From Candidatus Liptonbacteria bacterium (GTDB lineage: Bacteria; Patescibacteriota; Minisyncoccia; UBA6257; 2-01-FULL-56-20), in assembly GCA_016204355.1 (NCBI GenBank), contig JACQKT010000019.1, positions 1-33,143 on the forward strand: 33,143 bases of DNA. Direction: 5' to 3'. Every line of letters starts with the position of its first letter. The stretch's first letter is position 1. Shown piece by piece: positions 1 to 33,143 of the stretch. The translations under genes were made by a program, and so were the position numbers. The notes beneath the pieces were generated by a model. The model made no database searches and was not told where the DNA came from. It worked only from the letters and a program-made list of their open reading frames with translations.

Positions 1-2202
1 CAGAGAAACGACAAGAAAACCGTCTGTGACGAAGTTAAGCCAGATAATCTGCGCGGGCAATATCGGAAGCCGCATTCCCAAAACCATCGAACCGATTATC
101 ACAAGTACCTCCCCCAAACTGGTGGAAAATAAATAGAGGATGACTTTTTTGATTGTTTTGTAAATGCTTCTGCCTTCTTCGACAGCGTAAGTTATGTTCA
201 CGAATTTGTCGTCGAGAAGGACCATATCGGCGGCTTCTTTGGCGACTTCGGTACCTATCTTGCCCATCGCGACTCCCAAGTCCGCCGCGGCGAGGGAGGG
301 CGCGTCGTTGACTCCGTCGCCGGTCATTGCAACGACTTCTCCCCTTTTCTTGAATATCTCGATTATCTTCAGCTTCTGTTCGGGCGTCACTCTGGCAAAA
401 ACACTGCATGACGCGAACCGTTCCGTCAGTTCGGATTCAGGCAGTTTTTCCAGTTCTTCGCCCGTTATTACTCCGTCGCCGTCTCTTAAGATCCCCGCGT
501 CTCTCGCGATGGCGTACGCTGTTATTTTATGGTCGCCGGTTATCATAACGACTCTGATGCCCGACTTTTCAGCCACGGCAACGGCCTCTTTGACGTCCTC
601 CCTGAGCGGGTCACGCATTCCGAAAAACCCGCCGAACGTAAGCGGGGGCATTTTGTCCTCGGAAACGTAATTAGCGTCGGCGTTGAAAGCGAAAGCGAGA
701 ATCCTGTATCCTCCCTCCGACATTTTCAGAAAAACCTCTTCCCTTTTTTCCATTTCCGCTTTGGACATTTTTTCCGCCCTGCCATTCTTCAAGATATATT
801 CGGAAAGCCGCATAACTTTTTCCGGCGCGCCAATTATTGTAAGAAAATCTTTGCCGTTGAACTTATGGACTACAAGATGATATTTTGTGTTGTAATCAAA
901 CGGCAATTCAAAAATTTTTTCCGTCTCTTTCTCCAATTCTTTGAATCCTATTTTTCTTGCGAAAACTCCCAGGGCGGCTTCCGTAGGGTCGCCGGAAACT
1001 TTCCATATTTTTTCCTTTTCTATATAAATGGCTTCGGCATTGGCGCAAAATAGAGCTATCCTTCCTGCAAGAAGCAGGTCGGGATGATTCAATGGGTCTA
1101 TCGTTTTTCCTTTCGCAAGCACGGACCCCTGGGGTTCGTAACCCGCGCCTAAAACTTCGTAGGTGTTTCCGTTGACGTAAACCTTTTCCACGGTCATCTC
1201 ATTTTTGGTAAGCGTTCCCGTCTTGTCCACGGCGATTATTTTCGCCTGCCCAAGCCCTTCCACCGCCTGCAATTTTTTGACAAGAACATTTTGTCTGGAC
1301 ATTCTCAAAACTCCGGATGCCAAAACAAGCGTCATAACTATCGGCAATCCCTCCGGAATTATCGAGACTGATAGCGAAACGACTATCGTGAACATATGCC
1401 TCATTTCCTCTCCCCTGAACAGCCCGAGTATGAAAACCGCCGCCCCTATCGCCGATACCGAAAGCAGTATCGCCCTTGAAAGATAAGATATATTCTTTTT
1501 CAAAGGCAGGTCGGCGTCTATAGCGGCTATTTCTCTGGAAATCTTGCCTATTTCCGTATTCAGCCCAGTGGCTACGACAATCGCCCTTCCGCTTCCGCCG
1601 GCCACGTTTGTGCCTTTGAAAATCATATTCCGCCGTTCCTGCACCGGCAGTGATTCCCCCTTCATATCTTCGGATATTTTGGCGACAGGTGTGGATTCCC
1701 CTGTCAAAACAGATTCATCTATACGCAAGGAAGAAACCGATATCAGCCGCGAGTCGGCGGGAATTTTTTCTCCTTCCCTCAAAATTACAAGGTCGCCGGG
1801 AACCACTTCCTTGTCGGGAATGATTATTTCGATTCCGTCCCTGAAAACCGTGGCGGACCCCTGCGCAAAATTCTTCAGGGCGCGCAAGGTATTTTGCGCT
1901 TTCCCTTCCTGAATTGTTCCTGCAACGGCGTTGAAAAACAGGACAAGAAAAATAATCACGCCGTCGGCGGTTTCGCCCATGAAAACCACAATCGCGGCCG
2001 CTATCAGCAAAATGAAAATAAGCGGACTGAAAAATTGCGATATAAAAATAGAAAAAAATCCTTTCGCTTTCGGTTCGGGAAGTTCGTTTGCTCCGTATTC
2101 TTTAATCTTGCTTTCGATTTCCTTTTCGGACAGGCCGAATTCCGCCGATTTTAGCCTTTCGAATATTTGAGAAAGCGTTTCGTTCTGTGGAACTAATGAC
2201 AT
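1..2202 (-). CDS. P-type cation ATPase, Ca2+-type (3' end outside the window)
   Basis: Membrane pump that would export Ca2+ or a similar cation using ATP. The first 734 residues are visible; the last membrane helices lie beyond the left edge. Seen in order: a cytoplasmic N-terminus, the actuator TGES loop at residues 167-170, a fourth membrane helix with PEGLP, the phosphorylation motif DKTGTLT with its Asp at 326, a nucleotide-binding domain with GAPEK, the hinge TGDGVND at 627-633, and a sixth helix with NFVTDG. PEGLP together with N-x-x-T-D matches the ion-binding residues of SERCA-type type II pumps, so Ca2+ is the best guess; Na+ or Mn2+ cannot be excluded. The start ATG lies 44 bases after the msrB stop, so the gene may be the last visible member of the SOD-Msr run. 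No catalytic motif is missing in the visible part. Confidence 0.93.
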   Translation of the reverse strand, partial: MSLVPQNETLSQIFERLKSAEFGLSEKEIESKIKEYGANELPEPKAKGFFSIFISQFFSPLIFILLIAAAIVVFMGETADGVIIFLVLFFNAVAGTIQEGKAQNTLRALKNFAQGSATVFRDGIEIIIPDKEVVPGDLVILREGEKIPADSRLISVSSLRIDESVLTGESTPVAKISEDMKGESLPVQERRNMIFKGTNVAGGSGRAIVVATGLNTEIGKISREIAAIDADLPLKKNISYLSRAILLSVSAIGAAVFILGLFRGEEMRHMFTIVVSLSVSIIPEGLPIVMTLVLASGVLRMSRQNVLVKKLQAVEGLGQAKIIAVDKTGTLTKNEMTVEKVYVNGNTYEVLGAGYEPQGSVLAKGKTIDPLNHPDLLLAGRIALFCANAEAIYIEKEKIWKVSGDPTEAALGVFARKIGFKELEKETEKIFELPFDYNTKYHLVVHKFNGKDFLTIIGAPEKVMRLSEYILKNGRAEKMSKAEMEKREEVFLKMSEGGYRILAFAFNADANYVSEDKMPPLTFGGFFGMRDPLREDVKEAVAVAEKSGIRVVMITGDHKITAYAIARDAGILRDGDGVITGEELEKLPESELTERFASCSVFARVTPEQKLKIIEIFKKRGEVVAMTGDGVNDAPSLAAADLGVAMGKIGTEVAKEAADMVLLDDKFVNITYAVEEGRSIYKTIKKVILYLFSTSLGEVLVIIGSMVLGMRLPILPAQIIWLNFVTDGFLVVSL

Positions 2203-2246
2203 TTTGATAGTTTGCTTCCGGAGGTTCAATTTATCCGAAAGTAATT

Positions 2247-2672
2247 TTATTTTACGTTTTTGTTTTCCTTTTCGAGTTCAAGGCAAACGGAATTTATGCA
2301 GTACCTTTTTCCGCCTTTGTCTTCTGGTCCGTCATCGAAAACGTGTCCAAGGTGCGAGCCGCAGTTTTTGCAGACAACTTCCGTACGTTTCATTCCGAAA
2401 TCGTTGTCTTCGCGGAGTTCTATGTTAGTATCGTTTGCCGGCTTGCCCTCCAAAGTTTCGCTCGGCGAAATTTCGGAGGGTGAAGTGAAACTCGGCCAGC
2501 CCGTTCCCGAATCGAATTTAGTATCGGAAGAAAAAAGTTCCGCTCCGCAGACGGCACATTTGTACATCCCCTTTTCGTGATTGTTCCAGTATTTCCCGGT
2601 GAACGGCGCTTCCGTCCCTTTTTCCCGCGCGACTTTATAAAGTTCGGGTGGAAGTTCGCTGTCTTTTTTCAT
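2247..2672 (-). CDS. msrB: Peptide-methionine (R)-S-oxide reductase MsrB
   Basis: Reduces methionine-R-sulfoxide in oxidised proteins, normally using thioredoxin. The 141 residues match a full-length single-domain MsrB. Two zinc CxxC pairs are visible at C39/C42 and C101/C104, the SGTGWPSF motif is at 55-62, and the catalytic cysteine is C125 in RYCINS. The site that carries a resolving cysteine in many MsrB proteins is Thr57 here. An additional cysteine, C130, lies five residues after the catalytic one and could substitute; that role is inference. The gene follows msrA on the same strand, but the 122-base gap between them holds two matching palindromes, so msrB may have its own regulated promoter. 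The Ca2+-ATPase gene follows 44 bases downstream. Confidence 0.96.
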   Translation of the reverse strand: MKKDSELPPELYKVAREKGTEAPFTGKYWNNHEKGMYKCAVCGAELFSSDTKFDSGTGWPSFTSPSEISPSETLEGKPANDTNIELREDNDFGMKRTEVVCKNCGSHLGHVFDDGPEDKGGKRYCINSVCLELEKENKNVK

Positions 2673-2704
2673 AAATCTATTTTATTCGATTTTAAAACCC
2701 CGTA

Positions 2705-2734
2705 ACCATCACTATGACATGTCATAGTGATGGT
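2705..2734. promoter_or_regulatory. Perfect 30-bp palindrome upstream of msrB (operator candidate 1)
   Basis: A perfect inverted repeat of 30 bases whose inner 18 bases read ACTATG-ACATGT-CATAGT. It lies 33-62 bases before the msrB start codon. The outer six bases of its inner 18-mer on each side are identical to those of the palindrome at 2763-2780, while the central six differ. That is the pattern expected for two sites of one dimeric regulator. The RNA could also form a hairpin, but no T-run follows on the minus strand, so a terminator is less likely. Confidence 0.6.
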
Positions 2735-2762
2735 AGTGTAATAAATTTTTGTTTTGATAAGT

Positions 2763-2780
2763 ACTATGCTTAAGCATAGT
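2763..2780. promoter_or_regulatory. Perfect 18-bp palindrome ACTATG-N6-CATAGT (operator candidate 2)
   Basis: Second copy of the ACTATG-N6-CATAGT arrangement, here with centre CTTAAG, just after the msrA stop. The centres of the two palindromes are 52 bases apart, close to five helical turns, so both would face the same side of the DNA. Confidence 0.55.
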
Positions 2781-2794
2781 GGCTGAAATTTTTT

Positions 2795-3346
2795 TTATTC
2801 GCTTTGGGAGCTCTTCAAAAGCCGACTGAATTTTTCTTTAAGCTTGTCGAGCTTGGGACTTATGACGACCTGGCAATAGGGTGCGGAAGAGTTGTTTTTG
2901 TAATAATTCCTGTGATATTCCTCAGCCTCGTAAAAATTTTCCAAAGGTTTGACTTCGGTAACAACCTTCGGGCCGGATACGTTCAGATTTTCGATGAATT
3001 TTTCCGCTTCCCTTTTTTGTTCCTCGTCTGCATAAAAAACCACTGAACGATACTGGGTGCCGACATCATTCCCCTGCCTGTTCACGGCAGTCGGGTCGTG
3101 CGTGGCAAAAAAAATTGTCAGAAGGTTGTTATAAGTTATTTGTCCTGGGTCATAAGTTATCTTGATGACTTCGGCGTGCCCCGTTTTCCCCAAGCAAACG
3201 TCCTCGTAAGAAGGATTTGCCATGGTTCCTCCGCTGTATCCCGGCATTACGGAAATCACGCCCTTGAGCTCCGAAAAAACGGCTTCAGTGCACCAAAAAC
3301 AGCCTCCTCCGAAAACAGCGACTTTATTTTTTCCGCTTTCTTCCAT
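2795..3346 (-). CDS. msrA: Peptide-methionine (S)-S-oxide reductase MsrA
   Basis: Repairs methionine-S-sulfoxide, the stereoisomer MsrB cannot use. The 183-residue protein has the family signature GGGCFWC near the N-terminus with catalytic C16, followed by GYSGG, YEDVC-x-G-x-TGHAE, HDPT and GTQYRS. The C-terminal segment APYCQVVISPKL supplies a possible resolving cysteine. The start ATG directly abuts the malic enzyme stop with no spacer, which indicates translational coupling. Length and motifs are complete. With msrB, SOD and malic enzyme in the same direction, the context is oxidative damage repair. Confidence 0.96.
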   Translation of the reverse strand: MEESGKNKVAVFGGGCFWCTEAVFSELKGVISVMPGYSGGTMANPSYEDVCLGKTGHAEVIKITYDPGQITYNNLLTIFFATHDPTAVNRQGNDVGTQYRSVVFYADEEQKREAEKFIENLNVSGPKVVTEVKPLENFYEAEEYHRNYYKNNSSAPYCQVVISPKLDKLKEKFSRLLKSSQSE

Positions 3347-4486
3347 TTAATCTTTAATCGCCGCCGCGACCGCCTCGGTGACGCCTTTTTCAAAAACGCT
3401 AGGCAATATCTTGTCTACGGACGGATTCTTTACGAAAGCGGCCAGTTTTTCCGCGGCGACAATGAACATTTTGTCGTCAAACTGCTTTATGCCGTTGTCC
3501 AGCGCGCCTCGGAAAATTCCCGGAAAAGAAAGAACATTATTTACCTGATTCGGAAAATCGGACCTTCCTGTTGCGACAATGAATGCCCCGGCCTCTTTTG
3601 CAATATCTGGCATTATTTCGGGAACGGGATTTGCGAGGGCGAAAATAACCGGCCTCGCGTTCATGGCGCGCACCATATCCCCCGTCAGAATTCCCGGTTT
3701 GCTTACGCCTATAAAAATGTCCGCTCCTTTGACGGCTCCGGCGAGCCCGCCCGAAATTCCGCGCGGATTTGTCGTTTCGCTGAGATATTTTTTATCCGGC
3801 GAAAGATCTCCACGCTCTTTATTGATTATTCCCTTGCTGTCCAGAACGACAATGTCTTTGAAGCCGTAATCGAGCATTATTTTCGCGACCGCGGTTCCCG
3901 CCGCGCCCGCGCCGCTGACGACGATTTTCGCTTTTTCTTTTTCGAGTCCGGCAAGTTTCATAGAGTTTATTACGCCGGCGAGAACGACGACCGCCGTGCC
4001 GTGCTGGTCGTCGTGCATGACCGGTATCGGAAGTTCTTCCCGTAGCCGGCGCTCTATTTCAAAACAGCGCGGAGCGGAAATGTCTTCGAGGTTCACTCCG
4101 CCGAAGACGGGCGCTATGTTTTTTACGGTTTTTATTATCTCTTCCGCGTCCTGAGTCGAAAGGCATATCGGGAAAGCGTCTATGTCCGCGAACCTTTTGA
4201 AAAGCGCGGCTTTGCCCTCCATTACCGGAATCGCCGCTTCCGCTCCGAGATTACCCAAACCCAAAATCGCCGAGCCGTCGGAAACTATGGCGACAGAATT
4301 GCCTTTTAACGTCAGCTCGCGCGCGAGTTCTTTATTTTTTCCGATTTCGGAGCTTACATGGCCGACTCCCGGCGTGTATGCAAGCGACAGATCGTCCTTA
4401 TTTTCTATCGGGACTTTTCCTTTTACTTCAATCTTCCCCCGATTTTTTCTGTGCATTTCGAGGGCTTTTTGGTTTATATTATCCAT
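3347..4486 (-). CDS. NAD(P)-dependent malic enzyme
   Basis: Converts malate to pyruvate and CO2 while reducing NAD(P)+. The 379 residues fit the short bacterial form, without a phosphotransacetylase domain. Visible motifs are YTPG at 37-40 with the general-acid Tyr37, SDGSAILGLGN at 69-79, EGKAALF with catalytic Lys92, metal ligands in NLEDISAP (E134, D135) and HDDQHGT (158-164), and the dinucleotide fold GAGAAGTA at 192-199. The cofactor preference cannot be read with confidence. It lies 19 bases after the SOD gene and abuts msrA. A role in supplying reductant for the methionine sulfoxide reductases is an inference from this position. No residue loss was seen. Confidence 0.94.
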   Translation of the reverse strand: MDNINQKALEMHRKNRGKIEVKGKVPIENKDDLSLAYTPGVGHVSSEIGKNKELARELTLKGNSVAIVSDGSAILGLGNLGAEAAIPVMEGKAALFKRFADIDAFPICLSTQDAEEIIKTVKNIAPVFGGVNLEDISAPRCFEIERRLREELPIPVMHDDQHGTAVVVLAGVINSMKLAGLEKEKAKIVVSGAGAAGTAVAKIMLDYGFKDIVVLDSKGIINKERGDLSPDKKYLSETTNPRGISGGLAGAVKGADIFIGVSKPGILTGDMVRAMNARPVIFALANPVPEIMPDIAKEAGAFIVATGRSDFPNQVNNVLSFPGIFRGALDNGIKQFDDKMFIVAAEKLAAFVKNPSVDKILPSVFEKGVTEAVAAAIKD

Positions 4487-4505
4487 CTTTCAGGCAAGCC
4501 GCGTA

Positions 4506-5123
4506 CTATATTTTCATTTTTGCGCCGTCGAAATAATTTTGAACAGCGCTCCAGTCGACGACATTCCACCAATTGTCTATGTATTCGGGCCGGCGGTTCT
4601 GATACTTGAGATAATAAGCGTGCTCCCATACGTCGAGCGTCAAAATCGGTGTTTGTCCGTTCACTAGCGGATTGACGTGGTCTTTCGTTCCCGTTATCAG
4701 CGCCTTTTTTTCTTTATCCAAGGCGAGCCATATCCAGCCGCTTCCGAAAAATCCCGCCGCCTCGTTCGAGAATTTTTCTTTGAAAGCCTCGAAGGTGCCG
4801 AAAGATGAATTTATCGCTTCGGCAAGAGTTCCCGCCGGTTTGCTGCCTCCGTTTTTTTTCATAACGGTCCAGAAAAAAGAGTGGTTCAGATGTCCGCCGC
4901 CGTTATTCCTGATCGTCATGCGCACGTCCTCAGGAACTGAATCCAGCGACAAAAGAAGTTCTTCGAGGTTTTTTTCTTCGAGTTCTGGATGTTTTTCTAT
5001 CGCGGCGTTGAGTTTGTCGACATATGCTTTGTGGTGTTTGGAGTGGTGCAGCTCCATTGTCTTCTCGTCGATGTACGGCTCCAAGTCTCCGTAACCGTAA
5101 GTTAAGTCGGGCAGTTTGTGCAT
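4506..5123 (-). CDS. Superoxide dismutase, Fe/Mn family
   Basis: Dismutates superoxide to O2 and H2O2 in the cytoplasm. The 205 residues carry all four metal ligands: H26 in MELHHSKHH, H81 in GGGHLNHSFFW, D164 and H168 in DVWEHAYY. The Gly-rich segment before H81 is Mn-like. The second-shell Gln that MnSOD carries near residue 146 aligns with His149 in TKDHVNPL, a substitution known in some Fe or dual-metal members, so the metal is left open. No secretion signal is visible. The gene heads the block SOD-malic enzyme-msrA and has a recognisable promoter about 65 bases upstream of its start. Confidence 0.96.
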   Translation of the reverse strand: MHKLPDLTYGYGDLEPYIDEKTMELHHSKHHKAYVDKLNAAIEKHPELEEKNLEELLLSLDSVPEDVRMTIRNNGGGHLNHSFFWTVMKKNGGSKPAGTLAEAINSSFGTFEAFKEKFSNEAAGFFGSGWIWLALDKEKKALITGTKDHVNPLVNGQTPILTLDVWEHAYYLKYQNRRPEYIDNWWNVVDWSAVQNYFDGAKMKI

Positions 5124-5124
5124 T

Positions 5125-5146
5125 TTGTTAGATATTTGTTAGATAT
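5125..5146. repeat. Tandem 11-bp duplication in the SOD leader
   Basis: The unit TTGTTAGATAT occurs twice without spacer, ending a few bases before the SOD start codon. It lies where an SD site would be, and none is seen. Confidence 0.6.
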
Positions 5147-5187
5147 TTTTTATGCGGGTACGACCATGCCCGCTATATCAGAATTAC

Positions 5188-5216
5188 ATTATATACCCCG
5201 CTTATGAAGTTTCCAA
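5188..5216 (-). promoter_or_regulatory. Promoter of the SOD block, TTGGAA-N17-TATAAT
   Basis: Reading leftward, a perfect TATAAT (5193-5188) stands 17 bases after TTGGAA (5216-5211). Transcription would begin near 5181, giving a leader of about 58 bases with a small GCGGG/CCCGC hairpin. It is the only clear promoter found ahead of SOD-malic enzyme-msrA. Confidence 0.55.
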
Positions 5217-5236
5217 AAACTCCGCTTTGGCGGTGA

Positions 5237-6760
5237 TCAAGCATAACCGGGGAAGAAGTCCGTCTTTATTCTGATCCTGCCGACACCCATTTCCAAAAGG
5301 ACTTTTTTCATCGCTTCAACCATCGAATGCGGTCCGGAAACATAAAACGTTCTTTCTTTATAATCGGGTATTTCCTTTTCTATCATTTCCCTGTTTACAA
5401 TCCCGATCCGCGCGTTTTTATCGGCAAGGATCTCCTTGTCGCCGCTAAGAGCGTATACGATTTTCATCCCAAGTTTCTCTTCCGCTTCTCTGAAAATATT
5501 CCTGTATGCGATCTCGGAAGGATTTTTGCTCGAATATAAAAGGGTTATCTGTCTTTGTTCGTTCTTATCAAGAAGATATTTGACGATGCTCCGGAACGGC
5601 GTAACTCCTATGCCCCCGGCGAGAAATGCGAGTTTTTTATCTTTGTTACGCGGCAAAACGAAATCACCGGAAAGTTGTCCGGCTATGATCTTGCTGCCGG
5701 ACTCCAACGAAGCCAATTTTTTCTTGAAAGTGCTCGGTGATTCGTAAAATTTGATTCCGAGTCTTACTTCCTTCTCCGTCGGTGAAGAAGCGATTGTAAA
5801 ATAGCGTCGATTTCCGCGGGTATCCGGCTTTTCGTGCCCCAGCGTCCATTCGAGGTACTGCCCTGGCTTGAATTTGACCTTATCCTCGGTTTCGAAAACA
5901 AAATCATAAATTCCGGTTCCGACAAGCTCTTTTCTTGCGAGCTGGAAAATATATTTTTTCTTTGGGCTTACGGCGTATGAAAAAATGTTTCCGACGAGAA
6001 GCACGAACTCGAGCGTAGAATATATGCCGACTAGAGGTATCGGCGACGCGAACAGAAAACCGACGAGAGCTCCGTAAATGATCCGGAGAAATCTTGTTGG
6101 CGGCGTCGTGATGGGTTCGGTGAGCATTACGAAAGCGAAGAAAAATATCGGCGTGTATAAAATTGTTCTTTGAATGCTTGAAAAAGCGGCATGCGCGGGC
6201 ACGGCTGTCGCCGTGACGAGCAGCGCAACGACAAAAAATCCCGAAACCATGTCGAAGCGCTGTACCTTTCTGACAACCAAAAGGCCTCCGGCGACTACGA
6301 AGGACATCATCGGTAAATTTCCCCCAACCCACCATGAAGCGAACTGATCCATGGTGATCGCCGTAAAGACGACGGCGAAAGCTGCCGGGTTGAAAATATG
6401 CTTTTTGTTCACAGCGAGAATGTATTTCGAAGCCATTGCCACGAATCCGGCCATCAAGAGAAAAAGAATTTCATTTATGTTACCGGGCGAGGTCGGAGTT
6501 ATTATGAGCGTCAATATAAAAGCGGTTATATAAACGGACTCGACATTGGGCTGCGCGCAGAAAACGCGCGCGAAAATCACATTGGTTATCCATGAAATAG
6601 CGGCGAGGACTGCCGCAGAAAACGCTATTTCAATCGGACCGTAGGGAAGAATTCCGAAATATCCGAAAATCGCCGCCGCAGCCAAAAGAAAAATAAGATA
6701 ATACAGCACGAGGCGGTACATCGTTATCCTGTTCAGAAAATTATCTATTGCGCCGAGCAT
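5237..6760 (-). CDS. RnfD/NqrB-like membrane domain fused to a ferredoxin-NAD(P)H reductase domain
   Basis: Probable membrane flavoprotein passing electrons between NAD(P)H and an unknown partner. Residues 1-265 form about eight hydrophobic helices with RnfD/NqrB/RnfE-like signatures, including FNPAAFAV at 123-130 and TEPITTPPT at 214-222. Residues 266-507 are an FNR-type reductase: RRYFTIASSP at 318-327 for FAD, AGGIGVTPFRS at 381-391 for NAD(P), and YVSGPHSM at 473-480 near the end. The SGAT site where FMN is covalently bound in true RnfD/NqrB was not seen. No other rnf or nqr subunit gene is nearby, so it may act alone. It ends 113 bases before SOD, so shared transcription is unlikely. It could belong to a ferric-reductase-like group; the fusion itself is clear. 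Confidence 0.85.
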   Translation of the reverse strand: MLGAIDNFLNRITMYRLVLYYLIFLLAAAAIFGYFGILPYGPIEIAFSAAVLAAISWITNVIFARVFCAQPNVESVYITAFILTLIITPTSPGNINEILFLLMAGFVAMASKYILAVNKKHIFNPAAFAVVFTAITMDQFASWWVGGNLPMMSFVVAGGLLVVRKVQRFDMVSGFFVVALLVTATAVPAHAAFSSIQRTILYTPIFFFAFVMLTEPITTPPTRFLRIIYGALVGFLFASPIPLVGIYSTLEFVLLVGNIFSYAVSPKKKYIFQLARKELVGTGIYDFVFETEDKVKFKPGQYLEWTLGHEKPDTRGNRRYFTIASSPTEKEVRLGIKFYESPSTFKKKLASLESGSKIIAGQLSGDFVLPRNKDKKLAFLAGGIGVTPFRSIVKYLLDKNEQRQITLLYSSKNPSEIAYRNIFREAEEKLGMKIVYALSGDKEILADKNARIGIVNREMIEKEIPDYKERTFYVSGPHSMVEAMKKVLLEMGVGRIRIKTDFFPGYA

Positions 6761-6854
6761 TTTATGATTTCATATTTTATTTGCGAAACGAACGCACAGA
6801 ATTGCGAATTCATGGCAAGCTAAAACAACGGCCATTAAGCGGCGATTAAGATTA

Positions 6855-8108
6855 TTATAAAGATACAATAAGGTAGACGGCAACCAAAGCCGAGGAAACG
6901 ACAAGCGTTATTACGCCGAAAACGTTCGATATCCGTGGATTTGTCAAATTTCCCATGATTTTGGGATTATTGGCTATCTTTAAAATAAGATAGATTATAG
7001 GCGGGGTGATGATGGCATACAGTAGGGCCGTATATATCAAAAGAGAAACGGGGTCGAATCCCAAAAAATCAATCGCCATTCCGATTATTGTTGCGGCTAT
7101 TATGGACGAATAAAAACCCTTCGCCTGCCCGAATTTTTCGTTTATTCCTTTCGGCCACTTGAAGGTTTCCGCGAACATGTATCCGATGTTGCCGGAGAGA
7201 ACCGGGATGGCAAGAAGCCCCGTCCCTACTATTCCCGCCACGAAAGCAAGATATGCCCAGTCTCCGAGCATGGGGCGCAGAACCAGCGCCGCCTCGGAAA
7301 AATTTTTTATCGTATGTGCGCCAGAAGTATCCGCGAGGCTTGCCGCTCCTGCTATTATGAACCATGCGATGAAATTCGAGAGGACCATTCCCGTGAGCGT
7401 GTCCTTTCTCAAATCGGACAATTCCCTTTTTACAATTCCGTTTTCGGACATGGAACGGTGATTTCTTTCGAATTCTTTTTTCTCCTCCACTTCTTCGTTC
7501 GCCTGCCAGAAAAAAAGATACGGCGATATCGTGGTTCCGAAAATCGCGGTGAGCATCATGATGTTGCCAGCGTTTAATTCGAAATTCGGAATAAAAGTTC
7601 TTTTTACGGCATCCAGCCAATTTACATCGAGATATAAAACCGCAAAAACGTAAAAAAGAAGGCTTAGGGTGAGCCATTTGAGAACGTTGGCGAATTTTTT
7701 GTACGGAAAATTTATCGTGCAGAAAAGTATCAAAGCCGCGACAATGGGCATAATTACGAAATTCCCCACGGGCAAAATGCCGTTGATGGAGGCACCTATC
7801 GCGAGCAGGTCCGCGCCTATATTCACCACGATCACGATCGTGGAAATAAATACCAGGAAAAACAGCGTCGCCTTGGAATAATTTTCCCTGATTATTTCCA
7901 CCAATCCTTTTCCGGTGGACAGCCCTATCCTTCCGGACATTTCCTGTATGAAATACATCATGGGCAGCGTGAAAAGCGTTGTCCACAACGCGCCGAATCC
8001 GAGAATCACGCCGCTCTGGAGATAAGTCAGAATTCCCGACGGGTCGTCATCAGAGGCTCCTGTTATCAGTCCCGGTCCCAGTTTTTTGAAAAATCTGAGC
8101 CTCTTCAT
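6855..8108 (-). CDS. Nramp-related (SLC11-like) divalent metal transporter with altered metal site
   Basis: Inner-membrane transporter of 417 residues with about eleven helices. The overall pattern is Nramp: a first-helix motif (DDDPSG at 20-25), a broken sixth helix, and conserved NIGADLLAIGAS at about 96-107. Canonical Nramp proteins use DPGN in helix 1 and an A-x-x-M-P-H-type segment in helix 6 to bind Mn2+/Fe2+. Here helix 1 reads DPSG, replacing the Asn, and helix 6 reads GTTISPYLFFW at 191-201 with no methionine ligand. Such changes are known in Nramp-related proteins that do not prefer transition metals, including Mg2+ transporters, so the substrate should not be assumed to be Mn2+/Fe2+. 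A 48-residue CxxC protein is encoded 30 bases upstream on the same strand. Confidence 0.88.
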   Translation of the reverse strand: MKRLRFFKKLGPGLITGASDDDPSGILTYLQSGVILGFGALWTTLFTLPMMYFIQEMSGRIGLSTGKGLVEIIRENYSKATLFFLVFISTIVIVVNIGADLLAIGASINGILPVGNFVIMPIVAALILFCTINFPYKKFANVLKWLTLSLLFYVFAVLYLDVNWLDAVKRTFIPNFELNAGNIMMLTAIFGTTISPYLFFWQANEEVEEKKEFERNHRSMSENGIVKRELSDLRKDTLTGMVLSNFIAWFIIAGAASLADTSGAHTIKNFSEAALVLRPMLGDWAYLAFVAGIVGTGLLAIPVLSGNIGYMFAETFKWPKGINEKFGQAKGFYSSIIAATIIGMAIDFLGFDPVSLLIYTALLYAIITPPIIYLILKIANNPKIMGNLTNPRISNVFGVITLVVSSALVAVYLIVSL

Positions 8109-8138
8109 TAAATCGATTTCCGGACGCTTTTACCGGAA

Positions 8139-8285
8139 TTATTCTTCGTGAACTTCTTTTTTAGGAACGTGTTTTATGAGCTTTGCTCTTGAACCGCATT
8201 CGTAATGAATCCTGTTCATGTTCGGATTTTTGTCCTCTTCCATAAAAAATACGTCGCATTTACGGCAATAATAGTGATTTTTCAT
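8139..8285 (-). CDS. Small CxxC (zinc-ribbon-like) protein, 48 residues
   Basis: Short reading frame starting MKNHYYCRKC and ending VPKKEVHEE. C7 and C10 form a CxxC pair, and H28 with C30 (HYEC) could complete a metal site, suggesting half of a zinc ribbon. The C-terminal third is basic and then acidic. It lies 30 bases upstream of the Nramp-related gene on the same strand, so the two are probably co-transcribed. No SD is visible. I do not recognise the family. A role as a metal-binding accessory of the transporter is only a guess from position. Confidence 0.6.
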   Translation of the reverse strand: MKNHYYCRKCDVFFMEEDKNPNMNRIHYECGSRAKLIKHVPKKEVHEE

Positions 8286-8318
8286 CTATTCTCTAAAATT
8301 GAAGCTGTGCAAAAGGGT

Positions 8319-8347
8319 TTTATCGAAAAAATTTATTACACTATAAT
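8319..8347 (+). promoter_or_regulatory. Promoter of rmuC, perfect TATAAT
   Basis: TATAAT at 8342-8347 with a weak TTTATC 17 bases upstream. Transcription would start near 8354, downstream of an earlier in-frame ATG at 8205, which supports translation from the ATG at 8397. Confidence 0.5.
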
Positions 8348-8396
8348 ACATCTGAATCGGAAAAGCGAGCGGGTTTTTCCACAGCATAAAAATTCA

Positions 8397-9443
8397 ATGG
8401 ACCAAAACTTGTTTTTTTTCATAATTCTCGCCGTATTCATAGCCGGGTTTTATTTTCTTTGGTCAGCCGTGAAGAAGCGCGGCGAAGAAACGAAACCAGA
8501 CCAGTCCATGCTTCTTCTGCAGAATACGGTTAACGAGCTCAGGCGAACGCTGGACCAAAAACTCGGAGAGTCGACCCACCTGATGCAAACGCAGTTCGGA
8601 GAAAGCGCCAAAATCATCAGAGAAATAACGAAGGAGCTTGTTCAGGTAAACGAAGGGCAGAAACAGGTCGTCAACGTGACCGAGCAGCTCAAAAGCCTGC
8701 AGGACATTCTGAAAAACCCGAAACAGCGCGGAGTTCTCGGCGAATACTATCTGGAAACCGTGCTTAAAAACGTCTTCCCGCCTAACGGCTACCAGATGCA
8801 ATATCCGTTCAAGGACGGTTCGATCGTCGACGCGGTTATCTTTGTCGGCAACCAGATAGTGCCCATAGATTCGAAATTCAGCCTGGAAAACTACAACCGC
8901 ATGATAAACGAGCATAACGACTCGGAACGCGAGAGACTGGAGAAACAATTTGTCGGCGACCTCAAGGCGCGGATAGATGAAACGTCAAAATACATAAAAC
9001 CCGGAGAGGACACGGTCAACTTCGCTTTCATGTTCGTCCCTTCAGAAGCGATCTACTACGATCTTTTGATAAACAAAGTGGGAGCCATGAAAGCGGTGGA
9101 ACGCGATCTGATAGATTACGCGTACAATGAAAAGCACGTTATCATAGTTTCCCCCGCGACGTTCGCGGCCTATCTTCAGGTTCTCTTTCAGGCAATGAGA
9201 GCGTTTAAGATACAGGAATCGACGGAAAAAATAAAAAAAGAAATTGAAAAATTAACCGGGCATTTGAAAAAATACGATGATTATATGCTCAAACTCGGAA
9301 AAAATATCGGACAAACGGTTTCGAGCTACAATTCAGCATACAAAGAATTTTTCAAAATAGACAAGGACATTCTTAAAATCACCGGTGAATCCGTTGATGT
9401 CGAGCCGCTAGAACTCGAAAAGCCGCACGATTCGGAGGAATAA
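8397..9443 (+). CDS. rmuC: DNA recombination protein RmuC homologue
   Basis: RmuC-family protein, thought to limit rearrangement at inverted repeats; the family carries a restriction-endonuclease-like fold. 348 residues: a membrane helix at about 5-24, a coiled coil at about 35-110, then the conserved core with KNPKQRGVLGEYYLE, VDAVIFV, IPIDSKFSLENY-type and FMFVPSEAIYY motifs, and a C-terminal helical tail. The D-x15-DSKF layout typical of the nuclease-like core is present. The reading frame is open further upstream to 8205, but that part is not RmuC-like and precedes the likely transcription start. The gene stands alone on the plus strand, divergent from the Nramp pair. Confidence 0.92.
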   Translation: MDQNLFFFIILAVFIAGFYFLWSAVKKRGEETKPDQSMLLLQNTVNELRRTLDQKLGESTHLMQTQFGESAKIIREITKELVQVNEGQKQVVNVTEQLKSLQDILKNPKQRGVLGEYYLETVLKNVFPPNGYQMQYPFKDGSIVDAVIFVGNQIVPIDSKFSLENYNRMINEHNDSERERLEKQFVGDLKARIDETSKYIKPGEDTVNFAFMFVPSEAIYYDLLINKVGAMKAVERDLIDYAYNEKHVIIVSPATFAAYLQVLFQAMRAFKIQESTEKIKKEIEKLTGHLKKYDDYMLKLGKNIGQTVSSYNSAYKEFFKIDKDILKITGESVDVEPLELEKPHDSEE

Positions 9444-9449
9444 ATTTGC

Positions 9450-9478
9450 AAAAAAAGCCCTGCGCGGCGTGGCAGGGC
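9450..9478 (-). terminator. Terminator of the 71-residue gene
   Basis: On the minus strand the stem GCCCTGC/GCAGGGC is followed by seven T. It lies about 40 bases after the stop of the gene beginning at 9732 and also separates it from rmuC. Confidence 0.8.
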
Positions 9479-9516
9479 GACTGGGTGGTTCGGAAATCGG
9501 CTCGAGAGCCGATCGG

Positions 9517-9732
9517 CTACGATGTGTAGACTTCACTTAGGACTTTCTGCAAGTCCATAAGGTCGTCATACACGCGACTGACCAGCGGGTCGAGCTTTTT
9601 CAGCCTTTCATCGCTGAGCAGGGCTGGCTTACCTACTGCCCGCGCGATGAGAAGTGGCATCGCCGAGTTGACGATTGCCAATTGCTCCAGCTTTTTCTCA
9701 AGCTGGATTGCCTCCGACGTATAATTCGGCAT
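9517..9732 (-). CDS. Small helical protein of unknown function, paralogue of its neighbour
   Basis: 71 residues, predicted all-helical and soluble, with no signal peptide. The family is not recognised. It is a recognisable paralogue of the 74-residue protein encoded next upstream: KLEQLAIVNSAMPLLIARAV aligns with KLVELAQLCSSMQLLAFGAV without gaps, and the spacing of later hydrophobic positions agrees to the end. It is a complete single-gene unit: promoter TTGACA-N16-TACACT at 9837-9810, a strong SD AAGGAGG before the ATG, and its own terminator. That SD is far stronger than those of most neighbouring housekeeping genes. No catalytic motif is visible; a structural or binding role is more likely than an enzyme. 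Confidence 0.75.
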   Translation of the reverse strand: MPNYTSEAIQLEKKLEQLAIVNSAMPLLIARAVGKPALLSDERLKKLDPLVSRVYDDLMDLQKVLSEVYTS

Positions 9733-9809
9733 TTTCCTCCTTCATTCAGGGTAGGGCTGCGAGTTAATCGGCAAACATTTCTTCAATTCTTAAGTTGCGA
9801 ATTTGTCAA

Positions 9810-9837
9810 AGTGTACAACAAACCTCGCCTCTGTCAA
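9810..9837 (-). promoter_or_regulatory. Promoter TTGACA-N16-TACACT
   Basis: Consensus -35 with a 16-base spacer to TACACT, reading leftward into the 71-residue gene. Predicted start near 9803. Confidence 0.55.
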
Positions 9838-9847
9838 GCGCTTTATT

Positions 9848-9870
9848 AAAAAAGCCCCGCACGCGCGGCT
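9848..9870 (-). terminator. Terminator of the 74-residue gene
   Basis: On the minus strand an imperfect GC-rich stem (AGCC...GGCT) is followed by six T. It lies between the two paralogous genes, so they are transcribed separately. Confidence 0.65.
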
Positions 9871-9908
9871 TCTGCCGGCTATGAGGAATCTTGGCCAACC
9901 TCATCGAG

Positions 9909-10133
9909 TTATAGGTTGCCGATTTCGATGAGCCTCGTCCGTAAGCCATTGGCGAATTTGGTGAACTCGTCGACGTGATTATTAACATTCCGCATCGTCT
10001 CGCCGCTCACCTTGTCGGCTTTAAGTACGGCGCCGAATGCCAAAAGTTGCATGCTTGAACAGAGCTGGGCAAGCTCGACAAGTTTTGTTTGGAATTCTTC
10101 CTTTTCTTTTTCACGAATTTTGTCTTTCGCCAT
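9909..10133 (-). CDS. Small helical protein of unknown function, second paralogue
   Basis: 74 residues: a highly charged N-terminus (MAKDKIREKEKEEF) followed by a helical core that aligns with the adjacent 71-residue protein. One cysteine (C25) has no partner in its paralogue. It has its own promoter (TTGACA-N17-TACTTT) and terminator, so the pair is a tandem duplication of a whole transcription unit, not an operon. The SD is moderate (AAAGGA, slightly far from the ATG). No family is recognised and no function is offered. Confidence 0.75.
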   Translation of the reverse strand: MAKDKIREKEKEEFQTKLVELAQLCSSMQLLAFGAVLKADKVSGETMRNVNNHVDEFTKFANGLRTRLIEIGNL

Positions 10134-10183
10134 CTTTCACCATTCCTTTCTCTATGTGTGACGATTCAAATTGCTGCACGCAT

Positions 10184-10212
10184 AAAGTACACGCACAATC
10201 CGCGGTTGTCAA
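10184..10212 (-). promoter_or_regulatory. Promoter TTGACA-N17-TACTTT
   Basis: Consensus -35 and optimal 17-base spacer, directed at the 74-residue gene. Predicted start near 10177. Confidence 0.55.
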
Positions 10213-10278
10213 ACCCGCACCCTTCGGAAAGGCGGGATGAGCAAATTATTTCGTTTTTTCCAAAAACGGGCCCGTCGT

Positions 10279-10479
10279 TTATTTTTCCTTTTTGCTGAAG
10301 TGAAAAATATAGACGATTTCAAGAATCGCGAACGTGTTTATAACCAAAAGCGCTATGAACCACCATTTCTCTTTGCGGTTGGCGGCTTTCCACAGCGCGA
10401 CGCCTTTCCACGGCAAAGTCCACAGCATGATAGCCAAAATGACGAACCAGCTGTATTTAGGAAGATAAATACTCAGCAT
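10279..10479 (-). CDS. DUF5652-like small membrane protein
   Basis: 66 residues with two membrane helices, at about 10-24 and 39-60. The pattern PWKGVALWKAANRKEKWWFIALLVINTFAI-like, ending ILEIVYIF, matches the DUF5652 group common in Parcubacteria, whose function is unknown. The short basic loop between the helices and the KKEK tail predict both ends in the cytoplasm. It starts 9 bases after the end of the ASCH-like gene, so the two probably share one transcript. No SD is obvious. Confidence 0.8.
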   Translation of the reverse strand: MLSIYLPKYSWFVILAIMLWTLPWKGVALWKAANRKEKWWFIALLVINTFAILEIVYIFHFSKKEK

Positions 10480-10488
10480 TGCTTATTC

Positions 10489-10752
10489 CTATTCCAATTG
10501 TATGGCGTAAAGACCTTTCGCTTCTATCTGTTCGCGTTGTCCGTAATCGTCAAGATTGAACTTCACCACCGAAGCGACTTTTTTCTCGATTTCGCGCCCC
10601 GTCGTTTCTTTGGTTTCCGGATTCCATTCTTCGAGTATCAAAGTGTCGCCTTCGCTGATATCGAAATCGGCGACGCGTATGTCTATTTTCTTTTTCCCGG
10701 AAAGAACGTCGCTGAATTCCTCCGGCCACATTTTTTTACGCATCTCAGCCAT
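10489..10752 (-). CDS. ASCH/DUF3850-like small RNA-binding-fold protein
   Basis: 87 residues resembling the ASCH (PUA-like) fold: a WPEEFSDVLSGKKKIDIR segment at 9-26 that matches the family pattern of P-x-x-F-x-x-V-x-x-G-x-K-x-x-x-x-R, then GDTLILEEW at 35-43 and TGREIEKKV. ASCH proteins are thought to bind RNA or modified nucleotides; no substrate can be named here. A second ATG three codons in (MRKKMW) could also be the start. It precedes the DUF5652-like gene by 9 bases. Repeat element A separates it from truB upstream. Confidence 0.75.
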   Translation of the reverse strand: MAEMRKKMWPEEFSDVLSGKKKIDIRVADFDISEGDTLILEEWNPETKETTGREIEKKVASVVKFNLDDYGQREQIEAKGLYAIQLE

Positions 10753-10793
10753 TTCGCTCTTATTTTAACATAATCCACCCCCAATAAATAAAC

Positions 10794-10898
10794 CCTGCAT
10801 AAATTCATTCGGCAGGGTTTACGGAGTTCGACGGAGCGAGTACAAGACAAAATTCCAGCAGAAGTTTATGTCGTGTCTGCCGAATGAATTTATGCAGG
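10794..10898. repeat. Palindromic repeat element, copy A, abutting the truB stop
   Basis: A 22-bp perfect inverted repeat (CCTGCATAAATTC... at 10794-10815 and its complement at 10877-10898) encloses about 60 bases. The 62 bases from 10820 match copy B (18228-18289) at 55 positions with no gap, including 25 identical bases beginning CGAGTACAAGACAAAATTCC. The right arm ends three bases before the truB stop codon. Stem changes between the copies keep pairing (CGGCAG/CTGCCG here, TGGCAG/CTGCCA in copy B), so the folded structure appears conserved. No transposase or target duplication was seen. Confidence 0.7.
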
Positions 10899-10901
10899 CA
10901 A

Positions 10902-11555
10902 TCAAAAATCCTTAAGCTGTTTGGCGTCCTCGACCGCTATGTCCCCGATTTTCGTCCGCCTTAACGCAGTGAGCATCGCCGGGGCCCCAATTCGCCTGCC
11001 GACCTCTTCCCCTACCGCCCGGGCATAGGTGCCTTTTTCGGCTTTCATTTCCGCGCGGAACAAAACTTTATCGCCTTCGATCGCAAAATTCATGAGCTTC
11101 AGTCCGAAAATTCTTGTTTTTCTTTTTTTCCGTTCGACTGCAATTCCGCGGCGCGCATATTTGTAAAGAGGAATGCCTTTGTGTTTAACCGCGGAATAAG
11201 AAGGTATCGGCAATTCGATATCCCCCTCCATTTCTTTCAGTATTTTTTCGACATCTTCCTTTCCTATGCCCGATACTTTTTTCTCTGCAATCGTTTTTCC
11301 GTCCGGGTCTCCGGTGTCCGTGCTTCTTCCCAAAAGCACATCCATCACATAAGTTTTCGGGAGAACTTCGAATTCTTTCATTCTTTTCGTCCCGTGGCCG
11401 ATTCCGATTATCAAAAGCCCCGTCGCGAACGGGTCCAGCGTGCCGGCATGTCCCATTTTTCTGACGCCGAGTTTTTGCCTCAAAATTTTTATAACTCCGA
11501 AAGAACTCAGTCCTTCCGGCTTTTCAACCAATATTATTTCTCTTTTTTCCGGCAT
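10902..11555 (-). CDS. truB: tRNA pseudouridine(55) synthase TruB
   Basis: Makes pseudouridine 55 in the T-loop of tRNAs. The 217 residues carry the catalytic motif GHAGTLDPFATGLL with nucleophile Asp41, then Y-x-V-x-LLGRSTDTGDPDG, the PSYSAVKHKG segment, and KGTYARAVGEEVGRRIGAPAMLTALRRTKIG near the end. E. coli TruB has about 314 residues; this one stops after the catalytic domain and lacks the C-terminal PUA-like domain, as is usual in reduced genomes. An AGGAG lies upstream of the ATG but at a long spacing. Repeat element A abuts the stop codon. Confidence 0.95.
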   Translation of the reverse strand: MPEKREIILVEKPEGLSSFGVIKILRQKLGVRKMGHAGTLDPFATGLLIIGIGHGTKRMKEFEVLPKTYVMDVLLGRSTDTGDPDGKTIAEKKVSGIGKEDVEKILKEMEGDIELPIPSYSAVKHKGIPLYKYARRGIAVERKKRKTRIFGLKLMNFAIEGDKVLFRAEMKAEKGTYARAVGEEVGRRIGAPAMLTALRRTKIGDIAVEDAKQLKDF

Positions 11556-11587
11556 TTTCGGAAGATTTCTCCTGTTTAAAACCCTGT

Positions 11588-11615
11588 TTGCCCGGGGGAA
11601 ACCGTTTGATATAAT
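11588..11615 (+). promoter_or_regulatory. Promoter TTGCCC-N16-TATAAT into a gene-free stretch
   Basis: Perfect TATAAT on the plus strand, divergent from truB, with no coding sequence downstream. It would give a transcript of about 60 bases ending at the hairpin at 11643-11680. Confidence 0.4.
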
Positions 11616-11642
11616 CTAACAGAGGAATGAATTTGCCTCAAT

Positions 11643-11680
11643 AAACAAAAACGGCTGTGTGAGGCGGCCGTTTTTTGTTT
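11643..11680. terminator. Bidirectional terminator hairpin in the truB-upstream RNA region
   Basis: The stem AAACAAAAACGGC/GCCGTTTTTTGTTT gives six T on the plus strand and five T on the minus strand. There is no gene immediately upstream on either side, so it probably ends a small RNA. Confidence 0.65.
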
Positions 11681-11764
11681 GCCGGGCAGTGAAAATACGA
11701 TCACTCCGCTACGGGGATTATTTAGTAGAAGTCGCTTTTCTTCTACCTGGTTTGCCTCTAGTTT

Positions 11765-11920
11765 TTGACAGCCAAGGCAAGTGTAAATTAAAATTGATTG
11801 GCAAATTGTAAACATCACTATCGGCGATACGCTGTTACAGTTTCTCCCCAAGCAGCTGGGGCCCCCGCACCGGGTCGGATTTGCTCTCTCCTTTCCGAAC
11901 CGGCGCGGGCTTTTTTATTT
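11765..11920 (+). ncRNA. Candidate small RNA (about 120 bases) with its own promoter and terminator
   Basis: A consensus -35 TTGACA (11765-11770), an 18-base spacer and TAAAAT (11789-11794) predict a start near 11801. The RNA would include a CCCC/GGGG hairpin and end with a long GC stem at 11861-11910 followed by six T. No believable reading frame occupies the stretch 11556-11934. I could not match it to 6S, SRP, tmRNA or RNase P RNA: the hallmark motifs of each are absent. On the opposite strand TTTACA-N16-TAATTT could drive another RNA ending at the 11643-11680 hairpin. The RNA call rests on these signals, not on homology. Confidence 0.4.
11861..11920 (+). terminator. Strong intrinsic terminator of the candidate RNA
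   Basis: Long stem (GCCCCCGC...CCGG...TCGGA paired with TCCGA...CCGG...GCGGGC) followed by TTTTTTATTTT on the plus strand. The only coding sequence nearby is convergent, so the hairpin must serve a non-coding transcript. Confidence 0.75.
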
Positions 11921-11934
11921 TCCGCAAAAAAACT

Positions 11935-12147
11935 CTAACTGGCCATCTCTATCACCTTTTTTCTGGACGACACGCCTGAAATTATTCTTACCGCCGCTTT
12001 TTGAACTCCGAAGTGTTCCGCAATTTCCCGTATAATCTCCGCGTTTGCCTTTCCTCTTTCCGGCGCAGACACAACGCCGACAATAATTTTGTCGCCTTCT
12101 ACGTTTACAAAATCTTTATGAAATTTAACGCTGACATTGTATCTCAC
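11935..12147 (-). CDS. DUF167 (YggU) family protein
   Basis: 70-residue conserved protein of unknown function. The family signature is complete: VSAPERGKANAEIIREIAEHF at about 26-47 and IISGVSSRKKVIEM near the end. It is a small alpha/beta protein without membrane segments or catalytic residues. It runs convergent to the candidate RNA. Its start ATG follows an AT-rich stretch without a clear SD. Confidence 0.9.
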   Translation of the reverse strand: MRYNVSVKFHKDFVNVEGDKIIVGVVSAPERGKANAEIIREIAEHFGVQKAAVRIISGVSSRKKVIEMAS

Positions 12148-12173
12148 TTAATTATTATACCCGTTTTTTGGTG

Positions 12174-12206
12174 AAAAAATGCGGCGCTTGGTTTCCCTTG
12201 CGCCGC
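12174..12206 (-). terminator. Terminator of the 12252-13020 gene pair
   Basis: On the minus strand GCGGCGC, a 12-base loop and GCGCCGC are followed by A and six T. It lies about 45 bases after the stop of the 62-residue gene. Confidence 0.8.
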
Positions 12207-12251
12207 GATATCACCGAACGATGCCTGGTTACTTAGCGGTGATTATTGAAT

Positions 12252-12440
12252 CTACCATCGGGTCTGTGCGAAGCTCGGCCTCCGCAGTATCTCGCGCGAC
12301 GGTGCGGTATCTTCTTTATCGTCGTGTTCTCCCGGCGAACGGAGGGTATTGCGCTTGCCGATCGCCCGGACCCGCTGTTGTGCCCGTTGATGTTCCTCAT
12401 CAACGGCGGCCCGGCTGTTATGTCGCTGCCCGCGTTTCAT
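12252..12440 (-). CDS. Small Arg-rich protein of unknown function overlapping the preceding gene
   Basis: 62 residues, very polar: many Arg, Glu, Asp and Gln, no hydrophobic core, so probably disordered or nucleic-acid binding. It begins 23 bases before the stop of the 200-residue gene, in another frame. An AGGAGG sits 6-7 bases ahead of its ATG, inside the upstream coding sequence. That SD, and the terminator just beyond its stop, are the reasons to call it real. The protein itself resembles nothing I know, and the region could instead be a long untranslated tail. Confidence 0.45.
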   Translation of the reverse strand: MKRGQRHNSRAAVDEEHQRAQQRVRAIGKRNTLRSPGEHDDKEDTAPSREILRRPSFAQTRW

Positions 12441-13020
12441 GTTGCTCCTCCTCGCTGTTTACAGCTGTTTGCATCCGGACGGTTACACTCGTCGTCCTGC
12501 CCATCTGAAACACCTCGGCGTTCGCGCCCTCGAAACGACCGAAGACAAGGACATAGCTGTCGCCGTCGTGGGTTTTGCATCCCAACGCCTCGATTGCCCG
12601 CCTAACGAGGTTCGCAGCCCTATCGCTGTCTTCGGCGACAAGTGTCATATCGTCCCCGTCGAACCGGGCCCAGCCATAGGGATATTCGCCATAGGCGATC
12701 TTCACCACTATGCCTTCGGCGAAAGGCGACAACGGCTTGAATTCCTCGAAACGGTTCTCGGGAATTGCGAACAGGAACTTCGCCCATGCATTTCTGTCGC
12801 CCCCCCGAAGCCCGGTGACAAGGTCGCGTACTTCATCAATGCCGCCGAACATGGGATACCGCCTTTCGAAAATTTCCATGTTAAGCGTGCCGGCTCGCCA
12901 GAGATTCATCATTCTTGTGACGCTCAACGCCGCTCTGGCTCTTGCGTCTTCCGTTTCCCCGCCGAGCGCTTCCGCCAGCAGAGCAAAGAAGGATTTTTCG
13001 TTTACGCATTCCTGTTGCAT
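12418..13020 (-). CDS. Protein of unknown function, 200 residues
   Basis: Soluble protein without signal peptide or membrane helix. The N-terminal half is helical (FFALLAEALGGETEDARARAA-like); the middle, from about residue 105, reads as a small alpha/beta domain (VVKIAYGEYPYGWARFDGDDMTLVAE), and the C-terminus is polar. No family or active site is recognised. It is a well-formed unit: promoter TTGACT-N17-TAATGT upstream, an AGGGG SD before the ATG, and a following small gene and terminator. Base composition is richer in GC than the gaps around it. It is one of the single-unit genes interspersed among the conserved genes here. Confidence 0.7.
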   Translation of the reverse strand: MQQECVNEKSFFALLAEALGGETEDARARAALSVTRMMNLWRAGTLNMEIFERRYPMFGGIDEVRDLVTGLRGGDRNAWAKFLFAIPENRFEEFKPLSPFAEGIVVKIAYGEYPYGWARFDGDDMTLVAEDSDRAANLVRRAIEALGCKTHDGDSYVLVFGRFEGANAEVFQMGRTTSVTVRMQTAVNSEEEQHETRAAT

Positions 13021-13081
13021 CGCCTACCCCTATAATAAAACGTGCAGTTTATCGAAACATCACCTTAAAGTTGCAGTCTGT

Positions 13082-13110
13082 ACATTAAATTTTTTTAACC
13101 CAACAGTCAA
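13082..13110 (-). promoter_or_regulatory. Promoter TTGACT-N17-TAATGT
   Basis: Near-consensus -35 and a 17-base spacer, reading leftward into the 200-residue gene. Predicted start near 13075. Confidence 0.5.
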
Positions 13111-13134
13111 GCCTTTTTATGCCGAATTGCCCGC

Positions 13135-13174
13135 AAAAAGAAGACTCCGGCGCGCATTTCGTTGCGTCGGAGTC
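13135..13174 (-). terminator. Terminator touching the stop codon of the 134-residue gene
   Basis: On the minus strand the stem GACTCCG.../...CGGAGTC is followed by TTCTTTTT. The hairpin begins within the stop codon of the gene that ends at 13174. Confidence 0.75.
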
Positions 13175-13578
13175 TAACCGTCTCCTATCTCGAGATTGTT
13201 TTTTTCCGCCACCGCCAGAACTTCTTTGGTGGCAATCCGTCCGCGCGGCACAAGCAATTTGCCGCGAGTGTCATTCCTCAAACGGAATTGCGAAACCCAG
13301 ACTCCGTTCGATACCGCCCAGAGAATGGTTTCCCTGGCGAACTCGCCGCTTAGTGCGCGGCGGCACATTCCCCATATCCGCAAAACACCTCCAGGGAGAG
13401 TGTTATCGACGAAACTGACGATTACCTTGCTCTTGTTGGGGCGATCGGCTTCGTCGCCGAATCCCTTGAGCCAGGCACAGGCGAATCCTCCGTTTTGTCC
13501 GTGCGGTTTTTTCCCAACCTCTGGTAATCTTGAACATGCGGTGCAGGAACCGCATGTCCGGCCGTTTGATTTGGACAT
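13174..13578 (-). CDS. Cysteine-motif protein resembling a shortened YkgJ-like (CxxCxxC) family member
   Basis: 134 residues. The N-terminus CGSCTACSRLPEVGKKP at 9-25 and the later FACAWLKGF and RPNKSKVIV segments match the two ends of a widespread family that usually reads CGxCTACC..lpVpELgKP, a middle CxxC-GCxIY-RPxxC block, then FxCxWLxG..RPdk. The middle cysteine block that completes the presumed metal or Fe-S site in that family is absent, and the usual CC is CS. This is therefore a shortened or degenerate member; function is unknown even for full-length forms. It has its own -35 (TTGACG), an AAAGGA SD and a terminator. Confidence 0.6.
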   Translation of the reverse strand: MSKSNGRTCGSCTACSRLPEVGKKPHGQNGGFACAWLKGFGDEADRPNKSKVIVSFVDNTLPGGVLRIWGMCRRALSGEFARETILWAVSNGVWVSQFRLRNDTRGKLLVPRGRIATKEVLAVAEKNNLEIGDG

Positions 13579-13651
13579 ACATATTCCTTTCCACAGTCAA
13601 AAAAGTTGATAAACACGCCCGAGCCGCAAAAAATCAAGCAACTACTAAAAA

Positions 13652-13678
13652 TTTATAACAATGAATATCCAGCGTCAA
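13652..13678 (-). promoter_or_regulatory. Promoter TTGACG with TATAAA
   Basis: TTGACG (13678-13673) with TATAAA 15 bases on, or TAAATT at 17, directed at the 134-residue gene. Its upstream end touches the palindrome at 13678-13706. Confidence 0.4.
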
Positions 13679-13706
13679 TCCCCCACATAAAATTTATGTG
13701 GGGGAT
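13678..13706. repeat. Near-perfect 29-base palindrome (14-bp arms)
   Basis: ATCCCCCACATAAA is followed by one base and then its exact complement. It lies between the 3' end of the ferritin-like/VIT1 gene and the -35 of the next gene. No T-run follows on either strand, so it may be an mRNA-stabilising hairpin or an operator instead of a terminator. Confidence 0.55.
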
Positions 13707-13723
13707 CAATCCCGATATCTCTT

Positions 13724-14695
13724 TCAAATGTTTATTCCGAAAACGTTTTTGGCAAGAAGCCCCGCTCCGTAGGTAACGCCGACCGCAACCGCAATTATAA
13801 CGACATTGATTGTTATTCTGCGTATAATGCTTACTCCGGACAGAAAAGCCACGAAATATGAGATTAAAATTATAACTATCAAGGCTGCGATAACGGAAAC
13901 CCATATGCTTTGAGCGCCGAAGAGAACCGGCAAAACCGGCACGGACGCTCCCAAAAAATACGATATTCCCACGACAAGCGCCGAGGATGCCGGCGAAGTC
14001 TGCGGGAATTCGCCGTTACCTTCGTCCAAGAAGCGTTTTTTTCGCGTCGCTACATCCTCTACCTCGCGTTCCGAATTCAGAGCGGCAAAAGCGGCAGCGG
14101 CCATGGAAATAGAACCGGCGACCGCTACGGTCAGACTGGCTACCAATACCGCAGTCGTCGTTTGGAAAGCGGCGAAAAATCCGCTTACCGCGCCGATTAT
14201 TTCAACAAGTCCGTCGTTGAGCCCCAAAAAGATGTCGCGCACACGCTCGGGGTGGATTTTTCTGCTGACGGATTTGGAAACTATTTCCTCCTCATGCTTG
14301 AATTCGTCGTTTAATACTCCACGCACGGCGCCGCCCAAAGGATGGTTTTTATAAATTTCCCAGACGGACAAATAGTTCCTGATTCCGTGTATTTCTATGG
14401 CCTCAAGAAGAAGATGTATTCCCCTCTCCCCGAAAACGCGCGCGAAGAATACGAGAAATAAAAATTTCACGCGCCTGCCGAAATCAAGTTTGTTGAGCGG
14501 TAAATTGAAAAAGCTTTGCCAGAATTTCACGTGTTCTGTTTCCACTTCGATTAGTTTTTCAAGCATCGCTTTCGTTTCGCCGGAAGCGAATTCGGCAATG
14601 CGCTTATAAAGAGCAAGGTCGAAAACTTCGTTCAGAACGAGGTTGTGTGCAAGTTTTGTAGGAACGGAATTATTGATTTTATTTCCGGTTTGCAT
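13724..14695 (-). CDS. Ferritin-like/VIT1 fusion (MbfA-type iron transport protein)
   Basis: Membrane iron (or Mn) transporter with an N-terminal ferritin-like sensor/oxidase domain. Residues 15-145 are a rubrerythrin-like four-helix domain with ligand candidates E23, E52/H55 (ExxH), E98 and E131/H134 (EFKH). Residues 150-323 are a VIT1/CCC1 domain beginning RDIFLGLNDGLVEIIGAVSGFFAA, with about five helices. Proteins of this architecture (MbfA, erythrin-vacuolar iron transporter) export iron under oxidative conditions. No SD is obvious. It follows a DUF5654 gene by 33 bases. It fits the metal and redox theme of the window. Confidence 0.9.
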   Translation of the reverse strand: MQTGNKINNSVPTKLAHNLVLNEVFDLALYKRIAEFASGETKAMLEKLIEVETEHVKFWQSFFNLPLNKLDFGRRVKFLFLVFFARVFGERGIHLLLEAIEIHGIRNYLSVWEIYKNHPLGGAVRGVLNDEFKHEEEIVSKSVSRKIHPERVRDIFLGLNDGLVEIIGAVSGFFAAFQTTTAVLVASLTVAVAGSISMAAAAFAALNSEREVEDVATRKKRFLDEGNGEFPQTSPASSALVVGISYFLGASVPVLPVLFGAQSIWVSVIAALIVIILISYFVAFLSGVSIIRRITINVVIIAVAVGVTYGAGLLAKNVFGINI

Positions 14696-14728
14696 TTTTC
14701 CGTTTGTATTTATGTGCCGGGCTTATTT

Positions 14729-14968
14729 TTACTCTTCCGGTTCTTCCGGATTCAAAAATTTTTCGAGGTATTGGAGGATGATGACAACCACTATCGTTAT
14801 CAGCGCTGCGTACAAAAACTTTGCCAGTATTGTGGTTTGGGAAAAAGGGAAAAGATATTCGATAAGCGCCTTGATCGCGTCGTTCCACGCAAGGCCTGCA
14901 ACGAGACCGAATGCCGCCCCGATATACCCCATCAACCTTGCTCTTAATTGTGCTCTTATATTATCCAT
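14729..14968 (-). CDS. DUF5654-like small membrane protein
   Basis: 79 residues from the chosen start, with two membrane helices (about 12-38 and 45-66). The segments GYIGAAFGLVAGLAWNDAIK and FLYAALITIVVVIILQYL match the DUF5654 group found in archaea and Patescibacteria; function unknown. A start five codons earlier is possible, but it overlaps the probable -10 (TATACT at 14989-14984), so the inner ATG is preferred. It precedes the ferritin-like/VIT1 gene by 33 bases and is likely co-transcribed with it. Confidence 0.85.
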   Translation of the reverse strand: MDNIRAQLRARLMGYIGAAFGLVAGLAWNDAIKALIEYLFPFSQTTILAKFLYAALITIVVVIILQYLEKFLNPEEPEE

Positions 14969-14983
14969 GAAATTAATGTACAT

Positions 14984-14992
14984 AGTATATCA
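14984..14992 (-). promoter_or_regulatory. Extended -10 promoter TGATATACT
   Basis: Reading leftward, TG, one base, then TATACT. Transcription would start near 14977, leaving only about nine bases before the DUF5654 start codon and no SD. Confidence 0.4.
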
Positions 14993-15062
14993 CATAATTT
15001 TTACGATATTTTGTTTCATATGAATTCCATTATCGCGATTATTAAATTATTAAAACTTTATA

Positions 15063-15103
15063 AAAATGAAAAAGGCAGCCGTTTTGGAGGCGGTTGCCTT
15101 GTT
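15063..15103 (-). terminator. Terminator of the ParB-like gene, copy 1 of a duplicated hairpin
   Basis: On the minus strand GGCAACCG, a short loop and CGGCTGCC are followed by TTTTTCATTTT. The 41 bases are nearly identical to 16752-16793, which ends the next gene upstream; they differ by one substitution and one inserted base. Confidence 0.8.
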
Positions 15104-15126
15104 AACCCTGCGATTCGTTCACGGAC

Positions 15127-16617
15127 TCAGACCTTTTCGATGTTGATCGGATCCGGTGAATTGTCGCGCGCTTTCAGCACTCTTAGAAGCTTGTCGAATT
15201 CGTCGCACGCCAGATCGTGCCGGCGCCGTGAGATCTGCGTGATGAAAGAATGCATTCCCGGATGGCTCGGGTCGTATGCCGTCCGCCAATAACTGCGGAG
15301 TGTCCGGAATCCCTTTCTTACGATTGAATCCACGTTTTCTGGAGAGGCTCCGTTTCCGAGGGCCTTCATGAGAGACGACCTGCCCAGCAAATTTCTCCTG
15401 CCATTCTCTATTTCCTCGGTTATGAAAGACAGGAGTCTTGCGGCCGCATTTATCTCTTCCATGCTCGGCGGGGGCGGCATTCTTACCGCTTTCGCGGCAG
15501 GAGTAGTTGTATTGGCGCCCGGTTGCCGGTGCTTGTCGGGCGACACAGACCGAACCGGTTTCGGCGGAGGATTATGATGAATCTGTGGTTCGCCTGTTTT
15601 TTGCGGTTGAGGCCGGACTGCTGAAGGTGGATGCGGGACGTTTTTGGGAACGCTGGTTCCGGCCGGCGCCGTTTTTTCGGGCTGCTTTTGCGCGGACGCC
15701 GCTGCGTGAACGATCCCTCTTCCGAATGGATGCATCTTTGTTTCCGGAAGAGCAGTCATTTTCTTCTCCAGGTCTTGGAGGCTCTGGATAAGTTCACGCA
15801 ACTGCACGACAAATTTATCGCGCGTCGCCTTTGTAAAGTGGCGCCAACCCTCTATCTGCTTGGCCTCGGACAAATCGAGAAAAGCTGTTATTAGGAACGG
15901 GGTGGAACTGCTCTGCCTGCGGAATTTAAGCAAGCGCCGGATCAGGCCTTCGGCTGTTTTAGGAAGCGAGGCAATTGTCCTGGACTCGCTCCATCCGCTT
16001 GTGCGCGTCAGCAATTCATCGATCTCCGGAGGGTCTTCTCCGGCGATTAACTGCCTAGCGAGCTCGATTTGCTTGGAAACAGCCTTGAACTGCACAAGAG
16101 TGTGGGCGCCGCCCCTGGTAAGTTTACCTTTGCGAATCATTTCCTTAACTTCCGGGGCGAGTTTCAGAAGACGGAGCGAACGGTAAATTTCGGTGAAGTG
16201 TTTGCCGATGAATTGGCTCAACTGCTCAACCGACATACTCTCCCGCCGCATGCACTCCTCGTACGACTCGGCTTGGTCGATCGGGTTCAGGTCTTCCCTG
16301 TTGTTATTTTCGATGAGCGAAACCAGGTAGGACGGTACTTCCGCCTCGGAGATATGGAATGTGTACTCTTCAACCCCGAGCAGTTTGAGCGCGCGGAAAC
16401 GGCGCTCGCCGGCAACAATCAAATAACGTCCGCGTTTTTCGGGGTTCGGCTTGACGTAAATCGGATGAAGAACAAATCCGACGGCCCTGATGTTTTCGGC
16501 CAAGTTTTTGATGCTCTCTTCGGAAAACACCTTTCTCGGCTGCCCGGCATCCCGGTCAACCAATTCAAGGCGTATTATTTCGGTACGGCTCGGGATAATT
16601 TTCACGATGGGATTCAC
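15127..16617 (-). CDS. Solitary ParB-like protein with Pro-rich linker and extra C-terminal domain
   Basis: 496 residues, against about 290 for standard ParB. The N-terminal ParB/Srx (CTP-binding) fold is clear: QPRKVFSEESIKNLAENI at 26-43, GERRFRA at 70-76 and ENNNREDLNP at 103-112. A KorB-like helix-turn-helix follows at about 129-175. Residues 300-385 are a disordered Pro/Lys/Gln-rich linker, and 385-480 a helical domain I do not recognise. Translation starts at GTG after a strong AGGAGG. The promoter TTGACG-N17-TATAAA and a dedicated terminator make it a single-gene unit. No parA lies next to it. Chromosome partition, plasmid-like maintenance or transcription regulation are all possible. 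Confidence 0.85.
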   Translation of the reverse strand: MNPIVKIIPSRTEIIRLELVDRDAGQPRKVFSEESIKNLAENIRAVGFVLHPIYVKPNPEKRGRYLIVAGERRFRALKLLGVEEYTFHISEAEVPSYLVSLIENNNREDLNPIDQAESYEECMRRESMSVEQLSQFIGKHFTEIYRSLRLLKLAPEVKEMIRKGKLTRGGAHTLVQFKAVSKQIELARQLIAGEDPPEIDELLTRTSGWSESRTIASLPKTAEGLIRRLLKFRRQSSSTPFLITAFLDLSEAKQIEGWRHFTKATRDKFVVQLRELIQSLQDLEKKMTALPETKMHPFGRGIVHAAASAQKQPEKTAPAGTSVPKNVPHPPSAVRPQPQKTGEPQIHHNPPPKPVRSVSPDKHRQPGANTTTPAAKAVRMPPPPSMEEINAAARLLSFITEEIENGRRNLLGRSSLMKALGNGASPENVDSIVRKGFRTLRSYWRTAYDPSHPGMHSFITQISRRRHDLACDEFDKLLRVLKARDNSPDPINIEKV

Positions 16618-16680
16618 GGGCGCCTCCTATATCATATTGGTTTTTCAAAATTACTGCTTCCTGTTCTGCTACTGTATTCT

Positions 16681-16709
16681 TTTATATTCCTTAAGAAATT
16701 CGGCGTCAA
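16681..16709 (-). promoter_or_regulatory. Promoter TTGACG-N17-TATAAA of the ParB-like gene
   Basis: Five of six bases match consensus in each box, with the optimal spacer. Predicted start near 16674, giving a leader of about 57 bases that contains the AGGAGG. Confidence 0.65.
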
Positions 16710-16751
16710 ATTATTTATCAACCGTAAAGTCGCTGTTCTATAATTATATAG

Positions 16752-16793
16752 AAAATGAAAAAGGCAACCGTTTTGGAGGCGGTTGCCCTTGTT
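16752..16793 (-). terminator. Terminator of the 104-residue gene, copy 2 of the duplicated hairpin
   Basis: GGCAACCG, a loop and CGGTTGCC, then TTTTTCATTTTC on the minus strand. Same sequence as at 15063-15103, about 80 bases after the stop of the gene it serves. Confidence 0.8.
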
Positions 16794-16876
16794 GCGCGTT
16801 TCCGCGCCTGTTGCCTTGTTCCAGCCGTTGCGTCAGCTTCGACGCTCGAGCTCTACGTGCCGCTGGCGTCCCGGAA

Positions 16877-17191
16877 TCAGGTGTTCGCCGCAGTGCCGGT
16901 GACCTGGTTGAGCTTGGCGAGTTCGGGCAGTGTCTGCCCGAACGCGACTTCGGCCTCGGCCGCGGTCATCGTGATCGAATCGCCGGTCGCCGGGTTCTTG
17001 AGTGTCACCATCGGAGGCCTACCCTTGAGCTGCTCGATCTTCGAACGCACACTGTTCACCACCTGGCCGCCGCTCGCGGTGCCGCTGTTGATGGCGAAGC
17101 CGTTGTCGTCTTTCTTCAGCAGGTTATAGGGAGTCACGCCGGTCAGCAGGATGCCGGATGCGATCTGTTGGACGTATTGCCTGGTTTTCAT
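16877..17191 (-). CDS. Protein of unknown function, 104 residues
   Basis: Soluble protein, no signal peptide. An N-terminal helical part (MKTRQYVQQIASGILLTG) is followed by a mixed region containing NPATGDSITMTAAEAEVAFGQ. Family not recognised. The reading frame is open for 27 further codons upstream, but a strong SD (AAGGAG, seven bases before the ATG at 17191) and the promoter TTGACA-N16-TAAAAT upstream support the start given. Its terminator is a near copy of the one after the ParB-like gene next downstream, so both units may have a common origin. Confidence 0.7.
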   Translation of the reverse strand: MKTRQYVQQIASGILLTGVTPYNLLKKDDNGFAINSGTASGGQVVNSVRSKIEQLKGRPPMVTLKNPATGDSITMTAAEAEVAFGQTLPELAKLNQVTGTAANT

Positions 17192-17273
17192 ATGCTTCTC
17201 CTTGTTAAATTGCAACCCCTCTTCCTTCCGGATTCGGGAATGAAAATCGGCCTCGTATGGCCGACAAGACAAG

Positions 17274-17301
17274 ATTTTACACGATGCCGCGCATTTGTCA
17301 A
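17274..17301 (-). promoter_or_regulatory. Promoter TTGACA-N16-TAAAAT
   Basis: Consensus -35 and a near-consensus -10, reading leftward into the 104-residue gene. Predicted start near 17268. Confidence 0.6.
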
Positions 17302-17329
17302 GTGCGTCGCTTTTTTGGCTCCCGGTGCA

Positions 17330-17437
17330 TCATTTTTGTCTGTTTAAAAAACCACAAACGCCAAGCGCTACGAGTGCCGCGGCGGCGATAATCGCCGAAA
17401 CCATCGGGTCAATCATTGCCGAAAAAGGAGAATACAT
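17330..17437 (-). CDS. Possible tiny membrane protein, 35 residues (or 28 from an inner ATG)
   Basis: The frame reads MYSPFSAMIDPMVSAIIAAA and continues ALVALGVCGFLNRQK: one membrane helix with a short basic tail, a common form for tiny membrane proteins. No SD is visible and no homologue is recalled. An overlapping plus-strand frame (17295-17552) competes for the same DNA. The stretch 17302-17593 otherwise shows no clear gene. Confidence 0.3.
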   Translation of the reverse strand: MYSPFSAMIDPMVSAIIAAAALVALGVCGFLNRQK

Positions 17438-17593
17438 ACGGACTGTGAATAACGACAAGGACATCAGAATAACGGAAAACAATCAGCACGTAACCGGCGG
17501 GAGTCTGCCCGATTCCTACCGCGCAGCTATACGCATTTTATTGGGAGACTGAAAAATAAAAACCAGACGACTTCTTGAGCAACCTCCGCAAAT

Positions 17594-17620
17594 AAAAACG
17601 CCCCCTCAGGGGGCGTTTTT
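17594..17620. terminator. Bidirectional terminator after the RRM gene
   Basis: AAAAACGCCCCC/GGGGGCGTTTTT with a three-base loop. T-runs follow on both strands; on the minus strand it lies just after the RRM stop codon. Confidence 0.85.
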
Positions 17621-17629
17621 ATTTTTACC

Positions 17630-17935
17630 TTACCAACGATTTCCGCCGCCGAAACCGCCTCCGTTTCCATTGCGGTTGGCTCTGGGCTCCATCGGCTTAG
17701 CTTCGTTTACCGTAAGCTTTCTGCCGTCGAGGTCTTTTCCATTCCACATGTCGATGGCTGCCTGAGCTTCCTCGTCCGTCGACATTTCGATGAATCCGAA
17801 ACCACGCGAGCGGTTGGTCATTTTGTCTTTTATGACATTGGCCGAAGTAACGTTTCCCGCCTGCGCGAACGCATCGCGGAGTCCGTCATCGGTCGTGTTG
17901 TAAGACAAACCGCCAACGTATAATTTTTTTGCCAT
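17630..17935 (-). CDS. RRM-type RNA-binding protein
   Basis: Single RNA-recognition-motif protein of 101 residues, similar to the small glycine-rich RNA-binding proteins of cyanobacteria and many CPR bacteria. RNP2 is KLYVGGLSY at 4-12 and RNP1 is RSRGFGFIEM at about 43-52; the tail is Gly/Asn-rich (NRNGNGGGFGGGNRW). It probably binds single-stranded RNA as a chaperone or regulator. The likely transcript has a leader of about 215 bases containing long-range complementary segments, as in cold-shock RNA-binding genes; temperature or self-regulation is inference. A bidirectional terminator follows the stop. Confidence 0.93.
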   Translation of the reverse strand: MAKKLYVGGLSYNTTDDGLRDAFAQAGNVTSANVIKDKMTNRSRGFGFIEMSTDEEAQAAIDMWNGKDLDGRKLTVNEAKPMEPRANRNGNGGGFGGGNRW

Positions 17936-18186
17936 ATTTTATTTTTACCCCACACACCTATTGCAACACGGATTAATCGCACACCAAAACGCAGCCACAA
18001 GACAATTTTATCTTATAACTTTGCGGACTAACGGATTTTGCGACAATAGGTGTGGGGGGTGTACTTTCATGTAAGCGACCGTCTTCTGCTGCTTCTCTGC
18101 AAGCGCCGTTTGGGCGGCGCACTACCGAAAGACCAATAGAATCTTACAAGTTTTTATATAGTAACATATCGACTATAAAAGCGCAA
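17936..18186 (-). promoter_or_regulatory. Long structured leader and promoter of the RRM gene
   Basis: Reading leftward, TTGCGC (18186-18181), a 17-base spacer and TACTAT (18163-18158) predict a start near 18151, so the leader is about 215 bases and non-coding. It holds a GCGCCG/CGGCGC hairpin (18103-18120). An 11-base inverted repeat, CACACCTATTG at 17951-17961 and its complement at 18044-18054, could close a large loop ending near the start codon. Confidence 0.45.
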
Positions 18187-18204
18187 GTTAGCGATGATGG
18201 TGAA

Positions 18205-18302
18205 CATAAACTCGGTTTGGCAGGACTTACGGAGCTTGACGGGGCGAGTACAAGACAAAATTCCAGCAGGAATTTATGTCCTGCCTGCCAAACGGGATTA
18301 TG
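18205..18302. repeat. Palindromic repeat element, copy B, abutting the DoxX stop
   Basis: Same element as 10794-10898: the 62 bases from 18228 match copy A at 55 positions. The arms (CATAAACTCGGTTTGGCAGG and the complementary CCTGCCAAACGGGATTATG) pair imperfectly but keep the stem. The element ends nine bases before the DoxX stop codon. Confidence 0.7.
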
Positions 18303-18311
18303 CGCTGTTCT

Positions 18312-18851
18312 TTATGTATTATCCTTATTTCCCCGCAGATAATTTTTGATGGCGAAATAATCGAGCCCCCAGTAACCGGCGGTTCTCCAGGCAAGGATCA
18401 GGAAAATTTCGATAAGAAGCCAAAGCGGGTTCACGCTTACCGAGCCGGCGAAAAGGAAATTGAAATTCATCACTGCTCCGAAAAAGGCGGCGAATGCCGT
18501 GAATAGTCCCAATATAAGACCCAGTCCGACGGCAACTTCTCCGTAAGCGACCGCATAGGAAAACATGGCCGAATTCGGGAGTCCGAAATTATTTATGAAC
18601 CAGGCGTACCAGGCGGAAACATCGGGATGGGGCCCGCTCGTTTTCTGGAGCGCCCCCTGCAAAAATCCTTTTACGGCAGTGCCGGCATTTGCTCCGACCC
18701 AGTTCCCGTTCGCGTCCGTTATCTTTCCCCATCCGGCCGCAAGCCATTCGTACCCGATATAAAGCCGCAGCAAAAGCCAAATCCATGCGGCGTGAACGTC
18801 GGTGAATAAAAATCTGGTAATCTTCGACTGAGGCAAATTGACAGTCAGCAT
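18312..18851 (-). CDS. DoxX-family membrane protein
   Basis: 179 residues with about four membrane helices. Signature segments are WLLLRLYIGYEWLAAGWGKI at 25-44, the long polar loop with FLQGALQ, and AVAYGEVAVGLGLILGLFTA at about 101-120. The family includes the quinone-oxidoreductase subunit DoxD and the mycobacterial DoxX of an oxidative-stress complex. No thiosulfate-oxidising partner gene is present here, so the exact role is open. A link to the SOD/Msr theme is inference. It stands alone in the minus-strand series, with copy B of the palindromic repeat nine bases beyond its stop. Confidence 0.88.
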   Translation of the reverse strand: MLTVNLPQSKITRFLFTDVHAAWIWLLLRLYIGYEWLAAGWGKITDANGNWVGANAGTAVKGFLQGALQKTSGPHPDVSAWYAWFINNFGLPNSAMFSYAVAYGEVAVGLGLILGLFTAFAAFFGAVMNFNFLFAGSVSVNPLWLLIEIFLILAWRTAGYWGLDYFAIKNYLRGNKDNT

Positions 18852-18881
18852 TTTCGATTTATTGTCTAAATTGTAACATAT

Positions 18882-19352
18882 TCAAAAAATCAATTTCGAA
18901 GCTTCGAGGGCCGTTTTTGCGTAATGGATTACATTCGGCTCAATGCCGTATTTCGGATCATCCAGATCTTCCGCGCCGAACCATTTCATTCCTCCGCTTT
19001 TTTCGTGATTGTCCGGCTCCCTCACTTTATCCGTGTCTGTCTTGGCAAAAAATATGAATGCAACATGTTCGTGCTTGTCGTTTATCCAATGGCGGTTCAC
19101 GAACTGCGGAGCCGGCAGCTCTTTGTCTTTCGCGCCGCCGAATTCGTCAGGCTTGGGGAAAATTTCTATCTCGATACCCGCTTCTTCCATTGCTTCCCGA
19201 TGGCATGCTTCGGTCGGGTCACTTCCCGGATCGATATGCCCTCCCAATCCGAGCCAGAGTTCATACTTGTCGTGCTTCCGTAAAAGAACTTTGCCTTTAT
19301 TGACGACGAATACTTCAACGGTAAAATCCAGTTTTTCGTTTATGTGCGGCAT
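18882..19352 (-). CDS. Nudix hydrolase
   Basis: Hydrolyses a nucleoside diphosphate linked to another group; the substrate is not readable. 156 residues. The Nudix box at about 37-60 reads GGHIDPGSDPTEACHREAME followed by EAGIEIE. The REAMEEAGI half that binds Mg2+ is intact, but the first box Glu (G-x5-E) is Ser, a deviation seen in some active members. The N-terminus is a normal Nudix beta strand (FTVEVFVVNKGKVLLRKHDKY). It begins 48 bases after the stop of the aminotransferase gene upstream and is probably co-transcribed with it. Confidence 0.9.
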   Translation of the reverse strand: MPHINEKLDFTVEVFVVNKGKVLLRKHDKYELWLGLGGHIDPGSDPTEACHREAMEEAGIEIEIFPKPDEFGGAKDKELPAPQFVNRHWINDKHEHVAFIFFAKTDTDKVREPDNHEKSGGMKWFGAEDLDDPKYGIEPNVIHYAKTALEASKLIF

Positions 19353-19400
19353 GTTCCGACTTTAGCGCGAGACCGTAAACGCTTTTGCCCGTTGATTTAA

Positions 19401-20465
19401 TTATATGAACAGCTCCTCGAAAATCGCCGCGACTTTTTTCATCAAATTCGAATATCCCAAGTTCATCCTGATATAACCGGCGGGATTATCCAGAGCCCTG
19501 ACGAAAACCTTCCGTTTTTCGAGAAGTTCGACTACTTTTTTCTGGCTGACTCGGTTATGTTTTATCAAAACAAAGCAGGTGTCGGTCGTAAAAACCCTGA
19601 AGCCGATTTTTTCGAGCCGTTTTTTTACATACTCTCTGCTTTTTCTTATCGCCGCTGCGTAATCGGCAGCGTATTTTCTGCGCTTGAGCGCGGCGATTGC
19701 GGCGGCCTGCCCTATTGCATTGGCGCTGTATCTGGCTCGCACTTTTTCGATGGACGCGGCAATTTTTTTGTCGGCAACGATATATCCGATTCTCAGGCCG
19801 GCGAGCATGAATCCTTTCGAAAAGGTCCTTGTTACAATGATATTTCTGTAATTTTTAATCAGGCCGACGGAACTTCTTCCGTAAAATTCGAAATATGCTT
19901 CATCGACGAAAATGGCCGCGTTCGGAGCCGCCTTTGCAATTTTTTTGATATCGTTCTTTTCCAGGGTAAAAATGTACGGATTGACCAGATAGATAAGTTT
20001 TGTCCTTTTTGATATCGCCTGAATTATTTTGTCCGCGTTCGGGCCGGAATCGAGCCCGTATGGAACCTCAATGATCCGCGAACCTCTCATCGCCGGCCAT
20101 ATTCTGAAAGTATCGAAAGTCGGAACGGGAATCACGGCCTCGCCCTTTTCACGCAAAAAAGTGTTCGAAACGAGCTCGGCGGCCTGGTCCGAACCGTTAG
20201 TAACAATTATTTGCCCGCTTTTTACCCCGCAATATTTGGCGATTTCTTTCCTCAATTCCCCGGCGCTGCTTTCGCCGTACCAATTTACCGAATTTTTATT
20301 ATTTAAAAAATCTTTTATGCTTTCGATGACGGCGCGCGGCGGCTGCGCGGGAGACTCGTTTTTGTCGAGCTTGAAAACCGCGGCGTCATTTCTTTTGATA
20401 TTGTCGACGGCCGGACGGTCTTTACTAACTTTCAGGTTTTTCAAAAATTCGTTTTCTTTTATCAT
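19401..20465 (-). CDS. HisC-like class II aminotransferase with unusual PLP-site motif
   Basis: PLP-dependent aminotransferase of 354 residues closest to histidinol-phosphate aminotransferase. Seen: LDKNESP at 33-39, the phosphate-binding TNGSDQAAE at 89-97, VDEAYFEF at 187-194 with Asp188, the PLP lysine K217 in TRTFSKGFMLAGLRIGY, and the C-terminal YIRMNLG arginine. The usual NPxNPTG loop is NPYIFTL at 162-168, so the conserved PLP-ring Asn is replaced and the Gly lost. No other his genes are visible, so another amino or keto acid substrate, or a changed activity, is possible. A perfect TATAAT (20495-20490) lies about 25 bases upstream of the start. Confidence 0.85.
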   Translation of the reverse strand: MIKENEFLKNLKVSKDRPAVDNIKRNDAAVFKLDKNESPAQPPRAVIESIKDFLNNKNSVNWYGESSAGELRKEIAKYCGVKSGQIIVTNGSDQAAELVSNTFLREKGEAVIPVPTFDTFRIWPAMRGSRIIEVPYGLDSGPNADKIIQAISKRTKLIYLVNPYIFTLEKNDIKKIAKAAPNAAIFVDEAYFEFYGRSSVGLIKNYRNIIVTRTFSKGFMLAGLRIGYIVADKKIAASIEKVRARYSANAIGQAAAIAALKRRKYAADYAAAIRKSREYVKKRLEKIGFRVFTTDTCFVLIKHNRVSQKKVVELLEKRKVFVRALDNPAGYIRMNLGYSNLMKKVAAIFEELFI

Positions 20466-20499
20466 TGCGGGAAAGACAGGTACACGCTAATTATATTAC

Positions 20500-20531
20500 A
20501 AAAAAGAAAACAGGGCTTTCGCCCTGTTTTC
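20500..20531 (-). terminator. Terminator of the DUF378 gene
   Basis: GAAAACAGGGC/GCCCTGTTTTC with a four-base loop, followed by TTTTTT on the minus strand. It overlaps the probable promoter region of the aminotransferase gene. Confidence 0.85.
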
Positions 20532-20547
20532 CGATACAGGCAGGATA

Positions 20548-20766
20548 CTACATCGTCTGGCCACCGGAGCAGGCTCTGCAATTGTTCTTGTGCGTCGCGA
20601 CCTCGTAGATCGCCGCGAGGCCGACAAGAACATAGATTATTTTCGAAACGAGCGCGTCCATCCCGCCGAAGAGATTTCCGATTTCCCATCCGAACAAGGC
20701 GAGCAAAAGCCAGTTGAGTCCGCCGACAACGAGAAGGGTAAAGGAAACTATGTGAAGTGATTTCAT
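20548..20766 (-). CDS. DUF378 family membrane protein
   Basis: 72 residues with two membrane helices; the pattern LLVVGGLNWLLLALFGWEIG followed by LVSKIIYVLVGLAAIYEV is the DUF378 signature. Function unknown. The C-terminus CRACSGG is a short cysteine pair. An earlier in-frame start exists, but an extended -10 (TGGTATAAT, with TATAAT at 20811-20806) lies between the two and the first residues there are not DUF378-like, so the inner ATG is preferred. It is a single-gene unit with its own terminator. Confidence 0.85.
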   Translation of the reverse strand: MKSLHIVSFTLLVVGGLNWLLLALFGWEIGNLFGGMDALVSKIIYVLVGLAAIYEVATHKNNCRACSGGQTM

Positions 20767-20852
20767 AGAGTTATATTCCACAAATCGACCTTTCCGACTT
20801 TTGTAATTATACCAAATCGGCCCGATTTCCGGATTACTTTTAAACACGAAGC

Positions 20853-20879
20853 AAAACCGCCCTGATTACGGGCGGTTTT
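20853..20879 (-). terminator. Terminator after the sigma/DUF5667 pair
   Basis: AAAACCGCCC/GGGCGGTTTT with a seven-base loop, 13 bases after the DUF5667 stop. Short T-run on the minus strand. Confidence 0.7.
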
Positions 20880-20892
20880 GTTTTCGGACACC

Positions 20893-22086
20893 TTACAGTC
20901 CCACTTCAACTTTTATTTCGCCGCTTGCTCCTCCGTTATCGTCGTCGTCAGTGTTCATGTTGACGCTGGACGAGGACCTGATCCCGTTCTCTCTGCTGCC
21001 TTCGTTCCTGCCGGAACTGGAACCGGAAGAATTGCCGTGAATTTCATTTTCTTCTTCGCCTCTTGCATCAATGCGAATGTCGAGATTGAGGTTCGCGTTT
21101 GCGGTTATGAGGAGTTTGGCTTCCTGGGCCATGCGTATGGCTTGGTTGCCCTCATTGAACGCTTCCGCGTAATTCCCTGCCTCCACTTTGGCATTGCCGT
21201 CAGCGACAAGATTTTCCGCCGCCGTCAACCGCGCCCGTGCCTCTATTGTGGACGACGTACCGACCTGCGATTCTTTGAGGTCGAGAAATGATTTTACCGA
21301 ATGTATCACGTTAAGTGCGGCATTCAGTTTTCCTTCCGCAGCGGTTTTGACGTCCGCTTTGGACTCGTCGCCGTCTTCCGTCAAAGAAGAGATTTTCACT
21401 TCAAGTTCCGCTCTCTTTTTCGAAACGCTATCGAGCTCTGCTTTTATCTTCGCCTTGATCGAATTTTCGTTTTCTATGTCAGCCGAAGATGTGCTTCGCG
21501 CCACAAGCCGGGCGAACACGGCCGAATGAGCGTTGAGTATCGACTCGAAATCGGAAGTTACTCCCGCCGCGGCCGTAATGTTCCCGGAAGATTCTATATC
21601 CGCGATTTTTTTGCGCGCGTTGCCGGCATGCGTGTCGAATGAATTCTCGATCTGTGCCCTTATTTCAGCATTCATGCGCCCTTCTGCTGCAAGCTGAGCA
21701 GCTTCTTCGAGTCTCCGTCCGGCAAGCGCCGTTTCCCAGGCGGCCCTGTTTTCGGACGAAAATTGGAGAGCTGCGACTACGTTTTCGTTGAGATTGACTT
21801 TGATCGGATAGAGTGCGTCTCCCGGAAGGGAATTTTCGGCCGCGAAGGATGTCCCTCCCCCGAGAACCGCCGCTATCGCGATAATTGCTATTATTGGCAT
21901 TGGTACTGGTTTAAGTAAAAATTCGGTTATGTTCGACCTTTGCTTTATTAGACGTGCGGCGTCGCCGCTTCTTACCGCGCTTTCCGCCTTCATGAATTGC
22001 AATACTCTGCCGCGAATTTCGGCCTCCCGTTCGGCGTTCAAATGAACCGTGCTTTTCAGTTTTTTGAAAAGTTCAATAAGATTCAT
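20893..22086 (-). CDS. DUF5667-domain membrane protein, probable partner of the ECF sigma factor
   Basis: 397 residues. About 60 cytoplasmic residues come first, then one membrane helix at about 61-80, then an exported region. The exported part begins AENSLPGDALYPIKVNLNENV at 83-103 and continues with GRRLEEAAQLAAEGRMNAE, the DUF5667 signature; later parts are helical coiled regions, and the tail from about 345 is Gly/Ser/Asn/Asp-rich and disordered. Its start overlaps the end of the ECF sigma gene by 14 bases, which is typical of a sigma/anti-sigma pair. A classical zinc anti-sigma HxxxCxxC motif is absent, so the anti-sigma role is inferred from context. A hairpin terminator follows. Confidence 0.85.
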   Translation of the reverse strand: MNLIELFKKLKSTVHLNAEREAEIRGRVLQFMKAESAVRSGDAARLIKQRSNITEFLLKPVPMPIIAIIAIAAVLGGGTSFAAENSLPGDALYPIKVNLNENVVAALQFSSENRAAWETALAGRRLEEAAQLAAEGRMNAEIRAQIENSFDTHAGNARKKIADIESSGNITAAAGVTSDFESILNAHSAVFARLVARSTSSADIENENSIKAKIKAELDSVSKKRAELEVKISSLTEDGDESKADVKTAAEGKLNAALNVIHSVKSFLDLKESQVGTSSTIEARARLTAAENLVADGNAKVEAGNYAEAFNEGNQAIRMAQEAKLLITANANLNLDIRIDARGEEENEIHGNSSGSSSGRNEGSRENGIRSSSSVNMNTDDDDNGGASGEIKVEVGL

Positions 22087-22585
22087 TGATTTTTGTCTTT
22101 AATTTTTTGACGGCGCGGTTGATTCTGACGGAAACGTTATTCGCGCTCGTTTCCAGAATTTCCGCTATTTCCCTGGGGTCCAGATCGTCGACGAAGCGCA
22201 TTATCAGAACCTGCCTGTCGTCGTTATCCAAAGCCTTCATTTCCTCGAAAACCTGTTTCCAGAGAACATTTCTTTCCATGTCGATATGCCCTTTGTCGCC
22301 CGGTTCATCGATAATCTCGTTCTCTATCATCGCCTCAAGACTTTCTTCTTTTCGCTTTCTTGAGTCGTCTATGATGAGATTGGTCGCTATACGGTAAAGA
22401 AGTGCTCTCATATTCTCTATGTCTTTATTTCCGGCGATGTACTGCCACGCTCTCACGAAAGTTTCCTGAACGAGCTCTTCCGCGCGCTCTTTGGAAAAAA
22501 CCCTGAAATAGCAGTGGCGGTATATCGCATCCGAATAAGAATCATAGATCTCGAGAAATTTGTCTTTTTCTTTTCTGTCTGACAT
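22073..22585 (-). CDS. ECF-type RNA polymerase sigma factor
   Basis: 170-residue sigma-70 family protein of the extracytoplasmic-function class, with regions 2 and 4 only. Region 2 at about 10-75 contains AEELVQETFVRAWQYI and ALLYRIATNLIIDDSRKRK; region 4 at about 115-165 contains LPREIAEIL-like LDPREIAEILETSANNVSVRINRAVKKL. It directs polymerase to a regulon that probably includes its own operon. It overlaps the downstream DUF5667 gene. An extended -10 (TGCTATAAT, with TATAAT at 22647-22642) lies about 55 bases upstream of the start, preceded by a tandem 11-bp repeat. Confidence 0.94.
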   Translation of the reverse strand: MSDRKEKDKFLEIYDSYSDAIYRHCYFRVFSKERAEELVQETFVRAWQYIAGNKDIENMRALLYRIATNLIIDDSRKRKEESLEAMIENEIIDEPGDKGHIDMERNVLWKQVFEEMKALDNDDRQVLIMRFVDDLDPREIAEILETSANNVSVRINRAVKKLKTKINESY

Positions 22586-22641
22586 ATGTGACGTTTAAAC
22601 CCTGAAAATATTACAATATCGCGCTTTCGGCGCGCTTGAAA

Positions 22642-22650
22642 ATTATAGCA
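22642..22650 (-). promoter_or_regulatory. Extended -10 TGCTATAAT of the sigma operon
   Basis: Perfect TATAAT with TG one base upstream, reading leftward; no good -35 at normal spacing. Predicted start near 22635, followed by a GCGCGC...GCGCG leader hairpin. Confidence 0.5.
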
Positions 22651-22687
22651 ATCAATGTAAAAACCCGCGAATCAAACCTAGCTCAAA

Positions 22688-22709
22688 TATAGTATTTCTA
22701 TAGTATTTC
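22688..22709. repeat. Tandem 11-bp repeat upstream of the sigma operon
   Basis: TATAGTATTTC occurs twice in direct contact, about one helical turn per unit, 40-60 bases upstream of the -10. Direct repeats at this place often bind an activator; this is inference. Confidence 0.5.
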
Positions 22710-22747
22710 AAAAAAATAAACGGCCGGCATGTTGTTACAGCCAGCCG
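22710..22747 (-). terminator. Terminator of the 130-residue secreted-protein gene
   Basis: On the minus strand CGGCTGGC/GCCGGCCG (one G-T pair) with an 11-base loop, then TTTATTTTTTT. Confidence 0.75.
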
Positions 22748-22780
22748 CTTGAAAAGCTTGCGCCGTCGGCGACCGGGAGA

Positions 22781-23173
22781 TCAGTCCCTGATCCTTCTGC
22801 CGAATATCTGGATTGCCTCCTGCTTTTTCCAGACGGATTTGTATTCGGCCGGGTCGGTCCACTGGATTATTTCCTTCGGAGCGCTCTGGTCATCGAGCAG
22901 AAGGAGCCAAAGAGGATTTTCCGATTTGTCATCTTCGCGCGCAATCACGTAACAGAATTCTCTCGCGAACGATCCATGCGGCGCCAGATAGGCCCCTTCG
23001 ACAAAAATCCTGAACTCACCTTTTTCGAAAAGACACCAGCCAACCCTGATTGCCTTTTTGCCGTCAATCGCTCTTTCGTACCCGGCGTCAAGCCCTTGGG
23101 CTTCTCCCTTGCCGGATGCGAGGTAAAGCAATACGATCACCAGCAAGACCCTCCACGTCATCGATTTCAGCAT
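22781..23173 (-). CDS. Small exported protein of unknown function, 130 residues
   Basis: The N-terminus is a clear signal peptide: basic start, hydrophobic MTWRVLLVIVLLYLASG, and a likely cleavage after GEA at about residue 25. The mature part of about 105 residues is mixed alpha/beta, with two cysteines (C47, C69) that could form a disulfide. No family is recognised. An SD-like GAGGGG precedes the ATG and a terminator follows the stop, so it is a single-gene unit, although its promoter is not clear. It is likely periplasmic or cell-surface. Confidence 0.7.
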   Translation of the reverse strand: MLKSMTWRVLLVIVLLYLASGKGEAQGLDAGYERAIDGKKAIRVGWCLFEKGEFRIFVEGAYLAPHGSFAREFCYVIAREDDKSENPLWLLLLDDQSAPKEIIQWTDPAEYKSVWKKQEAIQIFGRRIRD

Positions 23174-23266
23174 GTCTATCCCCTCATATTTGCGTTTATC
23201 AAACTACTCCCCGGGCCAAAATTGCCCCCGGCTTAATTCCGATATTAAAACACCCCGATACCAAAA

Positions 23267-23566
23267 TCAATATCTTCGGAAAATAATTTCCTTTATCCGT
23301 TCGGCCTCGTCCTTCACTGTATCGCTGTCGTAATCGCCTCCATGTGCGCGCGTGCCTTCATATGAAGGCTTTTTCTGGTCGAGATGAAGACTGAAAATGA
23401 GAACGCCTTTTTCTTCTTTAACGTAAATGTGGAATCTTGGATAGGCGCCACCGAGCGGCCTGACGCAGTTCAATTCCCCTTCGGAAGTGTAACGGAGCGG
23501 TTTGTACCCTATTTCGCGGGCAAGTTTCGGAAGATTGTAGTTTAAATTGTTTAATCTGAATGTCAT
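23267..23566 (-). CDS. Conserved small protein of unknown function, 99 residues
   Basis: Begins MTFRLNNLNYNLPKLAREIG; further conserved-looking blocks are GELNCVRPLGGAYPRFHIYV at 30-49 and LHLDQKKPSYEGTRAHGGDY at 60-79, followed by a helix EAERIKEIIFRRY. I recall similar proteins in Parcubacteria genomes, always of unknown function. The dense conserved polar residues (His, Asp, Lys, Tyr) suggest a binding or catalytic role, but no named fold is evident. It diverges from the coiled-coil gene on the plus strand. No SD was seen. Confidence 0.75.
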   Translation of the reverse strand: MTFRLNNLNYNLPKLAREIGYKPLRYTSEGELNCVRPLGGAYPRFHIYVKEEKGVLIFSLHLDQKKPSYEGTRAHGGDYDSDTVKDEAERIKEIIFRRY

Positions 23567-23590
23567 TTTTGATATCCGATTTTCGCTCTA

Positions 23591-23616
23591 TTGTAGCATA
23601 AATTTGTAGCATAAAT
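23591..23616. repeat. Tandem 13-bp duplication in a divergent intergenic region
   Basis: TTGTAGCATAAAT occurs twice without spacer between the genes starting at 23566 (minus) and 23670 (plus). Confidence 0.6.
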
Positions 23617-23628
23617 TTCCACCGACGC

Positions 23629-23657
23629 TTGAAAACATCCTCATTTTGTGGGATACT
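23629..23657 (+). promoter_or_regulatory. Promoter TTGAAA-N17-GATACT
   Basis: Five of six -35 matches and an optimal spacer. The predicted start near 23664 leaves about six bases before the ATG at 23670, so the message would be almost leaderless. Confidence 0.5.
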
Positions 23658-23669
23658 TTTCGCATAAGC

Positions 23670-24119
23670 ATGGAATACGCAGAAAAAGCATTTGAGACGA
23701 CCAGTCCCGGACAAAAAGAAAGGACGGGGGAGGAAATAGAAAGGATAAATGCCGTCAAGGAGGATATCCAGGCATTTGTCGATCGCGCCACAACAACGGT
23801 GAACATGGCGCTGGAGAATAAGTTCATTACCGACGAACTTAAAGCCGCCCGTCTCTACAAATTTTTGGAAAAAGTTGCCGAAGAAGCGAATGACCTCGAA
23901 AGATCCGACAAGAGCACCGATGAGGTCATTGCAGGATTGAAAGAGCTTTACGACAAAGTGAAGCTTCCGGGAGATATCGAACAGGAAAAAAATGTGGAGA
24001 GCTACTTGGAGAGATTGGAGCAGGAAGAACGGCAAAGAAGCTACAAAAACGAAACAACCGCAAATATAGATAGGCAGCTTGAAGCGCAAAAAAGGAACAG
24101 AAACAAAAACCGCCGATGA
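23670..24119 (+). CDS. Helical, charged protein of unknown function
   Basis: 149 residues, almost entirely helical and highly charged; likely coiled coil at about 95-140 (YLERLEQEERQRSY). No signal peptide, membrane helix or catalytic motif. Family not recognised. The start was chosen at 23670 because an earlier in-frame ATG falls inside the probable promoter spacer. The stop codon lies within the loop of the terminator hairpin, so translation and termination overlap. Confidence 0.7.
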   Translation: MEYAEKAFETTSPGQKERTGEEIERINAVKEDIQAFVDRATTTVNMALENKFITDELKAARLYKFLEKVAEEANDLERSDKSTDEVIAGLKELYDKVKLPGDIEQEKNVESYLERLEQEERQRSYKNETTANIDRQLEAQKRNRNKNRR

Positions 24120-24129
24120 GGCGGTTTTT
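24105..24129. terminator. Bidirectional terminator between convergent genes
   Basis: AAAAACCGCC/GGCGGTTTTT with a five-base loop that includes the stop codon of the plus-strand gene. It also serves the 47-residue gene on the minus strand. Confidence 0.85.
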
Positions 24130-24143
24130 ACTAACAATCGATT

Positions 24144-24287
24144 TTATTTCTTGCTTATATTCTGCCAGAGCCAGACGGCGAGGAGAATTCCCACTGCAAG
24201 CCACACTATCCAGGTCAGCAGAGCAAGCGTGCCGAACCATCCTCCGCTTCCCATCATCGGCTCGTAGCCGTAGCCATAATTCATCAT
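24144..24287 (-). CDS. Small membrane protein, 47 residues
   Basis: Begins MMNYGYGYEPMMGSGGWFG and continues with one membrane helix (LALLTWIVWLAVGILLAVWLW) and a short QNISKK tail. Small proteins with a Met/Gly/Tyr-rich start and one helix are common in CPR and environmental bacteria and have no assigned role. The second ATG could equally be the start. It is convergent with the coiled-coil gene and shares its terminator. Confidence 0.7.
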   Translation of the reverse strand: MMNYGYGYEPMMGSGGWFGTLALLTWIVWLAVGILLAVWLWQNISKK

Positions 24288-24416
24288 GGGTGCATTATAG
24301 CATATTTACTTTTCTACACCGACAAGCATCCTACAGAAACTTCCTCACATCCACAAAAAGCTTTTTCATGAATCTATCATGTTTCATGAGTCATTATTAA
24401 ATTAACAGCGTTAACA

Positions 24417-24446
24417 TTGCAAACTTATCGAGATGGCAACTATAAT
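24417..24446 (+). promoter_or_regulatory. Promoter TTGCAA-N18-TATAAT
   Basis: Perfect -10 with a fair -35; a second TATAAT lies at 24459-24464. From the first box the leader to the ATG at 24474 is about 21 bases. Confidence 0.55.
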
Positions 24447-24473
24447 CCGAAAGCGAACTATAATTTAATAACC

Positions 24474-24911
24474 ATGAAGAAAACACTACCCTTGGCAGCG
24501 CTTTTGGTTATCGTGCTTGGTGCCGGCGCATGGATTTTATGGCAAAACGTTTATGTCGCCGCCGATTCGGCGGATTCGCAGCAGAACGATTATTCTTCCG
24601 GCGCCGGCAACAATATTCCGACTTCGGCTGACGACGCTCCTCCCGGGAGCATACATAATTTGCCCGTGCCGCAGGCCGTTTCAGCCGTGAAAAAATATGC
24701 CGCCGAGACCCTCGGCATCACCGAAGGCAAGGTTATCGTCATGACCGCTTATGAAAAAGAATGGCCCGATGGATGCCTCGGACTCGCTTCCGCGGGAGAA
24801 TTTTGCACGCAAGTAATAACGCCGGGTTATGAATTAGCCGTCCAGGCAAACGGCAAAGAATACGTCTATCGCACGAATTCCGACGGCAGCGTGATACGGC
24901 TGGAGAAATAA
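24474..24911 (+). CDS. Membrane-anchored protein with a WPDGCLGL...TPGY domain
   Basis: 145 residues: an N-terminal membrane anchor or uncleaved signal (LPLAALLVIVLGAGAWILW), a polar linker, then an exported domain from about residue 65. The segment EWPDGCLGL...EFCTQVITPGYELAV...YVYRTNSDGSVIRL matches a domain I have seen in exported proteins of cyanobacteria and CPR bacteria; its two cysteines probably form a disulfide. Function unknown. A longer frame upstream overlaps the promoter, so the ATG at 24474 is used. It faces the cupredoxin gene across a bidirectional terminator. Confidence 0.75.
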   Translation: MKKTLPLAALLVIVLGAGAWILWQNVYVAADSADSQQNDYSSGAGNNIPTSADDAPPGSIHNLPVPQAVSAVKKYAAETLGITEGKVIVMTAYEKEWPDGCLGLASAGEFCTQVITPGYELAVQANGKEYVYRTNSDGSVIRLEK

Positions 24912-24943
24912 AAATGAACCGCCCAAGGCGGTTCATTTTTTTT
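24911..24943. terminator. Bidirectional terminator
   Basis: AAAATGAACCGCC/GGCGGTTCATTTT with a three-base loop and T-runs in both directions, between the convergent genes ending at 24911 and 24945. Confidence 0.85.
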
Positions 24944-24944
24944 G

Positions 24945-25463
24945 TTACTCCGTTACGATGACTTTCCCGAAATTTGTCGACTTGAGGTGGTCGTGATATC
25001 CCCAACTGCCGACCTCGTTGAAGGTAAATGACCAGCTTCCCCCCGGCTGTATGCCTTGGCAGGCGTCGAATATCATGCTTTCTTCCGAAGTTCCGCATTT
25101 TTGAATGTTGGACCCCGGATATACCGTGTGAGTCGGATGCATTGCCGATGCCGGCCACATCGCTGCCGAACTGTCGTTTTTGTAAGTAACCTTGGTTCCT
25201 TTTTTAACAGTCATTTCTTTGGGCGAAAAACCGGAATCAGTATAGGTGATTATTTGTTCGGTCGACGCTGGTGTCGCGGTCGATGTTTGCGATTGCGTCG
25301 GCGTTTGTGTTTGCGTCGGCGCTTGAGCGGGTACTTGCGTATCCGAGTCTGCGGCTGGTATCGATTCTTGTTCGCGGCTTGACGACATGTATGTCGCTAT
25401 AGCGACAACCGCGACTACCAAAACTACTGCGCCCGCAATCCATACAAGTGTATTTTTATTCAT
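24945..25463 (-). CDS. Membrane-anchored cupredoxin-like protein
   Basis: 172 residues: an N-terminal membrane anchor at 5-25, a Thr/Gln/Pro-rich linker at about 40-67, and a cupredoxin domain from 70. Domain motifs are FSPKEMTVKKGTKVTYKN at 79-96, MHPTHTVYPG with H109 and H112, FDACQGIQPGGSWSFTF with C135, and GYHDHL with H157 and H159. In classic blue-copper proteins the last motif carries Cys (C-x-x-H); here it is His-Asp-His, so the metal site may be of another type, or C135 may serve. It is likely an extracytoplasmic copper-binding or electron-transfer protein. No copper operon is adjacent. Confidence 0.85.
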   Translation of the reverse strand: MNKNTLVWIAGAVVLVVAVVAIATYMSSSREQESIPAADSDTQVPAQAPTQTQTPTQSQTSTATPASTEQIITYTDSGFSPKEMTVKKGTKVTYKNDSSAAMWPASAMHPTHTVYPGSNIQKCGTSEESMIFDACQGIQPGGSWSFTFNEVGSWGYHDHLKSTNFGKVIVTE

Positions 25464-25583
25464 AATATATGTTGGTTTATGGTTTTAGCGAAAATTCGAC
25501 TTTTTTATTTTTATTTAATGCCTTGCAATTATACTATATCGCCGTTCATAAAGATATTGCGAAGAACTTCACGGTTTTTATTC

Positions 25584-25627
25584 AAAAAAACGCCGCCCGT
25601 CGCGAACTTTCGATTCGCTGGGCGGCG
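25584..25627 (-). terminator. Terminator of the 156-residue exported-protein gene
   Basis: On the minus strand CGCCGCCC...GCGAA paired with TTCGC...GGGCGGCG, then seven T. Confidence 0.85.
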
Positions 25628-25651
25628 TGTCTGTCGGCTCCTGCCGCCGGC

Positions 25652-26122
25652 TTAACGCCAGGCACGAGCAGTGTTTCTGCTTCCCGCCGGCGCCTTATAA
25701 TGGTGGTAGTTTCCGAGACCCTGCTTGAGTTCCCGCGCCGGATACGGAAGAACCTCCTTCTTGTTCTTCAGGCAGACGTAGCCGTCCGCCTTGAAAAAGG
25801 TTTCCCTCCTCCCGTTATCCTCGTCAACCCGCCCGCCTAACTCCCGGCACTTGCTGTCGAGCGCGAAGCGTGCACTCATATCCGAGAACGAGACCGTTTC
25901 GCCCTTCATCGCTTTTTCAGCGATTTCGCACTCTTTCTTGGCAAACCCAATGCCGTTCATCCAGCACGACGGCGAGTCCACCAGCGCCCTCGCTTCCTCG
26001 GCCCTGACAGCCGTTGTGGTTAAAGATAACAGGATTATCAGGATTCCCGCGACTGTTCCGCCGACGAGCCCGGTAATGCAGACGAGCGCAATGCGCGCTC
26101 CAATTTTTAAGATTCTTGTCAC
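25652..26122 (-). CDS. Exported protein of unknown function, 156 residues
   Basis: Starts at GTG after a good SD (AAGGAG, six bases spacing). The N-terminal 40 residues are a signal peptide or anchor (GLVGGTVAGILIILLSLTTT) ending VRAEEA. The mature part has four cysteines (C53, C65, C92, C116) that could form two disulfides; the C-terminus is Lys/Tyr/His-rich. Family not recognised. The promoter is nearly ideal (TTGACA-N17-TATAAA), suggesting strong constitutive expression, and a strong terminator follows. Confidence 0.7.
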   Translation of the reverse strand: MTRILKIGARIALVCITGLVGGTVAGILIILLSLTTTAVRAEEARALVDSPSCWMNGIGFAKKECEIAEKAMKGETVSFSDMSARFALDSKCRELGGRVDEDNGRRETFFKADGYVCLKNKKEVLPYPARELKQGLGNYHHYKAPAGSRNTARAWR

Positions 26123-26157
26123 CTCTCTCTCCTTCTTTGTCAGCTTGAGGTTTTTAG

Positions 26158-26186
26158 TTTATATAACAAAATTTCTTTTTTGTCAA
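26158..26186 (-). promoter_or_regulatory. Near-consensus promoter TTGACA-N17-TATAAA
   Basis: The best sigma-70-type promoter in the window; predicted start near 26151, leader about 29 bases with the SD. A second TTGACA lies about 20 bases further upstream. Confidence 0.75.
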
Positions 26187-26249
26187 ATACAGTCATGCTT
26201 TGTCAAGGTCGGGATTGTAATAATAAAACATGATTGTTCTCGTGCCCGT

Positions 26250-27230
26250 TTACTGACCCGAAAAAAGTATCGGTACGCGCAATTCGTCGGAGTGTTCGGG
26301 AAGCCCGGAAGGATTGTCTTTTTCCAGAACAAGAAAACCGCTGCCGGCCGTCGGTTTTTCGAATTCGATAACGGCGTTGAACGGCACGAATTCGGTCGTC
26401 ATCCAGTCGCTCTGCGCCTGCGCTATCGAAGTGGCAACAAGGTTGCCGTTCACGTCAAGAATTTTTACCGGAAAACTCGCCTCGAAAAACCAGTTGCCGC
26501 GTGCATTGCCCCTGACCGTCAACGGGCTTGAAACGGTTTCGTTTGCTCCCGGTGATTCGACCCGTATCAGATTTTCTTTCGGGCACGCGGCGAATTCGCA
26601 TCTGGGCCCGCTGCGCCCCACGGTTGTGCCGTCGGAACACAGTTTTGCTTCCATAGTGCATGCTTTTTGTACATCCTGCGCTGGATTAAGGCTCCACGTC
26701 GAAAAATTGAGATAAGCGGCGAAAAATATCCAGACGAAATATGGGATGAGCAGGTATGCCGCCGGTTTCGAAATCCTGTAAAAGTTGACGATAAGATAAA
26801 ATATCGCGAACAAAAGCGCCAATATTTCAAAAAACGCCAAGCCCGGGAGCCGCAGGCCAAAAAATATGTATACCCACAAAACGTTCAGAACATATTGGGA
26901 AGCGAAAATCGCGATGACGTTGAATTTTTGCAAATCCCCCGTCCAGAGACGTTCCGACCAGCTGTTCCACGCCTTTTTTTCACCGACGAAAACCGGATTA
27001 ACGACTTTCCAGTCGCTTTTCCAGACGAGGAACAGCGAAATGCCGATGAGGAGATAAAGCACCGTCCACGCCGGCCCGAACATCCAGTCGGGCGGCGTGA
27101 ACGCCGGTTTTTCGAGCCCCGAATACCAGCCCGACAAAATCGCCGGCGCCGTGAAAAGATAACCGATGACGGCTGCCGATTCCGAAATCGCGACGGCTAT
27201 GACGAACTTAAAAAGATTGTTTGGTTTCAT
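26250..27230 (-). CDS. TspO/MBR membrane protein fused to a Cys-rich segment and a Gmad2 domain
   Basis: 326 residues from the chosen ATG. Residues 1-183 are TspO/MBR (tryptophan-rich sensory protein, binds porphyrins and related ligands): five helices with WYSGLEKPAFTPPDWMFGPA at 35-54 and a roughly 35-residue insertion at 70-104 that normal TspO lacks. Residues 190-216 contain CTMEAKLCSDG...GPRCEFAACP, with four cysteines. Residues 222-326 resemble Gmad2, an immunoglobulin-like exported domain (SPGANETVSSPLTVRG...). The usual TspO is about 160 residues, so this is a fusion placing a folded domain outside the membrane. A start nine codons earlier lies inside a palindromic operator. The gene follows its probable regulator. 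Confidence 0.85.
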   Translation of the reverse strand: MKPNNLFKFVIAVAISESAAVIGYLFTAPAILSGWYSGLEKPAFTPPDWMFGPAWTVLYLLIGISLFLVWKSDWKVVNPVFVGEKKAWNSWSERLWTGDLQKFNVIAIFASQYVLNVLWVYIFFGLRLPGLAFFEILALLFAIFYLIVNFYRISKPAAYLLIPYFVWIFFAAYLNFSTWSLNPAQDVQKACTMEAKLCSDGTTVGRSGPRCEFAACPKENLIRVESPGANETVSSPLTVRGNARGNWFFEASFPVKILDVNGNLVATSIAQAQSDWMTTEFVPFNAVIEFEKPTAGSGFLVLEKDNPSGLPEHSDELRVPILFSGQ

Positions 27231-27242
27231 AATTCTCGAAAC

Positions 27243-27280
27243 AAAACATTCTAACATTCTGCAGAATGTTAGAATGTTTT
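27243..27280. promoter_or_regulatory. Nested palindromic operator, copy 1 (in front of TspO-Gmad2)
   Basis: A perfect 38-bp palindrome centred on CTGCAG. Each arm holds ACATTCT twice at 8-bp spacing, giving four half-sites. The inner 32 bases are identical to copy 2. It begins 13 bases before the TspO ATG and overlaps the last codons and stop of the regulator gene. TAGAAT inside it could be a -10, so bound protein would block the promoter. Confidence 0.75.
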
Positions 27281-27538
27281 CATGAATTTAAGGAAAGACT
27301 TTCCGTATGGCGACAAAGAATGACTTACTCGACGACCCGTGTATTTTTTATTTAAAAGGCCGGCGTGAACAAGCGCTCTGGTATGCTGAGACATGGTTTT
27401 AAAGTTTGCTCCAAGTGTATTTGCGATTCCCTCGAGTGTAATTCCCTCATTTCTCTCTACGGCAGCCAAAATGGCAATACGCCAATGATTGGCGGCACCC
27501 TTAAAATAACGTTCCAATTGCTTCGGCGTTTTCCTCAT
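27269..27538 (-). CDS. ArsR-like winged-helix transcription regulator
   Basis: 89 residues with one winged helix-turn-helix domain: helices in AANHWRIAILAAVERNEGIT and LEGIANTLGANFKTMSQHTRALVHAGLL (recognition helix at about 48-60), and a wing at KKYTGRRVSHSLS. No cysteine or other metal-sensing residue is visible, so the signal is unknown. The gene lies between two copies of a nested palindrome: one 27 bases before its start, the other covering its last codons (ACA TTC TAA lie within it) and preceding TspO-Gmad2. This is strong circumstantial evidence for autoregulation and control of TspO. No SD was seen. Confidence 0.85.
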   Translation of the reverse strand: MRKTPKQLERYFKGAANHWRIAILAAVERNEGITLEGIANTLGANFKTMSQHTRALVHAGLLNKKYTGRRVSHSLSPYGKSFLKFMKTF

Positions 27539-27564
27539 GCACTAATGCTAACACATCTTTCTCA

Positions 27565-27598
27565 GACATTCTAACATTCTGCAGAATGTTAGAATGTC
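27565..27598. promoter_or_regulatory. Nested palindromic operator, copy 2 (between regulator and helicase)
   Basis: A perfect 34-bp palindrome, identical over 32 bases to the site at 27243-27280, with the same four ACATTCT/AGAATGT half-sites. It lies 27 bases before the regulator start and about 54 bases before the helicase -35, so it could control both divergent genes. Confidence 0.75.
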
Positions 27599-27651
27599 GT
27601 ACGGCGGGGTGGACGCGATGAAAGATGGCGGCACAAGTCGGGGAACCTTTT

Positions 27652-27680
27652 TTGTAATTAAAGCTTTTTATCTGTATGAT
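27652..27680 (+). promoter_or_regulatory. Promoter TTGTAA-N17-TATGAT giving a leaderless helicase mRNA
   Basis: The -10 ends six bases before the ATG at 27687, so transcription should start at or within a base of the start codon. No SD is present. Confidence 0.55.
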
Positions 27681-27686
27681 TCCCGC

Positions 27687-28952
27687 ATGACCGGAACAGA
27701 AAAGAGTTTTTACGGGCTCGGCATCGCTCCCGCAATTCTTGAAATTATCTCGAAACTCCGCTTCATGTCCCCCACTCCGATACAGGAGCAGTCGATACCG
27801 GTCGCCATCGAAGGAAAGGATCTGATGGGCATAGCCCAGACCGGAACGGGAAAAACGCTCGCTTTCGGAATCCCGCTTATCCAGCACGTTCTCCACGGAA
27901 AAATATCCGGGCTTGTCATAGTGCCCACACGCGAGCTCGCGCTCCAAGTCGACGAAACTATCCGCAAAGTCGGCGCGCCACTCGGCCTAAAAACGGCGGT
28001 ACTAATCGGCGGCGAGTCGATATTCGGACAGATAAAGGATATCCGCCGCAATCCGCAGATTATCGTCGGCACTCCCGGCCGCATCATCGACCATCTCGAA
28101 CAAAAGACCATTTCCCTGCGGAACGTCGGCGTGCTTGTTCTCGACGAAGCCGACAGGATGCTCGACATGGGCTTCGCGCCCCAGCTCAAGCGCATTCTCC
28201 CGAATCTGCCCCGAGAACGGCAGACTATGCTCTTCTCGGCTACCATGCCCGAAGAAATCGTTTCCATCGCCAAATCCTATATGAAGCTTCCGATAAGGGT
28301 CGAGATCGCGCGCTCCGGAACCACGGTAAAAGAGGTCACGCAGGAATTGTTTTTCGTCCCCCAGGAGCAAAAACCGAAACTTCTCGAAAAAATACTTCAG
28401 GAATACCGCGGTTCGGTCCTGGTGTTTTCCCGCACGAAATACAGCGTCAAAAAAGTCTCGGCGCTTCTCCGCGCGCTTGGCCATTCTTCGGCTGAAATCC
28501 ACGGAAACCGTTCGCTCGGCCAGAGAAAGGAGGCGCTTGAAGGTTTCAAAAGAGGAAAATACCGCATACTCGTTGCGACAGACATCGCCTCGCGCGGCAT
28601 CGACGTTACAAACATCGAACTCGTCCTCAATTACGACTTGCCGCAGAACCCCGAAGATTACGTGCATCGCATAGGCAGAACCGCCCGCGCCGGAGCCGGC
28701 GGCCACGCGATTTCTTTCGCCCGCCCGAACCAGATCGGAGACGTGCGGACCATCGAAAGACTGACAAGAAAGACTCTGCCCGTTTCAAAAGTCCCGAATC
28801 TACCCCCGCCGCTTCCTTTCAAATTCAGAATGGAAAGGGCCGGAGGCAAGCCGTTCGTAAAACACAAAAAACCTTTTCATTCCCGCGGTTATGGCGGCAC
28901 AAGGTTTGAAGAAAAACGCCCGCGCTCGAAATTTTTCAAAGGAAGGAGGTAG
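27687..28952 (+). CDS. DEAD-box ATP-dependent RNA helicase (RhlE-like)
   Basis: Unwinds or remodels RNA duplexes. 421 residues: upstream aromatic F8, Q motif PTPIQ at 29-33, Walker A AQTGTGKT at 50-57, PTRELALQ at 80-87, GG, TPGR at 129-132, DEAD at 153-156, SAT at 184-186, then VFSRTK, ATDIASRGIDV and HRIGRTARAG in the second RecA domain, and a basic Arg/Lys/Gly tail (last about 45 residues) that would bind RNA. The frame is open upstream to 27594, but that portion overlaps the operator and promoter and is not helicase-like. The divergent regulator and shared operator suggest condition-dependent expression. It ends 12 bases from the convergent arginase-like gene. Confidence 0.95.
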   Translation: MTGTEKSFYGLGIAPAILEIISKLRFMSPTPIQEQSIPVAIEGKDLMGIAQTGTGKTLAFGIPLIQHVLHGKISGLVIVPTRELALQVDETIRKVGAPLGLKTAVLIGGESIFGQIKDIRRNPQIIVGTPGRIIDHLEQKTISLRNVGVLVLDEADRMLDMGFAPQLKRILPNLPRERQTMLFSATMPEEIVSIAKSYMKLPIRVEIARSGTTVKEVTQELFFVPQEQKPKLLEKILQEYRGSVLVFSRTKYSVKKVSALLRALGHSSAEIHGNRSLGQRKEALEGFKRGKYRILVATDIASRGIDVTNIELVLNYDLPQNPEDYVHRIGRTARAGAGGHAISFARPNQIGDVRTIERLTRKTLPVSKVPNLPPPLPFKFRMERAGGKPFVKHKKPFHSRGYGGTRFEEKRPRSKFFKGRR

Positions 28953-28964
28953 TCCCGGGGAAAT

Positions 28965-29864
28965 TTAGTTCTTCCCACCCCTAAGCGCGGTCAGCACTTC
29001 CCGCGCGACTTTTACCGCTTCATCCCTGCCTTTCTTTTCCGGGTTGAGCTCGCTCAAGGTCACGGTTTTCGATGGATGCCGGGAAATGATTTCAAGCAGC
29101 GGGAAAACGTCGTTTTCCAAAAGCCCTTCTTTGCTCGGCATACCTGTCGCCCACACCAAGCTTTCATCGAAGACGTCGATGTCGAAGTTAATATGCGCGT
29201 GAGGATGGGCATTCAGAAAATCGTTCAATTCTTTTTTCACCATGCCGGAATCGTTCCTGATTTCGTTTTTTGAAAACCGCTTGATGCGGAGCCGCTCGAT
29301 GAATTCTTCCTCTTCTTTTTCGTGCTCGAAACCGCCCCCGAAATAAACGATATCATTCCCCGTCAGCTTTTCGGGAACGAGCTTATCGATTTCCGGCGCG
29401 TCGAACCTGTCGAAAAACGGCCGCAAGTACATGCCGTGAAAGTTTCCCGAGGGGCTTGTCGAGCGCGCGTGTATGTCGCCGTGGGTATCGAAAAAAAGTA
29501 TGCCGATATTTTTTATCCCGAATCTCCCGATGTCGGAAAGAAGGACGGGGAAAACGATGCTGTTGTCTCCTCCCACCGCGAAGAGAGTATCTCCCTCCCG
29601 CAGACCGGAAAGAATTTTATCCGCACATTTTTTAGATTCGCTTGCAAAAACGGCGAAGACGTCTTTTTTATCCGTTTCGCCGCTTTTCGGAAAAGAGTAG
29701 GAATACACCGCGCGTGCCGGAAAACCTTTCAAAAAATCTTCTCCAAGAACGGCGTCCGGCCCGTAATAAACGCCGTCTCCGCGTTCTTTTTGGCGATACG
29801 GAATCCCGGAAATGCCGAGATTGTTGTAGATTTTATAGAATACGGCGGATTTATCTCTTTTCAT
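28965..29864 (-). CDS. Arginase/agmatinase-family (ureohydrolase) protein with a substituted metal ligand
   Basis: 299 residues. Ureohydrolase metal motifs are present: D126, H128 and D130 in FFDTHGDIH; D228 and D230 in NFDIDVFD; and a late ELNP. The first motif, GGDHS in active arginases and agmatinases, reads GGDNS here (N101), replacing a histidine that ligates one manganese. Activity may be altered, or the protein may have another hydrolase role; formiminoglutamase- or agmatinase-like names would be guesses. No arginine-pathway gene is near. The start ATG directly follows the stop codon of a 43-residue frame in the same phase. Confidence 0.8.
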   Translation of the reverse strand: MKRDKSAVFYKIYNNLGISGIPYRQKERGDGVYYGPDAVLGEDFLKGFPARAVYSYSFPKSGETDKKDVFAVFASESKKCADKILSGLREGDTLFAVGGDNSIVFPVLLSDIGRFGIKNIGILFFDTHGDIHARSTSPSGNFHGMYLRPFFDRFDAPEIDKLVPEKLTGNDIVYFGGGFEHEKEEEEFIERLRIKRFSKNEIRNDSGMVKKELNDFLNAHPHAHINFDIDVFDESLVWATGMPSKEGLLENDVFPLLEIISRHPSKTVTLSELNPEKKGRDEAVKVAREVLTALRGGKN

Positions 29865-29996
29865 CTAAATCTGGCTTCGAACGCTGAGCGAAAAATTTTT
29901 TCGGAGGGAAAATATGATTCCAAAGATTTTTCTTTCTTTATTTACGATAATCGGCGAACCGACGACCTCAACCGTCCCGTCATATTTTGTGGTCAT
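29865..29996 (-). CDS. Possible 43-residue protein immediately upstream of the arginase-like gene
   Basis: Frame beginning MTTKYDGTVEVVGSPIIVNK and ending FSLSVRSQI. It starts six bases after the stop of the 85-residue gene, and its TAG is followed at once, in frame, by the arginase-like ATG. Tight packing argues for a coupled small gene. The absence of a recognised family and a competing plus-strand frame with a GGAGG site (ATG at 29914) argue against. Confidence 0.35.
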   Translation of the reverse strand: MTTKYDGTVEVVGSPIIVNKERKIFGIIFSLRKNFSLSVRSQI

Positions 29997-30002
29997 GGTT
30001 TA

Positions 30003-30260
30003 CTATTTCAAAAGATCGTTTAATGCTTTATCTGCTCCTTCTGTTTTAACTTTATATATTCCGGCTATACATTGGATGGGATTAAGAGTATCAATGCCCC
30101 TCTCGATAAAACCGCCGAATAATACATATAAACCTTGAGCGCCTTGTTTTCCAGCTTGATTTGCAACTTCTTTTTTCAAAATCCCACATGGATCTAACGT
30201 GCCGTAAAGCAGAAATACACCTGCGATAAGTATAACAATTATACCGAGGGTGATTCTCAT
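30003..30260 (-). CDS. Small membrane-anchored protein, 85 residues
   Basis: One N-terminal membrane helix (TLGIIVILIAGVFLLYG) followed by an exported or cytoplasmic part with DPCGILKKEV and NPIQCIAGIYKV; C25 and C64 may pair. I do not recognise a named family, though anchored proteins starting this way with DPCG are familiar from other bacteria. The DNA is visibly more AT-rich than on either side, as in the frameshifted gene upstream, so both may have been acquired together. It ends six bases before the 43-residue frame. Confidence 0.65.
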   Translation of the reverse strand: MRITLGIIVILIAGVFLLYGTLDPCGILKKEVANQAGKQGAQGLYVLFGGFIERGIDTLNPIQCIAGIYKVKTEGADKALNDLLK

Positions 30261-30285
30261 ATTTTTATTTTATCAAATAATCTAA

Positions 30286-30614
30286 TTAAAGATTATTGTC
30301 TTTGGGGCCACGCCATTTACTAAGGTCGAACCAGTTAGATTTTAAGAAATCGATAAATCCCCGAACCCAAGACCACTTAGAAATCTGCGCAGAAAATAAA
30401 CCTACAAAAAATGAAATTACTGAAAGTATGAAACCGGCAGCATAAATATCTTCATTACTGTTACCCAGGATTTCTTTTAAAATTCCCCACCTAACCAATT
30501 GTCCATACAGCAATAAATTTAGAAACCCGCAAAATATACCAAGTCCAAAAAATTCAAAATCTCCTTTTTTCTTCGAGTCCGTAAAATATCTAAAAGACCA
30601 AACTAAAAAAACAT
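30286..30614 (-). pseudogene. Membrane-protein gene with an apparent one-base frameshift in a T7 run
   Basis: From an inner TTG codon the frame gives 75 residues (YGQLVRWGILKEILGNSNED...GPKDNNL) with a membrane helix at GFILSVISFFVGLFSAQI. The same frame stays open upstream for about 35 more codons (VWSFRYFTDSKKKGDFEFFG...) but has no ATG or GTG. An ATG at 30614 is separated from this frame only by a run of seven T; one more T would join them into a 109-residue protein with a further N-terminal helix. It may be a true mutation, a phase-variable tract or a sequencing error. The DNA is AT-rich relative to the window. Function unknown. Confidence 0.5.
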
Positions 30615-30681
30615 CCTTACGTTCTCAGGTTTGTAGGGATATCAAAAACGTCGAGATTGTGCAAAAAATAATCGGGAAACG

Positions 30682-30690
30682 TGGTAAAAT
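30682..30690 (+). promoter_or_regulatory. Extended -10 TGGTAAAAT of the MFS gene
   Basis: TG one base before TAAAAT, no convincing -35. Predicted start near 30697, about 30 bases before the ATG at 30729. Confidence 0.45.
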
Positions 30691-30728
30691 TACAACTTAT
30701 TCCCACGCGCGGGCACGTTCCGGACAAA

Positions 30729-32039
30729 ATGATTAAAAAACTGGCTCACGATACATTCGCTTCCCTCAAAGTACGCAATTTCCGAATTTATTTTGCCGGC
30801 CTCATAATATCGCACTCCGGCGCCTGGATGCAGACCGTCGCGTTCGGCTGGCTCGCTTTGCAGATGACCGGCTCGGGAGCGCAGCTGGGGGCCATAATTG
30901 CCGTGCAATTTTTGCCGCTACTCGTATTCGGCTCCTGGGCCGGGGTTCTCGTCGACAGACTCGACAAACGCCGCGTCGTTTCTCTCTCGCAGTGGGCGGC
31001 GGCGATAGTGGCTCTCGCGATGAGCTGGGTAATCTGGGCCGGCTGGGCCAGCGTGGCCGCACTTTATATTTTCGCCCTCATTTCCGGTTTCGTGAGGATA
31101 TTCGACAACGTCGGGAGACAGACTTTCGTGTTCGAGATGGTGGACGAAAAACTTCTCAAAAACGCCATTAGCCTCAATTCCGTTTGCATTAACATCGCGC
31201 GCGTTGTCGGTCCGACTATCGGCGGATTCGCAATTCTCGCTTTCGGGATCCCTGCCTCTTTTTTCCTGAACGGCATTTTTTATCTCGCAGTTATAGTGAC
31301 AATGTTATTCATACGCGAAAGCGAACTTCATCACAGAGCCAGGGCACCGAAAAAAGCCGGCCAGCTTGCCGAAGGATTCCGTTACGCCTGGACAACGCCG
31401 CTCATTCGCGACACGCTTTTTTTAGTTCTGATACTCGGCACTTTTACTTTCGAATGGCAGGTTAGTCTTCCTCTTTTCGCGGAAAGAACATTTGCCGGGG
31501 GTGCGGAAAGCTATGCCGCACTGATGAGCGCATTCGGAGCGGGAGCGATTTTCGGCGGCCTTTTCGCGGCATCGCGGCACAAAATTTCGCCGCATGTTTT
31601 TGTTCTTTCCGTTTTCCTTTTCGGAATAAGTATAGTGATAACGTCTTTTTTGCCTACGCTCGGCTATGCGCTCATAGGCATGGGAGCAGTGGGGTTTTTC
31701 GCGATAAGCGTGATGAGCACCGCGAACTCGATGATACAACTCGAGGCGGAGCCGCATATGCGCGGACGCGTAATGGCGCTCTGGACTATCGCGATGCAGG
31801 GTTCCACTCCGATCGGCGGGCCGATTGTCGGAATAATCGGACAATATCTGGGCGCGCGCTGGTCGCTCGGCATCGGCGGGGTTGCGGCACTCATTGCCGC
31901 TGCGATTGCGGCATATCCCCTTTTGAGGAAGGAAAAAACTTACGTGGTTCCCGAAGGTGTCCGGGTCGAAAGCGAAGCTGCCGCTTCCGGCGAACGGGTA
32001 GAGGTGGAAGAGATATTTGGAGAAACCGGACGGGGTTAA
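30729..32039 (+). CDS. MFS transporter, enterobactin-exporter (EntS/MFS_3) type
   Basis: Inner-membrane exporter of 436 residues with about 12 helices. The N-terminal pattern FASLKVRNFRIYFAGLIISHSG and WMQTVAFGWLALQMTGSG matches the MFS_3/EntS group, as do GVLVDRLDKRRV (the MFS A-motif loop) and ARVVGPTIGGFAI. The substrate cannot be read; relatives export siderophores, drugs or unknown metabolites. The C-terminal 35 residues are acidic and cytoplasmic. An earlier in-frame start lies on top of the extended -10, so the ATG at 30729 is preferred. The gene stands alone on the plus strand, right of the AT-rich island. Confidence 0.9.
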   Translation: MIKKLAHDTFASLKVRNFRIYFAGLIISHSGAWMQTVAFGWLALQMTGSGAQLGAIIAVQFLPLLVFGSWAGVLVDRLDKRRVVSLSQWAAAIVALAMSWVIWAGWASVAALYIFALISGFVRIFDNVGRQTFVFEMVDEKLLKNAISLNSVCINIARVVGPTIGGFAILAFGIPASFFLNGIFYLAVIVTMLFIRESELHHRARAPKKAGQLAEGFRYAWTTPLIRDTLFLVLILGTFTFEWQVSLPLFAERTFAGGAESYAALMSAFGAGAIFGGLFAASRHKISPHVFVLSVFLFGISIVITSFLPTLGYALIGMGAVGFFAISVMSTANSMIQLEAEPHMRGRVMALWTIAMQGSTPIGGPIVGIIGQYLGARWSLGIGGVAALIAAAIAAYPLLRKEKTYVVPEGVRVESEAAASGERVEVEEIFGETGRG

Positions 32040-32084
32040 AAAATTGTAATTAGGCTCGTTTGTGCCGAATTTCCAAAACCTTTT

Positions 32085-32843
32085 TTAATTCTTATTTTTG
32101 TACGCAAGAAAACCTCCTGCTTCTTTGGTAGGGTTTTGCAAAAGATTTTCTTTTAAAAATTCTTCCCTTTCGCGGTCTACATCGAGTTTGGTTATGCCCG
32201 AAAATCCCTTGGACGCGATGATTTTTTCTATCTCATCCAAAGTCAGAAGATCCTTTTCCTTTATGCGGTTATTGTAGATAATTTTGCCCTCTTTGTCTTT
32301 TCCCTCGGCAGCATATCCGAAACTCGAAACAACGATGAATCCTCCCGGACGGATGACGCGCGCCGCCTCGTCGAAAAGTTCGCTCGCCTGTTTGCGGAGA
32401 TCCCTTTCCGGCTCCGGGCAGTTTATGAGATTCGTCGAAACGATGCCGCCGATAGAGCCGTCCTGTATCGGCATTTTAAGGCCATTCGCCCTAACGACTT
32501 GCAGGTTTTCGTTGTCGGTAAGTTCTTTGAGGTCTTTGTGCGTCAACAAACTTTTTTGGTCGATATCCATCACGATGAGCGTCGCGTTCTTTTTCGTGCA
32601 GGCCTCGAGAATTTCCTCGTTCAGCCCGTTGAAAATTCCCGTCACGTCGACCGAAAACCCCGCGCCGACGTTTATTATTTTGTCGCCTGGACGGACAAGC
32701 TTTTCGAAAATTTTTCTGTACGTTTCCGGAGCTATCGGGTCAAGATTCGGGTTCGGCAATTCTTTAATCCGTCCCCTCTCGGTTCTTTTAAGGGCTCTCT
32801 TTACAACTTCCCCTTCAACTCCCGGGAATTCCTGCATTTCCAT
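32085..32843 (-). CDS. SAM-dependent methyltransferase, class I
   Basis: 252 residues. Motif I is INVGAGFSVD at about 57-66, the acidic loop VMDIDQKS follows, then VVRANGLKMPIQDGSIGGIV as motifs II/III, and VIRPGGFIVVSSFGY as motif IV/post. This is the Methyltransf_11-like arrangement of small-molecule methyltransferases. The sequence before motif I and the C-terminal helical part do not identify a substrate. The gene is a single unit, convergent with the MFS gene at 45 bases. Confidence 0.85.
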   Translation of the reverse strand: MEMQEFPGVEGEVVKRALKRTERGRIKELPNPNLDPIAPETYRKIFEKLVRPGDKIINVGAGFSVDVTGIFNGLNEEILEACTKKNATLIVMDIDQKSLLTHKDLKELTDNENLQVVRANGLKMPIQDGSIGGIVSTNLINCPEPERDLRKQASELFDEAARVIRPGGFIVVSSFGYAAEGKDKEGKIIYNNRIKEKDLLTLDEIEKIIASKGFSGITKLDVDREREEFLKENLLQNPTKEAGGFLAYKNKN

Positions 32844-32970
32844 GTTTTTATTATATGTCTGCTTTTTCCCTTTAACAAAGAATAATTATCAGTCCTGTGC
32901 GAGACAACAAAAATCACTTCGATAAAATAAGGATAAGAATCCATTAAAATCCGCTTCATTTCCCGCCAGA

Positions 32971-33026
32971 GCGACGGCGTAGCCGTCGCGAAAGCGAGCC
33001 CAGCCCCGCCATCGGCGGGGCTGGGC
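32971..33026. repeat. Pair of strong GC hairpins near tRNA-Asn
   Basis: GCGACGGC-GTA-GCCGTCGC (32971-32989) is followed by GCCCAGCCCCGCC/GGCGGGGCTGGGC with a three-base loop (32998-33026). No T-run follows. The rest of the gene-free stretch 32844-33072 shows nothing else clear. Confidence 0.65.
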
Positions 33027-33072
33027 GAGCGAACTCTCTCGTCTTCAAAAACGAAGTTCGTATCTAATTTCT

Positions 33073-33143
33073 TGGCTCCGGGAGCAGGGATCGAACCTGC
33101 GACATCCTCCTTAACAGGGAGGCGTTCTACCGCTGAACTATCC
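33073..33143 (-). tRNA. tRNA-Asn(GTT), first about four bases outside the window
   Basis: Read leftward: the D arm GTTC-AGCGGTA-GAAC, an anticodon stem CCTCC/GGAGG with loop CTGTTAA (anticodon GTT), the T arm GCAGG-TTCGATC-CCTGC, acceptor 3' strand TCCCGGA, discriminator G and an encoded CCA. The 5' acceptor strand is cut by the right edge after its last three bases. Confidence 0.95.

Follow-up and report, generated by a model that had tools for sequence, protein, structure and literature searches.

Organisation of the locus

The window, that is, the whole stretch of DNA analysed, comprises positions 1-33143 of contig C4 in its own genome (G000; 694 kb, 28 contigs, 90% complete), which its relatives place in Patescibacteria. 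A gene for an 89-aa wHTH protein (27269-27538, minus strand) lies between two perfect palindromes, and the unit formed by the palindromes and the small gene measures approximately 350 bp. The 34-bp palindrome (27565-27598) forms the 5' (left) end of the unit and lies 26 nt before the start codon of the wHTH gene, and the 38-bp palindrome (27243-27280) forms the 3' (right) end. Their lengths, their positions and the 32 bases identical between them (27246-27277 and 27566-27597, sequence ACATTCTAACATTCTGCAGAATGTTAGAATGT) agree with a preliminary description of this DNA, as does the observation that the 38-bp palindrome supplies the last codons of the gene and its TAA stop (27269-27271). Half-sites in this palindrome start at 27246, 27254, 27263 and 27271; the 8-bp step proposed earlier thus holds inside each arm, but the step across the centre is 9 bp. 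When the 15-mer ACATTCTNACATTCT was searched with up to 2 mismatches, 5 occurrences were counted in the window against 0.16 expected, and 100 shuffles gave a maximum of 2. The whole genome contains 7 palindromes at up to 2 mismatches, and the reversed control gave 0.

Downstream of the unit, a TspO-Gmad2 fusion gene (26250-27230, minus strand; PF03073, 4.5e-40; PF10648, 8.9e-15) starts 15 nt beyond the shared 32-bp core, and no promoter-like site was found between the 3' palindrome and this gene. On the other side lies a divergent DEAD-box RNA helicase ORF (27594-28952, plus strand). Its longest form starts at 27594, inside the palindrome; the true start is likely near 27687, which fits the DEAD domain as placed by Pfam coordinates. 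The two palindromes therefore flank the regulator as had been described, one before TspO-Gmad2 and the other towards the DEAD-box gene. A -10-like hexamer, TAGCAT, preceded by TG (27545-27550, minus strand), follows the 5' palindrome by about 15 nt and matches only 4 of the 6 consensus positions; a full TATAAT is present at about equal offset from the 5' palindrome in three other loci (L018, L031 and L069). The Rfam scan of the window returned nothing except one tRNA gene (33076-33143, minus strand), which runs off the window end.

The 89-residue protein has a predicted ArsR fold

An AlphaFold2 model of the protein, built from a 44-sequence alignment, reached a pLDDT of 95.9. It predicts helices at residues 5-15, 18-29, 35-42, 46-58 (the recognition helix) and 77-88 and strands at 62-67 and 70-75. 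The resulting topology, a1-a2-a3-a4(recognition)-b1-b2-a5, is the winged-helix fold as in the ArsR/SmtB family. The top Foldseek matches of the model were CadC, ArsR, HlyU, PagR and CzrA, with query TM values mostly of 0.76-0.88, and a PDB profile search gave HlyU (2.3e-9) and also CadC. The model and its matches bear out the earlier view of an ArsR-like regulator. NCBIfam HTH_metalloreg matches 44/44 members, with a score of 34.4 for the window protein against a cut-off of 55, and Pfam HTH_5 was below its cut-off on the window protein. No cysteine is found among the 89 residues, and hence there is no thiol metal site. Since the ArsR/SmtB family has non-metal members, such as HlyU and SdpR, the missing cysteine excludes thiol metal sensing, not membership in the family. 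Judged by the predicted structure, the window protein is a DNA-binding protein of ArsR fold that lacks a thiol metal site, although it falls below the curated family-model cut-offs.

The unit is conserved in Patescibacteria

Homologous loci numbered 62 in GTDB genomes, nearly all of them from Patescibacteria, and a whole-genome search added more; 75 homologous genes from Patescibacteria, mostly Paceibacteria, were examined. In this pattern-seeded sample, with palindrome-scoring thresholds that were set after looking at the data, a palindrome was present on both sides in 52/75 genes, and the comparison with related loci suggested at the outset thus found the layout conserved. The 5' palindrome was present in 64/75 and ended 10-50 nt before the start codon in 52 of these 64 (median, 25); the 3' palindrome was present in 63/75, with the stop codon inside it in 51/63. 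In a number of loci, the 5' palindrome is followed at about 14 nt by a -10-like hexamer. Given this spacing, the palindrome would cover or overlap the -35 region, from which we infer that the wHTH protein represses itself from the 5' palindrome; the copy at 27565-27598 is a probable autoregulatory operator. The gene downstream of the unit is convergent in 18/71 loci, where no promoter is expected, so the 3' copy cannot generally be the operator of the next gene.

The neighbours of the unit mostly change between loci. Recurrent ones are few, namely TspO and PIF1-like helicases (next to L019, L020 and L168). In five loci (the window, L037, which holds a divergent wHTH relative, L038, L040 and L042), the gene directly downstream of the unit encodes TspO, and the palindrome is found inside tspO at identical codons in L040, L167, L219 and L226; in all, about eight loci have the palindrome next to or inside a TspO gene. 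Such identical placement in four loci indicates that part of the copies are old and have been retained. Among the sampled loci, the DEAD-box gene of the window is the only one next to a unit. Of the compact regulon that had been proposed to join TspO with the helicase, the TspO link therefore recurs and the helicase link does not; as a general rule, such a regulon is ruled out by the changing neighbours and by the random gap types of the solo copies described below. Four loci (L027, L032, L037 and L074) have a LexA-like gene close to the unit. In addition, the sequence TGAATACKCC follows several palindromes on the right flank in different genomes (L024, L038, L040 and L042), and in L040 it reads as MNTP at an ORF start.

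The recognition helix covaries with the centre of the palindrome

Residues 48 and 51 of the recognition helix covary with the central bases of the palindrome. Units with T48/Q51 have the centre CTGCAG in 47/52 palindromes and units with N48/Q51 have CTATAG in 10/13, whereas 36/46 palindromes of E51 units are not GC- or AT-centred and mostly read CTTGAG, CTCAAG or CTTAAG. Per-unit Fisher tests, which ignore phylogeny, gave p = 1.6e-9 for Q51 against a GC or AT centre and p = 1e-5 for N48 against AT; on a wHTH tree of poor resolution, N48 seems to have changed about seven times, and a tree-corrected covariation test was underpowered. Among 189 genomes of the class, 27 have both the motif and the wHTH gene, 13 the motif only, 17 the wHTH gene only and 132 neither (Fisher p = 5e-12). 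Collectively, the helix covariation and the co-occurrence indicate that the wHTH protein very probably binds the palindrome. Distant wHTH paralogs, which have SDH or GEH helices, lie between palindromes of other sequence, such as GTATTTTGCAAAATAC / CTATTCAAGTATTTTGCAAAATACTTGAATAG around L118 and L119. The palindrome core of the divergent paralogs with an SDH recognition helix (L118/L162, L119 and L120/L181) is TTTTGCAAAA.

Solo copies occur between and inside genes

With gene calls based on coding score, 89 solo sites over all loci were divided into 40 lying no more than 150 nt before a gene, 20 (about 22%) inside genes and 29 in neither position. Intergenic solo sites were 11% divergent, 72% tandem and 17% convergent, against 15%, 70% and 14% for random intergenic positions, which gives no enrichment at promoters; 39% of the intergenic solo sites lay within 20 nt after a stop codon, against 16% at random. 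Another 20 sites, whose genomes mostly lie outside the family, comprised 12 in tandem, 4 in convergent and 1 in divergent gaps and 3 inside genes. In the genome of the window, comM (C10), a MutT-like Nudix gene (C21) and dinB/glyoxalase (C22) each have a site upstream; a further site lies inside fmt (C23) and another between the ends of two converging genes (C16). Most genes at solo sites are unrelated housekeeping genes. A regulon centred on promoters, as first envisaged, does not agree with gap types that are as random, with 20/89 sites in genes and with a 3' copy that is kept before convergent genes. Abundance without relation to promoters had been named as evidence against that regulon; the locations point this way, but the seven copies in the genome do not.

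The arms of the palindrome change together at every variable position. Site-specific palindromic extensions of at least 6 bp were present at 19 sites against 1.0 expected, and extensions of 4 or more were seen in 0/17 in-gene sites. In one family, the presence of the palindrome is patchy (15/38 genomes), with 1-13 copies at up to 2 mismatches in each of the other site-bearing genomes. The regulator was not detected in 13/40 site-bearing genomes of the class, some of which may have lost it from view through MAG incompleteness; perfect sites with the regulator undetected occur in G145 (four) and G036 (three). As a separate observation, the paralogous genes at L138, L154, L155 and L156 (G009 and G028) encode about 600 residues and share a CxxC pattern close to the start; a Pfam scan of the one at L155 gave no match. 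Their palindrome lies about 10 to 120 nt from the start, just after the stop of the upstream gene.

In-gene copies mostly translate as HSNILQNVRM. In PurB of G008, the copy is an in-frame insertion: 21 aa are present that are absent from three family relatives (G032-G034). The copies in MiaA and PurL lie in variable loops, and PDB alignments agree with insertion for PurB and GuaA. Other carriers, several of which were named by reading of the sequence, are fmt (G000 and G007), an FAD oxidase (G007 and G008), GuaA, MnmA, YchF, RNase HII, CysS, Nudix and tspO. Some copies in fmt, miaA, the FAD oxidase and tspO are at identical codons across genera or families and keep their symmetry, which fits a maintained function better than fresh mobility. 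The tspO copy of L167 (G034) has the inner sequence TATTTTGCAAAATA, and its TTTTGCAAAA core is that of the other wHTH paralog of the same genome, L119; this match hints that binding to a copy inside a gene is still possible.

Similarity of the wHTH protein does not follow the host

Between the genome of the window and G007, of the same genus, DnaK is 87% identical and the wHTH protein 48%, whereas the values for L019 are 70% and 84%. Since wHTH similarity does not track host similarity, the simplest reading of these identities is that the unit moved horizontally, with ancient paralogs as the alternative for G007. The view that the unit moves draws on the changing neighbours and on the identity pattern, part of which ancient paralogy could explain. 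L026, a Kiritimatiellaeota record outside Patescibacteria with a 3.3-Mb genome, has a wHTH protein 80% identical and a DnaK 60% identical, and is possibly a transfer or a misbinned contig. No empty site was found for the whole unit, no target-site duplication was detected at the sites (12 observed against 7 expected), and no transposase is linked to the unit. Mobilisation by a RAYT was ruled out by the genome of the window, which has no Y1 transposase (PF01797); 6/15 searched genomes have one. Viral carriage was also rejected, as IMG/VR gave no match to the palindrome and a single wHTH relative.

Comparison with known systems

REP-RAYT systems consist of a gene with the palindrome on either side, which the encoded protein is presumed to recognise, together with solo copies elsewhere; complementary changes preserve the palindrome (PMC2817692). 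The wHTH gene likewise is bracketed by two palindrome copies, with solo copies elsewhere and complementary arm changes. However, the REP-RAYT product is a Y1 HUH transposase (PF01797), whereas the wHTH unit encodes a predicted ArsR-fold DNA-binding protein; the copies of REP-RAYT run to hundreds, usually over 100, against 7 in the genome of the window and 1-13 elsewhere in the family searched; and the wHTH palindrome has no GT(A/G)G head. Rickettsia palindromic elements (RPE) are palindromic repeats that sit in frame in metabolic genes of unrelated kinds and encode a conserved peptide (PMC10969869), and the wHTH palindrome resembles them in its in-frame insertion in unrelated genes and in its own conserved peptide. 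It is set apart from RPE by size (about 32-38 bp against about 150 bp); it is, unlike RPE, linked to the gene of a protein that very probably binds the repeat, and it occurs in a different phylum. With ArsR/SmtB repressors such as CadC, CzrA, HlyU, SdpR and PagR, the wHTH protein shares the fold, the size, a probable dimer binding to inverted repeats and a putative autoregulation. Unlike them, it has an operator copy at both ends of its gene, one of which encodes the stop codon, it has no cysteine, and its candidate operators are dispersed inside genes. In open-access PMC papers, no description of a palindrome-bracketed wHTH element was found.

Interpretation of the unit and its dispersed palindrome

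The best-supported reading, which we favour with modest confidence, is that of a horizontally moving, palindrome-bracketed repressor unit whose palindrome is dispersed in the manner of REP or RPE without a transposase. The ArsR-fold protein without a metal site would bind the palindrome, probably as two dimers on four half-sites, and the 5' copy, over or next to the gene's own promoter, would let the protein repress itself. The unit would have moved between Paceibacteria lineages, and its palindrome would have spread both to intergenic gaps, where solo copies often directly follow stops, and in frame into conserved genes; a copy landing at a useful place, above all at TspO, may become a working operator. 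A bolder and more tentative version holds that the repressor's own operator is what moves, and that it spreads through Patescibacteria with no transposase while helix and palindrome co-evolve. If true, operators would be inserted even in frame and would wire genes to whichever repressor copy is present. Recurring target families (TspO, Nudix, NYN, PIF1 and MTES_1575) count against a mobile unit and fit a regulon. It is indeed conceivable, if rather doubtful, that the protein is an ordinary autoregulated repressor of a small stress regulon (TspO, MutT-like Nudix, DinB, ComM, PIF1 helicase, NYN and MTES_1575 nucleases), with the palindromes as plain operators and the in-gene copies as roadblocks. 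The sites upstream of comM, the MutT-like Nudix gene and dinB/glyoxalase agree with this, as do a similar Nudix gene in G145 with a site 25 nt upstream, another G145 site after a comM-like gene, TspO as 4/81 targets with none listed for 140 background genes, the lack of a LexA match over the cut-off in the genome of the window, and the G034 in-gene TspO site with the core of the other paralog. Nudix genes, however, make up 5/81 targets against 3/140 in the background and are not clearly enriched, most targets are unrelated housekeeping genes, the solo sites show no promoter enrichment and lie inside genes in 20/89 cases, and the regulator is undetected in 13/40 site-bearing genomes, including G145 with its four perfect sites. 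For some of the sites, those at TspO in particular, an ordinary regulon may hold; function enrichment is otherwise weak. A more specific candidate, an SOS-like regulon replacing LexA, had been prompted by dinB, comM and the missing LexA match, and was rejected in view of the LexA-like gene near four units and the mixed targets.

It is unlikely that the palindromes act chiefly at the RNA level, forming hairpin terminators or 3' stems that stabilise mRNA, with the wHTH association being secondary. A stem of 15-17 bp with about -20 kcal/mol (z about -7), the excess of sites 20 nt or less after stops and the covarying arms would suit such a role, but residues of the recognition helix track the palindrome centre, the 5' copy stands upstream of the wHTH gene in most units, in-frame copies would terminate their own messages, and the terminator scan calls neither palindrome of the window. 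A few copies per genome, both in and between genes, would also suit a chromosome-organising protein that binds such sites (parS/matS-like) without regard to genes. This we consider very improbable, given that copies in coding sequence arrive as insertions, that their presence in one family is patchy and that the protein shows a horizontal pattern.

Gene control is little studied in Patescibacteria, which are tiny and mostly uncultured, and the unit may give a cross-genus DNA-binding specificity code for a regulator family of these bacteria. To our knowledge, dispersed palindromes inside bacterial coding genes are known mainly from Rickettsia, where they have no known source or partner protein. 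The dispersed coding palindrome described here has a candidate partner protein with a recognition helix that varies along with the repeat, and with such a small soluble candidate, what maintains and spreads such palindromes becomes testable. Other short peptides (RQAQGK, DPFDSTQGRPEPGR and similar) are also repeated in frame in the loops of conserved proteins, at L131 (PurL), L040 (hsdS) and L187, L189 and L191 (MiaA), which suggests further coding-repeat families in Patescibacteria genomes.
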